From assembly GCA_017549105.1 (NCBI GenBank), contig JAFYVN010000011.1, forward strand, positions 285,752-349,751: DNA of 64,000 nucleotides. Direction: 5' to 3'. Below the pieces are notes generated by a model. The model searched no databases and had not been told where the DNA came from. It saw only the letters and a list, made by a program, of their open reading frames with translations. Positions 1-64,000 of the stretch are shown here, in pieces (position 1 is the first letter of the stretch; each line of letters starts with the position of its first letter). The stretch comes from Clostridia bacterium. Its GTDB lineage: Bacteria; Bacillota; Clostridia; Oscillospirales; Acutalibacteraceae. The position numbers and the translations under genes are program-made.

Positions 1-92
1 AGTACGCCTAAACACTTCGAAGCTTCAAAAAGCTCATTAATAAAGCTATTAGCATCATAGCTGTTTAATTTATCTTTAAGAAATTTCAGCAC
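1..92 (-). CDS. partial 5' end of an unrecognised protein running off the left edge
   Basis: Reading leftward, an AGGAG Shine-Dalgarno site lies nine bases before a GTG codon at 92. About 30 codons follow without a stop up to the edge of the window. The peptide is lysine- and asparagine-rich and starts with a short amphipathic stretch, but it is too short to assign to a family. A strong promoter lies directly upstream (124-152), which supports this being a real gene start. The function is unknown. Confidence 0.55.
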   Translation of the reverse strand, partial: MLKFLKDKLNSYDANSFINELFEASKCLGV

Positions 93-123
93 TATAATCA
101 ACTCCTAAAAGCTTATGTTTGGT

Positions 124-152
124 ATTATATAACATCCAATTCTGTTTGTCAA
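124..152 (-). promoter_or_regulatory. sigmaA-type promoter for the edge gene
   Basis: On the minus strand TTGACA (147-152) and TATAAT (124-129) are separated by exactly 17 bases, both perfect consensus hexamers. The spacer contains AATTGGATGTTA, a 12-mer that also occurs just downstream of the darT -10 box. Confidence 0.8.
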
Positions 153-155
153 CCC

Positions 156-190
156 GTTACCTGCATTTTTTCAAAAAAGATGCAGGTAAC
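156..190. repeat. long perfect-arm palindrome just upstream of the -35 box
   Basis: GTTACCTGCAT is followed by a T-run, a one-base turn, an A-run and ATGCAGGTAAC. This gives 11-bp perfect outer arms continued by about six A:T pairs with one bulged base. It ends four bases from the -35 hexamer of the leftward promoter. It could be an operator or a cruciform. It does not look like a terminator because no T-run follows on either strand. Confidence 0.6.
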
Positions 191-435
191 AAAATCTGAG
201 TTGCTATTTGTATCAAAATACAGTTGTTTCTATCATTCTAAAGCCAACATACAAAGCATTTGCATCTAGAGTCAGGTGCTTTTTCTTTATTTATGAATGG
301 ATTTAATCTGTTTAAAAATATAATAGCAATCTTAATATGTAGTTTGTCTACGAAAACAACCTATATATAAGCTAAAGAAATTTTTGTGAATTATGTTCGG
401 TAAAGTAATTTGTTAAATTAAAAATGCACAGAAAT

Positions 436-480
436 AAAAAGCCATATAAGCTGATTTTGAATCAACTTATATGGCTTTTT
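436..480 (-). terminator. rho-independent terminator of the darTG operon
   Basis: The 15-base arm AAAAAGCCATATAAG and its exact complement enclose a 15-base loop. The A/T ends let it work in both directions. It begins eight bases beyond the darG stop codon, so it most likely ends the leftward darT-darG transcript. Confidence 0.85.
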
Positions 481-488
481 AATTAACT

Positions 489-1598
489 TTAGAACATCCA
501 ATCGTCATGAGCTGTCAGAGTGTCGTGGGTACTATCAGGTTTCATCCAACCTAAAATTGAAAGACTTTCGATTGTAGAGATTATTTCGTTTTCTTTGGTG
601 TTTTTCCAATGTTTTTTCCAATTGAGAACATGATCAAATATTTGTTTTTCAGTAACAGATGAATGTTTTTCAATCAATTCATCATACGAAAATAATACTG
701 TTGCAATCATCTCTGCTTGGTCAGTACTTTTGATTCTGCTTAACAGGTCAAATGTCTTGTTTGCGTTATTTATGTCTTGTATTGAATAATCCTCGTAATT
801 AAGCTCAAAACTGGGCGCAACTACGGTTTCAACCATCTTACCAAGTTTTTTCTCGGTCATAAGATTTGCGTTTGAAAGAACTATAATTGATTGTTTTGCC
901 TCGCTTGAATAGGGTCCGTACTGACTTTCAACAAAAGTGAAACCTGTCGGAACTCCGGTTCTGGTCAATAAATAACAAACCTTCTGAAAGATTGTTCTAC
1001 CGACATTCAAGGAATATTTATCGTTGTTAAGCTTCTTAATTACATAAAGAATCAACAACCAATATTTATTAAGTTGTAAGTTCTTGTTTCCGGTTATTTC
1101 TCTTGGAGATCTGATTAAATTCTCTTCTAAGAATCTTTCGGTGATCTGTTCGGGTGGAGTGCCATAGGGGGCATATATTTCAACCTGGATGGGCAAATCG
1201 TTAAGTTTAGAATACATCAAGGGACCAACGACCGTCCAAGGCAGTCCGCCATTGCCACAACCCAGAGGAGGAAAGGCAATTGACTCAATACCTAAAACTT
1301 TATAATTGGCTCTAAACCAATCCAACCCGGAAATTATATAAGAAAGTTTAGAAGGAGACCGCCAATGGTCTTTTGTAGGAAAGTTTATAACCGAAGCTCC
1401 GCTTAAATCTTGATAATAATAAGGATTTCCTGGTTTTACTTCTCCTGCTTTACACAAAGCAGAATATTCTTTATACATAGAGGGATATCTATTCTTGAAT
1501 TCAAGTGCAACGCCTTTGCCCATTACGCCAACACAGTTAACAGTGTTTACAAGCGTTTTCGACTGACTCTCGAACATGTTGCCTATTTTAACTTTCAT
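489..1598 (-). CDS. darG: DarG-type macrodomain antitoxin
   Basis: DarG is the antitoxin of the DarTG system. Its macrodomain removes ADP-ribose from thymidine in DNA, and its C-terminal part neutralises DarT by binding. Residues 1-150 form the macrodomain: the N-terminal strand, MGKGVALEFKNRYP, and the ligand loop FPPLGCGNGGL are all recognisable. Residues about 175-369 form a second domain containing LNVGRTIFQKVCYLL and YGPYSSEAKQSI, like the C-terminal domain of known DarG proteins. It lies 14 bases after the darT stop in the usual toxin-first order and is followed by a terminator. The AT-rich codon use is unlike the core genes to the right. The length fits full-size DarG. Confidence 0.88.
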   Translation of the reverse strand: MKVKIGNMFESQSKTLVNTVNCVGVMGKGVALEFKNRYPSMYKEYSALCKAGEVKPGNPYYYQDLSGASVINFPTKDHWRSPSKLSYIISGLDWFRANYKVLGIESIAFPPLGCGNGGLPWTVVGPLMYSKLNDLPIQVEIYAPYGTPPEQITERFLEENLIRSPREITGNKNLQLNKYWLLILYVIKKLNNDKYSLNVGRTIFQKVCYLLTRTGVPTGFTFVESQYGPYSSEAKQSIIVLSNANLMTEKKLGKMVETVVAPSFELNYEDYSIQDINNANKTFDLLSRIKSTDQAEMIATVLFSYDELIEKHSSVTEKQIFDHVLNWKKHWKNTKENEIISTIESLSILGWMKPDSTHDTLTAHDDWMF

Positions 1599-1612
1599 TA
1601 CGCAAACCCTCC

Positions 1613-2236
1613 TTATCTAAAAAATGGTATAGCATTAACTAAAATTCTTTTATCAAATCCATAATTTAGCATTTTTTGTTTGGATTCCTTATTTAAAACA
1701 TATGCACCAATTATATAATCGTACGGAATCTGATCAGGTATTAAAATCTCAGCACATTTTATTGCCTTTCTACGATGCTGTTCATAGTAGTCACCTACAT
1801 TCCAATATTGAGCAAAAACTAAATCAAAATCAATATGATTCAAGCCATTTTCAGGAGTGTAAAATTTAACTAAATCAGTTGATGCGTTTTGGTCAGATAA
1901 TATGCATCCGTCAATATTTAATACAGAGGTATTAACCGCTAAAACACATAAATTTTCTGCACTGTCTCTGCGCCTATACATCATTGGGTTTCTACAAGAG
2001 AAATACAAGTTAGCATAACTATGTAGTTTCCCACCATTGGGGATTTTGACTCTTTCTCGCCTGTCTTGAACTCCCTCAAGAGCTACGGAAGTATGCTTGT
2101 ATGATTTAGCTTTGTAATAGCTTAATATGCCGTTTTCAATAACAGACGGGATGTTTTCAATAGGCATTATGTTATAGAAGTACTTGCTTCGCCCTTTAGA
2201 TTTAGTGTTTAACAACTCTTCTAATCTTGTTTTCAA
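1613..2236 (-). CDS. darT: DarT-type DNA ADP-ribosyltransferase toxin
   Basis: DarT transfers ADP-ribose from NAD+ to thymidine in single-stranded DNA. It acts as a toxin and, in several bacteria, as an anti-phage abortive system. Family features visible are FYNIMPIENIPSVIENGIL near the N-terminus, YANLYFSCRNPMMYRR in the NAD-binding part, and KCAEILIPDQIP containing the family's catalytic glutamate near residue 165. An AAAGGAAG ribosome site sits nine bases before a TTG codon at 2236, which I prefer. A GTG at 2245 is the alternative but lies almost on top of the ribosome site. It is the first gene of the darT-darG pair. Confidence 0.88.
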   Translation of the reverse strand: MKTRLEELLNTKSKGRSKYFYNIMPIENIPSVIENGILSYYKAKSYKHTSVALEGVQDRRERVKIPNGGKLHSYANLYFSCRNPMMYRRRDSAENLCVLAVNTSVLNIDGCILSDQNASTDLVKFYTPENGLNHIDFDLVFAQYWNVGDYYEQHRRKAIKCAEILIPDQIPYDYIIGAYVLNKESKQKMLNYGFDKRILVNAIPFFR

Positions 2237-2273
2237 AGCAATCACTTCCTTTCAAACATTAACATCCAATTGT

Positions 2274-2302
2274 ATTTTAACATATAACAAATTATTATTC
2301 AA
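2274..2302 (-). promoter_or_regulatory. probable darTG promoter
   Basis: On the minus strand TTGAAT (2297-2302) and TAAAAT (2274-2279) are separated by 17 bases. Immediately downstream is AATTGGATGTTA, shared with the promoter of the edge gene at 130-141, which could be a common operator. Confidence 0.6.
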
Positions 2303-2399
2303 GCTATCGCTAAAGAAATATTTTGGCCAAATTAATAATACAAAATGAGGGTGATAAATGCAATTAAAATTATTTCATTTGTTAATATGATAATCTTTA

Positions 2400-2663
2400 T
2401 TATCTCATATCAGATAATGGAGTATAATCTGTATTGTTCCTCAGATACGCCTGAATCCTACCACTCAACAATAATTTTACATAACTCAAGGGCTCGTTGT
2501 AGATTAAGTAATCAAGTTCGGATACCTCGTACATATTTCGAGCGTACTCATCTTCAACTGCATCGCAATCGATCGACACCATGGAACCATCCGTCAGCTT
2601 CACCTCAACACAGGCAGTGTCTATGTTGAACTCACAACTTTTAATAATCTTCTTCATAATCAT
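2400..2663 (-). CDS. DUF6061 family small protein
   Basis: An 87-residue acidic cytoplasmic protein of unknown role. The N-terminal half (ACVEVKLTDGSMVSIDCDA) and the tyrosine-rich segment SELDYLIYNEPLSYVKL match the DUF6061 family, which I know from Firmicutes accessory regions. An AAAGGAC site lies five bases before the ATG at 2663. It begins 14 bases after the stop of the truncated AbrB-like gene, so the two appear to form one transcript driven by the promoter at 2879-2907. No catalytic motif is visible. Confidence 0.7.
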   Translation of the reverse strand: MIMKKIIKSCEFNIDTACVEVKLTDGSMVSIDCDAVEDEYARNMYEVSELDYLIYNEPLSYVKLLLSGRIQAYLRNNTDYTPLSDMR

Positions 2664-2677
2664 TTTGTCCTTTCTTT

Positions 2678-2857
2678 TTATAGTTGTTTATCAACTCTGT
2701 CATGAAACATCTTCATCCCAAAACAGAACTTTTCCATCACTGTCAATGTTATATGTAACGGGTCGCCTTCACGGATACGCATGGTGCGGCGGATTTCTTT
2801 GGGAATAACGACTCTTCCCAGATCATCAATTCTTCTGACAATACCTGTGGCTTTCAT
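2678..2857 (-). pseudogene. frameshifted AbrB/SpoVT-type transition-state regulator, copy 1
   Basis: The first 33 residues are a textbook AbrB-fold DNA-binding half: GIVRRIDDLGRVVIPKEIRR followed by TMRIREGDP. After GDP the frame shifts. The open frame gives a 59-residue product with an unrelated tail, while the next frame still encodes the expected end (DSDGKVLFWDEDVS then stop). One or two lost bases would explain this. The ribosome site (AAGGAGAAAG) and promoter are intact. The DNA from the promoter through codon 33 is repeated almost exactly at 14640-14810. A truncated but expressed product cannot be excluded. Confidence 0.75.
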
Positions 2858-2878
2858 TTTATATCTTTCTCCTTGTTT

Positions 2879-2907
2879 TCAATATTTGCCCTGTTATTGT
2901 TTGTCAG
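2879..2907 (-). promoter_or_regulatory. promoter of AbrB-like copy 1 and DUF6061
   Basis: On the minus strand CTGACA (2902-2907) and TATTGA (2879-2884) lie 17 bases apart, about 22 bases before the start codon. The same promoter and leader occur base for base at copy 2 (14766-14794). Confidence 0.55.
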
Positions 2908-3076
2908 AATTTGCGGTTTATACTAAAATAAATTTTGATTTAAATAATGTTTGTTATAGTTTGATATTCAGATTTATTCAAAAAGTGAGATTATGAGAGA
3001 AAAACAGAAAAAACGCGAGTTTGTTATATCGCACGGCGATATTTTTTATTTTATTTTCAGCGTTTTGCACAAGAAA

Positions 3077-3102
3077 ACTCCCTCGGTGAATACCGAAGGA
3101 GT
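3077..3102 (-). terminator. terminator of the MFS/GH43 operon
   Basis: Arms ACTCCCTCGGT and ACCGAAGGAGT pair around a four-base loop with one C-A mismatch. On the minus strand the hairpin is followed by TTTTC. It lies 31 bases after the transporter stop codon. Confidence 0.75.
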
Positions 3103-3132
3103 CCGACAAATTGGAATATACGGAAATATTAA

Positions 3133-4587
3133 TTAATCCCATTCGCTTCCGGTTACTTCTTCAAGATTTACTGCCTTTGTTTCTTTAACCTTAAACAGAA
3201 TTATTGCAAGTGAAGCGGCAAGGCTCGGCAATGCAAGACCGAGAGATACTGCAGGTATTGATGAATTTCCGAAATAAGTAATAAGGGGTATTCCGACAAG
3301 ATATGTTACTACATACCCGATACCAAGCGCAAACATCTGCAATGATACGATTGAGGAACGAAGATTTGTGGGAGATGATTCGCTGACCATAAGACTGTTG
3401 ATATCCGTGCCTGCCCAGAAGCTTCCGATGCAAACGCCGCTGAAAAATCCAACAAGATACGGATTCCACGCTCTTTCCGCACCTGCAGAAAAAACAACGA
3501 GAGATATAAGGGTTGCTGCTGCCATTGAAACAAGAGATGCTTTTCTGCCGAATTTATCCGAAATAAAACCGTGGCTGAGCTGTATGAGTCCGCTGCCTAC
3601 AGGGAACATAAACAGAGCCGATGTAACTGCACCGACCGAAACCGCATCGAGAGCAGCTTCAAGCGTTGCAAAAAGTCCCTGCTCAAGATATGCCTGAGCG
3701 TAGCCGTATGATATAATTGCCTGATACTGCATGGTGATAAGCACTCCGACAGTACAGAATGCCACGGAGCCGTAAAGCCAGCGGAGCTGTTTATGCTTTG
3801 CAACAAATCTGAATGCCGCAACAATTCCGCCCTGCGCAGAAGATGAATTCTTTGAATTCTTTTCGGCTTCTCTTTCTTCGTCTGTCATTCGAAGATATTT
3901 AAGGCGTGATTCAATAAATGCATCCGTTTCACGAAGCAACATAAGAGCTATAAATGATACAACTATACCGAGAAGAGCCGGAACAAGATAAACATTTCTC
4001 CATTCGGAGGCATCTGCCATGAGTGTTCTTCTCAAAAAAGGAATAAGCATTAATCCGAGAGTAGAAATACATTTAACAAGCGAAAAGATTTTTGCTCTGT
4101 GTTTGGGAGGTGAAGATTCCGTAACGTAAACAACCTGCATATCGTGAGGAACGAAAAATGCAACTATCGTTGAGCCGATAACGTAAAGCGCAATGTTGTT
4201 TGAAAGGAACACAAAAAATAATCCGATGCCCATTCCCAATGTGTTTATAATAAGAAAAAGCTTTCTGCCGTATCTGTCGGAAAGAGGCTTGTAAAGGAGT
4301 GAAAGTCCCTGAAACGGGAATGCAACTATTCCGAGAATATCAAGAATTCCTATAGAGCTTTCACCGTATTTTGCGAGCAAATCCGTTGCGATTTCGGTTT
4401 TCATCAGTGTGCTTATCTGTGAAGCAATTTCATCGGTTACATAAACAACGCAAATTATCAGAATAAGATAAAGCAAGTAGCCGCTTCTTTTAGGCTTTGA
4501 CCTTTCTTTTTCAAGTTTTGCGATTTCTTTTTGAATCTTTGCTTGCTTTTTTTGCAAAGCTTCAGGTGTAACTGTTTTTGTTTTCAT
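3133..4587 (-). CDS. MFS transporter, sugar-porter-like
   Basis: An inner-membrane major facilitator transporter of 484 residues, likely importing a sugar, oligosaccharide or related solute. It has about 12 hydrophobic segments and the family signature twice (SDRYGRK in the N-half and SDKFGRKASL in the C-half), with two similar TESSP/SESSP motifs in equivalent loops. The first 40 residues are a charged coiled-coil-like helix (KKQAKIQKEIAKLEKERSK), unusual for this family. The start at 4587 is chosen because GGGAAGGAG sits just before it; an upstream extension lacks a site. It follows the GH43-like gene by 81 bases on the same strand, so it probably takes up the product of that enzyme. The substrate is not predictable. 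Confidence 0.8.
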   Translation of the reverse strand: MKTKTVTPEALQKKQAKIQKEIAKLEKERSKPKRSGYLLYLILIICVVYVTDEIASQISTLMKTEIATDLLAKYGESSIGILDILGIVAFPFQGLSLLYKPLSDRYGRKLFLIINTLGMGIGLFFVFLSNNIALYVIGSTIVAFFVPHDMQVVYVTESSPPKHRAKIFSLVKCISTLGLMLIPFLRRTLMADASEWRNVYLVPALLGIVVSFIALMLLRETDAFIESRLKYLRMTDEEREAEKNSKNSSSAQGGIVAAFRFVAKHKQLRWLYGSVAFCTVGVLITMQYQAIISYGYAQAYLEQGLFATLEAALDAVSVGAVTSALFMFPVGSGLIQLSHGFISDKFGRKASLVSMAAATLISLVVFSAGAERAWNPYLVGFFSGVCIGSFWAGTDINSLMVSESSPTNLRSSIVSLQMFALGIGYVVTYLVGIPLITYFGNSSIPAVSLGLALPSLAASLAIILFKVKETKAVNLEEVTGSEWD

Positions 4588-4668
4588 TTTTAATCTCCTT
4601 CCCATTAGAGTGGCGGGAGTAACCCGAACCGTGATTTTCACGGGCAGATTCGGATTATTCCATTCACC

Positions 4669-6108
4669 TTATCTTAATTCAAGAGACAGCAAGTCCGCAT
4701 AATCTTCTCCCGAATATTTTAAATAAATTGCTTTTTTGCCTGAAAATTGAAGCGGTGCGGAACATTCGGCAAAGTCTGTCGATTCATTGATGTTTAATGA
4801 GGTTATTATATCACCGTTCAAATCAAAATACAAATCAATTCTGCCTTTGCCTCCCCTGACGGTAAGCGTGATTTCTTTGCAATCGCATTCAAAGTATTTG
4901 AAGCCTGCAATGCACCCGTCACGCATATTATGAATATACTGGCAAGGTTCATTTTCTCTGTCGGTACCCGTCTGCATAATGCACGGATGTATTTGAGTTT
5001 TCTTTTTGTTTTTGAAGAATACGCTTTTCTCTGCTCCTTCTTTTGCAAAAAGGTTGCAGACGATTCCCGCTTCATATCTGCCGAGTCCCAACGGTTTACC
5101 GTTAAGACCGCAGGAGGTCATTTCTGCGGATTTGAACAATCCGTTTTCATATCCGAGTTTTTCGGCAACACCTTGTCTGCTGCACTCACGCCAATATGTA
5201 TGCCTGTGACCGAAAACATAATATTCACCGTTGATATACTCAACAGAACCGTGATTGTTACCCCAATAATTCATAGGATTTTTATTGCCGTTTATACCAA
5301 TGTCTCCGTTTGAATGAAGCGTACCCGCAAATTTAAAATCTCTGTCGGGATAATCGCTTACGGCATAGGCAAGCTCGTGCGAGAGAACCGAGGAATAAAT
5401 AAAATAATATTTGTCACCGAATTTTCTGATTGAGCTTGCTTCATAAAACTCATGACCCTCAAAGCCCGTTCCTTTGCTGTTATGGGTTCCGGGAATGAGC
5501 TGTTTTACTGTTTTTACCGTCAGCATATCGTTTTCAAGTTCAAGAACCTGATTGCCTTTTGCGCCTTTGACAGGGCTGATTAAATCAATACCAAGTCTCA
5601 GAAACCATACATCGGGGCTGAAACCCGAATAAAGATAAATTTTACCGTTATCGTTTATTACTCCGGGGTCAAACGGAAAAAAGTCACCTTTTTCAGTACC
5701 GTATAACTTACCGTTCGGATGTTTTACATAACCGTAAAATTCGTATTTCCCTGCGGGCTCATCACAAACCGCAACGCTGATTGACGGCAAAAAACTCAGC
5801 CCGTAAAAAAGATAATATCTTCCGTCATTACCTTTACAAACATCGGGCGCAAACATCCTCATTTTTCCGCTTTTGTTTTTCGGATCCTGATTTTTACGGT
5901 AAATAACGCCTTCGTATTTCCAATCCGACAAATCATCAACAGGCGCAGACCAGCACACATAGTCCTTCTCACAAAAATTCTTACCGCCGAATGAATCGTG
6001 AGAGCCGAAAATATAGAGTCTGTTTCCGAAAACGTGAGGTTCTCCGTCGGCAATATATTCAAATGATGGCAGGTAAGGATTTGATAATTGATTTTTTATT
6101 ATAACCAT
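4669..6108 (-). CDS. glycoside hydrolase family 43-like enzyme
   Basis: A 479-residue protein with no signal peptide, so probably cytoplasmic. It shows the five-bladed propeller pattern of GH43 (arabinofuranosidases and xylosidases): ADGEPHVFGNRLYIFGSHD with the catalytic base aspartate, FAPDVCKGNDGRYYLFYG with the second aspartate, and GHEFYEASSIRKFGDKYYF with the acid glutamate. Residues about 380-479 resemble a small beta-sandwich carbohydrate-binding domain. The start codon is poorly placed relative to GGAG, which is nearly adjacent to it, so the exact start is uncertain. It is the first gene of a two-gene unit with the MFS transporter. A dyad element (6130-6147) lies in its leader. Confidence 0.8.
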   Translation of the reverse strand: MVIIKNQLSNPYLPSFEYIADGEPHVFGNRLYIFGSHDSFGGKNFCEKDYVCWSAPVDDLSDWKYEGVIYRKNQDPKNKSGKMRMFAPDVCKGNDGRYYLFYGLSFLPSISVAVCDEPAGKYEFYGYVKHPNGKLYGTEKGDFFPFDPGVINDNGKIYLYSGFSPDVWFLRLGIDLISPVKGAKGNQVLELENDMLTVKTVKQLIPGTHNSKGTGFEGHEFYEASSIRKFGDKYYFIYSSVLSHELAYAVSDYPDRDFKFAGTLHSNGDIGINGNKNPMNYWGNNHGSVEYINGEYYVFGHRHTYWRECSRQGVAEKLGYENGLFKSAEMTSCGLNGKPLGLGRYEAGIVCNLFAKEGAEKSVFFKNKKKTQIHPCIMQTGTDRENEPCQYIHNMRDGCIAGFKYFECDCKEITLTVRGGKGRIDLYFDLNGDIITSLNINESTDFAECSAPLQFSGKKAIYLKYSGEDYADLLSLELR

Positions 6109-6129
6109 CTCCGAAATATTATCTTGTTC

Positions 6130-6147
6130 GATAAATTCTTATTTGTC
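6130..6147. promoter_or_regulatory. dyad element, site 1 (upstream of the GH43-like gene)
   Basis: GATAAAT-TCTT-ATTTGTC is a 7-4-7 inverted repeat with one mismatch. The same element with a different loop lies in the promoter of the oxidoreductase (8253-8270), with weaker matches at 7217-7234 and 8603-8619. It is best read as a candidate operator shared by this minus-strand cluster. Confidence 0.5.
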
Positions 6148-6157
6148 GCTCTAAAAA

Positions 6158-6664
6158 CTAAACGAATTCTCGTCCTTTTCTAATGTAACAACCTTCTTGA
6201 ATTGCAGAAAAGGTTGCGACAGAGCATACAACTATGGCAGTGTATTTCAATTCCACGAAGGATATTGTCAAAGGCAACAGGAACAGCAGTAGTCCCGTTA
6301 TTTTGTTCATAATCGTATGTAGGGATATAAACTGTTTTTTAGAAACATATCCCCATATGATATTGCTGATTTTGATAACCGCAATCGTACCGAACCATAT
6401 CCACAACCACCCCGGAATAGGGATTGCCGGCAACAGCTTAAACAAAGATACCACTACAAAAATGAGGTCGGCAATCGTGTCCAGTTGGCTTCCGAATTTG
6501 CTGGTACTGTTTGTTTTTCTGGCGATTGTTCCATCTATCATATCACTAAAACCGCAGAAGAGATATATGATATAAAATGCCCCGGAAAACGCAGGAAAGA
6601 ACAGTAGCAAAATACTGCCGAAAATACGACAACCCGTAAGTATATTTGCAATATACTTCGCCAT
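6158..6664 (-). CDS. CDP-alcohol phosphatidyltransferase family protein
   Basis: A 168-residue integral membrane enzyme that joins a CDP-activated lipid to an alcohol, as in phosphatidylglycerol-phosphate or phosphatidylserine synthesis. The family signature D-x2-DG-x2-AR-x8-G-x3-D-x3-D is complete and correctly spaced, running from SDMIDGTIAR to GSQLDTIAD at residues about 45-70. Five to six hydrophobic segments are visible. The start at 6664 is set by GGAGGTGAACAG; a longer frame overlapping the previous gene has no site. It lies 22 bases after the GNAT gene and is probably cotranscribed with it. The alcohol substrate cannot be told from the sequence. Confidence 0.85.
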   Translation of the reverse strand: MAKYIANILTGCRIFGSILLLFFPAFSGAFYIIYLFCGFSDMIDGTIARKTNSTSKFGSQLDTIADLIFVVVSLFKLLPAIPIPGWLWIWFGTIAVIKISNIIWGYVSKKQFISLHTIMNKITGLLLFLLPLTISFVELKYTAIVVCSVATFSAIQEGCYIRKGREFV

Positions 6665-6686
6665 CTGTTCACCTCCAAATTCTTGT

Positions 6687-7205
6687 TTATCGTTTAATCC
6701 ATTCATCTCTTGAAATTGCAAACACCTTTGTAATTTCATTTATCTCATCAGCAAACTCATCTATTTGTTTGCAACCATATGAGACAGCAGTTTTTGCAGA
6801 CGGCTCATTTGTATGCTTCATATAGGAATAAATAACATTAAACGGTGTGTTGTTAAATGTCCAATCCCTGACAGCAATCGCCGCTTCTTTTGCATATCCT
6901 TTTCGTTGCTTGTCAGCTCTGATATGGTATCCGATTTCAGGTTTTATTTCACCGTTGACGATTTGCATTGTCAAACCGCAGTCGCCTATTATTTCGTCTG
7001 TTTCTTTCAAACATACTGCCCACAAACCAAAACCGAATACCCGATATCTTTCGATGTTTCGCTCAATCCAACATCTTACTCTCTTTTCGTCAAATGTATA
7101 GGGATAATGCTGCATTATATTCGTATCTGCCAGCACTTTATAAAGTGCGTCAAAATCTTCATCCGTCATTTCTCTTAAGAGCAATCGTTCCGTTTCAATA
7201 ACCAT
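6687..7205 (-). CDS. GNAT family N-acetyltransferase, RimJ/RimL-like
   Basis: A 172-residue acetyl-CoA-dependent acetyltransferase. It starts with the RimJ/RimL hallmark IETERLLLREMTDEDFDAL and carries the acetyl-CoA loop RADKQRKGYAKEAAIAVRDW (the Q/RxxGxG/A motif) at residues about 96-115, then the NEPSAKTAVSYGC helix. The acceptor is unknown; members modify ribosomal proteins, antibiotics or small amines. GAGGATAAATA precedes the ATG. It is the first of a pair with the CDP-alcohol transferase. Confidence 0.82.
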   Translation of the reverse strand: MVIETERLLLREMTDEDFDALYKVLADTNIMQHYPYTFDEKRVRCWIERNIERYRVFGFGLWAVCLKETDEIIGDCGLTMQIVNGEIKPEIGYHIRADKQRKGYAKEAAIAVRDWTFNNTPFNVIYSYMKHTNEPSAKTAVSYGCKQIDEFADEINEITKVFAISRDEWIKR

Positions 7206-7216
7206 TATTTATCCTC

Positions 7217-7234
7217 GTTAAAATCTTATTTGTC
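7217..7234. promoter_or_regulatory. dyad element, site 2 (weak copy upstream of the GNAT gene)
   Basis: The half-site CTTATTTGTC and the flanking AAAAT match sites 1 and 4, but the opposite arm is degenerate. It lies between the oxidoreductase stop and the GNAT ribosome site. Confidence 0.3.
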
Positions 7235-7244
7235 CATCGGATAC

Positions 7245-8210
7245 TCATTGATTTTTTGTTTCTGCTATTTTGTCAAACAATTCAGAACAGGCTGTTGTAA
7301 CTTCCCACGGAACAACCGAGCTTTCGGTTTTTCCTGATTTGATGCATTCCATAGCTTCGCTGATTTCATAGGTGAAGCCGTTTACCGTTTCCTTATCTTC
7401 AAAATGTTCCTTAAGATTTCCTGAAATATCATATAAAAAACATTCGCTTGCATAATGAGGCTTCGGGATAACAATCTTTCCGTGTTTTCCGTATATTATC
7501 ATTTTATCATCGATTGAGGTCATAAAAGATGCCATCATATCCGCCAAGGTGTATTCAAATTCAATGCTGATATGATTATTGATATCCACACCGCTGTCAC
7601 CCCACACGGCAGAAACGTTCATATTTTTTATTTTTTGATCAATCAGATATGTAGTGATTTCATAGGCATAAACAGTAATATCTTTCGCGGCACCGCCACC
7701 GAGCAACGGGTTAAAATAACGGTTTTCTTTATCTTCGGGAGCAGCAAATCCGATTGAAAACTGTGAGATTTCGGGAACACCGATTTCGCCATTATCTATC
7801 CACGTTTTCGCCTTATTGACGGCGGGTAAAAAACGGCTCCACATAGCCTCCATAACAAAAACATTGTTTCTTGCAGCTGTTTCAAAAATCTTTTTCGCTT
7901 CATCAGAATTCTGAAACATAGCTTTTTCGCATAACACGGGAATGCCTCTTTCAACGCACATCATTGTAAGGCGGTAATGGTCATTCGGCGTAACGGCAAT
8001 ATATACGCAATCAGGTTTTTCAGCTTCAAGCATTTCAATATAACTGCCGTAATATTTATTTAAGCCGTGCTTTGCCGCAAAGTTTTTTGCCCTATCACAG
8101 CTTTTGCTTGAAATTGCACACACTTCGCAGTTATCAAGCAACGAAACCGCTTCGCAAAACTTGTTTGCAATTCCGCCCGCACCCATAATACCAAAACGAA
8201 AAACGTTCAT
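7245..8210 (-). CDS. Gfo/Idh/MocA family NAD(P)-dependent oxidoreductase
   Basis: A 321-residue cytoplasmic dehydrogenase, typically acting on sugars, inositols or glycosides. The N-terminal Rossmann fold begins FGIMGAGGIANKFCEAV. The family's EKP motif appears as CEKAM near residue 95, a common variant. The C-terminal domain carries GGGAAKDITVYA at about 170 with the conserved aspartate region. GGGAGAATTGAT precedes the ATG. It has its own promoter in the gap with the DUF3784 gene. The neighbouring hydrolases and transporter suggest a role in sugar catabolism, but the substrate is not known. Confidence 0.85.
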   Translation of the reverse strand: MNVFRFGIMGAGGIANKFCEAVSLLDNCEVCAISSKSCDRAKNFAAKHGLNKYYGSYIEMLEAEKPDCVYIAVTPNDHYRLTMMCVERGIPVLCEKAMFQNSDEAKKIFETAARNNVFVMEAMWSRFLPAVNKAKTWIDNGEIGVPEISQFSIGFAAPEDKENRYFNPLLGGGAAKDITVYAYEITTYLIDQKIKNMNVSAVWGDSGVDINNHISIEFEYTLADMMASFMTSIDDKMIIYGKHGKIVIPKPHYASECFLYDISGNLKEHFEDKETVNGFTYEISEAMECIKSGKTESSVVPWEVTTACSELFDKIAETKNQ

Positions 8211-8243
8211 ATCAATTCTCCCAAATAATAAGTTATATTTGTT

Positions 8244-8272
8244 TATATATTCGATAAATCGGGATTTGTCAA
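8244..8272 (-). promoter_or_regulatory. oxidoreductase promoter containing a dyad in its spacer (site 3)
   Basis: On the minus strand TTGACA (8267-8272) and TATATA (8244-8249) are separated by 17 bases. The inverted repeat GACAAAT-CCCG-ATTTATC (8253-8270) overlaps the -35 box and fills the spacer, the expected place for a repressor site. The stem matches site 1 although the loop differs. Confidence 0.7.
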
Positions 8273-8590
8273 TCAGAAAACACCGTTATTATATTTTTTC
8301 TGCACGCAAAAAATGCAGATAAATCCGATTATTAATCCAACAATCAATACTGCAACCGCAACCGATGTAATCTTTTCCGAATCTCCCAACAGACTTACTA
8401 TTCCGCTGAGCAAAAGTGCCGTTGAGATAACAAACATAGCTTTTCCGAAAGATTTTCCGTATGCGGATTTATCGGTAACGTTTGTTTGATGATAATCATG
8501 AATCAAATTGGTTTTTCCCCGATATATTGCAACACCAAGCACACCAAAAAGTACTGCTGTCAAAAACATAATTATCGAATATGTAATCAT
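8273..8590 (-). CDS. DUF3784 family small membrane protein
   Basis: A 105-residue protein with three hydrophobic segments (residues about 3-22, 50-68 and 75-95). The loop RGKTNLIHDYHQTNVTDKSA followed by YGKSFGKAM is the hallmark of the DUF3784 family, widespread in Firmicutes and of unknown function. GCAGAGG precedes the ATG. It has its own promoter upstream and a dyad element in its leader. Confidence 0.75.
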   Translation of the reverse strand: MITYSIIMFLTAVLFGVLGVAIYRGKTNLIHDYHQTNVTDKSAYGKSFGKAMFVISTALLLSGIVSLLGDSEKITSVAVAVLIVGLIIGFICIFCVQKKYNNGVF

Positions 8591-8602
8591 AATATTACCT
8601 CT

Positions 8603-8654
8603 GCAAATTCTTATTTGTCGAGTTGATTATATCACACGCTTTGGTTAAAAACAA
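8603..8654 (-). promoter_or_regulatory. DUF3784 promoter with dyad element site 4 in the leader
   Basis: On the minus strand TTGTTT (8649-8654) and TATAAT (8626-8631) are 17 bases apart. The element GCAAAT-TCTT-ATTTGTC (8603-8619) lies just downstream of the -10 box, where a bound protein would block clearance. The same element could influence the divergent fucosidase gene. Confidence 0.65.
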
Positions 8655-8740
8655 CCGAACTTTTCTCTCAAATGCAAAGCATTCAGAAAAAATATAGTGC
8701 AAAACCTCCATACGTGTGTTATTATGAACTGGGTGATAAA

Positions 8741-10216
8741 ATGACAACAAAGGAATATCTGAATCTGATAGATAAAGTAAATGAAAACGGAAAATACAAG
8801 GCTGATTGGAGCTCTCTGTCACAGCACAAAGTGCCCGAATGGTATATGCACGATAAATTAGGTGTGTTCATTCATTGGGGTGTTTATTCCGTACCCGCCT
8901 TCGGTTGCGAATGGTATTCAAGAGGAATGTATGAAAAGGGAACACGTGAATTTGAGCATCACAGAAAAATCTGGGGCGAGCAAAAGGATTTCGGTTATAA
9001 GGACTTTATCCCTATGTTCAAGGCTGAAAAATTCAATGCTTCCGAATGGGTTACTCTTTTCAAAAAAGCAGGTATGAAATATGTAATGCCCGTTGCAGAG
9101 CATCATGACGGTTTCGCTATGTATGACACTCAGTTTAATCGCTGGAATGCGAAAGAAATGGGACCTTGCCGTGACGTTATCGGTGAACTGAAAGCGGAGT
9201 GCGAAAAACAAGGTCTGGAATTTTGTGCATCATCTCACCGTGCAGAGCATTACTTCTTTATGAATCCCGGCAGACTTTGCGAGAGCGATGTGAATGATGA
9301 AAAATATTCTGATTTTTACGGTCCTGCAGTTTACTGCGAAGAATTTGACCCTACAATAATCCATCAGACTACCGCCGATACCTATTCAACGGGAGCGAGT
9401 ACGGAGTGGCTTGAAGACTGGCTTGTCCGCACCTGTGAATTGATTGATAAATATCAGCCGTCCGTCATCTATTTCGACTGGTGGATTCACAACCATTCGT
9501 TTAAGCCTTATCTGAAAAAGCTTGCGGCATATTATTATAACCGGGCTGAAGAATGGGGCAAAGAGGTAACAATCAACTATAAGCATGAGGCTTTTCCGCC
9601 GAACGTTGCAACCTTTGATGTTGAGCGTGGCGCTCTTACAGGCATTTCACCGATTTATTGGCAGACAGATACAGCAATCGGCAAACATTCCTGGGGTTAT
9701 CGCTTTGATAACGAATACAAGAGTGCAAGACAGGTTATCTGCGACCTTGTTGATATTGTCAGCAAAAACGGAAACCTGCTCATTAATATCGGTCCCAAAG
9801 CCGATGGAACGATTACTGCTGAAGAAACTGAAGTTCTTCTCACAATAGGTGAATGGCTTTCTGTTAACGGCGAAGGAATTTACGGAACAACGTTCTGGAA
9901 ACAATTCGGCGAAGGCGAAGTCAATGCGGTTGACGGATTTTTCAAAGACGGCGACGAAAAGCAGTTCACAACCGAAGATTTCAGGTTTACATATAAAAAC
10001 GGATATCTTTATGCTTTTCAGATGAGACCTTCAAAAACCGTAAATATCAAAACTCTCAGAAAGCATATTCCTCACGACTATCTGATTGAAAGCGTTGAGC
10101 TTTTGGGCAGTAATGAAGAGATAGACAATTCAAGAGATGAGAATTCTCTTAAAATAGAACTTAAAGGCGAATTTAAAAATGATTTGCCGATTTGTTTCAA
10201 AATTAAAATCGGTTAG
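8741..10216 (+). CDS. alpha-L-fucosidase, glycoside hydrolase family 29
   Basis: A 491-residue retaining exo-fucosidase, with no signal peptide and so probably intracellular. Family features: KLGVFIHWGVYSVPAFGCEW near the N-terminus, HHDGFAMYDTQFNRWNA at about 115, and IYFDWWIHNH around residue 246, where the aspartate is the expected nucleophile. The C-terminal 90 residues form a beta-sandwich-like domain. The start at 8741 follows GGGTGATAAA; an upstream in-frame extension has no ribosome site. It is divergent from the DUF3784 gene and close to a GH43-like enzyme and MFS transporter, consistent with use of fucosylated host or plant glycans. Confidence 0.9.
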   Translation: MTTKEYLNLIDKVNENGKYKADWSSLSQHKVPEWYMHDKLGVFIHWGVYSVPAFGCEWYSRGMYEKGTREFEHHRKIWGEQKDFGYKDFIPMFKAEKFNASEWVTLFKKAGMKYVMPVAEHHDGFAMYDTQFNRWNAKEMGPCRDVIGELKAECEKQGLEFCASSHRAEHYFFMNPGRLCESDVNDEKYSDFYGPAVYCEEFDPTIIHQTTADTYSTGASTEWLEDWLVRTCELIDKYQPSVIYFDWWIHNHSFKPYLKKLAAYYYNRAEEWGKEVTINYKHEAFPPNVATFDVERGALTGISPIYWQTDTAIGKHSWGYRFDNEYKSARQVICDLVDIVSKNGNLLINIGPKADGTITAEETEVLLTIGEWLSVNGEGIYGTTFWKQFGEGEVNAVDGFFKDGDEKQFTTEDFRFTYKNGYLYAFQMRPSKTVNIKTLRKHIPHDYLIESVELLGSNEEIDNSRDENSLKIELKGEFKNDLPICFKIKIG

Positions 10217-10326
10217 GTTTTAAAATCGTAAAAATAATGTGATGGTTTATAGTGAAGGACTGTAATAATTCTACACGACAGGAAACTTGAAAAAGTGAGA
10301 AAGAATTTTGGCGAGAGTGCGAAATT

Positions 10327-10740
10327 ATGATTAAAGAACTTATACACGACCCGATTTTGCTTGCGAAAAAATCGGAGGTTGCAACAAAAGAAGATTTGCA
10401 GGTGGCACAGGATTTGCTGGATACTCTCATCGCCCACAAAGACGGCTGTGTAGGTATGGCGGCGAATATGATTGGTGTGCACAAGCGTATTATTGCTTTT
10501 GATAACGACGGCACATATATGGTTATGTTCAACCCCGAAATCATAAAGAAATCGGGACCCTACGATGCAGAAGAAGGCTGTCTTTCTCTGCCCGGAGGAC
10601 CCCGAAAGTGCAAGCGTTATCAGACAATAAAAGTGCAGTGGCAGACGGCTGAATTCCAGACCCGTATCAAAACATTCACGGGTTTCCCTGCGCAGATAAT
10701 TCAGCACGAGGTTGACCATTGTGACGGCGTGCTGATATAA
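10327..10740 (+). CDS. peptide deformylase-like protein with an altered motif 1
   Basis: Peptide deformylases remove the formyl group from the initiator methionine using a metal bound by Cys and two His. Motif 2 (EEGCLSLPG, Cys about residue 84) and motif 3 (QHEVDHCDG) are intact. In motif 1 the expected G-x-G-L-A-A-x-Q reads CVGMAANM, so the conserved glutamine is replaced by methionine (about residue 48) and the first glycine by cysteine. At 137 residues it is shorter than housekeeping deformylases. Such short proteins occur in Clostridia beside a normal copy. It may be a second deformylase or act on other substrates. The ribosome site is weak (GGCGAGAG). Confidence 0.78.
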   Translation: MIKELIHDPILLAKKSEVATKEDLQVAQDLLDTLIAHKDGCVGMAANMIGVHKRIIAFDNDGTYMVMFNPEIIKKSGPYDAEEGCLSLPGGPRKCKRYQTIKVQWQTAEFQTRIKTFTGFPAQIIQHEVDHCDGVLI

Positions 10741-10791
10741 TATTCACAGAAAAACAGCGGTTCTCAAAATTTATAAAAGGAGTTTTTGTTT

Positions 10792-12252
10792 ATGAAAACA
10801 AAATCCGACGTCGGAACAAAAATTATTTCGATTATTCTCGGTGCAATTATGGGCGGATTTATGTGGCGATGCAGGGGCGACGGCGGCTTCGGCTCATCGT
10901 GGGGTCTTTACAGCGTGGGTCTTGTGCTTATGCTTCTGATTTATCATTTCTACGGCAACCGCAAGGGTATGAAATACGAAATGATTCCCCTCGGCGCGCT
11001 TATGCTGGGTTTGAGCGTTACGGGATATGCAACGGTTATTGTTCAGCTTGCAGGCGTTGTGTGGAGCGACCTGCCGTATTCGGGCGAGATGCTGAACGGT
11101 CTTGACCCCGTGCTTCTCGGGCCAAACGGCGACGTTTATGCGCCTGCCGACCACGTGAGCGGTGCGGTGATAATCTTCCTTATGGCGTTTACGTTGATTC
11201 CGCTTTTTGCGTTTTTTGTTACGTCCCTTTTTTCGGGTAAAGAATACAAAATCAAACATTACATAATTGCCATTGCGGTGTATATGATATCATCGCTGAT
11301 TTTCAAAGCTACGGTTTCGCACTTTATTCTTCAGCTTATCAACCCCGATCAGGTTGCTTATGCTGCGCTCGGTCTTAAGGAATGCGGCTATGATTACGCA
11401 AGCCCGATGGCGGCTTATATGAGCCACTTCCTTGACAGAGGCTGGACACAGGAAATCCCGTTTTTTGAAAATTATTTTATGAGCATCGAACACGTTTCAG
11501 ATTCGCTTGCGGTTATTGCACTTTCGCTTTATGCGCTCATTTTCCGCAAGGATAAATACACTTGCTTCGGCTCGCTTATTCTGAATATTCTCACCGCAAT
11601 CACAACCACCGTTTTCACCGCCCTTGTTTCATACAGTTTCGGTTCGGGATTCTTCAAGGGTGTTGAATTTTCGGCAACGTTCAAGCGATTTGCAACCTGG
11701 GGCACGTGGGAATTTATCGTCGGATTCTTTGTCGGTTTGTTTATTATGGCGTTTCTCGCCCTTACTGTCAGAAACAGCAATGCCGACGCAGAAGATATTC
11801 TGCCTGTTTTTGAAAACAAAAAACTCAGCTTCGGTTTTAACTTCCTGCTGACGGTGTTTATTCTCGGCGTTACACCTGCCAGAGCAATCGGAATCCGTTT
11901 TGCTCGTCTTCTTGTAACCGCAAACGTGCTTGGCGACGACGAACCTCTCGGCACGATTCTGACGGTTGTTTTATCCGTTATTTTCGGCGTGTTTATGATT
12001 AAAATACTTCGCAAAAACATTCTTGAAAAGGGCACGAATGCATTCGATATGTCACCCGTGAAGTTTGCAAAAATCGCACTTCCGTCATATCTTGGAATGT
12101 GCTTCACGGTGTATTTCTTTATGGACAGCTTCGGAATCCGCTTTATCAGAACAGATATCACCGTGCCGATTATGCTTGTCGCCTCTGCTCTGATTGCGGT
12201 GATTTATATACCGCTCAGAATGAAAATGGCTGCAAAGCGAGAAAACTCTTAA
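10792..12252 (+). CDS. large integral membrane protein of unknown function
   Basis: I do not recognise this 486-residue protein. It has about 12-13 hydrophobic segments spread over the whole length and short loops. Two features stand out: GGFMWRCRGDGGFGSSWG in the first 40 residues, glycine- and charge-rich between two membrane segments, and the acidic loop NSNADAEDILPVFENKK near the middle. No transporter signature is visible. AAAGGAG precedes the ATG at 10792; the TTG six bases upstream is less well placed. It lies 51 bases after the deformylase-like gene and 18 bases before the dehydrogenase, so the three may be cotranscribed. Confidence 0.75.
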   Translation: MKTKSDVGTKIISIILGAIMGGFMWRCRGDGGFGSSWGLYSVGLVLMLLIYHFYGNRKGMKYEMIPLGALMLGLSVTGYATVIVQLAGVVWSDLPYSGEMLNGLDPVLLGPNGDVYAPADHVSGAVIIFLMAFTLIPLFAFFVTSLFSGKEYKIKHYIIAIAVYMISSLIFKATVSHFILQLINPDQVAYAALGLKECGYDYASPMAAYMSHFLDRGWTQEIPFFENYFMSIEHVSDSLAVIALSLYALIFRKDKYTCFGSLILNILTAITTTVFTALVSYSFGSGFFKGVEFSATFKRFATWGTWEFIVGFFVGLFIMAFLALTVRNSNADAEDILPVFENKKLSFGFNFLLTVFILGVTPARAIGIRFARLLVTANVLGDDEPLGTILTVVLSVIFGVFMIKILRKNILEKGTNAFDMSPVKFAKIALPSYLGMCFTVYFFMDSFGIRFIRTDITVPIMLVASALIAVIYIPLRMKMAAKRENS

Positions 12253-12270
12253 AAACTTCGGAGAATTGAT

Positions 12271-13308
12271 ATGCTTGCTTATACATACAAAAAACACGGA
12301 AAGTTTGAGCTTACTGACAAGCCGAAGCCGGAGATAATTGACAGTCGTGATGCGGTTGTGCGTGTTACGATGAGCAGTATTTGTTCAAGCGATTTGCACA
12401 TCAAACACGGCTCTGTGCCTCGTGCCGTGCCCGGTATTACAGTCGGTCACGAGATGGTTGGTGTTGTTGAAAGCATTGGCTCGGATGTTAAGAATGTCAA
12501 AGTCGGCGACAGGGTTACCGTTAATGTTGAAACTTTTTGCGGAGAATGTTTCTTCTGCAAGAAAGGTTATGTAAACAACTGTACCGACAAGAATGGCGGA
12601 TGGGCACTCGGATGCAGAATTGACGGCGGACAGACCGAGTTTGTTCGTGTACCTTATGCAGATATGGGGCTCAACAAAATCCCCGATACCGTTACCGATG
12701 AGCAGTCGTTGTTTGTCGGCGACGTGCTTGCAACGGGATTCTGGGCAACTCGCATTTCTGAAATAACTCCCGATGATACTGTGCTGATTATCGGCGCAGG
12801 TCCGACGGGTATCTGCACTCTGCTTTGCGTTATGCTCAAAAATCCGAAGAGAATTATTGTCTGCGAAAAAGACCAAAATCGTATTGATTTTGTGAAGTCG
12901 CATTATCCCGACGTGCTCGTTTGCGAGCCTGAAAACTGCAAGTATTTTGTGACCCAAAATTCTGACCATGGTGGTGCGGATGTTGTTCTTGAAGTTGCAG
13001 GTGCAGAAGATACTTTCCGCCTTGCGTGGGAGTGTGCAAGACCGAATGCGATTGTTACGGTTGTTGCGCTTTACGATAAACCGCAGAGCCTGCCTCTGCC
13101 CGATATGTATGGCAAGAATCTGATTTTCAAAACGGGCGGTGTTGACGGCTGCGACTGTGACGAAATTCTCTCACTTATCGAACAGGGTAAAATTGACACA
13201 ACCCCACTGATTACCCACCGCTTTGCCCTCAAAGACATCGAAAAAGCATACGAAATCTTTGAGAACAAGCTTGACGGGGCAATTAAAATAGCGGTGACAA
13301 CTGAATAA
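12271..13308 (+). CDS. zinc-dependent medium-chain alcohol dehydrogenase
   Basis: A 345-residue cytoplasmic NAD(P)-dependent dehydrogenase. Catalytic zinc ligands are visible in SICSSDLH and VGHEMVG. The structural zinc loop is CGECFFCKKGYVNNC (four cysteines). The Rossmann motif is IIGAGPTGICTLL. The overall pattern resembles sorbitol, threonine or secondary-alcohol dehydrogenases, and the substrate is not determined. CGGAG lies close before the ATG. It ends shortly before a bidirectional terminator shared with the convergent GH5 gene. Confidence 0.88.
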   Translation: MLAYTYKKHGKFELTDKPKPEIIDSRDAVVRVTMSSICSSDLHIKHGSVPRAVPGITVGHEMVGVVESIGSDVKNVKVGDRVTVNVETFCGECFFCKKGYVNNCTDKNGGWALGCRIDGGQTEFVRVPYADMGLNKIPDTVTDEQSLFVGDVLATGFWATRISEITPDDTVLIIGAGPTGICTLLCVMLKNPKRIIVCEKDQNRIDFVKSHYPDVLVCEPENCKYFVTQNSDHGGADVVLEVAGAEDTFRLAWECARPNAIVTVVALYDKPQSLPLPDMYGKNLIFKTGGVDGCDCDEILSLIEQGKIDTTPLITHRFALKDIEKAYEIFENKLDGAIKIAVTTE

Positions 13309-13314
13309 AAAATG

Positions 13315-13358
13315 ACCTCCTTGCATTTGGCGTACCATTTACAAGGAGGTTTTGCTTT
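13315..13358. terminator. bidirectional terminator between the dehydrogenase and the GH5 gene
   Basis: ACCTCCTTG (13315-13323) pairs perfectly with CAAGGAGGT (13342-13350) around an 18-base loop, with TTTTGCTTTT to the right and an A-run to the left. It lies between two convergent stop codons. Confidence 0.8.
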
Positions 13359-14440
13359 TACGGTTTTATGTAATCGGGGAATTCGAGGACGTGTGTTGTT
13401 CTGTCAAAAAGTCTGAAATCCAGACCGTTATCCCACACAAGGCAGGGAATACCGAATTTGTTTGCGGTGGTGATAAAATATTCTGCTCTTTCGGAAAGAT
13501 TTTCGAGGTTGACTCTGTCTGTCCAGCCGAATTCACCAAGCACAACGCCGTAACCTTTTTTGATTATAATTCTGTAAATATCCCTGAAAATTTTATACAT
13601 TTCATATTTCTCAATCAGTGTGAGTTTCTTTTCGCAGTCAAGGAATTCGCTTCTGTGTGCCGTTCCGTAGTAGCAATGAATGGAAACAAGAACGCGGGGA
13701 TCATCAGGCAGTCTGAGTGCGGAAACGGGTTCGGTTTCACAGCGTGCCGCATAGGTAGTGATTGAAACAAAACGGCTTTCGTTTTTGCCTCCGCTTTCTC
13801 GTATGGCTTTGAGTGCCGCAAAGTTGAGATTATTGACAACCTCATAATGCTCGGGAATTCCGCTCCATTCGGTATCGCATCCAACTACTCTCGGCTCGTT
13901 CATCGTTTCGAAGATGAGGCGTTCGTCGTAGTCCTTGAAATATTCACTCACCTGCGACCAGATGGCAGTGATAACCGCTGTTGCGCTTTCTTCGTGCGCT
14001 TTATCGGTAACAAGCCAGAATGTGTCATCGTGATGGATGTTTATTATGGCGTACATTTCACACTCGAGCACCCAGTCAACAATCTGCTTTACACGGACAA
14101 GCCACTCTTCGTCAATCACATAATTCTCATCAAGGTGCTGTGCCCAGGTTATCGGAATTCTGACGGTACCGAAACCTGCATTTTTTACGGCTTCTATCAT
14201 TTCTTTGGTCGTATAAGGATTGCCCCAGTAAGTTTCACTTTCAAGACCCATTTTTTCGGCCGAACCCATTTCGCAGGCTTCAAGTGTGTTTCCGAGATTC
14301 CAGCCGTTGCCTAAGTTTTTGGCAAACTCAACGGATTCTGTCTGCGGTGATTCGGGGAAAAATACTGTGTCAACGATATTCGAAAAACAACCGCTGAAAA
14401 AAGTAACGATGGCGGTAATAAATGCAACAACCGACTTCAT
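13358..14440 (-). CDS. glycoside hydrolase family 5 glycanase, probable lipoprotein
   Basis: A 360-residue cellulase-type beta-glycanase. The GH5 landmarks are LGNGWNLGNTLEA near the N-terminus, FETMNEPR containing the acid/base glutamate (about residue 182), HCYYGT, and VVLGEFGW containing the nucleophile glutamate near residue 298. The first 18 residues are a hydrophobic export signal ending FFSGC, a lipobox-like sequence, so the enzyme is probably anchored outside the membrane. It is a single catalytic domain without a binding module or dockerin. A promoter is visible at 14477-14505. It likely cuts plant beta-glucan, cellulose or xyloglucan; the subfamily cannot be assigned by eye. Confidence 0.88.
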   Translation of the reverse strand: MKSVVAFITAIVTFFSGCFSNIVDTVFFPESPQTESVEFAKNLGNGWNLGNTLEACEMGSAEKMGLESETYWGNPYTTKEMIEAVKNAGFGTVRIPITWAQHLDENYVIDEEWLVRVKQIVDWVLECEMYAIINIHHDDTFWLVTDKAHEESATAVITAIWSQVSEYFKDYDERLIFETMNEPRVVGCDTEWSGIPEHYEVVNNLNFAALKAIRESGGKNESRFVSITTYAARCETEPVSALRLPDDPRVLVSIHCYYGTAHRSEFLDCEKKLTLIEKYEMYKIFRDIYRIIIKKGYGVVLGEFGWTDRVNLENLSERAEYFITTANKFGIPCLVWDNGLDFRLFDRTTHVLEFPDYIKP

Positions 14441-14476
14441 AATAATATCTCTCCGTATAGTTTGTTTACAAGATAT

Positions 14477-14505
14477 ATCTTATCAAAAAGCAGATTGAAA
14501 ATCAA
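14477..14505 (-). promoter_or_regulatory. GH5 gene promoter
   Basis: On the minus strand TTGATT (14500-14505) and TAAGAT (14477-14482) are 17 bases apart, about 36 bases before the start codon. Confidence 0.55.
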
Positions 14506-14573
14506 GCGGGTGAAGCATTATAGGTCCTGAACGCTTAAATGCAAACGCCTGAAACCGTTGATATGTAAGGGAA

Positions 14574-14744
14574 TTACTCCAACCGTTTCTCTAAATTGAG
14601 CATTGCGGAAATGTAGTTTTCTGACTGTATCAATGTTGTAAAGTCAGGGTCGCCTTCGCGGATACGCATGGTGCGGCGGATTTCTTTGGGGATGACGACT
14701 CTTCCGAGATCGTCGATTCTTCTGACAATACCTGTGGCTTTCAT
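14574..14744 (-). pseudogene. truncated AbrB/SpoVT-type regulator, copy 2
   Basis: Codons 1-33 encode the same AbrB half as copy 1 (identical residues through TMRIREGDP), preceded by the same ribosome site and promoter. After GDP the frame continues into an unrelated 23-residue tail (beginning DFTTLIQSENYISAM) and stops. An intact relative would continue with about 15 more residues to close the fold, so this looks like a decayed duplicate rather than a working regulator. The downstream DNA still aligns loosely with copy 1 for about 30 bases, suggesting decay from a common full-length gene. Confidence 0.7.
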
Positions 14745-14765
14745 TTTATATCTTTCTCCTTGTTT

Positions 14766-14794
14766 TCAATATTTGCCCTGTTATTGTTTGTCAG
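14766..14794 (-). promoter_or_regulatory. promoter of AbrB-like copy 2
   Basis: CTGACA (14789-14794), 17-base spacer, TATTGA (14766-14771) on the minus strand. Identical in sequence to the promoter at 2879-2907. Confidence 0.55.
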
Positions 14795-14844
14795 AATTTG
14801 CGGTTTATGCGACAAAAAACAAATTTCAGAATTAACTGATACAG

Positions 14845-14873
14845 TTGAAAAAACATACTTTGTATAGTATAAT
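14845..14873 (+). promoter_or_regulatory. promoter of the leucine-rich-repeat protein gene
   Basis: TTGAAA (14845-14850) and TATAAT (14868-14873) are 17 bases apart, 42 bases before the start codon. A clean AAAAGGAGAAAAA ribosome site follows. Confidence 0.75.
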
Positions 14874-14915
14874 TGAAACATAATTTAATCCGATAGTAAA
14901 AAAGGAGAAAAAACA

Positions 14916-17900
14916 ATGAAGAAAAATTCTTTAGTGGTTTTTGCTTTTATATTTGTCTTGATGGCTGTGCTTTGTACGGCTTTTTTAAGCAAAAGCAGTC
15001 CGAAAGCCGAAGCGGTAATCATTAACACAACAGGCGAAGTGTATGTGCCTCTGACAACGTGTCCGAGTAATTATGTAAAGCCGTTTACTGATAAACTTGA
15101 TCTGGCAGAATATACAGCGGTTCCCGACGGCGGATTTGTTGAAACTGTAACAAACGAAGACGTAAGCCTTATTTATGACAGTTCAACAAAAATACTGAAA
15201 ATTGAGGGCAAGGGCATCGTTCCGAATGGACACGAATTTAAAAACGTTGAAAAAATCATAATCGGTAACGGTATAACGGAAATCAGTGAGGCTGCATTTT
15301 TTGGCTGCACATCTCTCAAAGAAGTTGTTATGCCCGAAAGTCTGAAAATCATCGGAGAATCAGCATTCAGAAACTGCATTGCTCTTTATGAAATTTCATT
15401 CCCCGACAGCCTGGAAACCATAGGGGGAAGCGCGTTCAACGGCTGTCTGAACCTCAAGAAAATCAGCCTCGGAAGCGGAATCAGAAACATCGGCGGACAA
15501 GCTTTTTACGACACAAACTATTATCTGAATGAGGATAATTGGAAAGACGGCGAGCTTTATCTTGACGGCTGTCTGCTGGACGCAAAAGTTATCAACGACG
15601 GTGATTACACAATCAAAGACGGCACAAAAGTAATCGGAGGATATTTGTTTTCGGGAGCCTGGAATATCAAATCTTTCAGCATTCCCGACAGCGTTGTCGG
15701 TATCAGTGACGGTGCATTTGTAAACTGTAAAATCAATCCGAACGACATCCCCGAAAGCGTTGACTCCATTGGCGCTCTGTCGTTTGCGACCACCCCCGAC
15801 CTTCACAAGCTGAATTCGGAAGTTGAAATTTCCGAAAACATTAAGTCAATCAGTGCGGGTGCGTTCTATAACCGTGATGTAACCGCTTTTTCGGTTGATA
15901 AAAATAATCCTTATTTTTTGAGCGATGAAAACGGTGTGCTTTTCACAAAGGACATGAAAAAGCTGATTGCATTCCCCGACGGAAGTACGCTTACTTCTTA
16001 TACAGTACCCTTCGGAGTCACCGAGATTGAAGATTTTGCTTTTGCGTTCTGTAATCTGAAGAATATTTCAATGCCCGCAACCGTTGGAAAAATCGGATAC
16101 GGAGCTTTTTCGAGGTGCAGTCAGCTGTCGGAGTTGATAATTCCCGACGCAGTCATAGAATTGGATTATTACACTTTCTATTACAGCAAAATCGAACGGA
16201 TTGATAGCGGAGACGGGATTACTTCATTTTTCGGTGATTACGGATCGGAAACCAAATATATAAAGATAGGTAAATCGGTACAGTATACAGGATCAGGCTT
16301 TTCGGGGGTTATAGAATATGAAGTTGACCCCGAAAATCCATATTACTGCAATGATGAATACGGTGTTCTTTATAACAAAGAAAAAACGTTGCTGGTTTCC
16401 TTCCCGTCCTGCAATCCCGTTGAGCATTATGTTATGCCGTCAACCGTTGAAGATGTCGGGAGATGCACCGATCCGTTCTCGAATCTGAAAACTCTGACTT
16501 TTTCCGAAAACATTAAGCCGGACAGCGACTACCTTTTTTGGGAGCAGATTTTAGGGTATCCGAGAAATACGTTTTCAGACATCATAGCAGAAAAATACAT
16601 AATGCCCGAAAGCAATGAATATTTCTGCACCGACGAAAACGGCGTTATATTCAACAAGGATAAAACACTTCTCGTCGGTTACCCACGAATGAACAAAAGT
16701 GCAAGTTATTCCGTTCCTGAAGGCGTTGAAATAATAGCCGGGGATGCTTTTAAAAATTGCGATAATCTTACGGAAATTCACATCCCCGAAAGTGTAAAAA
16801 CAATCGGTGAGTATGCTTTTCGGGAATGCGAAAATATTACCTCGGTAACAGGCTGTGAAGGTCTGGAGAGAATAGACACAGGGGCATTTGAAGACTGTCA
16901 TAATCTTCGTGAAATAACTATTCCCGACAAACCGATGAGGTTGGGTTGGAATGTTATTTCAACATCAACAACGGTCTTTTTCCTGGATGAAACTTTCCAG
17001 ATGGAATATGTTAACGGCTTCTATCTCGGCAATCATCTTTTACGGAGTGAAGATTCCTTTGGAACGGGTGATATCAGTATCAGAGAAGGAACTCTGGATA
17101 TAGGTACAGAGGCAATATGTGAAACGGCAAGAAATTTGTATATACCCAAATCGGTTAAAATCATCAATACAAATGCTTTTTATCGGGTAATAGGGCTTCA
17201 GAATATCTATTACGCAGGCACTCCCGAGGAATGGAAAGAAATTGATATTTTCTATTATAAATATGATGAATACTTCCAAGAAAATGATATTCTTGATGAT
17301 GTAGTTATCCATTATAATTCAACCGGAATACCTGTTCTTGAAACCAGACCCGAAACCGTAACGGATAAGGACACGGGAGTTTCAATCGATTTTGATGCAG
17401 CGAGATATAACGGTGAGGTTGAGTTTTGGGTTAGTCCGAATATCGATGACGGCTCTGCTTTTGACCTTATCACAACCGAAACCGATGTTGAAGATTTCTT
17501 CCTCTATGATATAACAATGAATTTAAACGGAAGGAACGTTCAGCCGGCAGAACCTGTTACCGTGCGACTTCCGGTTCCCGAGGGCTTCAATCCCTCCCGT
17601 TCAGTTATTTTCCATATAGATACGGTAACATGCAGGGTTGAGCGTATGGATGCACGTGTTGAAGACGGATATCTTGTGTTTGAAACCGACCATTTCAGTT
17701 ACTACGCAATCGTTGAAGAAAAGGCGGACTGCACAATTGAGTTCAACCACGCGGACAAAACAATCAATTATAAGCAAAGCGATTCGGTCAGCGCAACCGC
17801 TTCGGAAGGAAAGGTTGTTTACAGTTCATCCGACCCCGATATCGTTACTGTTGATAAAAACGGAAATATCACCGCCAAAAAAATCGGAACGGCGGTTATT

Positions 17901-18011
17901 ACTGCAACGGTTGAAGGCACGGATATTTCCGCAACCTGCAATGTAACCGTCAATTATGCCTGGTGGCAATGGATTATCAGAATTCTTCTTCTCGGATTTA
18001 TCTGGTATTAA
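14916..18011 (+). CDS. secreted BspA-type leucine-rich-repeat surface protein with Ig-like domain
   Basis: A 1031-residue exported protein, probably displayed on the cell surface and used in adhesion or binding. Residues 1-33 are a signal peptide. Residues about 85-770 hold many degenerate LRR_5/BspA repeats with the pattern I-x-x-x-A-F-x-x-C-x-x-L-x-x-I-x-I-P. Between them are recurrent inserts of the type NPYYCNDEYGVLYNKEKTLL. A beta-rich domain follows (about 800-930), then a BIG2-like Ig domain (about 940-1010). It ends WWQWIIRILLLGFIWY, a short aromatic hydrophobic tail rather than an LPxTG signal. It is monocistronic, with a promoter upstream and a strong terminator downstream. Confidence 0.88.
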   Translation: MKKNSLVVFAFIFVLMAVLCTAFLSKSSPKAEAVIINTTGEVYVPLTTCPSNYVKPFTDKLDLAEYTAVPDGGFVETVTNEDVSLIYDSSTKILKIEGKGIVPNGHEFKNVEKIIIGNGITEISEAAFFGCTSLKEVVMPESLKIIGESAFRNCIALYEISFPDSLETIGGSAFNGCLNLKKISLGSGIRNIGGQAFYDTNYYLNEDNWKDGELYLDGCLLDAKVINDGDYTIKDGTKVIGGYLFSGAWNIKSFSIPDSVVGISDGAFVNCKINPNDIPESVDSIGALSFATTPDLHKLNSEVEISENIKSISAGAFYNRDVTAFSVDKNNPYFLSDENGVLFTKDMKKLIAFPDGSTLTSYTVPFGVTEIEDFAFAFCNLKNISMPATVGKIGYGAFSRCSQLSELIIPDAVIELDYYTFYYSKIERIDSGDGITSFFGDYGSETKYIKIGKSVQYTGSGFSGVIEYEVDPENPYYCNDEYGVLYNKEKTLLVSFPSCNPVEHYVMPSTVEDVGRCTDPFSNLKTLTFSENIKPDSDYLFWEQILGYPRNTFSDIIAEKYIMPESNEYFCTDENGVIFNKDKTLLVGYPRMNKSASYSVPEGVEIIAGDAFKNCDNLTEIHIPESVKTIGEYAFRECENITSVTGCEGLERIDTGAFEDCHNLREITIPDKPMRLGWNVISTSTTVFFLDETFQMEYVNGFYLGNHLLRSEDSFGTGDISIREGTLDIGTEAICETARNLYIPKSVKIINTNAFYRVIGLQNIYYAGTPEEWKEIDIFYYKYDEYFQENDILDDVVIHYNSTGIPVLETRPETVTDKDTGVSIDFDAARYNGEVEFWVSPNIDDGSAFDLITTETDVEDFFLYDITMNLNGRNVQPAEPVTVRLPVPEGFNPSRSVIFHIDTVTCRVERMDARVEDGYLVFETDHFSYYAIVEEKADCTIEFNHADKTINYKQSDSVSATASEGKVVYSSSDPDIVTVDKNGNITAKKIGTAVITATVEGTDISATCNVTVNYAWWQWIIRILLLGFIWY

Positions 18012-18028
18012 TTTAATAACGAAATCAA

Positions 18029-18066
18029 AAAGACTGCACGGAATAATCCGTGCAGTCTTTGCTTTG
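18029..18066. terminator. strong terminator after the LRR gene, shared with the convergent transporter
   Basis: AAAGACTGCACGG (18029-18041) and its exact complement (18048-18060) enclose a six-base loop. The stem ends in A and T runs on both sides, so it can serve both convergent genes. Confidence 0.88.
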
Positions 18067-18079
18067 ATGGTGTTATATA

Positions 18080-19306
18080 TCACGGTTTTTTAACAGAAAA
18101 GTTGAGTCCGAGGGCGAGGACAGCAAGGATGAGAAGCATCATAAACGGTGCTGTGTAACCGCCGTACTGAGCAAGCAGGGTGTTCGCGAATTTTGCAATA
18201 AATGCGGCAACAATCAGGTTGAAATTGGTAAGACTGTAGTTGACCGAGAAATATTTCTGACCGTAAAAAGATGAGGTGAATGCCGAGGTCAGAGTGGGGC
18301 AGGAGCCGTAGGAAAGACCTGTCAGGCAAAGTCCGATAACGCAAATCGGCAGTGAACCGAGATGCACCGCAACAAGGGTTATGCCTGCGGCAACGATTGT
18401 AAGAATGTTTGCCGAAATCATTGTTGTGCGTCTGCCGAGTGCATCGTAAAGTGCGCCCGTAAGAATTCTGCCAAGTCCGTTGCATACGGAAAGAACACCG
18501 ACAAGTGTAACTGCAAGTGCCTCTGTTGCTTCAACCGAAATTGCAAGGTCTCTTGCAAAGCTGATTACCGAATTGCCGACGGCAGTGATGAATGCCATGC
18601 ACGCAAAAGCTCTCCAGAATGTGAAGCTTTTAAGCATTTCGGCTGTTGTAAAATCACGGCTCTCAAACGCTTCTTTTTTAACGTTTTTACCCGCTTTGGG
18701 TGAGGGGAGATTATCCTCTGCCGAAGGTTTGCGAAGAATAATTCCCGCAAGAATGAGAACTGCGGCAATCACTGCGCCGATGAGAATATAGGTTTTGCTT
18801 ACGCCGAAAGCGGGGTTTTCAAACAGAATGCTGATGGCATTGCCCATCAAAAGGGTGCTGATTCCGAATCCCATCATCAGACAGCCCGAGCAAAATCCTT
18901 TTCTGTCGGGGAACCAGGAGCAAACGGTCGAAACAACAACGTTGTATGAAATGCCGATACCCGTGCCCGCAAGAACAGCGTAGGTTATGTAGAGCAGCCA
19001 CGAAGCCGAATCGGCATTCAGCATACCCGTTGCAACAAAACCCGCACCTACAAGAAGTCCGGCAAGAATGAGAGTTATTTTTACTCCGATTTTTTTGCAT
19101 ATAAGACTGCCGAAGAATGCACCGAGGCAGAAGAAACACATTGTGAGTGTAAAGTTGAGCGAAAGAACGCTTTCACTGAAACCGAAATCCTCTTTGAACG
19201 GAACCTTAAGGATTGACCATGCGTAAAGCACACCCGAAAAAAGCATTGCAAAAACACCTGCGGCAAGGTAGAGCCAACGCTTTTTTAAACTGTTTTGAGA
19301 TGACAT
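18080..19306 (-). CDS. OFA-family MFS transporter (oxalate/formate antiporter-like)
   Basis: A 408-residue, 12-segment membrane transporter. The N-terminal pattern (WLYLAAGVFAMLFSGVLYAW and then WSILKVPFKEDFG), the GTGIGISYNVVVSTVCSWFPDRKG loop region and the second-half GRILTGALYDALGRR motif are typical of the OFA family, whose members move oxalate/formate, lactate or other monocarboxylates. The substrate here is unknown. GGGAGAGATTTT precedes the ATG. It stands alone between a promoter and a terminator. Confidence 0.83.
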   Translation of the reverse strand: MSSQNSLKKRWLYLAAGVFAMLFSGVLYAWSILKVPFKEDFGFSESVLSLNFTLTMCFFCLGAFFGSLICKKIGVKITLILAGLLVGAGFVATGMLNADSASWLLYITYAVLAGTGIGISYNVVVSTVCSWFPDRKGFCSGCLMMGFGISTLLMGNAISILFENPAFGVSKTYILIGAVIAAVLILAGIILRKPSAEDNLPSPKAGKNVKKEAFESRDFTTAEMLKSFTFWRAFACMAFITAVGNSVISFARDLAISVEATEALAVTLVGVLSVCNGLGRILTGALYDALGRRTTMISANILTIVAAGITLVAVHLGSLPICVIGLCLTGLSYGSCPTLTSAFTSSFYGQKYFSVNYSLTNFNLIVAAFIAKFANTLLAQYGGYTAPFMMLLILAVLALGLNFSVKKP

Positions 19307-19337
19307 AAAATCTCTCCCTTGATAAGAAATTTACTGC

Positions 19338-19366
19338 ATTATAGCACAACCGGACGGCAGTTTCAA
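19338..19366 (-). promoter_or_regulatory. OFA transporter promoter
   Basis: On the minus strand TTGAAA (19361-19366) and TATAAT (19338-19343) are 17 bases apart, and TGC directly precedes the -10 box (extended -10). Confidence 0.75.
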
Positions 19367-19396
19367 TAATTCAATAAGAATTTAAAAAATTATAGA

Positions 19397-19687
19397 GACG
19401 GCACGGATGCCGTCCCTTTTGGCTGTCGATAAAGTCGCTGAACCATAAACGAATGTAAAAAACGCAGCAGCTCCTTGCCTCCTTTGAAAAGGAGGTGGCA
19501 TTTTCGCAAGAAAATGACGGAGGATTGATAAAAATTCGTTTATTTGCCGTTTTTTCGCTTTTCGATGTATCTATATACACCTTCAAACGAAGAAAACGAC
19601 ATTCAGCTTCCTTTCTCAACAGCCACCATCTTGCCGAAAAACAAGTTTTTCGACAAGATGAGGGACGGCACGAATGCCGTCCCTTTT
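19397..19687. repeat. composite palindromic repeat region
   Basis: Two near-identical hairpins followed by CCCTTTT and a shared GRCTGT flank the interior in direct orientation. Inside is the core CCTCCGTCATTTT...GGCATTTT/CCTCC (19475-19524) also found at 22611-22664 and 62921-62973. Although the hairpins resemble terminators, their T-runs face a strand without a gene. A nested non-autonomous repeat fits better. Confidence 0.6.
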
Positions 19688-19692
19688 GACTG

Positions 19693-21060
19693 TTAATTCA
19701 GATTTTCTGCGAAATATTGCATAACCTTGTTGGACACCGTTGAGGCAACGCCAGAGCCGTAACCGCCGTGCTCGGCAATGCAGACAACTGCAAGCGGCAG
19801 GTCATCCCTCTGTGAATATCCCGCAAACCACGAATGGCTCTTTTCACCGTCAATCTGAGCCGTACCCGTTTTGCCGCACATTTCAAGACCCTTGAATTTC
19901 CAATCGCCGTATTTATCGGCAACGTTTGAGCGGAGAAGTTCGTGGAGTTTTGCCGCAGTTTCGGGTTTGATTGTAACAATGCTTTCAGACATTCTGCCCA
20001 TAACTTTTCCGATTGTGCCGAGCGAACGGATTCTGTCGGGGGCATAACCTGTGCCTCCGTTTGCGATTGCACCCATAATCGAGAGAAAATGAGCGGGGTT
20101 TACATAGGTTGTTGACTGACCGATACCCGCCCAGCCAAGTTCAGCTTTGCTGTCGGTTGCGGGTGAAAATCTGCTCTTTGTGAGGCGGATTTCCTTTGCG
20201 TAAAGCTGGGTATCAAATCCCATTGAATCCGCCGTAGCCTTGAGTTTTGCCGCACCGAGTTCAATTGAAATTTCCGCAAAAGCGCAGTTGCAGGATTCGT
20301 TCATTGCCTTCTGAAAATCAACTTTTCCGTGAACTCCGTTGCAGATAACCGAGCCGTCACCCGTTTCGTATTCGCCGTCGCATTCAAAAGTGCGTGAATA
20401 TATATCTGGGATATTTTCGATTGCGCAGGCAGCAGTGACGATTTTCATAATTGAGCCGGGCGTATAGATGCCCGAAACGACCTTGTCAAGCAGAATACCG
20501 TCATATTTCGGATTGGTGAGAAGGTCGTCGGGTCTGTTGTTTATGTCGTATGCAGGTTTTGAAACGCTGCAGAGAAGTTCGCCCGTTTTGTAGTTATAAA
20601 CGGCAACAGCGCCATCGTAATCGCCGAGAGCTTTATAGGCAATTTTATTTGCTTCGCTGTCGATATTGAGCTTGATATCCGTACCGATACCCGTCTGTTT
20701 GAGGTTATATATGCCTTCGATTCGGCTGTATCCCGAAAGAACATCACGGTAAAGATAGTGTGTGCCGGTTGAAATTCTGCCGGCTGTGTCGCCGACAACG
20801 TGAAGCACGGATTTGCGAAGGGTTGAATTGTCTGCAAAGACACGCTCATTATCCGAACTTTTTGCAAGCACAACACCGTTGCGGTCATAAATTGTGCCCG
20901 CATTAACTATCGTGCCGCCCGAATAAATGTGGCGGTTTGCCTTGTTGGATGCCCATTCCGCACCGTTCATCATAAGGTTCGCAACAAAGAATCCGACACC
21001 CGCAATGAATGCGAGAATGAGTGCGTAAACAACCGCCGCACGCCTTGAAGTTATTCTCAT
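19693..21060 (-). CDS. penicillin-binding protein, class B-type transpeptidase (PbpA/FtsI-like)
   Basis: A 455-residue membrane-anchored peptidoglycan transpeptidase. One N-terminal membrane segment (residues about 10-32) is followed by a short dimerisation-like region and the transpeptidase domain. Active-site motifs: SxxK in TPGSIMK, SxN in SCNCAF, KTGT in MCGKTGTAQ. SIMK replaces the more usual STFK but keeps the catalytic serine and lysine. It is shorter than FtsI or SpoVD and lacks PASTA domains, like PbpA. Its ATG overlaps the stop of the upstream SEDS gene by four bases (ATGA), so the two are translationally coupled as a glycosyltransferase-transpeptidase pair. Confidence 0.88.
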   Translation of the reverse strand: MRITSRRAAVVYALILAFIAGVGFFVANLMMNGAEWASNKANRHIYSGGTIVNAGTIYDRNGVVLAKSSDNERVFADNSTLRKSVLHVVGDTAGRISTGTHYLYRDVLSGYSRIEGIYNLKQTGIGTDIKLNIDSEANKIAYKALGDYDGAVAVYNYKTGELLCSVSKPAYDINNRPDDLLTNPKYDGILLDKVVSGIYTPGSIMKIVTAACAIENIPDIYSRTFECDGEYETGDGSVICNGVHGKVDFQKAMNESCNCAFAEISIELGAAKLKATADSMGFDTQLYAKEIRLTKSRFSPATDSKAELGWAGIGQSTTYVNPAHFLSIMGAIANGGTGYAPDRIRSLGTIGKVMGRMSESIVTIKPETAAKLHELLRSNVADKYGDWKFKGLEMCGKTGTAQIDGEKSHSWFAGYSQRDDLPLAVVCIAEHGGYGSGVASTVSNKVMQYFAENLN

Positions 21061-22358
21061 GCTGCGCCTCCCTTCTGCACTTGTTTGGGTGCAGCTTTTT
21101 TAGGAGTTTTTTTGACACTGATGTCGGGTTTGGGTGCTTCAAAAGGTGCGCCTGCGGCTCTGATATATGCCAGAAGTCCCCACGAACAGAGCATACTTGA
21201 ACCGCCTCGGCTGACAAAGGGGAGGGTAACGCCCGTCAGCGGAAGCAGATCCGTGATTCCGAAAACGTTGAGCGCAAGCTGGAAAAGAAGCATACCCGCC
21301 GCTGATACTGCCGCAATTGCATAGAAGGTTGATGCCGAAGATTTTGCACTGCGTACCGCAAAAAATGCGATTCCCGCAAAGCTCAGAAGCACTGCGAGAG
21401 CAACAATAAGTCCCAATTCTTCGCAGATAAGACCGAAAACAAGGTCGGTTGATGCCGCATAAACGTCACGCAGATAACCTTCACCGATGCCGAGACCGAA
21501 AAGACCGCCGCTTGCAGAGTAAATCAGCACTCTTGTCTGCTGATAACCCGAGGTGTCCATATAGTCCCAGACGTGGCGGTAAGCCGCAAAACGGTTGGCA
21601 ACATAGGGCTTGAAATAGATAATCATAACTGCGCCCATGAGAGCAACTGCGCAGATAAGCACGATTGTTCTGATGTTGCCCGAGCGCATAAATGCGATAA
21701 GTATAAATGTGAAAAAGAAGATGAGAGCGGTGCCGAAATCCTTCATAAGGAAGAGTGCGCCAACGCAGCCGAGCGAAAATATGACATATTTGGTAAGGCT
21801 GGTCATCGACAGAAGCTTGTCGAGCGATACCGCACCGACGAGGATAAACAGAATTTTAACGAGTTCAGACGGCTGAATCGAGAAAAAGCCGAGGTCAATC
21901 CAGTTGAGTGTGCCGTTGATGCTGCTTGCAAGCACGAGGTTGAGCGCAAGAATACCTACAGCACCGACAGCTGCGGGGTAACGCAGCATACACGCAAAGC
22001 GCACGTCTTTTATCAGCAGAAGCATTATCAGATAGACGGCAAGACCGAGGCCGATTGCAATGAGCTGCTTGATTGCGTAGGATTCGTTGAAGCTTGCGCA
22101 GACGGTGAGACCGATTCCCGAGAGGAAGAAGGCGATTGCTTCAAGCTCAAAGTAGTCGTTGTGGGTAATCAGAGTGCCGAAAAGCATATAAATCCATTCA
22201 GCGGCAATGTAGCCGAAGAAGATGTATACAAGGTTGATGCTCAGCTCTTCTTGCTGTACAAAAACGCAAGCGGCACAAAGCAGCTGGAATGCCGTCATAA
22301 GAATCATAACCGTCACTTGTTTGAAATGCGGCTGCTTGTTGGTTTTGGTTTCGGACAT
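21057..22358 (-). CDS. SEDS-family peptidoglycan glycosyltransferase (FtsW/RodA/SpoVE)
   Basis: A 433-residue polytopic membrane protein that polymerises lipid II. SEDS landmarks: NGTLNWIDLGFFSIQPSELVK (the W-x-x-hydrophobic-G-x-x-QPSE region), MKDFGTALIFFF, and the C-terminal TGVTLPFVSRGGSSMLCSW. About ten membrane segments are seen. The C-terminal tail is lysine-rich and cytoplasmic. Coupled four-base overlap with the downstream PBP indicates that the two act as a cognate pair in cell-wall elongation, division or sporulation. Which process cannot be told from sequence. Confidence 0.9.
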   Translation of the reverse strand: MSETKTNKQPHFKQVTVMILMTAFQLLCAACVFVQQEELSINLVYIFFGYIAAEWIYMLFGTLITHNDYFELEAIAFFLSGIGLTVCASFNESYAIKQLIAIGLGLAVYLIMLLLIKDVRFACMLRYPAAVGAVGILALNLVLASSINGTLNWIDLGFFSIQPSELVKILFILVGAVSLDKLLSMTSLTKYVIFSLGCVGALFLMKDFGTALIFFFTFILIAFMRSGNIRTIVLICAVALMGAVMIIYFKPYVANRFAAYRHVWDYMDTSGYQQTRVLIYSASGGLFGLGIGEGYLRDVYAASTDLVFGLICEELGLIVALAVLLSFAGIAFFAVRSAKSSASTFYAIAAVSAAGMLLFQLALNVFGITDLLPLTGVTLPFVSRGGSSMLCSWGLLAYIRAAGAPFEAPKPDISVKKTPKKAAPKQVQKGGAA

Positions 22359-22403
22359 AGTCTCACCCCCGTTTTTAATGCGTAATTCGTAGTTCCGAAT
22401 AAT

Positions 22404-22432
22404 ATTTTATCATATCTGTACAGTTTTTTCAA
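22404..22432 (-). promoter_or_regulatory. promoter of the SEDS-PBP operon
   Basis: On the minus strand TTGAAA (22427-22432) and TAAAAT (22404-22409) are 17 bases apart. Confidence 0.6.
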
Positions 22433-22540
22433 TTACATTCTATCAACCGAATTTTTTAAAACTGTTAACAATTATCAGCAAGTTTATTAAATTTAATGGT
22501 GTATACTTTTTGAGTACAAAGTGAAAAATTTCGGGTGGGT

Positions 22541-22677
22541 TTCACCAAAGTCCCCCTTGTCAAAGGGGAAAGCGAACGAAGTGAGCAAGGGGGATTCACT
22601 CAAGAAAGAATCCCTCCGTCTTTTTGTTTCGCAAAAATCCACCTCCCTTTAACAAGGGAGGCAAAGCGTTACAGACC
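22541..22677. repeat. palindromic intergenic element (core-type copy)
   Basis: Starts with CCCCCTTGTCAAAGGGG and ends with CCTCCCTTTAACAAGGGAGG, giving related inverted ends. It contains the module CCTCCGTC...GCAAAAATCCACCTCCC at 22611-22664 shared with 19475-19524 and 62921-62973. No open frame. Resembles the short non-coding mobile-like repeats common in gut Clostridia. Confidence 0.65.
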
Positions 22678-22842
22678 TTTCATTTTTCATTAAAAACGGG
22701 AGCTTCGCTCCGGATATAAAATAATTCCGAATTGCGAATTCCGCATTCCTAATTATTTCACCCCGCATATAATGTTATTGCATACCGATAATCCGTGTTT
22801 TTCCTCTATATATAGTATATATTTTTGATATATAAAAAAATA

Positions 22843-22871
22843 TTGCAAATGGGGAGAAAATAGTGTATAAT
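22843..22871 (+). promoter_or_regulatory. promoter of the cysteine desulfurase gene
   Basis: TTGCAA (22843-22848) and TATAAT (22866-22871) are 17 bases apart, 55 bases before the start codon. GGGGGTAGG near the start is the ribosome site. Confidence 0.75.
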
Positions 22872-22926
22872 GTCTTAAATATGATTATTAAAATGGGTAT
22901 AGTGCCGACAGGGGGTAGGAAGATTA

Positions 22927-24060
22927 ATGGAAGCCTATTTTGACAACAGCGCAACCACCGCTCCGTGCTGTGAAGCGGTTAAAGCGGTCAGCGATGCAAT
23001 GACAAATTGCTGGGGCAATCCGTCCTCTCTTCACCGCTCCGGCAATGCCGCAAAGGAACTGCTCGACAGTTCAAGAGAGTCAATCGCAAAGTGTCTTTCA
23101 GTTTCTCCCGAAGAGATTTTCTTCACCTCGGGCGGTACCGAAAGCAACAATCTTGCCGTTATGGGCGCGGCTTATCAGATGCGCCGTATGGGCAGAAGAA
23201 TTGTTTCAACGGCGGTTGAACATTCAAGTATTGACGAAACTCTCGACAAACTTGCCGAAGAAGGCTTTGAGGTCATAAAGCTCAAAGTTGATAACTACGG
23301 CAGAATCAACGAAAGAGAGCTTTATTCGGCAGTCAATTCAAACACGATTCTCATAACAATGATGCTCGTCAACAACGAAGTGGGCACAATAATGCCCGTT
23401 CAGGCGGCAAAAAGAGCCGCAATGGCAGCTCGTTCGCCCGCTCTTATCCATTGCGATGCGGTTCAGGCATTCGGAAAAATGCCCGTTAAACCCGTTTCGC
23501 TCGGTGTTGACCTTATGACGGTCAGCTCCCATAAAATCCACGGTCCCAAGGGCGTCGGTGCGCTTTACATCCGCAAGGGTGTAAAAATCAAGCCGAGAAC
23601 TTTCGGCGGCGAGCAGGAAAAGAAAATCCGTCCGGGTACGGAAGCGATGCCCGCAATCGCAGGTTTTGCGGCTGCTGCAAGAGCTTTGCCCGACCCTCAG
23701 CGTGAGCTTGAGCATATCAGAATGCTTCGTGACTATATGGTTGAAAAACTTACGGAGCTTGACGAAATCGTCATCAACTCACCGCCCGACGGTCTGCCGT
23801 ATGTAACAAATATTTCCGTTCTCGGAATAAAGTCAGAGCCGATGCTCAATTTCCTTTCGGAAAGAGGAATCTGCGTTTCAAGCGGTTCAGCGTGTTCAAA
23901 GGGTAAAAAGAGCCATGTTCTTATGCAGATGGGTCTTGACCGCAGAAGGCTCGACAGTCCGCTGAGAATCAGCTTTTCAAGATATACAACCATTCAGGAA
24001 GTCGATGCTCTTATTCAGGGAATTGCAGAAGGCAAAAAGGTGATAAGAGCGGTAAAATAA
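22927..24060 (+). CDS. cysteine desulfurase, NifS/IscS family
   Basis: A 377-residue PLP enzyme that takes sulfur from cysteine as an enzyme persulfide. Visible features: DNSATT at the N-terminus, GGTESNNLAV, VEHSS with the PLP-stacking histidine, SSHKIHGPKGVGALYIR with the PLP lysine (about residue 200), and the mobile loop SSGSACSKGKK with the active cysteine. It is followed by thiI, as in Bacillus, where a dedicated desulfurase (NifZ) supplies sulfur for tRNA 4-thiouridine. That is the likely role here. The two genes are separated by a palindromic repeat element. Confidence 0.92.
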   Translation: MEAYFDNSATTAPCCEAVKAVSDAMTNCWGNPSSLHRSGNAAKELLDSSRESIAKCLSVSPEEIFFTSGGTESNNLAVMGAAYQMRRMGRRIVSTAVEHSSIDETLDKLAEEGFEVIKLKVDNYGRINERELYSAVNSNTILITMMLVNNEVGTIMPVQAAKRAAMAARSPALIHCDAVQAFGKMPVKPVSLGVDLMTVSSHKIHGPKGVGALYIRKGVKIKPRTFGGEQEKKIRPGTEAMPAIAGFAAAARALPDPQRELEHIRMLRDYMVEKLTELDEIVINSPPDGLPYVTNISVLGIKSEPMLNFLSERGICVSSGSACSKGKKSHVLMQMGLDRRRLDSPLRISFSRYTTIQEVDALIQGIAEGKKVIRAVK

Positions 24061-24070
24061 ATTCACAAAT

Positions 24071-24189
24071 TGCCTTCCCCTTGAGGGGAAGGGGGACCGC
24101 TTGCGGTGGATGAGGTGAAAACGGGAATGATGATGTTTGTTGTCACCTCATCAGTCACTTCGTGACAGCTTCTCCTCAAGGAGAAGCCT
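24071..24189. repeat. palindromic element between the desulfurase and thiI
   Basis: A run of hairpins: CCTTCCCCTTGAGGGGAAGG, then ACCGCTTGCGGT, a long arm GATGAGGTG pairing with CACCTCATC, GTCACTTCGTGAC, and CTTCTCCTCAAGGAGAAG at the end. The whole 119 bases fold into a large structure. No open frame. It sits inside what would otherwise be a compact two-gene operon. Confidence 0.75.
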
Positions 24190-24221
24190 AATCAAGCACA
24201 AATATAATTGGAGCAGTGAAT

Positions 24222-25397
24222 ATGAAAGAAGTTATTCTTATAAAAAACGGAGAGCTTGCTCTTAAGGGTCTCAACAGAAGAACCTTTGAGGATATGCTCG
24301 TTAAAAATATGCGCCGCAGACTTGAATCCGCGGGCAAGTTCAATTTTACAATTGCTCAGTCAACAATCGTTGCCGAGCCTGTGGATGAATTTGCGGATTT
24401 TGACGAAGCGGTCAGCAGAATCGAAAAAGTTTTTGGTATTGCGGGATTTTCAAGAGCTGCTGCAGTTGAGAAGGATATGGAAACAATTCTGAGAAGTGCC
24501 GAAGAATACCTGGCTCCCCAGCTTCTCGGAATCAGAACTTTCAAGGTTGAGGCAAAGCGTTCCGATAAGAAATTCCCTCTCACTTCTCCCGAAATCTGCA
24601 GGGAGACTGGCGGATATCTTCTGCGCAAATTTCCGCATCTGACGGTTGATGTTCATAATCCCGACCTTGTTGTTACGGTTGAGGTCAGAGATAATTACGC
24701 ATATATCCACGGCACCCAGATCAAGGGTGCGGGCGGTATGCCCACAGGTTCCGCGGGCAGAGCGGCTATTCTTATTTCTGGCGGTATTGACAGCCCCGTT
24801 GCCGCATATATGATGGCAAAGAGAGGTCTTGAGCTTATCGCAATCCACTTTGCATCACCTCCGTATACAAGCGAAAGAGCCGAGCAGAAGGTTCATTCGC
24901 TCCTCAAGCAGGTCAGCAAGTATTCGGGCAGAATAACACTTTATGTTGTTCCGTTCACCGAAACTCAGGAGAGCATCAAGGATAACTGCCCCGAGGATAT
25001 CTTCACGGTTGTTATGCGCCGTATGATGATGAGAGTTTCGCAGATAATTGCGCAGAGAGAGCACGCAGGTGCGCTCATCACGGGCGAAAGCGTCGGTCAG
25101 GTTGCGAGCCAGACAATGCCTGCAATCGCCTGCACGGATGCGGTATGCGAAATGCCCGTATTCCGTCCGCTTATCGGTATGGACAAGGATGAGGTTGTTG
25201 CGATTTCAAGAAAAATCGACACCTTTGATATTTCAATTCTTCCCTACGAGGATTGCTGTACGGTATTCACTCCGAAGCATCCCAAGACCAAACCCACAAT
25301 CGATTACGTTGAGAAGTGCGAAGAAGCGCTCGAAGTTGAAAGACTCGTAAACGAAGCGGTTGATGGAACAAGATTTATTCATATTAATGCTTATTAA
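24222..25397 (+). CDS. thiI: tRNA 4-thiouridine synthase ThiI
   Basis: Makes 4-thiouridine at position 8 of tRNA (and can help thiazole synthesis) using ATP and persulfide sulfur. Residues about 1-165 contain the ferredoxin-like and THUMP domains. The PP-loop ATPase signature ISGGIDSPVAAYMMAKRG starts near residue 183. At 391 residues it lacks the C-terminal rhodanese domain of enteric ThiI, as usual in Firmicutes, which explains the adjacent dedicated desulfurase. The ATG at 24222 is eight bases after GGAG; the GTG six bases upstream is too close. Confidence 0.92.
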   Translation: MKEVILIKNGELALKGLNRRTFEDMLVKNMRRRLESAGKFNFTIAQSTIVAEPVDEFADFDEAVSRIEKVFGIAGFSRAAAVEKDMETILRSAEEYLAPQLLGIRTFKVEAKRSDKKFPLTSPEICRETGGYLLRKFPHLTVDVHNPDLVVTVEVRDNYAYIHGTQIKGAGGMPTGSAGRAAILISGGIDSPVAAYMMAKRGLELIAIHFASPPYTSERAEQKVHSLLKQVSKYSGRITLYVVPFTETQESIKDNCPEDIFTVVMRRMMMRVSQIIAQREHAGALITGESVGQVASQTMPAIACTDAVCEMPVFRPLIGMDKDEVVAISRKIDTFDISILPYEDCCTVFTPKHPKTKPTIDYVEKCEEALEVERLVNEAVDGTRFIHINAY

Positions 25398-25496
25398 TGA
25401 AGAATTAAAAATGAATAATGAATAATTTCGGGCGGGTTTCACCCGCACCCATTATATAATCGGAGCGAAGCGACCCTTAATTTTTCATTCTTCATT
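25396..25496. repeat. 101-base MITE-like element with terminal inverted repeats
   Basis: The 20-base left end (AATGAAGAATTAAAAATGAA) and the inverted right end agree at 18 of 20 positions. The interior has the hairpin GGGCGGGTTTCACCCGC and no open frame. It overlaps the thiI stop codon by two bases. A 29-base stretch (25403-25431) recurs exactly at 48567-48595. Confidence 0.7.
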
Positions 25497-25517
25497 GTGA
25501 CTGAAAGGAGCTACGGT

Positions 25518-26762
25518 ATGTCAGTTTGTGAGATTCTTTCCGTGGGTACGGAAATATTGCTCGGCGATATTCTCAACACAAATTCAAAATATCTTTCAAC
25601 CGAGCTTGCGAAACTCGGAATATCTGTGCTCCGCCACACAACCGTAGGCGATAATCACGACAGACTCGCCGCCGCTCTTCAGACTGCGCTCAGCAGAAGC
25701 GATATTGTTATTGCAACGGGCGGTCTCGGCCCTACGGCAGATGATATAACAAGAGATGTCTGCTGCGAGGTTATGGGGTTTGAGCTTGAGCTTGACGAAA
25801 AAATCGCAGACGGAATCAGAAAATATTTTGCTTCAAAGGGCTACGATATGCCGGAGAGCAATCTCCGTCAGGCGTATGTACCCGTCGGAGGAACTGTTTT
25901 TGAAAACAACCACGGCACTGCTCCGGGTCTGGGTCTTAAGAAGGACGGCAAATGCGTTGTCATTCTTCCCGGTCCGCCCTATGAGATGGCGCCTATGTAT
26001 AAAGAGAGCGTTGTTCCCTATCTTGCGGAGTATTCCGACGGTGCGATTGTGTCGCATACGGTGAGGACTATGGGAATCGGCGAAAGTGCAATGGCAGAGA
26101 TGTGTGCGGATTTGCTTGAAAAAGAAAATCCTACTGTTGCACCTTACGCAAAGAAGGGTGAGGCACTTCTGCGTGTCACCGCCAAGGCGGAGAATGAAGA
26201 CGAAGCCGAAAAACTTCTTCTGCCCGTGATTGACGAGATAAAGTCAAGGCTCGGCGGATACGTTTACGGTATCGACAGTGAAAATATTGAGCAGAGAGTG
26301 GTTGAGCTTCTCAAAGAAAACGGACTTAAAATCGCAACTGCTGAAAGCTGTACCGCAGGTTATATCCCCAAAAGAATAACCGATATCGCAGGTGCAAGCG
26401 AGGTTTTTGAGTTCGGAGCAATCACTTATTCAAATGAAATGAAAAACAAGGTTCTCGGAGTAAAGACCGAAACCCTTGAAAAACACGGTGCGGTCAGCGA
26501 ACAGACCGCAAGAGAAATGGCAGAGGGCATACGCCGTGTTACGGGCGCGGATATCGGAATTTCCGTAACGGGTATCGCAGGTCCGGGCAGTGACGGAACT
26601 GATAAACCCGTCGGTCTGTGCTTTATCGCTCTTGATGCCGAAGATAAAAAGATGTGCGAAAAAATAGAAACGGGCAAAAACGACAGAGAGTACAACCGCT
26701 ATGTGAACGCATCCCGTGCGCTCAATCTTGCCCGAATTTATATAGAGGAGAAAATAAGATGA
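25518..26762 (+). CDS. cinA: CinA family protein, nicotinamide-nucleotide amidase
   Basis: A 414-residue two-domain protein. The N-terminal MoCF-like domain (SVGTEILLGDILNTNSKYL at the start and ATGGLGPTADDITRD at about 72) is linked to ADP-ribose/NMN-type hydrolysis. The C-terminal domain (TAESCTAGYIPKRITDIAGAS at about 280; GIAGPGSDGTDKPVGLC) is a nicotinamide-mononucleotide deamidase that recycles NAD breakdown products. AAAGGAG precedes the ATG at 25518. The stop overlaps the sortase start (ATGA), so the genes are coupled, an uncommon partnership. Confidence 0.9.
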   Translation: MSVCEILSVGTEILLGDILNTNSKYLSTELAKLGISVLRHTTVGDNHDRLAAALQTALSRSDIVIATGGLGPTADDITRDVCCEVMGFELELDEKIADGIRKYFASKGYDMPESNLRQAYVPVGGTVFENNHGTAPGLGLKKDGKCVVILPGPPYEMAPMYKESVVPYLAEYSDGAIVSHTVRTMGIGESAMAEMCADLLEKENPTVAPYAKKGEALLRVTAKAENEDEAEKLLLPVIDEIKSRLGGYVYGIDSENIEQRVVELLKENGLKIATAESCTAGYIPKRITDIAGASEVFEFGAITYSNEMKNKVLGVKTETLEKHGAVSEQTAREMAEGIRRVTGADIGISVTGIAGPGSDGTDKPVGLCFIALDAEDKKMCEKIETGKNDREYNRYVNASRALNLARIYIEEKIR

Positions 26763-27745
26763 ATTCAAAAAAGTTGGCGGCAATCCTTTGCCCGATTTTT
26801 GCGGTGGTTTCCGCAATTCTGATTGCTCTTTCGGTTATGAATTTCACGAAGAAACCAGATGTTGAGGTTCAGCTCAACGAAAAGGCGGCTGAAATTGTTA
26901 TGAATGCCGAAGCGGTAACCGATGCGCTTGCAAAAACGCTTTCAACCGTTGTTTCAAACGATGTGAAGGCTCAGCAGACCTTCCCCGAAGGCATCCGTGA
27001 GGAGTTTAAGCAGGCATATGCCGTCAACAACAACCTTGTCGGCTGGCTTTCAATCCCCGGTACGGAGATGGACACAGCAGTCCTCCAGGGCGACGACAAT
27101 AACTATTACCTCAAGCGTGATTTTTACGAACGCTATACTTCCGAAACAATTGCCACCAACTACGGCAACATATATCTTGATTACCGTTGCAGTAACACCG
27201 AAATTTCCAAAAACACCGTTATCCACGGTCATACAACGGGAAAATCAGACGGTATTCCCAAGCAGTCGTTCCGTTCTCTCTATGATTTCAGAGATAAGAA
27301 CCACTTCATAAAGAACCCGATAATCAGATACAGCACTCTTTATAAAGACTATACATTTAAAATATGTGCTGTTTTCCTCTCGTCAACCCAGACGAAGGAT
27401 GACAACGGATATTTCTTCAACTATATTTATCCCGATATGAGCGAGGGCAATATGGTCGGCTATATCGAGCAGGTCAAGCAGAGAATGCTCTATGAAACAG
27501 GCGTTTCGCTCGAACCTACAGATAAGGTCATCACCCTTTCGACCTGCATTTACGACTACGGCAAGAATGTTGATACCCGCCTTGTTGTTGTCGGCAGACT
27601 GCTTCACGAGGGTGAAAGCGAGAGCATTGACCCGTCGCTTGTAAAAGATAACCCCGATTACCGCAGACCCCAGGTCTGGTATAACCGCAACGGAAAGCAG
27701 AACCCCTATAAGAATGCAGAAAAATGGCAACCCAGCGCTAACTGA
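26759..27745 (+). CDS. class B sortase
   Basis: A 328-residue membrane-anchored transpeptidase of the sortase B family, which cuts a sorting motif and links proteins to the wall or to pilins. A single N-terminal membrane segment (about residues 5-25) is followed by the sortase domain from about 95: GWLSIPGTEMDTAVLQGDDN, VIHGHTTG with His158, TLSTC with Cys263, and Arg274 in DTRLVVVGR. All three catalytic residues are present. The ATG at 26759 overlaps cinA's stop; GAGGAG lies before it. It is followed by a second, unusual sortase homologue. No sorting-signal substrate was recognised in the window. Confidence 0.9.
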   Translation: MNSKKLAAILCPIFAVVSAILIALSVMNFTKKPDVEVQLNEKAAEIVMNAEAVTDALAKTLSTVVSNDVKAQQTFPEGIREEFKQAYAVNNNLVGWLSIPGTEMDTAVLQGDDNNYYLKRDFYERYTSETIATNYGNIYLDYRCSNTEISKNTVIHGHTTGKSDGIPKQSFRSLYDFRDKNHFIKNPIIRYSTLYKDYTFKICAVFLSSTQTKDDNGYFFNYIYPDMSEGNMVGYIEQVKQRMLYETGVSLEPTDKVITLSTCIYDYGKNVDTRLVVVGRLLHEGESESIDPSLVKDNPDYRRPQVWYNRNGKQNPYKNAEKWQPSAN

Positions 27746-27766
27746 TAAAAACGGAGGACAAAAAAG

Positions 27767-29791
27767 ATGTCTAATAATGATAATCAGAAAAAGCCGTCGT
27801 CCCTTCCCGAGGGACTCAGCTCCATCGCAGACGATGAAGCGATAACGGAAATAAACCTTACCGATTTTCTTGAGGAAAGCTCAAAGGCGTCACCGCTTTT
27901 TGAAGGATTTCACGAGGATATCGAAAGAACCGAAAAGAGCCTTGAAAGCGAGCTTCAGAGCCTTTACGATGACATTATGAGCAGCGGACCCGAAACCATC
28001 GTGCCCAAGCCCATGTCGGTGCTTACCGCAAATGAAGCAGAGCCTTCAAAAATCGCTCTTTCAGACCCCGAAATCTTTGAAGAACCCGAATCAACCGCTC
28101 TCGATTCTCTCTGGATGAATCCCGAAGATTATTTTGAGGATGATATTCCCGTTGTGTCGCTTGACGGGGCAGAGAATGCTGTGATGGACGGAGAAATCCC
28201 CGACAATGCGTTTTTTGAGCCTTCGGCAGTGGACGAGCTTGCTTCTCTGAAAAGCGAGGACGGTGCAAAAAGCGATATTTTCAATATGATTGATTTGCTC
28301 AAATCGGAGAGTGACAGCGAAACCGGATTCAGCGATATTCTTTCCGAAATTGAATCAAATTCGGGCATTTCTCCCGTTGCAAGCGAGCTTTCATCGGCTT
28401 CACAGCTTGTTTCGGATGTTCCGGTTTATGAAGAACCTGCAATAGAAACTGTTGAGGATGAATACGAAGAGGTTGCTTTCGGAGAAGAAGAAATCTCGTG
28501 GGATGAGCTTGAATATTCTTCTGAGGAGCCTGCTGCTCAGTCACCTGCCGTTGCTCCCGTACCCGATGCGGTTCCCGCAGATTTTGTGATTGATGTACCC
28601 GCAGCGGTTCAGACTGAACCCGAAAGCGATTTTGACAAAGAGCTTGCCGTTCTTCTCGGAGACAAGAAGCCTGAGGAGGAGCAGACCGGATTTGTTATCA
28701 ACGTACCCGATGACGGTGTTGATTACGAAAGAGCGGCTCTTGCATCGGAAAAGCTTTATGAGGCAGCGCCGATGAGCAGTCAGTCTCTTGAGGATGACCC
28801 CGATTTTGCGGGTTATGCAGAAGATGAAAACGCTGCAGGCAAGAAGGGTGAATCCAAGGGCGGCGCAGGCGATATTATCAGAAAGATTGTTCTCACTCTT
28901 TCGATTATAACAATCATTGTCAGCTGCGGAATTCTTGTGAATACTTATTTTATCGAACCCTACCGCTTCAAATCGGATGCAGATGCTCTTGTTGAGCAGA
29001 TGAGCGCAAACATCGATAATCACGATCATTCCGAAACGGTTAACGAGCAGATAAAAACAGATAATCCCGATACCGAATTCCCCGAAGGTATGCTTGCGAA
29101 GTATGCTCAGCTTTATGCGCAGAACAACGATTTTGCGGGCTGGATTACCATTGAAGGCTTCGGAATCAATCTTCCCATCGCTCAGGGCGATGACAACAGC
29201 TATTATCTCAAGAGAGATATATATAAAAAGTATACAAGCTACGGTGTTCCGTTCTTTGATTACAGAATCAGCGACCTCAAAAACCTTCACAGAAACACCA
29301 TGGTTTACGGTCACAATATGCGCCACGACGACTATATTTTCGGTATGCTCGAAAATTACAGAACCGTTGAAGGCTATGCTCAGGCACCTGTTATCGAGTG
29401 CAACACCATTTATGGCGACCACACCTGGTTTGTTTACGGTGTATTCATCACAAACTCAAACGAAAAGGATGATAACGGATACTTCCTTCCCTATAACTTT
29501 GTTGATGTTTCAACCCAGAAGTTTGTGGAATATATCAAGGAAGTTGATAAGAGAAAGCTCTACACAACAGGCGTGGATATCAACGAAACCGACAGAATTC
29601 TTACTCTCCAGGCTTGTGTTTACGATTTCGACGGCGCAATGATTGTTGTTGTTGCCAGAGAGAAGAGACCCGGCGAAAGCATCAGCGTTGACACTTCAAA
29701 GGCATACAAGAATCCCAATCCCAAGTATCCTCAGAAGTGGTATGATGTCAACAAAAAAGAAAATCCTTATGCAGGCGACCCCAGATGGTAA
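27767..29791 (+). CDS. class B sortase homologue with a long acidic cytoplasmic arm and no catalytic arginine
   Basis: A 674-residue protein. Residues 1-365 are strongly acidic, low in aromatic residues and apparently disordered, with many D/E-rich and P/V-rich segments. Residues about 370-395 form a membrane segment; the sortase domain (about 445-640) follows outside. The domain matches the upstream sortase (GWITIEGFGINLPIAQGDDN; His516 in YGHNM; Cys617 in TLQACVYDF). The position of the conserved arginine holds methionine (Met625 in GAMIVVVAR), and the loop before it is shorter by about three residues. It may be an altered sortase, a regulatory partner or a non-catalytic subunit. GGAGGAC precedes the ATG, 21 bases after the first sortase. 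Confidence 0.85.
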   Translation: MSNNDNQKKPSSLPEGLSSIADDEAITEINLTDFLEESSKASPLFEGFHEDIERTEKSLESELQSLYDDIMSSGPETIVPKPMSVLTANEAEPSKIALSDPEIFEEPESTALDSLWMNPEDYFEDDIPVVSLDGAENAVMDGEIPDNAFFEPSAVDELASLKSEDGAKSDIFNMIDLLKSESDSETGFSDILSEIESNSGISPVASELSSASQLVSDVPVYEEPAIETVEDEYEEVAFGEEEISWDELEYSSEEPAAQSPAVAPVPDAVPADFVIDVPAAVQTEPESDFDKELAVLLGDKKPEEEQTGFVINVPDDGVDYERAALASEKLYEAAPMSSQSLEDDPDFAGYAEDENAAGKKGESKGGAGDIIRKIVLTLSIITIIVSCGILVNTYFIEPYRFKSDADALVEQMSANIDNHDHSETVNEQIKTDNPDTEFPEGMLAKYAQLYAQNNDFAGWITIEGFGINLPIAQGDDNSYYLKRDIYKKYTSYGVPFFDYRISDLKNLHRNTMVYGHNMRHDDYIFGMLENYRTVEGYAQAPVIECNTIYGDHTWFVYGVFITNSNEKDDNGYFLPYNFVDVSTQKFVEYIKEVDKRKLYTTGVDINETDRILTLQACVYDFDGAMIVVVAREKRPGESISVDTSKAYKNPNPKYPQKWYDVNKKENPYAGDPRW

Positions 29792-29792
29792 A

Positions 29793-29867
29793 ATGAATTT
29801 TAATGAATTGCCTTACGGCATAAAACGGTTTTTGGAAATCAGATTAAGGAACGGTGATATTATATGA
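29793..29867 (+). CDS. possible 24-residue coupling peptide between the sortase and SpoIID-type genes
   Basis: Directly after the sortase stop (one base apart) an ATG opens a 24-codon frame that ends in TGA overlapping the ATG of the next gene (ATGA). The peptide begins MNFNELPYGIKRFLEIRLRN and is basic and amphipathic. There is no good Shine-Dalgarno site, so translation would depend on reinitiation. It may be a translational bridge rather than a functional peptide. Confidence 0.35.
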   Translation: MNFNELPYGIKRFLEIRLRNGDII

Positions 29868-32284
29868 ACAGAAAGATGAGTATCTGCACTCTTTGCGCTT
29901 CATCGGCGCAGAATGCGGCAGATTATCTTAAACAGAGGGCATCCGCATACAGTCCCGACGTTGCGGTGAAGGATTTTGATAACGCCTCGGCTTTTGCCGC
30001 AGGTGTGGATTCCTGCGCCCTTGAAGGCGGAGTCATCCTTGCCGCTGCTCCTCTTTCCGAGTTCCTTAAAGCAAAGATTCGTTTAATAAAAACCGTATCC
30101 GATAAAATCGTAAGAAGCAATTCAATTGCCGCCTTACTGAACGAAAAAGTACCTGCTTATGATGCGAAGGAAGCAGAGTTTAACAAGCTTCATGCCGCAA
30201 TTCCCGAAAAGGCAAAAACCCTCAAATCGGCAGACGGACGTTATTCGGCATTTGTCAAAGAACATAAAAAGTCGCTCATCGTTTTTCTTCCCCTTGATGA
30301 GCCGTTGCTCAACTATATGTTCTCGGCGGGTCTTGCAAAAATGCTTGACGGAATTTTCCCCAAGGCACAGCCTCAGGCTGCCGTACCTTCGGAAAAACCG
30401 AGAATTTCGGTGCTTCGTGAGCAGGTTGAAACGGTTATGGCGAGCGGAAAATCCGTTGCTGTATCTCCTTGCGGATGCGCAAAACCGCTTATTTCGGCAA
30501 TTTCAACCGTTCCCGGTTGCGAAATGACTTTTGTTCAGGATAATGCACTCAGAGACAGACTCCCCGACGAAAGTATAGAAAATTACGTTGCACAGTGTGC
30601 AAAAATATCAAAAGAAAACGCCGGTACCGACCTCGGCATCAGCGTTTCATCGATTTATAAAGACAGATCGGACGACAGCGATTTTGTTATCGTCTGCGTT
30701 GCGGATTCGGACAGAGCGAAGGCTGCAAAAGTATATGCGAATCCCGGTGAGGATAAAAAGCATCTTGTTGCGGCAGCGGTTATCCGTCTTTGCGAAATGC
30801 TTGGTGAACTTTCAGGCCCCGAAGGTCTTGTAAACCCTGATGTTCCCGTTGTAAAGCCCAAAAAGTGGGCAAAGAATCCCAAGCTTCCCATAATTATAAC
30901 TGTAGCGGGAATTGCGCTTGCGGTTATCATCGGTCTTGTGCTTGCCTTTGTTCTCGGCGGAGAAAAAGAAGGTGAACAGCCTGTTTCGGGCAACGGAATT
31001 TACGATTTTGCCCAGCAGGATTATTATGCCGATGTTGATTACCATGGCGGAAGCAACATCGATTATCTCGAAATGCAGGCGATTGCCGTTCAGAATGAAC
31101 AGACTACATATAATTTCGGCATTCTTTCAACATCCGAAACAATTCAGCAGACAAGCGTAACCGAAACTCTGACTCAAATCGTGACAACAATCAAAAATGT
31201 TGTTACAACCAATAAACCGACCACCACCAAAAAGCTTACCACAACAGCGAAGGCAACTACCACCGTTAAGCCGACAACGACTAAAGCAACAACAACTCTC
31301 AAGCCTACCACAACCAAAGCGACCACCACACTCAAACCCACAACAACCACAACCAAGGCAACAACAACCCTTAAACCCACAACAACTCTTGTGTCATCAA
31401 CTTCAACAACCGTTGTTTCGGGCGGAAAGGTTGAGTCAACCACCGCAGGTTCTTCAAAGGGCGTTTTCGTGTTCAAGACCTACGGCTGGGGTCACGGTGT
31501 AGGAATGAGCCAGTACGGTGCAATTCAGATGGCGAAAGACGGAAAGGATTATGAAGAAATTCTGACCCACTATTTCGAAGGAACAACGGTCAAAACCGAT
31601 TCAGCAACACCGCTTACCGTCAAATATGGCGGCAAGGATATCCCCATTGTTGAGTATCTTTGCAGAACAACCTACCGTGAAATCGGTGACGGTGCTCCTC
31701 TTGAGGCGCTCAAGGCTCAGGCTGTAACGGCTTATACATTTGCAAAATTCTATGATTTTGACGTTGAATCTTCAAAGCACGCCTATTCCACAAGCTATGA
31801 ATACGCAGGAACCAATATTCACAAGGCAGTTCTTGCGGTGCTTGGAATGAGCAGCGATATCGGTGTTCCCAAGGCAAAGTATGTTGATTATAACGGCAGC
31901 GCAGCGTTTACCTGCTATTTTGCAACCGCAGCAGGCAAAACCGCATCCTCTGCAAGCGTATGGGGCGGCAATGGCTATCCTTATCTTGATGGCGGTGCTG
32001 TAAGCCCCGAAACGGTTAAGGTGTCCGAAGAAACAATCACCGCAGATGAAATGAAGAAACTCATTCTTTCGTATGCCAAGGATAACGATATAGAAATCAC
32101 TCTCAGTGAAAATCCTGCTGAGTGGCTCGAAATTGTTTCGCACGATTCATCAATGAACGCAAACACAGGTTATGTAACAACAATGAGAGTCGGCAACAAA
32201 GAGGTCAGAGGTAACACATTCCGTTGCTATGTGCTCGATTTCAAAATCGATTCGCACTGCTTTACATTTGAATATATTCCCTGA
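29864..32284 (+). CDS. membrane-anchored SpoIID/LytB-domain protein with a permuted domain order
   Basis: An 806-residue protein. Residues 1-335 are an unrecognised, probably cytoplasmic region; about 340-366 is a membrane segment. About 445-513 is a threonine-rich linker made of TTTKATTTLKPTTT-type repeats, and about 530-806 is a SpoIID/LytB domain. SpoIID proteins are lytic transglycosylases acting on peptidoglycan. Normally ALKAQAVAARTYA comes first and GxGHGVGMSQYGA last. Here YGWGHGVGMSQYGA (about 537-550) precedes EYLCRTTYREIGDGAPLEAL and KAQAVTAYTF, so the last strand has moved to the front. The glutamate in TYREIG is the likely catalytic residue. It is the last gene of the cinA-sortase operon, before a terminator. 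Confidence 0.83.
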   Translation: MNRKMSICTLCASSAQNAADYLKQRASAYSPDVAVKDFDNASAFAAGVDSCALEGGVILAAAPLSEFLKAKIRLIKTVSDKIVRSNSIAALLNEKVPAYDAKEAEFNKLHAAIPEKAKTLKSADGRYSAFVKEHKKSLIVFLPLDEPLLNYMFSAGLAKMLDGIFPKAQPQAAVPSEKPRISVLREQVETVMASGKSVAVSPCGCAKPLISAISTVPGCEMTFVQDNALRDRLPDESIENYVAQCAKISKENAGTDLGISVSSIYKDRSDDSDFVIVCVADSDRAKAAKVYANPGEDKKHLVAAAVIRLCEMLGELSGPEGLVNPDVPVVKPKKWAKNPKLPIIITVAGIALAVIIGLVLAFVLGGEKEGEQPVSGNGIYDFAQQDYYADVDYHGGSNIDYLEMQAIAVQNEQTTYNFGILSTSETIQQTSVTETLTQIVTTIKNVVTTNKPTTTKKLTTTAKATTTVKPTTTKATTTLKPTTTKATTTLKPTTTTTKATTTLKPTTTLVSSTSTTVVSGGKVESTTAGSSKGVFVFKTYGWGHGVGMSQYGAIQMAKDGKDYEEILTHYFEGTTVKTDSATPLTVKYGGKDIPIVEYLCRTTYREIGDGAPLEALKAQAVTAYTFAKFYDFDVESSKHAYSTSYEYAGTNIHKAVLAVLGMSSDIGVPKAKYVDYNGSAAFTCYFATAAGKTASSASVWGGNGYPYLDGGAVSPETVKVSEETITADEMKKLILSYAKDNDIEITLSENPAEWLEIVSHDSSMNANTGYVTTMRVGNKEVRGNTFRCYVLDFKIDSHCFTFEYIP

Positions 32285-32330
32285 AAAAGAGGCTGTAAAA
32301 AAACTTGCATTTTTTACAGCCTCTTTTTTG
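32285..32330 (+). terminator. terminator of the cinA-sortase-SpoIID operon
   Basis: AAGAGGCTGTAAAAAA and its complement (TTTTTTACAGCCTCTT) enclose a short loop and are followed by TTTTT. It starts immediately after the SpoIID-type stop codon. Confidence 0.88.
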
Positions 32331-32412
32331 CGCTTTATACGCCCTCTTATATACTTCCGTCCCCAAAAATTTGAAAGGTTTGTGTTTTTATGTTAATTCA
32401 AATAAAGTTCAA

Positions 32413-32499
32413 TTATGCGTAAACGGGCGAATCGTCCTTTGCCATAAGGATACCTGTTGTTACTGAAAGTGTGATTACGATTGCTGCAAATACTGCCAT
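32413..32499 (-). CDS. 28-residue hydrophobic peptide
   Basis: A short frame encoding a peptide with one membrane-spanning stretch (MAVFAAIVITLSVTTGILMA) and a short acidic tail (KDDSPVYA). It has a near-perfect ribosome site, ACGGAGGAAAATAAA, before the ATG and an extended -10 promoter upstream. These signals argue that it is a real gene even though it is very short. It could be a membrane-acting small protein, a toxin-like peptide or a leader. No family is recognised. Confidence 0.55.
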   Translation of the reverse strand: MAVFAAIVITLSVTTGILMAKDDSPVYA

Positions 32500-32558
32500 T
32501 TTATTTTCCTCCGTTTATCTTAATCGGTTTGTGTTTCCGTGTTGTTTATCATGGCTTT

Positions 32559-32567
32559 ATTATAGCA
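32559..32567 (-). promoter_or_regulatory. extended -10 promoter for the 28-residue peptide
   Basis: On the minus strand TGCTATAAT is a perfect extended -10 element. The -35 position is only T-rich. It lies about 60 bases before the peptide start. Confidence 0.55.
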
Positions 32568-32663
32568 TCCCAATTTCTAAGAAAAAAGTAGGTAAATTCT
32601 TAAGAAATTATTAAGATGAGTTAATTTTTTGGAATTCAAAAACATTAATTTACATTTGAATTG

Positions 32664-32692
32664 TTGACCTTGACATCCAAAAATGATATAAT
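32664..32692 (+). promoter_or_regulatory. rpe promoter
   Basis: TTGACC (32664-32669) and TATAAT (32687-32692) are 17 bases apart. A second TTGACA lies inside the spacer. The rpe start is 32 bases downstream. Confidence 0.75.
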
Positions 32693-32723
32693 AAAATGAT
32701 TTATTATGGGGAGGAATAACCTT

Positions 32724-33386
32724 ATGATCAAAATTTCTCCGTCGGTGCTTGCAAGCGACTTTTCCGCTCTTGGTGCAGAAAGCATAAGAATGGAAAAAAG
32801 CGGAGCCGACTATCTTCATCTTGATGTTATGGATGGCAGATTTGTGCCGAATATCACCTTCGGTGCGCCCGTTATCAAAAGCATAAGAAACAAAACAGAC
32901 CTTATCTTTGATGTTCACCTTATGATTGATGAACCTCTTAAGTATATTGAAGATTTCAAAAAAGCGGGTGCAGATATCATTGTTTTCCATGCTGAAAGCT
33001 CATCGCCTGTTGCTGAAACGGTTGATAAGATTCTTGAATGCGGCTGTAAAGCAGGCATAAGCATCAAACCGAATACGGCGGCAGAGGTTGTTTTCCCTTA
33101 TCTCGATAAGCTTTCGATGGTGCTTGTGATGACGGTTGAACCCGGTTTCGGCGGTCAGTCATTTATGCCCGAAACTATGGAAAAAATAAAGACTCTGCGC
33201 TCCGAAATGAAACGCAGAGGACTTGATATCGATATTCAGGTTGACGGTGGAATCAACGAAAAAACCGTTGAAATTGCCGCTTCGGCAGGCGCAAATGTTT
33301 TTGTTGCAGGCAGTGCTGTTTTCGGTGCGGAGGATGCAGCTGCAGAAATTGCAAAGCTCCGCAGTCTTGCTGAAAAAGCATTTTAG
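32724..33386 (+). CDS. rpe: ribulose-phosphate 3-epimerase
   Basis: Interconverts ribulose 5-phosphate and xylulose 5-phosphate in the pentose phosphate pathway. A 220-residue TIM barrel with KISPSVLASDFSALG at the start, the metal-site HLDVMDGRFVPNITFG, FDVHLMI, VMTVEPGFGGQSFM and IQVDGGI near the C-terminus, all family hallmarks. GGGGAGG lies before the ATG at 32724. Its stop overlaps the convergent mecA stop by four bases. Confidence 0.93.
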   Translation: MIKISPSVLASDFSALGAESIRMEKSGADYLHLDVMDGRFVPNITFGAPVIKSIRNKTDLIFDVHLMIDEPLKYIEDFKKAGADIIVFHAESSSPVAETVDKILECGCKAGISIKPNTAAEVVFPYLDKLSMVLVMTVEPGFGGQSFMPETMEKIKTLRSEMKRRGLDIDIQVDGGINEKTVEIAASAGANVFVAGSAVFGAEDAAAEIAKLRSLAEKAF

Positions 33387-33958
33387 TTTTTCATTTGTTT
33401 GTTAAGCAGACTTTCAATTGCATTATCGGATACAATCATGCGCCAATGCTCATTTGTGAAATCCAAGAGCAGTTTGTTGCAGTTTCTGATTTTGCAGAAT
33501 TCCGAAAGCATACTTTTAACGGTGTCTGACGAACATCCCAGAATCAGACGGTATGCTCCGTCAAGCTCAAAAAGACTGCTTTGCACGGCAAAACCGGTTC
33601 GCTGAGTTTCTTCGGCGGCTCTGAAAAGGTCGTCAAGATTTTCGAAGTCACAGATTATGCCGTCATCCGTTTTTCGCAGCATATGTTTTTGCGCCGCAGT
33701 TCTTTTTCTGCCGTCAAGAATAGTGAAGGTCAGCGTACATCCGCCTTCGCATTTCGGCGATGCTTCAATAATCATTCTGCGTGACGGGTCAAGCTCACGC
33801 CCGAGATGTTTGCCGGCTTCTCCGAGTACGGTCCAGATAACACGGCGTGTTTCAATTGTGGAATAATCCATTGCTTCATATGTAATATCAAGTTCAAGCA
33901 TATCCTGCTTTGTAAGGTCAACTATTATTTTATCCTCGGCGGGTGAATTGATTTTCAT
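33383..33958 (-). CDS. mecA: MecA-like adaptor protein
   Basis: MecA proteins deliver substrates to the ClpC ATPase for degradation by ClpCP and were first found as negative regulators of competence. This 191-residue protein has the N-terminal part (KIIVDLTKQDMLELDITYEAM, ETRRVIWTVLGEAG) and a C-terminal ferredoxin-like half with the LLLDFTNEHWRMI segment. It is shorter than Bacillus MecA (about 218). A cysteine pair in KCEGGCTLTF is notable. AAGGAGG precedes the ATG. The promoter lies at 34004-34032. Assignment rests on the overall pattern. Confidence 0.68.
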   Translation of the reverse strand: MKINSPAEDKIIVDLTKQDMLELDITYEAMDYSTIETRRVIWTVLGEAGKHLGRELDPSRRMIIEASPKCEGGCTLTFTILDGRKRTAAQKHMLRKTDDGIICDFENLDDLFRAAEETQRTGFAVQSSLFELDGAYRLILGCSSDTVKSMLSEFCKIRNCNKLLLDFTNEHWRMIVSDNAIESLLNKQMKN

Positions 33959-34003
33959 GGTTTGCCTCCTTCGGGGTTACAAAAATTTAAAGTTCACATT
34001 TAT

Positions 34004-34032
34004 ATAATATGTTTTCCCGCGGCGATATGCAA
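34004..34032 (-). promoter_or_regulatory. mecA promoter
   Basis: On the minus strand TTGCAT (34027-34032) and TATTAT (34004-34009) are 17 bases apart, 46 bases before the start codon. The same AT-rich patch carries TATAAT on the plus strand and may also serve the rightward operon, though no good -35 is seen there. Confidence 0.55.
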
Positions 34033-34067
34033 CGCTTAAATATTGGAATTCAAAGAGGTGGTTACCC

Positions 34068-35021
34068 TTGGCAAATACAGCCTCAAAACAGAATATACTC
34101 AAAGCATCTCAGATTTTCGGTGACTACATCGTTATGATTCTTGCTCCGTGCATAGTTTCCGTTATGTATTACGGTTCAAGGGCGATGGCGGTTATCGCAG
34201 TAAGTATTCTGAGCGCTGTTGTCTGCGATTTTGCAGCAAGCTTTATTATACGAAAAAGATTTTTGCTCAGGGATACGAGCAATATTTTCATAGGTGCGGC
34301 TATAGCGATGATGATGCCTGCAAGCGTACCCCTTTATGTGCCGGCAATTGCTTCTGCGGCGGGTGTGCTGACGGCAAAAATACCGTTCGGCGGTTCTCTC
34401 AGAGCTCCTTTTGTGCCTGCGGCAGCGGGATTTGCGATTGCAAGCGTCTGTTTCAAAGAGCAGGTGTTCACATATGCACAGAATACCGAAGATAAACTTT
34501 TCGGTGCAAATTCGCTTGCGTCTCTTCTCGCGCAGGGCAGCTCGGTTCACATAAACAAAGGAAATGTGTTTGAAATTATTTCGGGTAATATTTCGGGTCC
34601 TATGGGTACGGGTTGCGGAATACTTATGGTTGCGTGCTGCTGTTACCTTTTTGTGCGCAGAAGAAGTGCGCTTCTTGCAACCGGCGGATTTATAGCTGCG
34701 TGCGTGATTTTTGCAGTTCTTTTTCCGAGAGTCAATTCAAATGCGCTTACAAGCGTTGTTCTTGAACTTTCCGCAGGTTCATTGCTTTTCGGTGCTGTTT
34801 TTCTTATCACCGATGTATCAACCCTCCCCAAAGGCAGCGTGGTTAAGGTTGCTTACGGTGCGGTATGCGGTGTAATCTGTATGATAATGAGAAGCGTCGG
34901 CACTTATGAAGAAACAGTTTGTTTTGCAGCGCTTATGGCAAACGGCTTTTCACCGGTTATTGAATCGTCGGTAAAAGTTCTGTCCTCCCGAAAAATGAAG
35001 AAGGGAGCGGCTGAAAAATGA
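34068..35021 (+). CDS. RnfD-like membrane protein lacking the FMN-binding threonine
   Basis: A 317-residue polytopic protein related to RnfD/NqrB of the ferredoxin:NAD+ or Na+-pumping NADH:quinone oxidoreductases. Landmarks align: the first membrane hairpin, RDTSNIFIGAAIAMMMPASVP, AKIPFGGSLRAPFVPAAAG, and the SGNISGPMGTGCGILM segment corresponding to the G-x-x-PGSIGE region. The S/D-GAT-x-x-A motif that carries covalent FMN on threonine reads FGANSLASLL, so the threonine is Asn148. It starts with TTG after AGAGGTGG. Its last codons overlap the next gene by four bases. It is the first of a D-E-A set without rnfB, C or G. Confidence 0.8.
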   Translation: MANTASKQNILKASQIFGDYIVMILAPCIVSVMYYGSRAMAVIAVSILSAVVCDFAASFIIRKRFLLRDTSNIFIGAAIAMMMPASVPLYVPAIASAAGVLTAKIPFGGSLRAPFVPAAAGFAIASVCFKEQVFTYAQNTEDKLFGANSLASLLAQGSSVHINKGNVFEIISGNISGPMGTGCGILMVACCCYLFVRRRSALLATGGFIAACVIFAVLFPRVNSNALTSVVLELSAGSLLFGAVFLITDVSTLPKGSVVKVAYGAVCGVICMIMRSVGTYEETVCFAALMANGFSPVIESSVKVLSSRKMKKGAAEK

Positions 35022-35872
35022 GTAATAATATTTCTTTTAAAGACGTATTTATCAAAGGAGCGGTAATTTATAATCCCGTGCTCATTCAGCTTGTCGGTCT
35101 TTGCCCCGTTGTTGCGGCGTCAACTACTTTTGCAAGAGCGGCAATGCTTTCAGTGGTGCTTTGCGTTGAACTTATTGTCACCTGCACCGTGGCAAGCGCC
35201 CTTTTCAAAAAAATCCCGAGATGGGTCAGAGTTTTGCTCTATCTTATTATCGGAACGGCAATTATATGCCCTCTTTTATGGTATATCGAATCGTTTTCTC
35301 TCATAAACCTGAGCCTCGGTATGAAAATATATATACCTCTTATTGCAGTTAATTCCATGACTGCGGTTCACTGTGAGCAGTTTTCCGTTAAAAACAGCGT
35401 AAAGCTTTCGCTTTATGATGCGGCAGCTGCCGGATTCGGTGCATCCATTATTATTCTGATTGTCGGTGCAGTCAGAGAATTGCTTGCAAATTCAGCAATC
35501 GGCGGAATGCCGGTCAATCTTCCGATAACATTCAAAGGAATGGCATTGCCCTTCGGCTGTCTTATTCTTCTCGGATTTATGGCGGCAGGTCTCAAAGCGT
35601 TTGTTGCGAGGATGTATCCTCAGAATTCTGCGGATGAAGAACCCGTGGTAAGTGAGGTTTTTGCAGATGAAAACAGCGAAGTGACCGAGGTTGAGATTTT
35701 CGATGAGTTCTGGGCAGAGCCTCAGCCGGAAGAAGTTCCGGAGGTTCCGATGAGTGTTCCTGAAAAAACGTCGGTTAAACCCGCAGAACCTTCATTCAGC
35801 ACGGCAGAAGAAATTGACGAGCTTTTAAAATCGCTCGGTATTGATATCGACATAAAGGGGGATAAGCAATGA
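35018..35872 (+). CDS. RnfE-like membrane protein with one cluster cysteine lost and an acidic tail
   Basis: A 284-residue protein related to RnfE/NqrD. NPVLIQLVGLCPVVAAS near the N-terminus keeps the first buried cluster cysteine (Cys29). The second, normally in a VNC motif, is Ser113 in PLIAVNSMTAV. GAVRELLANSAIGG matches the GAIRELLG motif. Residues about 205-284 are an extra acidic, proline- and glutamate-rich cytoplasmic tail ending in a short helix (TAEEIDELLKSLGIDI), not present in usual RnfE (about 200-230 residues). Four-base overlaps with both neighbours indicate a tightly coupled complex. Confidence 0.8.
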   Translation: MSNNISFKDVFIKGAVIYNPVLIQLVGLCPVVAASTTFARAAMLSVVLCVELIVTCTVASALFKKIPRWVRVLLYLIIGTAIICPLLWYIESFSLINLSLGMKIYIPLIAVNSMTAVHCEQFSVKNSVKLSLYDAAAAGFGASIIILIVGAVRELLANSAIGGMPVNLPITFKGMALPFGCLILLGFMAAGLKAFVARMYPQNSADEEPVVSEVFADENSEVTEVEIFDEFWAEPQPEEVPEVPMSVPEKTSVKPAEPSFSTAEEIDELLKSLGIDIDIKGDKQ

Positions 35873-36462
35873 GAATATTAACAGACCTGCTTATGACCGC
35901 CCTTTATACGGTTTTTGCGCAGAACCTTGTGCTCAGTTCGGGTCTTGGTATGAGCGAAGCCATCAGAGTTTCAACAAAACCCGGTACCTTCGGAAAATTT
36001 GCGCTGATGATTTCGGGATTTTCGGTTGTAACAAGTACCCTTTGCAGTCTTATCGACTCGTTCAAGCCGATGGAAGCAATGCCCTACGCAGTCAGAGCGG
36101 CAATTTATGCAGGTGTTCTCGCAGGCGTTTATATAATCGTTGCCGCTGTTATGAGACTCTTTTTCGGTTCATCGGCAAAAATACTCGGAACGCTTGGTAT
36201 TGCGGCGCTCAATACCCTTGTTTTTACGATTCCCCATATCAACAATTCTGCGGCATATTCGTTTGCAGGCAGTATCGGTTCGGGTATCGGTGCGGGTATT
36301 GCGTTTGTGCTTGCGGCAGCGCTTATAAACAGCGGATCACGCAAGCTTGCGGAGAATGAGGATATTCCCGAGATTTTCAAAGGCACTCCCGCAATGTTCT
36401 TTTATGTTGCAATGCTTTCACTTGCGTTTGCGGGATTTACGGATTCAAATATTTTCGGTTGA
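35869..36462 (+). CDS. RnfA-like membrane protein lacking both cluster cysteines
   Basis: A 197-residue, six-segment protein related to RnfA/NqrE. FAQNLVLSSGLGMSEAIRVS corresponds to the NNFVLSRFLGICPFLGVS segment, with the cysteine region reading GMS (Ser29). The second ligand motif TTNC reads ALNT (Thr116). The C-terminal PEIFKGTPAMFFYVAMLSLAF matches PKAFQGTPI...AGLLSLAF. Fold landmarks are kept while redox ligands are gone. Four-base overlap with the RnfE-like gene. It ends 11 bases before a small membrane protein gene. Confidence 0.8.
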   Translation: MRILTDLLMTALYTVFAQNLVLSSGLGMSEAIRVSTKPGTFGKFALMISGFSVVTSTLCSLIDSFKPMEAMPYAVRAAIYAGVLAGVYIIVAAVMRLFFGSSAKILGTLGIAALNTLVFTIPHINNSAAYSFAGSIGSGIGAGIAFVLAAALINSGSRKLAENEDIPEIFKGTPAMFFYVAMLSLAFAGFTDSNIFG

Positions 36463-36472
36463 GGAAAAAATT

Positions 36473-36757
36473 ATGCCCAAAACAGGAAAAATAGAAAAAA
36501 CGCTCAAGCCCTCAGAGCGTAAAAGCATAACGGAGTTTTCAACCCGTTTCGGTTCGGGTCCGACCTATGAAGAGAGGGTGAGGAGCAAGAAAATTGCTAT
36601 GATCATTCTGATAACCGCAGGGATTCTTGCGCTTATCGGTACCGGCTATTTCTTTGCCGATGTTTTTATAAAAATTACGGAAATGCCTTACGAACATCAG
36701 ACGGCATCGATGAATATTATTTTTAAGGAAATTGCAGATGGAATTCATACCCTATAA
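36473..36757 (+). CDS. small single-pass membrane protein following the RnfDEA-like genes
   Basis: A 94-residue protein. The first 40 residues are basic and hydrophilic. Residues about 43-63 form one membrane segment (IAMIILITAGILALIGTGYF), and about 30 residues follow. No family is recognised. GAGGA overlaps the previous stop and precedes the ATG. Its end overlaps the GH13 gene by 20 bases. Tight spacing suggests it belongs to the same operon and may be an accessory subunit of the RnfDEA-like complex. Confidence 0.7.
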   Translation: MPKTGKIEKTLKPSERKSITEFSTRFGSGPTYEERVRSKKIAMIILITAGILALIGTGYFFADVFIKITEMPYEHQTASMNIIFKEIADGIHTL

Positions 36758-38591
36758 TTCACGTTTGACATATCATAAATATCCCTTCGGAGCGCTCAGA
36801 GAAGGAGAAGAAACGGTTATCCGCATTGTTCTTCCGAGAGGTCTCGGATGTTTCCGTGCTGCTCTCGAGGTTACGGCTGACGGAGGCGAAAGCTTCGCAA
36901 TTCCGATGGTTTGGGACTGTATGCAGGGCAGCGATGAGGAATGGTGGAAGGTATCGTTCATACCCGAAAAAGAGGGGATTTATTGGTACCGTTTCACCGT
37001 TGAATGCCGTGAAGGAACAAAACAGATAACAAGATTTGAAAATTCAACCGGCAGACTGTCATCCGACGGAGCGGATTTTCAGCTCACTGTTTATTCAAAG
37101 AGTTTTTCTACGCCCGACTGGATTAAAGGATCGGTTATCTATCAGATTTTTCCCGACAGATTCTGCAATTCGGGCAAAGCCAAAAGAGGTGTTCCCAAAG
37201 ACAGAATCCTGCGCTCCGATTGGGGCGGTGAGCCTTTGTGGGAGCCTGACAAAGACGGCAGAATAACAAAGCAGGATTATTTTGGCGGCGATTTCAAGGG
37301 AATTGAGCAGAAGCTTGATTATCTTGAGTCTCTCGGAGTGGGATGTATATATCTTAACCCCGTTTTTGAGGCACACACCAATCACCGTTACGATACTGCA
37401 AACTATGAAAAAGTTGATTCGCTTCTCGGCTCGGCAAAGGATTTTTCCGACCTCTGCAAGTCGGCGAAGTCAAAGAATATCGGCATTGTGCTTGACGGTG
37501 TTTTCAGCCATACGGGAGCGGACAGCATATATTTCAACAAAAACGGCAGATACAAAAACGACGGAGCTTACAACAGCAGGCAGTCGCCTTATTTTGACTG
37601 GTACAAATTCGGCAAATATCCCGATGAATATTCAAGCTGGTGGGGAGTTGACATCCTTCCCGAGGTTGACGAAGAGAACGACGGCTATATTGAATATATC
37701 GCAGGCGAAAAGGGAATTCTCCGCAAGTGGCTCAAGGCGGGTGCAAGCGGCTGGAGACTCGATGTTGCCGATGAACTGCCCGATAAATTCCTTGATGCTT
37801 TACGAAAAGCGGTCAAAGCAGAAAAAACCGATGCATTTATTCTGGGTGAGGTCTGGGAGGATGCATCCAACAAAATCAGCTATGGCAGCAGAAGACGTTA
37901 TCTTCTCGGTGCACAGCTTGACAGCGTAATGAACTATCCTTTTGCCTGTTATCTTATCGATTTTGCAATTACGGGTGAGGCAGAAGGCTTCAACGATAAA
38001 ATTCTTGAAATCTGCGAAAATTATCCGAAGGATGCCGTTGATTGCCTTATGAATCATATCGGCACTCACGACACCTGCCGTGTGCTCAGCCGTCTTGCAA
38101 CTCTCGGTAATTATTACGGCACTCATCTCAACCGTTATAAGGGCGGTCTGACCGGTGAACAGTCGGATTACGGCAAAAGACTGCTCAGACTTGTTTCGGT
38201 TATGCAGTTCACTCTTCCGGGTGTGCCTTGCATTTATTACGGAGATGAAGCGGGTCTTGACGGCGGTGAAGACCCCTACAACAGAGGCTGCTATCCTTGG
38301 GGGAAAGAGGATGAGGAGCTTATTGAACATTACCGTTTTCTCGGCAGACTCCGTAAGGAGCATAAGCTGTTTGCAGACGGTGAATTTGTTCCCGTTTCGG
38401 CGGTGATGGGTTGCGTTGCTTACGAGAGAAGAGGCGACGGTGAAAGAATAATGACCGTTGCAAACCGCAACAGCCATCCGATTGTATATATTCTTCCCGA
38501 GGAGGGGTTTGATGCTCTGACCGGTGGCACTGTCAACGGCAGAGAACTTTATCTTGACAGAGAAACTGCGGCAATTCTTATAAAGAAATAA
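36738..38591 (+). CDS. glycoside hydrolase family 13 alpha-amylase/neopullulanase-like enzyme
   Basis: A 617-residue cytoplasmic enzyme acting on alpha-glucans or maltodextrins. Residues about 1-125 form a beta-sandwich of the CBM34/E-set type. The catalytic barrel starts GSVIYQIFPDRF. Conserved regions: DGVFSHTG, GWRLDVADE with the nucleophile aspartate, LGEVWEDA with the acid/base glutamate, and MNHIGTHDTCRV with the third aspartate. No signal peptide, so it degrades imported or stored glucan. The ATG at 36738 follows AAGGA and lies inside the end of the preceding gene. It is followed 11 bases later by the LCP-like gene. Confidence 0.9.
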   Translation: MEFIPYNSRLTYHKYPFGALREGEETVIRIVLPRGLGCFRAALEVTADGGESFAIPMVWDCMQGSDEEWWKVSFIPEKEGIYWYRFTVECREGTKQITRFENSTGRLSSDGADFQLTVYSKSFSTPDWIKGSVIYQIFPDRFCNSGKAKRGVPKDRILRSDWGGEPLWEPDKDGRITKQDYFGGDFKGIEQKLDYLESLGVGCIYLNPVFEAHTNHRYDTANYEKVDSLLGSAKDFSDLCKSAKSKNIGIVLDGVFSHTGADSIYFNKNGRYKNDGAYNSRQSPYFDWYKFGKYPDEYSSWWGVDILPEVDEENDGYIEYIAGEKGILRKWLKAGASGWRLDVADELPDKFLDALRKAVKAEKTDAFILGEVWEDASNKISYGSRRRYLLGAQLDSVMNYPFACYLIDFAITGEAEGFNDKILEICENYPKDAVDCLMNHIGTHDTCRVLSRLATLGNYYGTHLNRYKGGLTGEQSDYGKRLLRLVSVMQFTLPGVPCIYYGDEAGLDGGEDPYNRGCYPWGKEDEELIEHYRFLGRLRKEHKLFADGEFVPVSAVMGCVAYERRGDGERIMTVANRNSHPIVYILPEEGFDALTGGTVNGRELYLDRETAAILIKK

Positions 38592-38602
38592 GGTTAATAT
38601 AA

Positions 38603-39475
38603 ATGGCTAAAAAAACCAAGAACATTATGTTCACAACTCAGCGACGGAATGAAGACAGAGGATTCAGAAAATTTTCGGTTGTTTTTGCCGGGAGTGTTCT
38701 GATGATTCTTCTCGTTTCGTGCCTTGCAATTCTGAATAAATATGATTTTGATATCAGAACCGCGATGGGCGGCGATTCCGTTACGGAGACCCAGCCCGTA
38801 ACCGAAATATCAACCGCGTGGCAGGAAGAAGCGGATAAAACTTACTTTTTCTGGTGCTCTGATTCGGTGAGCAGAGAAATGCGATTTGCGTGGCTTGTTA
38901 ATTTCAGACTGCCCGAAGCGAGGGTGAATGTCTGCGCTCTTTCGCCCGATACACTTCTTTCGGACGGCACGGAAACGCTTGAATCCGTGCTTGCAAAAGA
39001 GGGTGAAAACGAAGCTGTCAAAAAGCTCGAAGAGCTTACAGGTTCTCATATTGACGGATATATCGGATCGGACGATGAAAGCTTCAAGGCGATGATAAAT
39101 TACCTTGGCGGTGCGGATGTAACCGTACCCGAGCAGATTGAATACCGCGGCAATGAATTTACCGTTATCCTTGTAAAAGGAAAACAGAATCTTAAAGCAG
39201 ATACCCTTTTCAAATATCTGCGTTATCTCGGCACCATCGGTTCAAGGGGCAAAAATCTTCAGTCAACCGTGCTTCTTGAAATTCTTGACGGAGTTTTCAG
39301 ACCGTCGAACACCGAGAAGCGTGAAAGATATTTTTCAAAGCTTTCCAATACGGTTAAAACCAACCTTTCGATTGTTGATTATTCATCGGCAGAAAACGGT
39401 ATAAAAGCATTTATGCAGAGCGGAATCCAAAAGAGAAACATCGTTGATTCCCCTGCGGAAATAAATGAGGATTGA
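38603..39475 (+). CDS. degenerate LytR-CpsA-Psr (LCP)-like membrane protein
   Basis: A 290-residue protein with an N-terminal basic region, one membrane segment (about 27-46) and an external domain. LCP enzymes attach anionic glycopolymers to peptidoglycan. Recognisable are GSHIDGYIGSDDESFKAMIN, YLGGADVTVPEQIEYR (the lVD-x-LGGVdV-x-vp motif) and LKADTLFKYLRY. The catalytic arginine region normally reads R...GRxxRQQ. Here it is GSRGKNLQS, with one of the expected arginines missing, so activity is doubtful. It lies between the GH13 and transglutaminase-like genes. Confidence 0.65.
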   Translation: MAKKTKNIMFTTQRRNEDRGFRKFSVVFAGSVLMILLVSCLAILNKYDFDIRTAMGGDSVTETQPVTEISTAWQEEADKTYFFWCSDSVSREMRFAWLVNFRLPEARVNVCALSPDTLLSDGTETLESVLAKEGENEAVKKLEELTGSHIDGYIGSDDESFKAMINYLGGADVTVPEQIEYRGNEFTVILVKGKQNLKADTLFKYLRYLGTIGSRGKNLQSTVLLEILDGVFRPSNTEKRERYFSKLSNTVKTNLSIVDYSSAENGIKAFMQSGIQKRNIVDSPAEINED

Positions 39476-39476
39476 T

Positions 39477-40646
39477 ATGAAAAAAATTCTTTCTTTTTTG
39501 CTCAGTGCGGTGCTTACTTTTGTTTGTGTAGCAGCGGCGCTGACCATCGGTTATGTTGTTCTTACGTCTTCGGAGATGTATGAATGGTACACTGCTGAAG
39601 CTGCGGAAGAAACGGAGTTCGGAAGTCCTTATAAATTCTATTACGAAAAACTTGATAACATCGAAAAGCACACATATAACGAAATCATAACGCATATTTA
39701 CGATATGCCCGAGCAGATTGAAGTTCCAGCCATCAGCTTCGAACAGCTTGACAGGGTGTTTTCGGCTGTTCTTATGGATAATCCCGATTTGTTTTTTGTG
39801 GGCAGAAAATGCACTTTGTCATCTAAAATGCTCAAAACCTTCTGCGCGGTGGATTATATAATCTCCAAGGATGAATACCTCGCCCAGCGAGAAGAGATAG
39901 AAAAATCAAAGCAGGATATAATATCTTCGCTTTCGAATCCCGAAGATGAATGGCAGACGGAGCTTGAAATTCACGACTATATAGTCGATAACTGCACCTA
40001 TGAACTGAGTGAACCTAGACTGGTCTGCTCTTCGGTTTACGGTGCGCTTATAAACGGACGTGCGGCCTGTGAAGGTTATTCGAGGGCGGCAAAGCTGCTC
40101 TTTGATGAGGTCGGAATCGAAAGTGCACTGGTCAGCGGAACTTCAAAGAGTGAAGATGGCAATGAGGGTCCGCATATGTGGAATGCCGTTAAAATCAACG
40201 GTGATTTCTATTATCTTGACTGCACATGGGATGACCCCGTCAGCGCAAACGGCGAAGAAATGAAGATTTATTCTTATTTCAATGTCACAACAAAGGTGAT
40301 TTCAAAAACTCATTCGGAGTTTTCTTATAACTTTGTCTGCATCGATACGGCAGAGAATTATTTTGTCAAAACCGGCAGATATTTTGACGGCTATGACCGT
40401 TCATACGAAAAAAAGATTGCCGATATGATATCGGACAGTATCGGTTCGGGTGAAAATGTTCAGATTCTTTTCGGAAACAAAAAGGATTACCGTTCAGCCG
40501 TGAAGGATCTGATTGATAACAAAAGAGTGTATGAGGTACTCTCGCTTGCCGAAAGGCTTTCGGGTGAAAAATTATCAAAAAAATCAGTGACTTATCTTAA
40601 AGACGATGAGCATCTGATGTTGACTCTTATTCCTGAAAGAGGTTAA
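39477..40646 (+). CDS. exported transglutaminase-like domain protein
   Basis: A 389-residue protein with an N-terminal membrane or signal segment ([20 protein letters not shown]). The transglutaminase-like (cysteine protease fold) core is at about 165-270: Cys in [15 protein letters not shown], His in [10 protein letters not shown], Asp in [10 protein letters not shown], the full catalytic triad. Such proteins act as peptidases or cross-linking enzymes at the cell surface. The substrate is unknown. The ATG at 39477 overlaps the region of the LCP-like stop (AATGAGGATTGAT); an earlier frame start is weaker. It ends five bases before folE. Confidence 0.82.
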
Positions 40647-40651
40647 AAATT

Positions 40652-41215
40652 ATGGATAAACAGAGAATTGAAGCTGCGGTAAGAGAAATTCTTATTGCCA
40701 TCGGAGAAGACCCCGACAGAGAGGGTCTTGTTGAAACTCCGTCAAGAGTTGCAAGAATGTATGAGGAGATTTTTTCGGGTCTTGAGGATGACGCAACAAG
40801 ACATCTCAAGCTTTTCAACGAAAGCGGAAACGAAGAGATGGTTGTTGTGCGTGATATTCCTCTTTACTCGATGTGCGAGCACCATCTTATCCCGTTTATG
40901 GGGAAGGCACACATTGCTTATATTCCGTCTGGCGGCAAGGTTATCGGTCTTTCAAAGCTTGCAAGAATCGTTGAATGTTTTGCTAAAAGGCCTCAGCTTC
41001 AGGAGCGTCTGACCGCTCAGATTGCCGATTTTCTTGACGAAAACCTCAATCCCCTGGGTGTTGCGGTTGTTGTTGAGGCGGAGCATCTTTGCATGACAAT
41101 GCGAGGTGCAAGAGCTTCGGGAGCGCAGACAAGAACTTCAGCGCTCAGAGGCACAATGAGAAGCGATTCAAAAACAAGGGCAGAGGCAATGTCGCTTCTG
41201 ACAGGAGAAAGATAA
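40652..41215 (+). CDS. folE: GTP cyclohydrolase I
   Basis: First step of folate synthesis: GTP to 7,8-dihydroneopterin triphosphate. A 187-residue protein with all zinc ligands (Cys and His in [10 protein letters not shown] and Cys in EHLCMTMRG) and the family motifs [20 protein letters not shown] and [19 protein letters not shown]. It is followed two bases later by folP, starting the operon folE-folP-folB-folK. Confidence 0.95.
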
Positions 41216-41216
41216 A

Positions 41217-42044
41217 ATGTTCAAAGCAGGAAAATATGAATTCCCTCTCGGAAAAAGAACCTATATTATGGGGATTCTTAACTGCACCCCCGATTCTTTT
41301 TCGGATGGCGGTCTTTACAATTCGCCCGAAAAGGCGGTTAAACACGCACTGATGATGCAGGAACAGGGTGCGGATATAATCGATATCGGTGCAAATTCAA
41401 CCCGACCCGATGCAATCATTCTTTCGGGCGAAGAAGAGAAAAAAAGGCTTCTGCCGATTCTCGAAGCGGTGCTTGGCAAGGTTTCGGTTGCGGTGTCGGT
41501 GGATACATTTTACCCCGTTTGTGCCGAAGCGGCACTTTCGATGGGTGCGGATATAATCAACGATATCAGCGGAGTTTTCAATTCCGATATGGCGATGCTC
41601 GCAAAAAAATACGGTGCAGGCTATGTTGTTATGCATAACCCCTGCGGTGCGGGTGTTACGGCTCAATATCCGAACGGAGTTGTCAGTGAAATCCGTGAGT
41701 TTTTTCTTGATGCGATAAAGCTTGCAGAGGAATGCGGACTGCCGAAAAGCAGTCTTTGTCTTGATCCCGGAATCGGTTTCAGCAAATCCGTTGAGGATAA
41801 TTTTGATATCCTCCGTGAAGCGGACAAGCTCAAATTCAGCGAAACGGCACTTCTTTTTGCCGGTTCAAGAAAAAGGTTCATCGGTGCTGTCAGCGGTGTT
41901 GAAGACAGCCGTTTGCGTGACCCCGGCACAGTTGCGGCGCATACTGCGGCAATTGCGGGCGGTGCGGATATTATCCGTGTTCACGATGTTGAGGCGGCTG
42001 TACAGAGCGCAAGAGTTGCCGATGCGATTTACAGGAGGGTCTGA
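41217..42044 (+). CDS. folP: dihydropteroate synthase
   Basis: Condenses dihydropterin pyrophosphate with p-aminobenzoate; the target of sulfonamides. A 275-residue TIM barrel with IMGILNCTPDSFSDGG at about 18, IIDIGANSTRPD, VDTFYPVCAEAA and CLDPGIGFSKSVEDNF. It follows folE by one base after its stop and precedes folB by three. Confidence 0.95.
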   Translation: MFKAGKYEFPLGKRTYIMGILNCTPDSFSDGGLYNSPEKAVKHALMMQEQGADIIDIGANSTRPDAIILSGEEEKKRLLPILEAVLGKVSVAVSVDTFYPVCAEAALSMGADIINDISGVFNSDMAMLAKKYGAGYVVMHNPCGAGVTAQYPNGVVSEIREFFLDAIKLAEECGLPKSSLCLDPGIGFSKSVEDNFDILREADKLKFSETALLFAGSRKRFIGAVSGVEDSRLRDPGTVAAHTAAIAGGADIIRVHDVEAAVQSARVADAIYRRV

Positions 42045-42047
42045 CCT

Positions 42048-42413
42048 ATGGATAAAATACTTGTCAGAGGACTTAAGATTTTTGCTTATCACGGAGTAAA
42101 CGAAGAGGAAAAAGTCGACGGTCAGAATTTTATTTTTGATATCGACGCTTTTGTTGATATAAGTGTTCCGTGTGAGAGCGACGATGTTGCAGACACCGTC
42201 AGCTATGCAAAAATCATAAAAGAAACAACCAGAATATTCACATCCCAAAAGGATGATTTGCTTGAAAGAGCGGCGCAAAGGGTTGCCGACGGACTTTTTG
42301 AGAGCTTTGATAAAATTCAGAGCCTCAGAATTCTGCTCAAAAAACCCGAAGCACCCATAAAAGCGGATTTTGAATATGTGGGCGTTGAAATCAACAGAAA
42401 CAGAGGAAAATAA
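42048..42413 (+). CDS. folB: dihydroneopterin aldolase
   Basis: Converts dihydroneopterin to hydroxymethyl-dihydropterin and glycolaldehyde. A 121-residue protein with the family signature GLKIFAYHGVNEEEKVDGQN, SYAKIIKETTRI and the C-terminal KPEAPIKADFEYVGVEI. It lies between folP and folK with minimal spacing. Confidence 0.93.
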   Translation: MDKILVRGLKIFAYHGVNEEEKVDGQNFIFDIDAFVDISVPCESDDVADTVSYAKIIKETTRIFTSQKDDLLERAAQRVADGLFESFDKIQSLRILLKKPEAPIKADFEYVGVEINRNRGK

Positions 42414-42415
42414 AA

Positions 42416-42928
42416 ATGAGTGAAGCAGTAATTGCGCTGGGGACAAATCTCGGCAACAGAACAGAAAATATCAATACCGCCGTCAGAGCGATTGCAAAGC
42501 TCAGCGGAGTAAAAATCATAAAGGCATCGGGTATTTACGAAACCGAACCCGTCGGATGTGACGAAGATCTGAAGTTTTACAATGCGGCTCTGCTTGTTGA
42601 AACCTCGGTTTCACCCGCCGTTCTTCTGGGCGAATGCCTCGGCATTGAAGCGGCAATGGGCAGAATCAGAGAAAAGAAAAACGGACCGAGAGTTATTGAC
42701 CTTGACCTTATTCTTTACGATGGCTTCAAGTCCGAAAGCTATGAGCTTACCCTTCCGCATCCCCGTGCACTTGAAAGAGCGTTTGTGCTTGCTCCGCTTC
42801 TTGAACTCTATCCCGAAGGCAGAGCACCGGGAATGTTTTTTGCGCCCAAGCTCAGAGACCTCGGCACAGACGGAATAACAAAAACCGAAAAAGAAATTAT
42901 AATTCCCATCTACGGTGAGGTGGAATAA
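42416..42928 (+). CDS. folK: 2-amino-4-hydroxy-6-hydroxymethyldihydropteridine pyrophosphokinase
   Basis: Activates hydroxymethyl-dihydropterin for FolP using ATP. A 170-residue protein with IALGTNLGNRTENI at the start, ASGIYETEPVGCDEDLKFYNA, and the signature GPRVIDLDLILYDG followed by LPHPRALERAFVLAPL. Its TAA stop shares a base with the ATG of the DUF6472 gene. It completes the fol operon; pab genes are not in the window. Confidence 0.94.
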   Translation: MSEAVIALGTNLGNRTENINTAVRAIAKLSGVKIIKASGIYETEPVGCDEDLKFYNAALLVETSVSPAVLLGECLGIEAAMGRIREKKNGPRVIDLDLILYDGFKSESYELTLPHPRALERAFVLAPLLELYPEGRAPGMFFAPKLRDLGTDGITKTEKEIIIPIYGEVE

Positions 42929-43110
42929 TGGCGGCTTCAAACATATGCGATAACTGCGCACATTACGATTATAACGAAGAATACGAATGCTACGAATGCC
43001 TTGTAAATCTTGATGAGGATGAGCTTTACAGGTTTATGCAGGGCGGTCAGTCCGAATGTCCTTATTTCAACCCGTATGACGAATATAAAGTAGTCAGAAA
43101 ACAAAACTGA
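42928..43110 (+). CDS. DUF6472 family cysteine-rich small protein
   Basis: A 60-residue acidic protein with five cysteines (CDNCAHY, YECYECLVN, SECPYF), suggesting a small metal-binding or redox-structured domain. The pattern and the C-terminal DEYKVVRKQN match a small family (DUF6472) known from Clostridia, of unknown function. It overlaps folK by one base and is followed by the foldase-like gene. Confidence 0.72.
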   Translation: MAASNICDNCAHYDYNEEYECYECLVNLDEDELYRFMQGGQSECPYFNPYDEYKVVRKQN

Positions 43111-43120
43111 GGTGATTTTA

Positions 43121-44764
43121 ATGAGTAACAAAAAGCAGCCGTCCAATAAGCCGGCAAAAAAAGGAGAATCAGTCAGCGCTCAACCTGAAAAGAAATCCGC
43201 CAAAGGAATTATTATAGCTGTTGCGGCTCTTGTGCTTGTTGCGGCAATAGTTCTTACCGTTGTTTTTGTTGTGAAACCCGGTTCGTCCGATAACGGCAAC
43301 ACAACAACTACGGGCAATCCTTATACTCTGCCCGGTGCAAACGGCTATACCTATGCCGACTACAAGGGCGTAAGTATGCCTCAGGAGTTTGTTGATATTC
43401 TTACTCAGGCGGATGCCGACAGAGAGGCAGCCTGCAATTCTTACGGTGTTGCGGTTGAAATCGGCGACATCAAAATTTCTCACCCCGAATTTATTTCGTA
43501 TTATTATGACCAGTTTTCACTTCAGAAAACCGAGATAGAGAGGTCGATTGAGCAGGTGGGTTCAAACCATACCGGTTACGACCCCAAAAAGCTTCCTGAT
43601 GAACAGCAGTGCCTCAATAAAGGCTACACCTGGGCAGAGGAATTCACGCAGAAAGCCATCGGTGTTATTCAGGATAACTACAGATGCTTTGAAAGAGCGC
43701 TTGAGAAAAACATTATGCTTACTGAGGATGAGATTACTTCAACCATTTATCAGTTTGATGTTCTTGAAACAGCAAGCAAATTCCAGCAGAGAAGTGCCGC
43801 AGAGCTTCTTGAAGAGCTTTACGGCAAGGGATATACCGAGGCTATGTTCAAGGCAAGAGAAATCATGCTTGCTTATAACGAAAAATATGCAGAGGTTTCA
43901 AAGCAGGAGCTTGCGGATAAATACACAGATGCAGAGCTTCAGGCTCAGCTTGATAAGGATATAAATGCTTACACGGTTATTGTGGGCAGAGTTTATCCCA
44001 TCGAAGGCGACTATGATGCCGTTGAGGTTTCAAAGGTCAGCACAGAGGCAGAGTTCATTGAATATGCAAATTCAAACTATCCCAGGGAAGGCTATTCTGC
44101 TGAAACAAGAACCCTTTGCAACTATGTTGATAAGGCCGCAATTTCAACCTCATTCGGTCCCGAGGTTGCCAACTGGATGTTCAGCGAAGAAAGAGTGGCG
44201 GGCGAAATAGCGGTTGTTGAGGGTCAGATTTTCAGATATCTTGTTTATATCGAAAAGCTTCCTTATCTGAGCGTCAGCCGAAAGATTATGTACTGCGGAT
44301 ATGACTATGAAGAAGGCATATCTGACGAAGAAAAGGCAAGACGTCTTGAAGTTCTTCAGACAAAATTTGACGAATGGAAAAACGGCGGAGCATCACAGCA
44401 GGCGTTCAGCGAAATGTGTTACGAAACAAGCGGCACCGAAGCGTTTGACACAAGAATCGGCGATTTCTATTACGTTTTTGAAAACTGGATTTTTGATGAT
44501 GCAAGAAAGCCGGGCGATGCTCAGGTTGTCGATTCCGACGCAGGCTGTGCGGCGTTCTATTTCATCGAAGAAAATGCGGAAGATTATGACTGGAAGCTCC
44601 GTATGAGCATGGATAACGGCGAAGCTGATTTCCTTGCGGAATACGAAAAAGACGTTGAAAAGAATTATGAACCCAAGCGCAACGAGTCCATTATCAAGAG
44701 AGCGGTTAAGACTGTTAATGTGACAATCACAAAGCAGATTGCCGAAGCAGAAAAAGAAAATTAA
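43121..44764 (+). CDS. exported SurA/PrsA-like foldase with a degenerate rotamase region
   Basis: A 547-residue protein with a lysine-rich N-terminus, a membrane segment (about 30-52) and a large external part. Residues about 110-270 resemble the helical SurA N-terminal chaperone domain (IGDIKISHPEFISYYYDQF is a recurrent motif in such Clostridial proteins). Residues about 385-500 resemble a parvulin-type prolyl isomerase (ISDEEKARRLEVLQTKFDEW; IGDFYYVFENWIFDDARKPG), but active-site residues cannot be confirmed. It probably helps fold secreted proteins. The ATG at 43121 follows GAGGTG; the GTG nine bases earlier is less likely. A terminator follows. Confidence 0.68.
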   Translation: MSNKKQPSNKPAKKGESVSAQPEKKSAKGIIIAVAALVLVAAIVLTVVFVVKPGSSDNGNTTTTGNPYTLPGANGYTYADYKGVSMPQEFVDILTQADADREAACNSYGVAVEIGDIKISHPEFISYYYDQFSLQKTEIERSIEQVGSNHTGYDPKKLPDEQQCLNKGYTWAEEFTQKAIGVIQDNYRCFERALEKNIMLTEDEITSTIYQFDVLETASKFQQRSAAELLEELYGKGYTEAMFKAREIMLAYNEKYAEVSKQELADKYTDAELQAQLDKDINAYTVIVGRVYPIEGDYDAVEVSKVSTEAEFIEYANSNYPREGYSAETRTLCNYVDKAAISTSFGPEVANWMFSEERVAGEIAVVEGQIFRYLVYIEKLPYLSVSRKIMYCGYDYEEGISDEEKARRLEVLQTKFDEWKNGGASQQAFSEMCYETSGTEAFDTRIGDFYYVFENWIFDDARKPGDAQVVDSDAGCAAFYFIEENAEDYDWKLRMSMDNGEADFLAEYEKDVEKNYEPKRNESIIKRAVKTVNVTITKQIAEAEKEN

Positions 44765-44778
44765 ATCAAAAAACAAAT

Positions 44779-44816
44779 GACTTGCATCGGAAATTTTCCT
44801 TTGCAGGTCTTTTTTT
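44779..44816 (+). terminator. terminator after the foldase gene, twin of 48010-48048
   Basis: GACTTGCA pairs with TGCAGGTC (one G-T pair) around a loop beginning TCGGAAA, followed by TTTTTTT. The stem and loop are nearly identical to the terminator at 48010-48048, on the far side of the LytTR-M23-lipoprotein module. Confidence 0.8.
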
Positions 44817-44890
44817 GCCTTCTGATGCAAATTTCAAATGAAAAAGCCACCGTAAATATGAACAAATTGTAAGCATTAAATTTTTTTTCT

Positions 44891-44919
44891 GTGACAAAGC
44901 TGATTTTTCGACATATATA
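44891..44919 (+). promoter_or_regulatory. promoter of the LytTR gene
   Basis: GTGACA (44891-44896) and TATATA (44914-44919) are 17 bases apart. Transcription would start near 44926, giving a leader of about 180 bases. Confidence 0.6.
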
Positions 44920-44929
44920 TACGAGGGGC

Positions 44930-45075
44930 AAAAAAAGCGACCCCGCGGCAAGCCGTTTTTCTGACCGGAGTTAACTGCACTTTTCTTCGGTGGCTTGCTA
45001 CGCTGAGTGTATTCACTTACCTCCGAATGCACATTGCCTCTCCGCCGATGCGGCTCGGTCCGCCGCATCGGTTGT
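44930..45075 (+). ncRNA. candidate structured 5' leader RNA of the LytTR gene
   Basis: In an otherwise AT-rich gap this stretch is GC-richer and full of complementary arms. GCAAGCC and GGCTTGC pair over about 45 bases. CCGGAG and CTTCGG pair inside it, AGTG-TATT-CACT is a small hairpin, and CCGATGCGGC (45045-45054) pairs perfectly with GCCGCATCGG (45062-45071) over a seven-base loop. The last hairpin ends 36 bases before the LytTR start codon and could act as an attenuator. No known riboswitch family was recognised. Confidence 0.45.
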
Positions 45076-45106
45076 TACAATTTTGTCGGAAAGAAGGAAT
45101 TTTTGT

Positions 45107-45532
45107 ATGAATGCGTCGGTAAATAAATATAGTGAAAAGAATAACACATCGGACCTTGTGAAACAGAACAACATTGATTACGCTTTATCCGAAAACGGTA
45201 ACTGGATTATTATTGAAGCAAACAGCAAAGATATTTACAAGATTTTTCCTTGTGAAATTCTTTACATAGCGACGGAAGGAAGAAAATCGGTTTTGTATCT
45301 AACCGACAAAGAAATCGAAACCAACCGTCATCTTGACTATTGGAAAAATATTCTTGACCCAAAAATCTTTGTTCAGCCTCACGGCAGTTATATCGTTAAT
45401 TTAAATTATGTTGTTGAAATCACAAAAGAATGGGTGATGGTTAAAAGTGACGGCAAAAAATATTTGGTATATACATCAACACGCAAGATAAAAGAATTCA
45501 GAAAAGCGTTTCTGGAATACTACCAACGATAA
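45107..45532 (+). CDS. LytTR-type DNA-binding regulator without receiver domain
   Basis: A 141-residue protein whose residues about 30-140 form a LytTR domain: IYKIFPCEILYIATEGRKSVLYL, the central FVQPHGSYIVNLNYVVEI and the final strand EFRKAFLEYYQR. LytTR proteins bind pairs of short direct repeats to control secreted or cell-surface genes. Here there is no phosphoreceiver domain, so the input signal is unknown. The ATG at 45107 follows AGAAGGA; a longer GTG-started frame runs back through the structured leader and is unlikely. AT-rich codon use differs from the core genes. It probably controls the adjacent M23 gene. Confidence 0.82.
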   Translation: MNASVNKYSEKNNTSDLVKQNNIDYALSENGNWIIIEANSKDIYKIFPCEILYIATEGRKSVLYLTDKEIETNRHLDYWKNILDPKIFVQPHGSYIVNLNYVVEITKEWVMVKSDGKKYLVYTSTRKIKEFRKAFLEYYQR

Positions 45533-45560
45533 TCCAGGGATAAAAGATAGCATTTTTTTC

Positions 45561-45617
45561 GTAAAACGCTACACTTTTGCAAAACGCCTTGACAGAATTC
45601 TCGTCGAGAATTATAGT
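45561..45617 (+). promoter_or_regulatory. promoter of the M23 gene with a spacer palindrome and upstream direct repeats
   Basis: TTGACA (45589-45594) and TATAGT (45612-45617) are 17 bases apart. The spacer holds a perfect palindrome AATTCTCG-T-CGAGAATT (45596-45612). Upstream, AAAACGC occurs twice 18 bases apart (45563 and 45581), the second copy just before the -35 box, as an activator site would be. LytTR sites usually repeat every 21-22 bases, so the match is not exact. Confidence 0.6.
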
Positions 45618-45724
45618 CGAGATAAACGGATAGCTCGTTATAAATTTCTCTGCAAAAGAAAGAAGGAGATTTCGATGTGCTGATTGTAATTTCAGGAAAT
45701 TATTACAAAAAGGAGGTTAAAATT

Positions 45725-47173
45725 TTGAAATCAAAAACAATTCGGTTTATTTCATTGATACTGTGCTGTTCAATTTTGTTCGGCAGTGTTACTATTGTCT
45801 ATGGTGCTCAAAGTATTGACAGTTCTCAAAATATATCATATACTGAATATAGTCAATGTGAAGAGTTGTCGGAACACGAAATAAACTATGTCAGTTCGGC
45901 ATATTCTGCTCAAGGAACAAAAAAACAGAATTCAAACTCATCGGCAATTATTGCTACACCGTTTTTTATTGCGCTTGTTCGTTCGACACCGGGTTTTTTC
46001 GGTAAAGTAAAAGCAGTTTTATTTATCGGAACAAAAGTTAAAATAAAAGAAACTTCGGAAAACTTTTGTAAGGTAGAGTCAAAAAACGGCACGCAAGGTT
46101 ACGTGTTTAAAGGATGGTTATACCAAAAGGGTGATAAAGGCGATAATACGTTGAGGTTTAACAGAACATACGAACAAGTTTATTATGATGCCACAAACTT
46201 GAATTCTTCAACAGGTAAGCCGAGAACTCAGGTGCAGCCGGATTTTACCGGAGAGGTAACTTACTATACAGATAATCCGGACATTATTTCTGTTGACTCT
46301 TTAACCGGACTTATTACCGGCAAAAAAGCCGGAACAGCAAATCTGATTGCCAAATCCGGAATAAAAGAAATATCAATTCCAGTTTACTGTATCTACAGAT
46401 GGAAAAAAGAGTGGACGGGAACGGCTAATAAAACCACGACTGTTTATTCGGGTCCATCAGACTCGACAACTGCTCTTGCCAACATTTCTTCAGGCAAAAA
46501 GTTTTATGTGAGTGGCGATGATGGCAGTTCTGCGGGATGGGCATACGGTTATTCAACTGTCGGAGAAAGCAAAAAATGGGGATTTGTTAAGATTAATGAC
46601 ATATCCACCAAAGGAACGGTTTCGCAGTATAACAACTTGGGATGGACTTATCCGATAAAGGACACAAAATTTAAAAACATTTCATCTGTTTACGGATGGA
46701 GAAATGGTTATAGGCATTTAGGTTTCGATATTAATAAAGGTAGTTATTCTACAATTTTAGGAGAAAAGCTTGTTGCACCATCTGCCGGTAAAGTGGTTTT
46801 TGTAAATAAAAGGTATGATTATGCTACAAAAGAACCGAATTATGGTTATTGTATAATCATAGCAACAAACTCGATAGACTTTATAAGCGAGAATAATTTA
46901 TATGTTGTGTATATGCATCTTAACGAACCGCCTTCATTAAAATTAGGCGATACTGTGTCTCCCGGAAAAGAGATTGGGAAAATAGGCACAACAGGAAATT
47001 CTACCGGTCCACATTTGCATTTAGAAATTAACAATAAAGGTACAAATTTCGCAGGTTCTTATAATTCTGACAGTTTTGACAAAACAATAAACCCTATGTT
47101 CTTTTTCCTAAATTCCGGTTTATCGGATGGATATGACACGAGTAATGAATATTGGTATAACGATAACAAATAA
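45725..47173 (+). CDS. secreted M23 family peptidase with SH3-like and Ig-like domains
   Basis: A 482-residue exported protein, probably a peptidoglycan endopeptidase. The TTG start eight bases after AGGAGG gives a clean signal peptide (FISLILCCSILFGSVTIVYG). SH3-like segment at about 100-135, BIG2-like Ig domain at about 150-220 (DFTGEVTYYTDNPDIISVD; TGKKAGTANL), a second SH3-like segment at about 230-295, and the M23 domain at about 325-460. Zinc ligands: RHLGFD (H and D) and HLHLE, plus YMHL. Zinc enzymes of this type cut peptide cross-links. AT-rich. Followed 15 bases later by the lipoprotein. Confidence 0.85.
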   Translation: MKSKTIRFISLILCCSILFGSVTIVYGAQSIDSSQNISYTEYSQCEELSEHEINYVSSAYSAQGTKKQNSNSSAIIATPFFIALVRSTPGFFGKVKAVLFIGTKVKIKETSENFCKVESKNGTQGYVFKGWLYQKGDKGDNTLRFNRTYEQVYYDATNLNSSTGKPRTQVQPDFTGEVTYYTDNPDIISVDSLTGLITGKKAGTANLIAKSGIKEISIPVYCIYRWKKEWTGTANKTTTVYSGPSDSTTALANISSGKKFYVSGDDGSSAGWAYGYSTVGESKKWGFVKINDISTKGTVSQYNNLGWTYPIKDTKFKNISSVYGWRNGYRHLGFDINKGSYSTILGEKLVAPSAGKVVFVNKRYDYATKEPNYGYCIIIATNSIDFISENNLYVVYMHLNEPPSLKLGDTVSPGKEIGKIGTTGNSTGPHLHLEINNKGTNFAGSYNSDSFDKTINPMFFFLNSGLSDGYDTSNEYWYNDNK

Positions 47174-47188
47174 AAGAAAGGTGATATT

Positions 47189-48004
47189 ATGAAAAAATTA
47201 ATCTCATTAGCTTTGATTATTGTTTTATTTATCTCAATTGCAGCGTGCAATCGGAATGGCAACGGCGAAACAACAACTTTGCCCGAACACATCACAGATA
47301 CGGTGTCAGGTACGGAAAATTTTTTTGTGTCAGAGGATAACCGTAATGAAGACGCTTCGCCTGTAACAACGCAAACAGAACAGAAACTCGATCAAGGCGG
47401 AGCAGATATTTTACCTGGAAAATACAGAAACAATTATTATCAAATTCCGGTATTCTTCGCTGAAATTGTTGATCGTAATGTTTTTGATGCTTGGGAGAAG
47501 GAATACTACCTGAATAATTATCCTGATAATACAAATGTAATGGTAATGGTAGATTTTATAAAAGAATTTAATATTTCAAAAGAAAATTTTGAAAAAGCTA
47601 ATCTTAAGTATGCTAAATTTATAGATGAACTTTATTCGCATATTTGTCTTGATCCTCAGGACTATGCAGACCAGGAAATGCAGGAAATATACAATGCAGA
47701 TATCATTTATACTTTTGACAACGAGCTAATAAACGAATATTATCTCGGAATAGACTATCCCTTCCTTAATGAATATCAATATGTGGAAGCACTTGAAGCC
47801 GGAACATATAAAACACGGACAACTCAGTTTATAACGGTTGACCAAATGGAAGCGGAGATAATTGCAAAATACGGCGAAGCAGAGATTGTGACGGAAGCGG
47901 AAACGACAGCTGAAACGGAAAGCTCCGAAGCACCCGAAATTACGGGTTTGCCCGAAGAAACAGCTCAGTCACCCTCTGAAACACAGAACAACATAACTGC
48001 ATAA
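47189..48004 (+). CDS. lipoprotein of unknown function
   Basis: A 271-residue exported lipoprotein. Residues 1-19 are a signal peptide ending SIAAC, a good lipobox. Then come a threonine- and acid-rich spacer (about 20-75), a globular part rich in Asp, Glu and Tyr (about 80-215), and a threonine/glutamate-rich tail. No family is recognised. The signal AGAAAGGTGATATT precedes the ATG. Placed directly after the M23 gene, it may be an inhibitor, anchor or partner of that peptidase. This is inference from position only. Confidence 0.72.
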   Translation: MKKLISLALIIVLFISIAACNRNGNGETTTLPEHITDTVSGTENFFVSEDNRNEDASPVTTQTEQKLDQGGADILPGKYRNNYYQIPVFFAEIVDRNVFDAWEKEYYLNNYPDNTNVMVMVDFIKEFNISKENFEKANLKYAKFIDELYSHICLDPQDYADQEMQEIYNADIIYTFDNELINEYYLGIDYPFLNEYQYVEALEAGTYKTRTTQFITVDQMEAEIIAKYGEAEIVTEAETTAETESSEAPEITGLPEETAQSPSETQNNITA

Positions 48005-48009
48005 AAACC

Positions 48010-48048
48010 AAGGACTTGCATCGGAAATTCCTTTGCAAGTCCTTTTTA
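48010..48048. terminator. terminator after the lipoprotein gene, twin of 44779-44816
   Basis: AAGGACTTGCA (48010-48020) pairs perfectly with TGCAAGTCCTT (48034-48044) around a TCGGAAATTCCTT loop, followed by a T-run. It ends one base before the convergent aroK stop and can serve both genes. Confidence 0.85.
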
Positions 48049-48540
48049 TTATATCTGTTTCATTATTTCGTCAACGCATTGTTCGGGGGTGAGGTGTGTG
48101 CAGTCAACGGTGATGTCCGCATATTTTTCGTAAAGCGGAGCGCGTTCTGCATAAAGCTCGGCAATGGTCGTGCCGTCTTTCATTGCGATTCCGCGTGTGT
48201 GGATGTTGTTGATGCGCTTTTCAAGCTCCTTCGGGTCAACTTTAAGGTAAACGGTAGTTCCGTTTGCTTTAAGGCTTTCCATAGCCTCCTCGCCGTAAAC
48301 GGCGCTTCCGCCCGTTGCGATAACGCAGTTGTAGAATTCGCATCTGCGGATAACATCGTTTTCAATCTGCAGAAATTCGCTTATTCCGTGCTTCTTTATG
48401 ATTTCACAAAGAGCGCAGGAATATTTCTTCTGAATTGAGAGGTCGGTGTCAGCAAAATCCATAAGCATAGATTTCGCAAGCAGAACACCGATTGTGCTTT
48501 TACCCGCACCGGGCATACCTATAAGAACAATGTTTCTCAT
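48049..48540 (-). CDS. aroK: shikimate kinase
   Basis: Phosphorylates shikimate in the aromatic amino acid pathway. A 163-residue P-loop kinase with LIGMPGAGKSTIG (Walker A), the substrate aspartate in FADTDLSI, the conserved glutamate and arginine in FLQIENDVIRR, and VIATGGSAV. It stands alone, outside any aro cluster. Confidence 0.9.
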   Translation of the reverse strand: MRNIVLIGMPGAGKSTIGVLLAKSMLMDFADTDLSIQKKYSCALCEIIKKHGISEFLQIENDVIRRCEFYNCVIATGGSAVYGEEAMESLKANGTTVYLKVDPKELEKRINNIHTRGIAMKDGTTIAELYAERAPLYEKYADITVDCTHLTPEQCVDEIMKQI

Positions 48541-48555
48541 TTTTATAAATTCCTT

Positions 48556-48733
48556 TTTGAATGAATAATTAAAAATGAATAATGAATAATTTCGGAAGGA
48601 CTTCGTCCTTACCTGATTTTATGTTGCTCCGCAAAAACTGAAATCACTCCTCAGTCACTTCGGTGACAAACCCTCAGAAACACAGTCGCCCACCCTTCAC
48701 TTTGCACTTTGCACTCTGAACTTTGTACTTATT
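48556..48733. repeat. composite repeat region between aroK and argS
   Basis: Contains a 29-base stretch (48567-48595) identical to one in the MITE-like element at 25396-25496, then GGAAGGACTTCGTCCTT and AGTCACTTCGGTGACA hairpins. At the right end (48687-48725) is a segment that matches 58401-58432 in reverse orientation. No open frame. Confidence 0.65.
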
Positions 48734-50479
48734 TTACATACTCTCGGGAACGGTGATGCTGAACATTGTGAGAATGTTGCGAAGAACATTCTTTACGCAG
48801 AGGCAAAGGCTGAGTCTTGCCTGCATAAGAGCTTCATCATCGCAGTTAACACGGCAAGCGTTGTAGAACTTGTGGAAGAGTGTTGCAAGGTCAACGGCAT
48901 AGCGTGTAATCTTTGCGGGGTCGTAGTTCTTTGCGGAAATTACGATTTCATCGGTGAGAGATGCAAGGTGTCTGATAAGCTCCTTCTCTTCGGGAGCGGA
49001 AAGAAGAACAAGTTCGGGAATTGTGCATTCTCTTGACTGCTTGCCCTCGCTTTCGAGCTTCTTGAGGATACTGCAGATTCTTGCGTGTGCATACTGGCAG
49101 TAGTAAACGGGGTTCTGTGAGCTTTGTTCAACGGCAAGGTCAAGGTCGAATTCCATCTGTGAGCCGGGTTCTCTCATATTGAAGAGGAAACGGACTGCAT
49201 CGATGGGGATTTCTTCAAGAAGGTCAACAAGAGTGATTGCCTTGCCCGAACGCTTGCTCATACGTACAACTTCGCCGTTGCTGGTAAGACGTACAAGCTG
49301 CATAAGGATGATATCAAGATCGTCGCCGTTGCAGCCGATTGCATCGAGTGCGCCCTTCATTCTTGCAACGTGACCGTGATGGTCAGCGCCCCAGATGTTG
49401 ATTGCTCTGTCGAAACCTCTTATCTGAAGCTTGTTGCGGTGATAAGCGATATCAGCGGCAAAATATGTGGGATTGCCGTTTGTTCTGATAAGAACTTCGT
49501 CTTTGAGTTCCAGTTTTTCGATTTCTTCGGGAGTTTTGCCCTCTTTTTCGAGTCTTGCGCCGAGAACTTCTTTGTTCTTATACCAGAGAGCACCGTCCTT
49601 TTCATATGTAAGACCTTTGCTCTTCATAATTTCGAGAGTTTCTGCAAGCTCGCCGCCGTTGTGAAGAGTGCTTTCAAGGAACCAGGTATCGTACTCAATG
49701 CGGTATTTGGTAAGGTTATCCTTCATTGCCGCAATGTTTTTGGGCAGAGCGTAGTCGATAAGAGCCTTTCTGCGCTCAGCCTCGGTTGCATCGATATATT
49801 TATCACCGTGGATTTCAGCAAATTCCTTTGCTCTGGTGATGATGTCTTCACCGTGGTAGCTGTCTTCGGGAAGCTCAACGGCATCTGCGCCCTTGTAGAG
49901 CTGCTGATATCTGATGTCGAGCGAAAGACCGAATTTTTCAATCTGATTGCCCGCATCGTTAACATAAAATTCACGGCTTACATCGTAGCCTGCAAAGTCC
50001 ATAACGGATGCAAGGCAGTCACCGAGTGCGCCGCCTCTTGCGTTACCCATATGCATAGGACCTGTGGGGTTTGCGGAAACGAATTCAATGTTGATTTTTT
50101 TGCCCATGCCGTAGTCTGAACGGCCGTAGTTTTCGCCCTTTTCAAGTATATCCTGAATGATGCAGGCGTTGAAGCTCTCTTTGAGATAGAAATTCATAAA
50201 GCCGGGGCCTGCAATTTCGCATCTGTCAAAGAAAGTGTCGGAAAGGTCAAGGCGCTCTGCGATTGATTCCGCAATCTTGCGGGGTGCGCTTTTAAGGCAT
50301 CTTGCCCAAGCCATTGCGCAGTTTGACGAATAGTCGCCGTTATCTTTGTTTGCAGGCACTTCGATGATAAAATCGGTGAGAGGAGCTTCGGGGAAAACTC
50401 CGTCTGCAACAGCTCTGCCTGCAGCTTCCATAATCGCTGTGCGAAGCTCTTTTACTGTCTGCTTTACCAAAACTGACAT
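48734..50479 (-). CDS. argS: arginyl-tRNA synthetase
   Basis: Class I synthetase charging tRNA-Arg, 581 residues. The N-terminal Add-1 domain is followed by the HIGH-type motif in PTGPMHMGNARGGALGD, IWGADHHGHVARM, the KMSKS-type loop VVRMSKRSGKAITL, and the anticodon-binding domain ending in the family's hydrophobic C-terminus. It follows the DUF1934 gene, the same order as ywiB-argS in Bacillus. Confidence 0.94.
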   Translation of the reverse strand: MSVLVKQTVKELRTAIMEAAGRAVADGVFPEAPLTDFIIEVPANKDNGDYSSNCAMAWARCLKSAPRKIAESIAERLDLSDTFFDRCEIAGPGFMNFYLKESFNACIIQDILEKGENYGRSDYGMGKKINIEFVSANPTGPMHMGNARGGALGDCLASVMDFAGYDVSREFYVNDAGNQIEKFGLSLDIRYQQLYKGADAVELPEDSYHGEDIITRAKEFAEIHGDKYIDATEAERRKALIDYALPKNIAAMKDNLTKYRIEYDTWFLESTLHNGGELAETLEIMKSKGLTYEKDGALWYKNKEVLGARLEKEGKTPEEIEKLELKDEVLIRTNGNPTYFAADIAYHRNKLQIRGFDRAINIWGADHHGHVARMKGALDAIGCNGDDLDIILMQLVRLTSNGEVVRMSKRSGKAITLVDLLEEIPIDAVRFLFNMREPGSQMEFDLDLAVEQSSQNPVYYCQYAHARICSILKKLESEGKQSRECTIPELVLLSAPEEKELIRHLASLTDEIVISAKNYDPAKITRYAVDLATLFHKFYNACRVNCDDEALMQARLSLCLCVKNVLRNILTMFSITVPESM

Positions 50480-50505
50480 TTTTTATTCCTCCTGTATGGT
50501 TTCTT

Positions 50506-50925
50506 TCACTCTGTTTTCGGGGCAACGGTGATGAGAAGCTCATTTTCCGATGCCGGAACGTTGTTGAAATCGATTGTATAAGCAAATCGGAGTGTGCCGC
50601 CCGATTCGCCGATATTGTTTTCGATGAATTTGCAGTAAATGCCCATCAGCATTTCGCCGTATGGGGTTGTGTAATAACAGCTGTGGCGTCGGTCAAGTTC
50701 GATAATCATCTCGGTGTTATATCTGCCTGAGCGCACCATACTGATTTTTTTGCTGTCGGCAGTGAGCGTTGTGACGCAGTCGAGAAGTTCTTCGTCTGTT
50801 TCTTTGTAGACGATTCTGCATCCGCTGTCGGTCAGCTCAAATTCGCCCGCTGTGGTCAGCTCGCTTGTGTATTCTTCGCCATCCTGAAGATGACGGTCGG
50901 TTATTTTTATGATTGCGTTTTTCAT
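50506..50925 (-). CDS. DUF1934 (YwiB-like) beta-barrel protein
   Basis: A 139-residue protein with a beta-rich, calycin-like pattern: it starts AIIKITDRHLQDGE and contains ITMVRSGRYNTEM-type strands and LRFAYTIDFNN near the end, typical of DUF1934/YwiB. Function unknown. It lies between ddl and argS with two-base and 26-base gaps, and the ywiB-argS neighbourhood supports the assignment. Confidence 0.78.
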   Translation of the reverse strand: MKNAIIKITDRHLQDGEEYTSELTTAGEFELTDSGCRIVYKETDEELLDCVTTLTADSKKISMVRSGRYNTEMIIELDRRHSCYYTTPYGEMLMGIYCKFIENNIGESGGTLRFAYTIDFNNVPASENELLITVAPKTE

Positions 50926-50927
50926 AT

Positions 50928-51983
50928 TTATCTTTCCATTGCCAATATCAGCAGCTTATCCAGAAGCTCTGCATAGGGAACTCCCGATGCGGCAAAAAGC
51001 TTGGGATACATACTGATTGATGTGAAGCCGGGGATGGTGTTGGGTTCGTTGAGCTTGATTGAACCGTCCTCGCATACGAAGAAGTCAACTCTTGTGAAAC
51101 CTTCGCAGCCGAGCGCTCTGTATGCTCTCACGGCCTCTGCCTGAACCTTTTTAAGCATATCTTCCGGAAGACGTGCGGGGATATGAAGCTCACTTTCGTT
51201 TGCAAGATATTTTGCATCGTAATCGTAGAATTCGTTGCAGGGAACAACCTCGCCAACAACCGAAGCAACGGGATTTTCGTTGCCCATAACGGCAACTTCA
51301 ACTTCCATACCGATGATGCCTTCTTCGAGAACAACCTTTCTGTCGTGCTCAAAAGCTTTTTCGCAGGCTTTTTCGAGTTCATCAAGATTTTTTGCTTTGC
51401 TGATGCCGACGGATGAGCCTGCATTTGCGGGTTTTACAAAAATCGGGAAGCCGAGCTTGTTTGCGGTACCCTCCAATAAAGCGGTTTTATTGACCGAATA
51501 AGCGTGTTTATCAAAAGCAGTCCACTTAGCCTGGTCTATGCCCGAAAAGTCTGCCATGGCGTTTGTGACGGCTTTATCCATACAAATTGCGCTTGCAGCA
51601 GTGCCGCAACCGACATAAGGGATACCTGAAATCTCAAAAAGACCCTGCATTGTGCCGTCCTCACCGTTTTTGCCGTGAAGCACGGGGAAAGCAACGTCGA
51701 TTTTCTCGATTTCACCGCTTGCAAGACGGATTATGCCGTGGTGTGCACGGTCGCATGAGATAACTGCGGGCTCAAGATTTACTGTATCCTCAAGCCATTT
51801 TTCGTCGGGGAGCATATCGGGTGAACCATTATAGATGAAGCATCTGCCGTCTTTGGTGATGCCCATTTTGATTACGTCGTATTTATCTGTCGGAATATTT
51901 TTGATTACGGAGCTTGCGGAGTTGAGTGAAACATCGTGTTCACTTGAAACACCGCCGAAAAGCACGAGAACCTTCTTTTTCAT
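50928..51983 (-). CDS. ddl: D-alanine--D-alanine ligase
   Basis: ATP-grasp enzyme making the D-Ala-D-Ala end of the peptidoglycan precursor. 351 residues: KVLVLFGGVSSEHDVSLNSA at the start, FPVLHGKNGEDGTMQG, the ATP-grasp loop VKPANAGSSVGISKA, and KLNEPNTIPGFTSISMYPKLF at the C-terminus. AAGGAGATGCAAGCT precedes the ATG at 51983; the longer frame has no site. It heads the ddl-DUF1934-argS operon, with a promoter at 52104-52132. Confidence 0.94.
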   Translation of the reverse strand: MKKKVLVLFGGVSSEHDVSLNSASSVIKNIPTDKYDVIKMGITKDGRCFIYNGSPDMLPDEKWLEDTVNLEPAVISCDRAHHGIIRLASGEIEKIDVAFPVLHGKNGEDGTMQGLFEISGIPYVGCGTAASAICMDKAVTNAMADFSGIDQAKWTAFDKHAYSVNKTALLEGTANKLGFPIFVKPANAGSSVGISKAKNLDELEKACEKAFEHDRKVVLEEGIIGMEVEVAVMGNENPVASVVGEVVPCNEFYDYDAKYLANESELHIPARLPEDMLKKVQAEAVRAYRALGCEGFTRVDFFVCEDGSIKLNEPNTIPGFTSISMYPKLFAASGVPYAELLDKLLILAMER

Positions 51984-52103
51984 AGCTTGCATCTCCTTAT
52001 ATTTTAATTCGGAATTCGGAATGAAGCTTTTATTCTTCATCGTTCATTGCAACACGGTCGCAGAGTCGCTACAATCCCATTATAATCTTTTTTATAGTTA
52101 AAT

Positions 52104-52132
52104 ATGATAACACAGCGTGTGGAAATAGTCAA
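52104..52132 (-). promoter_or_regulatory. promoter of the ddl-DUF1934-argS operon
   Basis: On the minus strand TTGACT (52127-52132) and TATCAT (52104-52109) are 17 bases apart. A 120-base leader follows that contains degenerate repeat fragments. Confidence 0.6.
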
Positions 52133-52209
52133 CAGCGTAATATCCGTCAAATCCTACAAAATACGATGGATTATGTATTTTATTTCTATATCTTACCCAC
52201 ATTATACAG

Positions 52210-52238
52210 TTGACTTTTTTATATTTATATGTTATATT
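52210..52238 (+). promoter_or_regulatory. promoter of the unknown gene upstream of gyrB
   Basis: TTGACT (52210-52215) and TATATT (52233-52238) are 17 bases apart, 40 bases before the start codon. Confidence 0.65.
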
Positions 52239-52277
52239 TAACTGTAATTATATTTATATATAAAGGAGTTTTTTGCC

Positions 52278-53162
52278 ATGGCAGATATTTATGCTGTTCT
52301 TGCCGACATCAACAACGGTCTGAACGAAACCCTCAAGGAGTGTGGATTTGCTCCTGTTATCCCCGAAGGAGTCGAAAAAGGAGAGCTTCCTGCCGTTACC
52401 GATTCGGGCAGAATAACCGTTGAATATAAGGGCGAAAACAAGGCTCTCAAGATTGAGCTTTTCAACAATAAAATCACTCTTCTCGGTGCTGCCAAAGAGG
52501 GTGAAATTCTCAGCAGCGATTTCTCACAGCTTACTCTTTCTCTTCTTGACGCCGAAACTGCCGATGCAAAGGATGTTAAATATATCGTCAACGAATTTTC
52601 GGATACTCTTGTTGAGCATTTCGGCACCAAGGCAAAGAAAGCCGTAAAATCAAAGCTTCCCACCCCCGTTTCAAAAGCAGCGGCAAAGAGCGGTTCTGTT
52701 TCATATGACCCCAACACTCTTGCAAACAGATTCACTTCAATCTATACCGAGCTTCGCGATGAATATAAGGCAAACTGCGAGAAGTACGGTCAGTTCCTCC
52801 CCGAAGATTTCTTCATCAACCACGGAACTCCCGCAGTGCTCGAAACAATAAAAGAAAACAATCCCCAGAAGATGAAGAGACTCTTCAATCTTCTCAACGA
52901 AATCTATGAGGACGGCACCAACGAAACCCAGAGCCTCATTGCCGTAACAATTCTCGGTGCAATGAATAATGACCAGGAAATGCTTGCGGCTTGCGTCGAT
53001 TATATGAGCGACGATATGATGAGCCCCGTAATCAACGTCAACAAATATCTTGCATCCGCAAGCGGAAAGGGCGCAAGAATGCGTCTTGAAAATCCGCCCA
53101 AATATAAGCCCGCAAAGGCAAAGAAAAAAGGCATGATGTCAATGCTTGGAAACGGAAATTAA
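52278..53162 (+). CDS. conserved-looking protein of unknown function preceding gyrB
   Basis: A 294-residue soluble protein that I do not recognise. Residues about 1-115 look like an alpha/beta domain (SGRITVEYKGENKALKIELF). About 120-150 is a basic linker (KAKKAVKSKLPTPVSKAAAK). About 155-260 is helical (ANRFTSIYTELRDEYKANCE; AVTILGAMNNDQEMLAACVD), and the last 25 residues are strongly basic (KYKPAKAKKKGMM). The ribosome site AAAGGAG is good. It lies ten bases before gyrB under one promoter. The basic tail and location hint at a nucleic-acid-linked role, but this is inference. Confidence 0.72.
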   Translation: MADIYAVLADINNGLNETLKECGFAPVIPEGVEKGELPAVTDSGRITVEYKGENKALKIELFNNKITLLGAAKEGEILSSDFSQLTLSLLDAETADAKDVKYIVNEFSDTLVEHFGTKAKKAVKSKLPTPVSKAAAKSGSVSYDPNTLANRFTSIYTELRDEYKANCEKYGQFLPEDFFINHGTPAVLETIKENNPQKMKRLFNLLNEIYEDGTNETQSLIAVTILGAMNNDQEMLAACVDYMSDDMMSPVINVNKYLASASGKGARMRLENPPKYKPAKAKKKGMMSMLGNGN

Positions 53163-55181
<2,019 letters not shown>

Positions 55182-55199
55182 GGAAAGGACTGATTGAAA

Positions 55200-57737
55200 A
55201 TGAGTTTTGGCGACGCAAGAGATACCCAAAAAATTATAAATGTTGACCTTAACAAAGAAGTGCGTCAGGCTTTCCTTGATTACTCGATGTCGGTTATCAC
55301 TTCCCGTGCTCTTCCCGATGTCAGAGACGGCTTAAAGCCTGTTCACCGCAGAATTCTTTACACAATGCACGAAAACGGACTGACTCCCGACAAGGCATAC
55401 AGAAAGTGCGCCGATACCGTCGGTTCGGTTCTCGGACGTTACCATCCCCACGGCGATGCATCGGTTTATGATGCGATGGTACGTCTTGCACAGACCTTCT
55501 CAATGAGATATATTCTCGTTGACGGTCACGGTAACTTCGGTTCGGTTGACGGTGACCCCCCTGCTGCATACCGTTACACAGAGTCGAGAATGAGCAAGCT
55601 TTCGCTCAGAATGCTCACCGATATCGATAAGGATACCGTTGATTTTACAACCAACTACGACGACCGTCTCAAAGAACCCACCGTTCTTCCGTCAAGATTC
55701 CCCAATCTTCTCGTTAACGGTTCGGTAGGTATTGCCGTTGGTATGGCAACCAACATTCCTCCTCACAACCTCGGAGAGGTTATCGACGGAATGTGCGCTA
55801 TGATTGATAATCCCGAAATCAGCCTTGAAGAGCTTATGGAGCATATCAAGGGTCCTGACTTCCCCACAAGGGGCGTCATTATGGGCAGAGCGGGTATCAG
55901 AGCTGCTTACGGCACAGGCAGAGGTAAGATTACTCTGCGTGCAAAGGCAGAAATCATCGAGAAGAAAAATGGCAGATTTGAAATTCAGGTAACTGAAATT
56001 CCTTATATGGTCAACAAGGCAAGGCTTATAGAAAGCATTGCGGACCTTGTTAAAGAAAAGAGGATAGAAGGCATTTCCGACGTTAACGACTATTCGTCAA
56101 AGAAGGGTATGCTTATCTCAATCGACCTTAAGAGGGACGCAAATCCCCAGGTTGTTCTTAATCAGCTCTTCTCGTTCACTCAGCTTCAGACAACCTTCGG
56201 CGTAATTATGATTGCGCTTGTCAACGGTGAACCCAAGCAGCTTACTCTCAAGGAAGTCCTTGACCACTATATCAAGTTCCAGCAGGAAGTTATAACCCGC
56301 AGAACACGTTTCGACCTCAAAAAGGCTCAGGACAGAGCTCATATTCTTGAAGGTCTTGCAAAGGCTATTGATATTGTTGACGATATTATCGCAACAATCA
56401 GAGCTTGTAAGGGCGGCCAGGCTGAAGCAAAGGTTGCCATTATGGAAAAATTCGATTTCGACGAGCCTCAGGCAGCGGCAATTGTAGCTTTCCGTCTCGG
56501 TCAGTTGGCAGGTCTTGAAATCCTCAAGATTCAGAACGAACTCGACGAGCTTAAAGAGAAGATTGCCGACTATCTCGATATTCTTGCAAACGAATCAAGA
56601 GTGCTTGATATTGTTAAAACAGAGGCAATTGCAGTCCGTGAAAAGTTCTCTGACGAAAGAAGAACCGAAATCGTCAATGTTTCGGGCGAGGTTGATATCG
56701 AAGACCTTATTCCCGAAGAAACCTGCGTTTATACTCTCACCAATATGGGTTACATCAAGCGTATCCCGATGGATGAATACAAGCAGCAGAACAGAGGCGG
56801 CAGAGGCGTTAAGGGTCTTACCAGAAGAGATGAGGACGTTGTCAAGACAATGTTCACCTGCTCAACCCACGACTACATTATGTTCTTCACAACCAAGGGC
56901 AAAACCTACCGTCTTAAGGGTTATGAAATCCCCGAAGGCTCACGCCAGAGCAAGGGTATGAATATCGTAAACCTTCTTCCCGTTGAAGAGGGTGAAAGAG
57001 TTTCGGCGATGATAAGGGTTCCCGAATTTGGTGAGGATAACTATTATCTCTGTATGCTTACCCGAAACGGTATTATCAAGCGCACCGAGCTTGATGCATA
57101 TAAGAATGTACGCAAGAACGGCGTTATCGCAATCAACCTTGACGACGATGATGAGCTTGTATGGGTCAAGCTCACCGAGGGCGGCGAAAATCTTATTATC
57201 GCAACCAAAAAAGGTATGGCTATTGCCTTCCGCGAGGACGATGCGAGAGTTATCGGCCGTACCGCAAGAGGTGTGCGTGCACTCAAGCTCAAAGAGGGCG
57301 ACTGCGTTGTCGGTATGGATATTCTTACCGAGGGTAAAAAGGTTCTCACCGTCAGTGAAACCGGCTACGGCAGACTGAGCGAAATCACCGATTACCGACT
57401 TCAGAACAGAGGCGGTTCGGGTCTTACCAACTATCACGTCAAGAAGTATGGCGACGTTGCTGCAATTGAGGTTGTCAACCCCGAGGATGACCTTATGCTC
57501 ATCTCGTCCGACGGTATTATTATCCGAATCGCAATGGAAGCAATCCGTCTTTGCGCAAGACCCTCAAAGGGTGTCCGTGTTATGAAGGTAACCGAAGGCG
57601 AAAGACTGATAACTGCCGTTTCCGTTCAGCCTGAAGAGGGTGAAGAGCGTGATGCAATGCCCGAAGATGAGGGCGGTGCAGACGAGGGAGCAAACGAAGA
57701 AGCCGTTGTTGAAGCTCCCGAGCAGTCAGAAGAATAA
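55200..57737 (+). CDS. gyrA: DNA gyrase subunit A
   Basis: Breakage-reunion subunit of gyrase, 845 residues. [20 protein letters not shown] at the start, the catalytic tyrosine in [11 protein letters not shown], and the C-terminal beta-pinwheel with the GyrA box [11 protein letters not shown]. In the quinolone region the sequence is [14 protein letters not shown]: alanine (Ala87) stands where E. coli has Ser83, and serine follows. The acidic residue equivalent to Asp87 is kept. The C-terminus is an acidic tail. ATG at 55200 chosen over a TTG two codons earlier because of AAGGA spacing. Confidence 0.95.
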
Positions 57738-57817
57738 TTAACATAGCTTCGCATAAACGGTTTTTTTTCTTTTTAACAAAAATCCGACAAAAAACCAAAA
57801 AAATTTCATATAAGTAC

Positions 57818-57846
57818 TTGTCAGATTAAATTTGATTTGTTATTAT
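57818..57846 (+). promoter_or_regulatory. mgsA promoter
   Basis: TTGTCA (57818-57823) and TATTAT (57841-57846) are 17 bases apart, 54 bases before the start codon. No hairpin terminator was found between gyrA and this promoter apart from a T-run near 57760. Confidence 0.6.
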
Positions 57847-57900
57847 ACATCTATAATCGTTTGTATGAAGTTTTTTAAAAGCACAGAAGGAGGCGTAACG

Positions 57901-58308
57901 ATGAATATTGCTTTAATTGCTCACGATGCCAAAAAAGAACTGATGATTCAGTTTTGCATTGCTTACTGCGGCATCCTCAGCAGACACGATATTTATGCGA
58001 CGGGAACAACAGGAAAAATGGTTGCTGAGGCAACCGGACTTGATATTACAAGATTCCTCAGCGGTACCCAGGGCGGCGACCAGCAGATTGCATCGAGAAT
58101 CGCCTGCAACGAAATCGACCTTCTGCTTCTTTTCAGAGATCCCCTGACAGCAAAGCCTCACGAGCCCAACGAAGCAACGCTTCTCAGGCTCTGCGACGTA
58201 CACAATGTCCCTGTTGCAACAAATATTGCAACGGCTGAGGCTCTTATACATTCACTTGCCAGAGGCGACCTTGATTGGCGTGAAATCGTCAATCCTGCAA
58301 GGAAGTAA
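57901..58308 (+). CDS. mgsA: methylglyoxal synthase
   Basis: Converts dihydroxyacetone phosphate to methylglyoxal, a bypass that relieves phosphosugar stress. 135 residues: [16 protein letters not shown], the phosphate loop [29 protein letters not shown] with the catalytic aspartate region, [15 protein letters not shown], and [19 protein letters not shown] precedes the ATG at 57901; the longer upstream frame is not supported. Confidence 0.93.
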
Positions 58309-58355
58309 CATCTTTCGGCGGACGCACCTGCCTGGCAAAAAATCAAGTTTTACCG

Positions 58356-58388
58356 GGGTCGTCTTTGATGGACGACCCTGTAATTTTT
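58356..58388 (+). terminator. mgsA terminator
   Basis: GGGTCGTC (58356-58363) pairs with GACGACCC (58371-58378) around a seven-base loop, followed by TGTAATTTTT. Confidence 0.75.
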
Positions 58389-58390
58389 AA

Positions 58391-58500
58391 ATGCAAAATG
58401 CAAAGTTCAGAGTGCAAAATGAAGGGTGGGCGTTGCCCACACCCAATATATTAAGCCGTATTTTTATTTTTTATTTATCATTTTGCACTTAAAATTTATT
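58391..58500. repeat. AT-rich repeat with terminal complementarity, partner of 48687-48725
   Basis: Begins ATGCAAAATGCAAAG and ends near CATTTTGCACTT, so its ends are loosely inverted. It contains GGGTGGGCGTTGCCCACACCC as a central hairpin. The part 58401-58432 matches 48687-48725 on the other strand apart from an eight-base insertion there. No open frame. Confidence 0.6.
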
Positions 58501-58550
58501 GTACTCAATTAACATCATAAGATAAAATTTGTATATAGGGATGATAAAAA

Positions 58551-59894
58551 ATGGCACTCGTAACCAAAGCCATCAAGGGCACTCAGGATATACTGCCTGA
58601 GGAAATATATAAAAACCAGTTTATCGAACAGACCGTGCTTGATATCGCGAGAAAATTCGGTTTCCGCGAAATCAGAACACCCGTTTTTGAGCATACGGAG
58701 CTTTTTCAGAGAGGTGTCGGCGAAACAACCGACGTTGTTCAGAAGGAAATGTATACCTTCGACGATAAGGGCGGACGTTCAATTACTCTGCGTCCCGAAG
58801 GTACGGCAGGCGCAGTAAGAGCCTTCCTTGAGCACGGACTTTTCAATGAGGCTCTTCCTCAGAAATTCTGCTACCTCATCAACTGCTACCGCTACGAAAA
58901 GCCTCAGGCGGGCAGATGGAGAGAATTCCAGCAGTTCGGCGTTGAAATGCTCGGCGCAGGCGCACCTGCCGCCGATGCCGAAGTAATTTCTCTTGCCAAC
59001 GAGATTTTCGCATTCCTCGGCGTTGAGGGACTTGAGCTTCAGCTCAACTCAATCGGCTGCCCCGAATGCCGCAAGAACTATCACAACGCGCTCAAAGAGT
59101 ACTTTGAAACAAAGAAGGACGAGCTTTGTCCCACCTGCCTCGGCAGACTTGAGAAGAATCCTATGAGAATTCTCGACTGTAAGAGTCCCGTCTGCTCATC
59201 AATCGGCAAGGATGCTCCCGCAATCCTCGATTATATCTGCGACGAATGCTCGGCTCACTTTGAGAGCGTCAAGAAATATCTCGACAAAATGAATATCGAA
59301 TATGTTGTCAATCCCCGTATCGTAAGAGGACTTGACTATTATACACGCACCGTTTTTGAGTTTGTTTCCACTCAGATCGGCGCTCAGGGTACCGTTTGCG
59401 GCGGCGGTCGCTACGACGGACTCGTTGAAGAGCTTGGCGGTCAGCACGTACCCTCGCTCGGCTTCGGAATGGGCACAGGCAGACTTCTTATGCTTCTTGA
59501 AGCTCAGGAAATCGAGCTTCCCAAGCCCTCGGGCTGCGACCTCTATATTGCTCCTATGGGCGAAAACGCATCCTATGAAGCGGCGGCAATTGTTGCCGAC
59601 CTTCGTGCAGGCGGTATCGGCGCACAGACAGACGTTGTCGGCCGTTCGCTCAAGGCTCAGATGAAATATGCCGACAAAATCGGCGCAAAATATACAATGG
59701 TTCTCGGCGATGACGAAATCGCTCAGGGCAAGGCAAAGGTCAAGAATATGGACAGCGGCGAAAGCTTTGAAATGGAGCTTTCGGAAATCGCAGATAACTT
59801 TATGGAGTTCCTTGTCAGACAGGAAACCGCAGTTCTCGGCGAATCGCTCGACCTTGAAGGCATCGACCTTTCCGCAATTCTCGGACAGATATAA
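58551..59894 (+). CDS. hisS: histidyl-tRNA synthetase
   Basis: Class II synthetase charging tRNA-His, 447 residues. AIKGTQDILPEE at the start, motif 2 region FCYLINCYRYEKPQAGRWRE FQQFGVE in one run, the histidine-specific motif RGLDYYTRTVFEF and GGGRYDGL, then the C-terminal anticodon domain (DLYIAPMG; VVGRSLKAQMKYADK). The extra loop with CPTCLGRLEKNP is common in Firmicutes enzymes. Followed 19 bases later by aspS, a usual pair. No T-box was recognised upstream. Confidence 0.94.
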   Translation: MALVTKAIKGTQDILPEEIYKNQFIEQTVLDIARKFGFREIRTPVFEHTELFQRGVGETTDVVQKEMYTFDDKGGRSITLRPEGTAGAVRAFLEHGLFNEALPQKFCYLINCYRYEKPQAGRWREFQQFGVEMLGAGAPAADAEVISLANEIFAFLGVEGLELQLNSIGCPECRKNYHNALKEYFETKKDELCPTCLGRLEKNPMRILDCKSPVCSSIGKDAPAILDYICDECSAHFESVKKYLDKMNIEYVVNPRIVRGLDYYTRTVFEFVSTQIGAQGTVCGGGRYDGLVEELGGQHVPSLGFGMGTGRLLMLLEAQEIELPKPSGCDLYIAPMGENASYEAAAIVADLRAGGIGAQTDVVGRSLKAQMKYADKIGAKYTMVLGDDEIAQGKAKVKNMDSGESFEMELSEIADNFMEFLVRQETAVLGESLDLEGIDLSAILGQI

Positions 59895-59913
59895 CAATAA
59901 AGGATGATATAAT

Positions 59914-61701
59914 ATGGATTTTATGACAGGACTCAAAAGAACCCACTATTGCGGCGACCTACGTCTTTCCGATGCAGGCAAAACCGTAACCGTTGCAGGC
60001 TGGGTTCAGCGTCAGAGAGACCTCGGCGCACTTATTTTCATTGACCTTCGTGACAGAGAAGGCATCGTTCAGCTCGCTTTTGACGAATCAACCGCAAAGG
60101 ATGTTTTTGAAAAGGCAGCTTCGGCAAGAAGCGAATACGTTCTTATGGCTCAGGGTACGGTCAGAGAGCGTTCCGCAAAGAATGCCGAAATCCCCACGGG
60201 TGAAATAGAAATCGAAGTAACAGACCTCCGCATTCTCGCAAAGAGCGAAACACCGCCCTTCGAGATTATCGAGGATTGCCAGACAGCGGAGCTTACCAGA
60301 CTCAAGTACCGATATCTTGACCTTCGCAGACCCGACCTTCAGAAGAATATTCTTCTCCGCCATAAGATTACGAAAATCACAAGAGACTATTTTGATGAAA
60401 ACGGCTTCATCGAAATCGAAACCCCCATTCTTATCAAGTCAACTCCCGAAGGCGCAAGAGACTATCTTGTTCCAAGCCGTATCCACAAGGGCAAGTTCTA
60501 CGCTCTTCCTCAGTCACCTCAGCTTTATAAGCAGCTTTCAATGGTTGCGGGCTTTGACAGATATATGCAGATTGCACGCTGCTTCCGTGACGAAGACCTC
60601 CGTGCAGACCGTCAGCCTGAGTTTACACAGATTGACCTTGAAATGTCGTTCGTTGATATGGAAGATGTTCTTGCAATCGGTGAAGGATATATGGCAAGAG
60701 TTTTCAAGGAAGCCCTCGGAGTTGATATTCAGCTTCCTCTTCCCAGACTTACTTACAAAGAAGCAATGGAGCGCTACGGCAGCGACAAGCCTGATACCCG
60801 CTACGGTATGGAAATCTATGACCTCAGCGAAACAGTCAAGGGTTGCGGATTTGCTGTTTTCACAGGCGCACTTGAAGCAGGCGGCAGCGTAAGAGGTATC
60901 ACCGCAAAGAACGCTTTCAATATTCTTACAAGAAAAGAAATCGATAAACTTACCGAAATGGTAAGAGGTATAGGCGCAAAGGGTCTTGCATGGGCAAGAC
61001 TTGCAGAAGACGGCACTGTTGCATCATCATTTGCAAAGTTCCTCACAGAGGACGAGATGAACGCTCTTCTCGAAAAGGCAGATGCAAAAGCAGGCGACGT
61101 TGTTCTTATCATCGGTGACGGTAAAAACTCAACTGTTCTTTCCGTTCTCGGCGCACTTCGTCAGGCTGTTGCGAAAAAGCTTGACATTATTCCCGAAAAG
61201 CAATACAATCTTCTTTGGATAACCGAATTCCCGTTCTTTGATTGGGATGAGGATGCACAGCAGTATGTTGCAATGCATCATCCGTTCACATCGCCTATGG
61301 ACGAATGCCTTGATTATCTTGAATCAGACAAGGGTTCGGTTCGTGCAAAGGCATATGACCTTGTTCTCAACGGTGTTGAGCTTTGCTCAGGTTCAATCAG
61401 AATCACCAATCCCGACCTTCAGGCAAGAATCTTCTCGCTTCTCGGTCTTTCGGATGAAGAGGCTCACAACAAGTTCGGCTATCTGCTCGATGCGTTCAAA
61501 TACGGCGCACCTCCCCACGGCGGTATGGGTATCGGTCTTGACAGACTTGTTATGCAGATGCTTGGCAGTGAATCACTCCGTGATGTTATTGCATATCCCA
61601 AGGTTCAGAACGCAAGCGAGCCTATGACTGAATGCCCCGCAACCGTTGACGGTGTTCAGCTCGACGATCTCGGAATCGCAATTTCAGCAACAGAAGAATA
61701 A
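59914..61701 (+). CDS. aspS: aspartyl-tRNA synthetase
   Basis: Class II synthetase charging tRNA-Asp, 595 residues, bacterial type. The N-terminal OB-fold anticodon domain (VTVAGWVQRQRDLGALIFID), RYLDLRRPDLQ, FIEIETPILIKSTPEGARDY, motif 2 FRDEDLRADRQPEFTQID, an inserted GAD domain (about 290-420), and motif 3 GIGLDRLVMQMLG. AAAGGATG precedes the ATG. It is the second gene of hisS-aspS. Confidence 0.95.
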   Translation: MDFMTGLKRTHYCGDLRLSDAGKTVTVAGWVQRQRDLGALIFIDLRDREGIVQLAFDESTAKDVFEKAASARSEYVLMAQGTVRERSAKNAEIPTGEIEIEVTDLRILAKSETPPFEIIEDCQTAELTRLKYRYLDLRRPDLQKNILLRHKITKITRDYFDENGFIEIETPILIKSTPEGARDYLVPSRIHKGKFYALPQSPQLYKQLSMVAGFDRYMQIARCFRDEDLRADRQPEFTQIDLEMSFVDMEDVLAIGEGYMARVFKEALGVDIQLPLPRLTYKEAMERYGSDKPDTRYGMEIYDLSETVKGCGFAVFTGALEAGGSVRGITAKNAFNILTRKEIDKLTEMVRGIGAKGLAWARLAEDGTVASSFAKFLTEDEMNALLEKADAKAGDVVLIIGDGKNSTVLSVLGALRQAVAKKLDIIPEKQYNLLWITEFPFFDWDEDAQQYVAMHHPFTSPMDECLDYLESDKGSVRAKAYDLVLNGVELCSGSIRITNPDLQARIFSLLGLSDEEAHNKFGYLLDAFKYGAPPHGGMGIGLDRLVMQMLGSESLRDVIAYPKVQNASEPMTECPATVDGVQLDDLGIAISATEE

Positions 61702-61742
61702 TATAATAATGAATTAAATTTTCCAAAAAGGGATGATATTAA

Positions 61743-62822
61743 ATGGCAAGAGTCTATAATTTTTCAGCGGGTCCTTCAATGCTCCCTGAAAGCGTGCTCA
61801 ACAGAGCGGCGGCAGAAATGCTCGATTATAAGGGCAGCGGTCAGTCCGTTCTTGAAATGAGCCACCGTTCAAAAATTTACGAAGAAATCATCTTCGGCGC
61901 ACGTGATCTTTTCAAAGAGGTTATGAATATTCCCGATAACTACAAGGTTATCTTCTGCCAGGGCGGCGCTTCAACTCAGTTTGCGGCTATCCCCCTCAAC
62001 TTCCTCAACGGAAGCGGTAAGGCAGACTATGTTCTTTCGGGTCAGTTCTCAACAAAGGCATATAAAGAAGCATGCAAGTACGGTGATATCAAGGTTGTCG
62101 GCTCATCAAAGGAGCAGAATTTCTCGTGCATTCCCGAACTTGATAAGGCAAACTTTACTCCCGATGCAGACTATTTCTACATCTGCCAGAATAATACAAT
62201 CTATGGCACTCGTTTTGCTACTCTTCCCGATACAGGCAACGTTCCTCTCGTAGCAGACGTTTCATCTTGCTTCCTTTCAGAGCCTATGGATGTTACAAAG
62301 TACGGCGTTATCTACGGCGGCGCGCAGAAAAACGTTGCTCCCGCAGGTCTGACAGTTGTTATCGTCCGCGAGGACCTTCTCGGCAATGCAAGGGATTATA
62401 CTCCCACAATGCTCGACTATAAAACCCTCGCAGACAACGACTCAATGTACAACACACCGCCCTGCTACTCAATCTATATGTGCAAGCTCGTTCTTGAATG
62501 GATCAAGACTCTCGGCGGTCTTGAAGCAATGAAGCTTCACAACGAAAAGAAATGCTCAATTCTCTATGATTTCATCGATAACAGCAAGATGTTCAACAAT
62601 CCCGTCAAGAAGAGCGACCGTTCAATGATGAACGTTACCTTCGTAACAGAGAGCGACGAACTCAATGCAAAATTTGTCAAGGAAGCAACAGAAGCCGGCT
62701 TTGTTAACCTCAAGGGTCACCGTTCGGTTGGCGGTATGAGAGCTTCAATCTACAACGCTATGCCTATCGAAGGCGTTGAAAAGCTTGTTGACTTTATGGC
62801 AGAGTTCGAAAAGAAGAACTGA
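61743..62822 (+). CDS. serC: phosphoserine aminotransferase
   Basis: PLP enzyme making phosphoserine from 3-phosphohydroxypyruvate and glutamate. 359 residues: VYNFSAGPSMLPESVLNRA at the start, MSHRSKIYEEI, FCQGGASTQFAAIPLN, and the PLP lysine in YGVIYGGAQKNVAPAGL. It pairs with the downstream serA for serine synthesis, though a palindromic repeat separates them. AAGGGATGATATT precedes the ATG. Confidence 0.94.
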   Translation: MARVYNFSAGPSMLPESVLNRAAAEMLDYKGSGQSVLEMSHRSKIYEEIIFGARDLFKEVMNIPDNYKVIFCQGGASTQFAAIPLNFLNGSGKADYVLSGQFSTKAYKEACKYGDIKVVGSSKEQNFSCIPELDKANFTPDADYFYICQNNTIYGTRFATLPDTGNVPLVADVSSCFLSEPMDVTKYGVIYGGAQKNVAPAGLTVVIVREDLLGNARDYTPTMLDYKTLADNDSMYNTPPCYSIYMCKLVLEWIKTLGGLEAMKLHNEKKCSILYDFIDNSKMFNNPVKKSDRSMMNVTFVTESDELNAKFVKEATEAGFVNLKGHRSVGGMRASIYNAMPIEGVEKLVDFMAEFEKKN

Positions 62823-62985
62823 ACATTAATTGGCTCCCTCTGATGAGGGAGCTGTCGCAAAGCGACTGAGGGAGAGACGGCGTTTGTGTGTCGGCAGTTG
62901 GCTTTTGATTCTTTGTTTCTCTCCCTCCGTCATTTGCTCCGCAAATGCCACCTCCCTCGTCAGAGGGAGGCAATAAGGTCGAAAG
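62823..62985. repeat. palindromic element between serC and serA (core-type copy)
   Basis: The ends GGCTCCCTCTGATGAGGGAGC and CCCTCGTCAGAGGGAGG are inverted relatives. CGCAAAGCG and CATTTGCTCCGCAAATG hairpins lie between. The module at 62921-62973 is shared with 22611-22664 and, inverted, 19475-19524. No open frame. Confidence 0.75.
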
Positions 62986-62996
62986 GACAGATTTCA

Positions 62997-64000
62997 ATGT
63001 TCAACATTTTATTATTAAACAAAATCTCCAAGAACGGTCTTGACCGTCTTGATGCAACAAAATTCGCTTGTGCGGATGCAGTTGAAAATCCCGATGCTAT
63101 CCTTGTTCGTTCCGCTTCGATGCACGAAATGGAGCTTTCGGAGAGCACTCTTGCAATCGCAAGAGCAGGTGCGGGTGTCAATAATATCCCCATTCCCGCT
63201 TGCAGTGACAAGGGTGTAGTTGTTTTCAATACTCCCGGTGCAAACGCAAACGCTGTTAAGGAGCTTGTTATCTGCTCACTTTTCCTTGCTTCAAGAAAGG
63301 TTGCCGCTTCTCTTGACTGGTGTAAGACACTTAAGGGTGAGGGCGAAAACGTAGGCAAGCTCGTTGAAAAGGGCAAGAGCAACTTCGCAGGTCCCGAAAT
63401 TCTCGGCAAGACCCTCGGTATCATCGGTCTCGGTGCAATCGGTGCACTTGTTGCAGAGAGCGCAAAGGCACTCGGTATGACCGTTATCGCTTATGACCCC
63501 TTCGCAGCAGGTAAGACTGACATCAAGCTCGTTGAACTTGACGAAATCTTCGCAAACAGCGATTATATCACTCTCCACGCTCCTCTCAATGACGGCACAA
63601 GAGGTATGATTAATGCAGAAACCATCGCAAAGATGAAGGATGGCGTAAGAATCCTCAACTTCGCAAGAGGTGAGCTTGTTGCTTCAAAGGATATCATTGA
63701 TGCTCTTGCAAGCGGCAAAGCAGGCGCTTATGTAACCGACTTCCCGACTGACGAGCAGCTCGGTGCAGAGGGTGTAACAGCTATTCCTCATCTCGGTGCA
63801 TCAACTCCCGAGAGCGAAGAAAACTGCGCTATGATGGCGGCAGACGAGGTTTCAGCTTATCTTCTCAAGGGCGAAATCAAGAATTCCGTCAACCTTCCCA
63901 ACACCTGTCTTGCAGAGAGCTTTGCAGTGCGTACCTGTTTTATCCACAAGGAAAATGCAGATGACTTCGCAGCAAAGGCAGAGGCAGCAGCAAAGGCAGC
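62997..64000 (+). CDS. serA: D-3-phosphoglycerate dehydrogenase (3' end outside the window)
   Basis: First step of serine synthesis, oxidising 3-phosphoglycerate with NAD+. The frame starts at the ATG at 62997 after GAAAGGACAG and stays open to the window end (334 codons). Features: ILVRSASMHE, AGAGVNNIPIPACSDKGVVV, the NAD motif LGIIGLGAIGALVAESAKAL, the catalytic arginine region NFARGELV, and the histidine in IPHLGASTPESEENCA. The sequence entering the last 25 codons (RTCFIHKENADDF) is the linker to a probable C-terminal regulatory domain that lies outside. Confidence 0.93.
   Translation, partial: MFNILLLNKISKNGLDRLDATKFACADAVENPDAILVRSASMHEMELSESTLAIARAGAGVNNIPIPACSDKGVVVFNTPGANANAVKELVICSLFLASRKVAASLDWCKTLKGEGENVGKLVEKGKSNFAGPEILGKTLGIIGLGAIGALVAESAKALGMTVIAYDPFAAGKTDIKLVELDEIFANSDYITLHAPLNDGTRGMINAETIAKMKDGVRILNFARGELVASKDIIDALASGKAGAYVTDFPTDEQLGAEGVTAIPHLGASTPESEENCAMMAADEVSAYLLKGEIKNSVNLPNTCLAESFAVRTCFIHKENADDFAAKAEAAAKA

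Follow-up and report, generated by a model that had tools for sequence, protein, structure and literature searches.

What does a membrane core of the Rnf type do once most of the sites by which Rnf handles electrons are gone? The question arises from three consecutive genes in a 64,000-nucleotide stretch of a Clostridia bacterium genome (the window), which a preliminary description had read as intact frames, coupled by short overlaps and related to rnfD, rnfE and rnfA. The trio and its surroundings are as follows.

32706..33386, plus strand: rpe, ribulose-phosphate 3-epimerase (PF00834, E = 2.2e-74), the most constant neighbour of the trio, for which no subunit role is claimed.
33383..33958, minus strand: MecA-like adaptor gene (PF05389, E = 1.3e-14), a frequent neighbour, likewise not claimed as a subunit.
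34053..34061, plus strand: ribosome-binding site AAGAGGTGG, read in the sequence, six bases upstream of the D-like TTG.
34068..35021, plus strand: RnfD/NqrB-like membrane protein, 317 aa, TTG start (PF03116, E = 1.4e-51).
35018..35872, plus strand: RnfE/NqrD-like membrane protein, 284 aa, whose C-terminal tail is acidic (PF02508, E = 4.5e-26).
35869..36462, plus strand: RnfA/NqrE-like membrane protein, 197 aa (PF02508, E = 1.3e-20).
36473..36757, plus strand: 94-aa protein that likely has a single membrane helix; its gene is conserved 3′ of the A-like gene in the loci of the window's genus.

The three frames (34068-36462) are intact and coupled by two 4-base overlaps, and the bases AGAGGTGG, read in the sequence, lie six bases 5′ of the D-like start codon. 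Apart from the trio, the interval from rpe to the 94-aa gene contains just the opposite-strand mecA-like gene. Promoter and terminator scans gave results near chance (7 against 5.4 expected and 7 against 5.1 expected, respectively). The D-like protein scores 176.1 bits against PF03116 (gathering cut-off 27.7), its sole Pfam domain, and the E-like and A-like proteins score 92.4 and 74.6 bits against PF02508 (gathering cut-off 23.8), which places all three in these families and bears out the proposed kinship. All three fall under the curated scores of the NCBIfam models for rnfD (TIGR01946, 120.7 bits against 207.05), rnfE (TIGR01948, 78.4 against 213.4) and rnfA (TIGR01943, 54.8 against 229.3), and in each case the nqr models score lower than the rnf/rsx models. 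Identity to the RnfD, RnfE and RnfA of the same genome is 26%, 27% and 29%, respectively. Solved Rnf entries are 7zc6 and 9eri, from C. tetanomorphum and A. woodii; phmmer matches the D-like protein to chain 7zc6_D (RnfD) with E = 2.3e-25.

The trio is widespread. The A-like gene has a close counterpart in 33 of the 37 genomes of the window's genus, and there is a profile match of at least 170 bits in 32 of 295 genomes of the order. In trees of A and of E (10 genus rows plus rows from other families), a branch with 100/99 support separates the sampled trio rows from ordinary Rnf; row L133, entered as outside the order, belongs to the same order (it is identical to L079c). The locus comparison covered the genus and 21 genomes outside it chosen from the best profile matches, leaving aside 10 more genomes of the order at or above 170 bits as well as G294 and G309 (143-152 bits); G288 (143 bits) holds an ordinary operon. 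L052 was omitted as lying on the same contig as L042, and L104 as an ordinary operon. Partial genes at contig ends (L059, L060, L069, L071 and L072, the last two from a single genome) were counted wherever a site was readable. Seven of the 11 named loci stand for contigs also present among the G genomes, so that the two sets overlap. Canonical residue counts rest on eight of the nine ordinary rows, the odd second rnf copy L080c being set aside.

Residue alignment confirms the reported changes at the four [2Fe-2S] cluster positions. The window has Cys29 and Ser113 in the E-like protein and Ser29 and Thr116 in the A-like protein, leaving one cysteine of four, and the ligands are lost, not shifted. 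In the genus, both A-like replacements are invariant (Ser in 36/36 and Thr in 36/36 readable proteins); the first E-like position is Cys in 33/35 and the second is Ser in 33/36 and Ala in 3/36. Among the 21 loci outside the genus, the second E-like cysteine and the first A-like cysteine are found in none and the second A-like cysteine in four. At most one of the four cysteines is present in any trio locus examined, and a loss so consistently conserved reflects neither chance nor sequencing error. Two charged residues, Glu30 and Arg33, adjoin the first former cluster position (Ser29) of the A-like protein.

The flavin sites of the D-like protein are less clear-cut. The window reads DKLFGAN where ordinary RnfD has DxxSGAT, which puts Asn148 (codon 34509-34511) at the position of the FMN-bearing threonine, as had been proposed. 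We take Asn148 as the FMN position because the ApbE motif of RnfD, D-x-x-[S/T]-G-A-[S/T] as given in a passage of PMC12052999, fits D142-K-L-F-G-A-N148. In this alignment the position is Asn, Lys, Gln, His, Val, Glu, Arg, Met or Ala in 24 of 35 genus D proteins and Ser or Thr in 11; one genus member, L045, reads FGAT. A second alignment (MAFFT) instead places Ser149, one residue on, at the FMN threonine. Ser149 is present in 34/35 genus proteins, ApbE is able to use serine, and outside the genus the same alignment finds Thr in 2/21. A relaxed motif scan matches none of 56 trio D proteins, but it recognises just three of nine ordinary RnfD proteins and was for that reason not used alone. At the riboflavin site (A. 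woodii N123 and D249), the window has Val for the asparagine and keeps the aspartate, which is residue 249 in its own D-like protein too. The N123 counterpart is absent from the genus (Val or Met in 35/35), whereas that of D249 is present in 32/35. We also considered the absence of ApbE from a trio-only genome as a sign that flavinylation is lost; this failed, as G235, a 99% complete genome in two contigs, has an ApbE flavin transferase. Given D249, Ser149, the FGAT of L045 and this ApbE, the D-like protein could still carry a flavin. The redox sites had been called stripped, which holds for most ligands but not for the one cluster cysteine and D249.

Part of the ion path, as far as residues can tell, is kept. 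In A. woodii, the RnfE pair R67-E115 gates Na+ (passage in PMC11889175); its counterparts in the window are Arg71 and Glu120, conserved in 35/35 and 36/36 readable genus proteins, and the E115 counterpart is kept in 9/21 loci outside the genus. The RnfA N112 counterpart is likewise kept in 36/36 genus proteins, while that of E88 is kept in 1/57, those of T110 and T111 in none, and that of R154, which faces the RnfB cluster, in 0/36 of the genus. K32 itself is found in 3/36, yet a Lys or Arg stands next to its position in 36/36, suggesting that an RnfB-like contact is not fully lost. The Na+ route in Rnf and NQR is itself disputed between the RnfA/E pair and RnfD/NqrB (PMC11889175).

We read these patterns as a stepwise loss of electron transfer in the trio lineage with part of the ion path retained. 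Since the electron sites are gone and yet many related species retain the trio alongside a normal pump, it probably has another membrane job, perhaps ion movement without electrons. Our favoured but still tentative interpretation is that the trio is an old duplicate of an Rnf operon that lost electron transfer, kept the membrane core and now may work as an ion channel or transporter. The E-like and A-like proteins would still form the inverted pair that carries Na+ in Rnf, with the D-like protein as partner; Ser, Ser and Thr, together with the nearby Glu and Arg, would take the place of the redox switch. Such a pair might act as a Na+ or H+ channel, or as an alternating-access transporter driven by an ion gradient or another solute. 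The charges where the cluster used to be would fit a static scaffold just as well.

That the trio is a scaffold or an assembly factor, a membrane platform that moves nothing, is an unlikely though reasonable alternative, which would need no cofactor and for which the neighbouring genes offer a candidate client. A gene of the DUF4015 (PF13200) type lies 3′ of the A-like gene in 15 trio loci, including the divergent genus member L070, which has a full DUF4015 protein at the position of the 94-aa gene (the copy in L073 is cut by a contig end). The 94-aa protein has no Pfam match; genus copies other than that of the window match the DUF4015 HMM weakly (E from 5e-5 to 9e-3), and the window protein is possibly the shrunken anchor of this membrane-anchored protein. 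In one genome (G038, L076) a DUF4015 gene also follows the ordinary rnf operon. Nevertheless, the DUF4015 HMM has no match in L088, L090, L094, L095, L097, L100 and L103, seven loci that belong to the window's family, and a plain platform would not need the ion-gating Arg/Glu pair that the genus keeps. As for other neighbours, rpe adjoins the trio in 20 of 21 genomes examined outside the genus and the MecA-like gene holds the same position in many relatives; we discarded LytR-CpsA-Psr, transglutaminase and GH13 genes as candidate partners because none has a match beside the trio in the loci examined outside the genus.

Could the complex still be a redox system? Neither the window nor the genus loci have an rnfB, rnfC or rnfG gene linked to the trio (ORF, Pfam and locus comparison), so that a linked operon serving these subunits, which had been named as grounds against repurposing, was not found there. 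In other families the cluster need not consist of D, E and A only: 10 loci of other genera and families include an RnfC-like gene, absent from others, that keeps all eight cysteines of both [4Fe-4S] motifs (CxxCxxCxxxC), as RnfC does, and differs from RnfC in having lost the glycine-rich flavin/NADH loop. An RnfC family search that took in 25 of the 37 genomes of the genus along with 15 further ones placed none beside the genus trio among the matches listed. Neither this fourth gene nor the published cases of partial loss cited below figured in the preliminary description.

On such a reading, the D-like protein would hold flavin and pass electrons, working together with the RnfC-like protein or with a partner encoded elsewhere. 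The counterparts of N123 and D249 are each kept in 9 of the 10 loci with the RnfC-like gene (N123 in 5 of the 11 other loci outside the genus), and the genus conserves Ser149, adjacent to the former FMN position. A precedent is the two-subunit NQR/RNF-like system (parts of PMC8238504 and PMC11334425), in which an NqrB/RnfD-like membrane protein without the FMN threonine, thought in PMC11334425 to carry electrons, is fused to a NAD-binding domain and paired with a flavinylated protein, the system having only two apparent subunits. In contrast, the trio has E and A, no NAD-binding domain fused to the D-like protein and no linked flavinylated partner. In the genus the RnfC-like gene, N123 and the E/A cluster are all missing, which leaves no continuous electron path across the membrane, and we consider continued redox function rather unlikely.

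The trio might instead modify ordinary Rnf, its altered D, E and A swapping in to give an inactive or uncoupled hybrid that acts as a brake. The absence of RnfB, RnfC and RnfG had been claimed without noting that the window's genome encodes the full set: it holds for the cluster and the genus loci, but an ordinary rnfCDGEAB operon lies on another contig (C10), where the only FMN_bind match of this 64% complete genome is found. Ordinary Rnf-Nqr genes occur in 21 of the 22 other trio genomes searched as well. The exception is G235, which has the trio and an RnfC-like gene with no other Rnf-Nqr gene, hence no ordinary RnfA or RnfE to modify, and no FMN_bind match. The low identity of the E-like and A-like proteins to their ordinary counterparts and the loss of the RnfB-facing R154 in the genus also argue against a hybrid, which seems improbable.

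That the trio is a decaying copy heading for loss is very improbable and, for the window's genus, contradicted: one E-like gene has an in-frame stop (G058, L083), the RnfC-like gene changes state about four times on the trees and no trio A-like gene was found in 4/37 genus genomes (two of them 64% and 75% complete), but D, E and A are intact in all genus loci uncut by contig ends, the replacement residues are invariant within one old group, and nine comparisons with three relatives give dN/dS values of 0.07-0.22, at a dS of 0.9-1.6 and thus near saturation. The loss shared by all trio loci examined, the intact genus frames, purifying selection and the lack of linked rnfB, rnfC or rnfG together indicate a conserved altered complex, in line with the repurposing first proposed.

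How far is such a complex from known systems? Compared with Rnf (RnfABCDGE), the trio has D, E and A subunits that are homologous and encoded in the same order relative to one another, a conserved Asn in the cluster loops and, in the window's genus, the RnfE gating pair; it differs in lacking B, C and G in its cluster, in keeping one of the four [2Fe-2S] cysteines and in having Asn at the FMN site of D. Na+-NQR (NqrA-F) is also an Rnf duplicate without rnfB (passages of PMC4014512 and PMC12174285), and its NqrA lost the cofactors of RnfC (PMC4014512). NQR, however, has retained the NqrD/E cluster and the covalently bound FMNs and has acquired NqrF, none of which the trio has; NqrF and NqrA genes are absent from its cluster (ORF list and Pfam). 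The statement that no redox-free Rnf derivative had been described stands insofar as we found, in the open-licence literature, no description of an Rnf-derived complex without the RnfA/E cluster, but partial losses have precedents in PMC11334425 and PMC4014512.

Returning to the ion-transport interpretation, its full course is a possibility that we advance with some reserve: a respiratory, electron-driven Na+ pump would have become a redox-free membrane transporter. B and G would have gone first, along with the RnfA/E cluster and the FMN of D, and the RnfC-like electron half later and repeatedly; D, E and A would remain, with Ser/Ser/Thr and Glu/Arg where the redox switch once was. In those families that have an RnfC-like gene, its product may, together with the riboflavin site of D, still relay electrons on the cytosolic side or serve as a sensor of redox state; the window's genus would have lost this half as well.

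A D-E-A module with the RnfE gating pair but no redox switch makes the Na+ route testable without electrons. If the module moves Na+, ion path and redox coupling are separable. If our interpretation is true, this would be a rare case, spread over many related bacteria, of a redox pump turned to another use, and loci with the RnfC-like gene and loci lacking it would be surviving intermediate stages.

Three genes of the same direction, joined by successive 4-base overlaps, encode relatives of RnfD, RnfE and RnfA (the trio). Together with their neighbours they are arranged in the window as follows:

14916-18011: BspA-type leucine-rich repeat protein of 1031 aa that also carries a bacterial Ig-like domain
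26654-32284: a neighbouring pair of sortase-domain proteins (363 and 674 aa), and a protein with a SpoIID domain and a Thr-rich linker
33383-33958, opposite strand: MecA-like adaptor gene, which several families keep at this place, with rpe on one side and the trio on the other
34068-36462, the trio:
first gene, D-like: RnfD/NqrB-like protein, 317 aa (PF03116, E=1.4e-51)
second gene, E-like: RnfE-like protein, 284 aa (PF02508, E=4.5e-26)
third gene, A-like: RnfA-like protein, 197 aa (PF02508, E=1.3e-20)

All three Pfam matches are well over threshold. The curated rnf/rsx models of NCBIfam are the top matches for the trio proteins, yet score below their cut-offs, and among solved structures the RnfD, RnfE and RnfA subunits in entry 7zc6 rank first. 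The D-like gene begins with TTG, preceded by a good ribosome-binding site. In the relatives retrieved, nothing matching the sortase-domain and SpoIID-domain proteins lies next to the trio.

In ordinary Rnf, four cysteines hold a [2Fe-2S] cluster between RnfA and RnfE, and ApbE attaches FMN to a threonine of RnfD, within a motif given in the available text of PMC12052999 as D-x-x-[S/T]-G-A-[S/T]. We mapped these ligands against the ordinary Rnf subunits of the window genome and against eight further ordinary-type operons from the order. The FMN-bearing threonine is replaced by Asn148 (DKLFGAN), and the two cluster positions are Cys29 and Ser113 in the E-like protein and Ser29 and Thr116 in the A-like protein, exactly the residues named in the preliminary description.

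The window genome (1.24 Mb assembly, 64% complete) also contains a full ordinary operon: on contig C10, rnfC, D, G, E, A and B follow one another, an ApbE gene lies slightly upstream, and the sole FMN_bind match of this 64% complete genome lies in that operon. The trio is therefore a second, altered Rnf set. Four Rnf-Nqr genes are likewise found in 21 of the 22 trio genomes searched.

With the A-like protein as query, a close copy is found in 33 of the 37 genus genomes, one of the 33 being that of the window, and is missing from G016, G018, G023 and G032. Eleven named loci with the D-like gene and the cluster, which overlap with the other genus genomes counted, come from ruminant gut (nine), horse (one) and an unstated source (one). 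In the genus the former cluster positions are near-uniform: Ser and Thr in the A-like protein (each 36/36 readable), Cys at the first E-like position (33/35 readable) and Ser (33/36) or Ala (3/36) at the second. The FMN position is the opposite, with N, K, Q, H, V, E, R, M or A in 24 of 35 D proteins and S/T in 11 (first alignment), one of which, L045, reads FGAT. The trio has a dN/dS of 0.07-0.22 against three relatives, with dS near saturation. Conserved copies, fixed replacement residues and low dN/dS together point to selection on the trio rather than decay; the preliminary description had likewise preferred repurposing to decay. Among the loci read, there is one (L083 6081-6485, genome G058) where the E-like gene has an in-frame TGA stop and the cluster looks damaged.

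To look beyond the genus, we ran an A-like profile against 295 genomes of the order and, choosing loci from the best matches, read 21 genomes outside the genus. The cluster adjoins rpe in 20 of these, often accompanied by a mecA-like gene of opposite orientation. The genome's own RnfB and RnfG, used as BLAST queries, have no match in the clusters of the loci read, and every trio locus read keeps at most one of the four cluster cysteines. A broader profile matches 32 of the 295 order genomes at 170 bits or more, across five families; three further genomes score 143-152 bits, and one of them, G288, has an ordinary operon. Across the class, scores from 171 bits upward occur in 9 of 342 genomes, every one of them from this order, and the best elsewhere scores 133.7 bits, a search that distant members could escape. 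A separate locus, L080 (G054 C9:66500-78500), is a second rnfCDGEAB-type operon with RnfB and RnfG present, in which the second cluster cysteine of RnfE aligns with Gly and the first of RnfA appears displaced by one residue.

In trees of A (61 rows, 31 trio) and E (60 rows, 30 trio), a branch supported at 100/99 separates all trio rows from ordinary Rnf, both of this order and of others. We infer that the trio rows share one origin; several sit on long branches, which makes the split hard to date.

Ten loci outside the genus carry an RnfC-like gene upstream of D, with four state changes on each tree. Both CxxCxxCxxxC motifs are kept (eight cysteines invariant in nine aligned proteins, and likewise in L090). 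What is missing is the glycine-rich flavin/NADH loop that the seven ordinary RnfC proteins used for comparison have. With an RnfC-like profile, scores of at least 350 bits occur in 4 of 292 genomes, each of them from this order; the highest score below these is 290.7, and distant members elsewhere could escape.

Residue roles follow the available text on A. woodii Rnf (PMC11889175). RnfD N123, a riboflavin residue, persists in 9/10 loci with the RnfC-like gene, 5/11 without it outside the genus and 0/35 in the genus, where D249 is kept in 32/35. Of the RnfB-facing residues, R154 is kept in 0/36 genus and 4/21 other A-like proteins, E158 in 16/36 of the genus and K32 in 3/36, yet Lys/Arg occupies the following residue in 36/36. 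The RnfE R67-E115 pair, which gates Na+ in A. woodii, persists in the genus (R 35/35, E 36/36 readable) and less evenly outside it (R 17/21, E 9/21). RnfA N112 is kept in 56/57 readable rows, E88 in 1/57, and T110 and T111 in none. Beside the first former cluster position, genus A-like proteins have Glu (36/36) and Arg (35/36); outside the genus both positions vary (Arg in 9/21 and 10/21). Such uneven retention suggests that the electron-handling parts were lost in steps, and the window's genus is among the most stripped carriers.

Since Na+ is proposed, in the available text of PMC11889175, to pass through RnfA and RnfE under the control of the cluster that joins them, the trio's E/A pair may still offer an ion path, no longer electron-switched. 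In partnership with D it would act as a channel or as a transporter driven by a gradient (the same text finds no Na+ path in RnfD, contrary to earlier proposals), a reading we hold tentatively, at a little under an even chance. A scaffold linked to the membrane-anchored DUF4015 (PF13200) type protein, whose gene often comes after the cluster outside the genus, is unlikely; a protein of this family is also encoded directly 3' of an ordinary rnf operon (L076 3996-4934, G038). More doubtful is a retained flavin-based electron role. In its favour, a second alignment places the FMN site on Ser149, conserved in 34/35 genus D proteins, but the preceding residue, the motif Ala, is not conserved. Less probable still is a brake on ordinary Rnf. 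Genome G235 (99% complete, two contigs) has just two Rnf-Nqr genes, both from the trio cluster; ApbE is present and its genome search gave no FMN_bind match. The trio, at least in the form with the RnfC-like gene, can therefore occur in a genome that has no ordinary Rnf.

NQR is thought to derive from an Rnf duplicate that lost RnfB, NqrA having lost the cofactors of RnfC (available text of PMC4014512), and a two-subunit NQR/RNF-like system lacks the FMN-threonine of RnfD (available text of PMC11334425 and PMC8238504). In the open-licence papers searched, we found no description of a complex of D, E and A that lacks the A/E cluster, whether or not an RnfC-like protein accompanies it.
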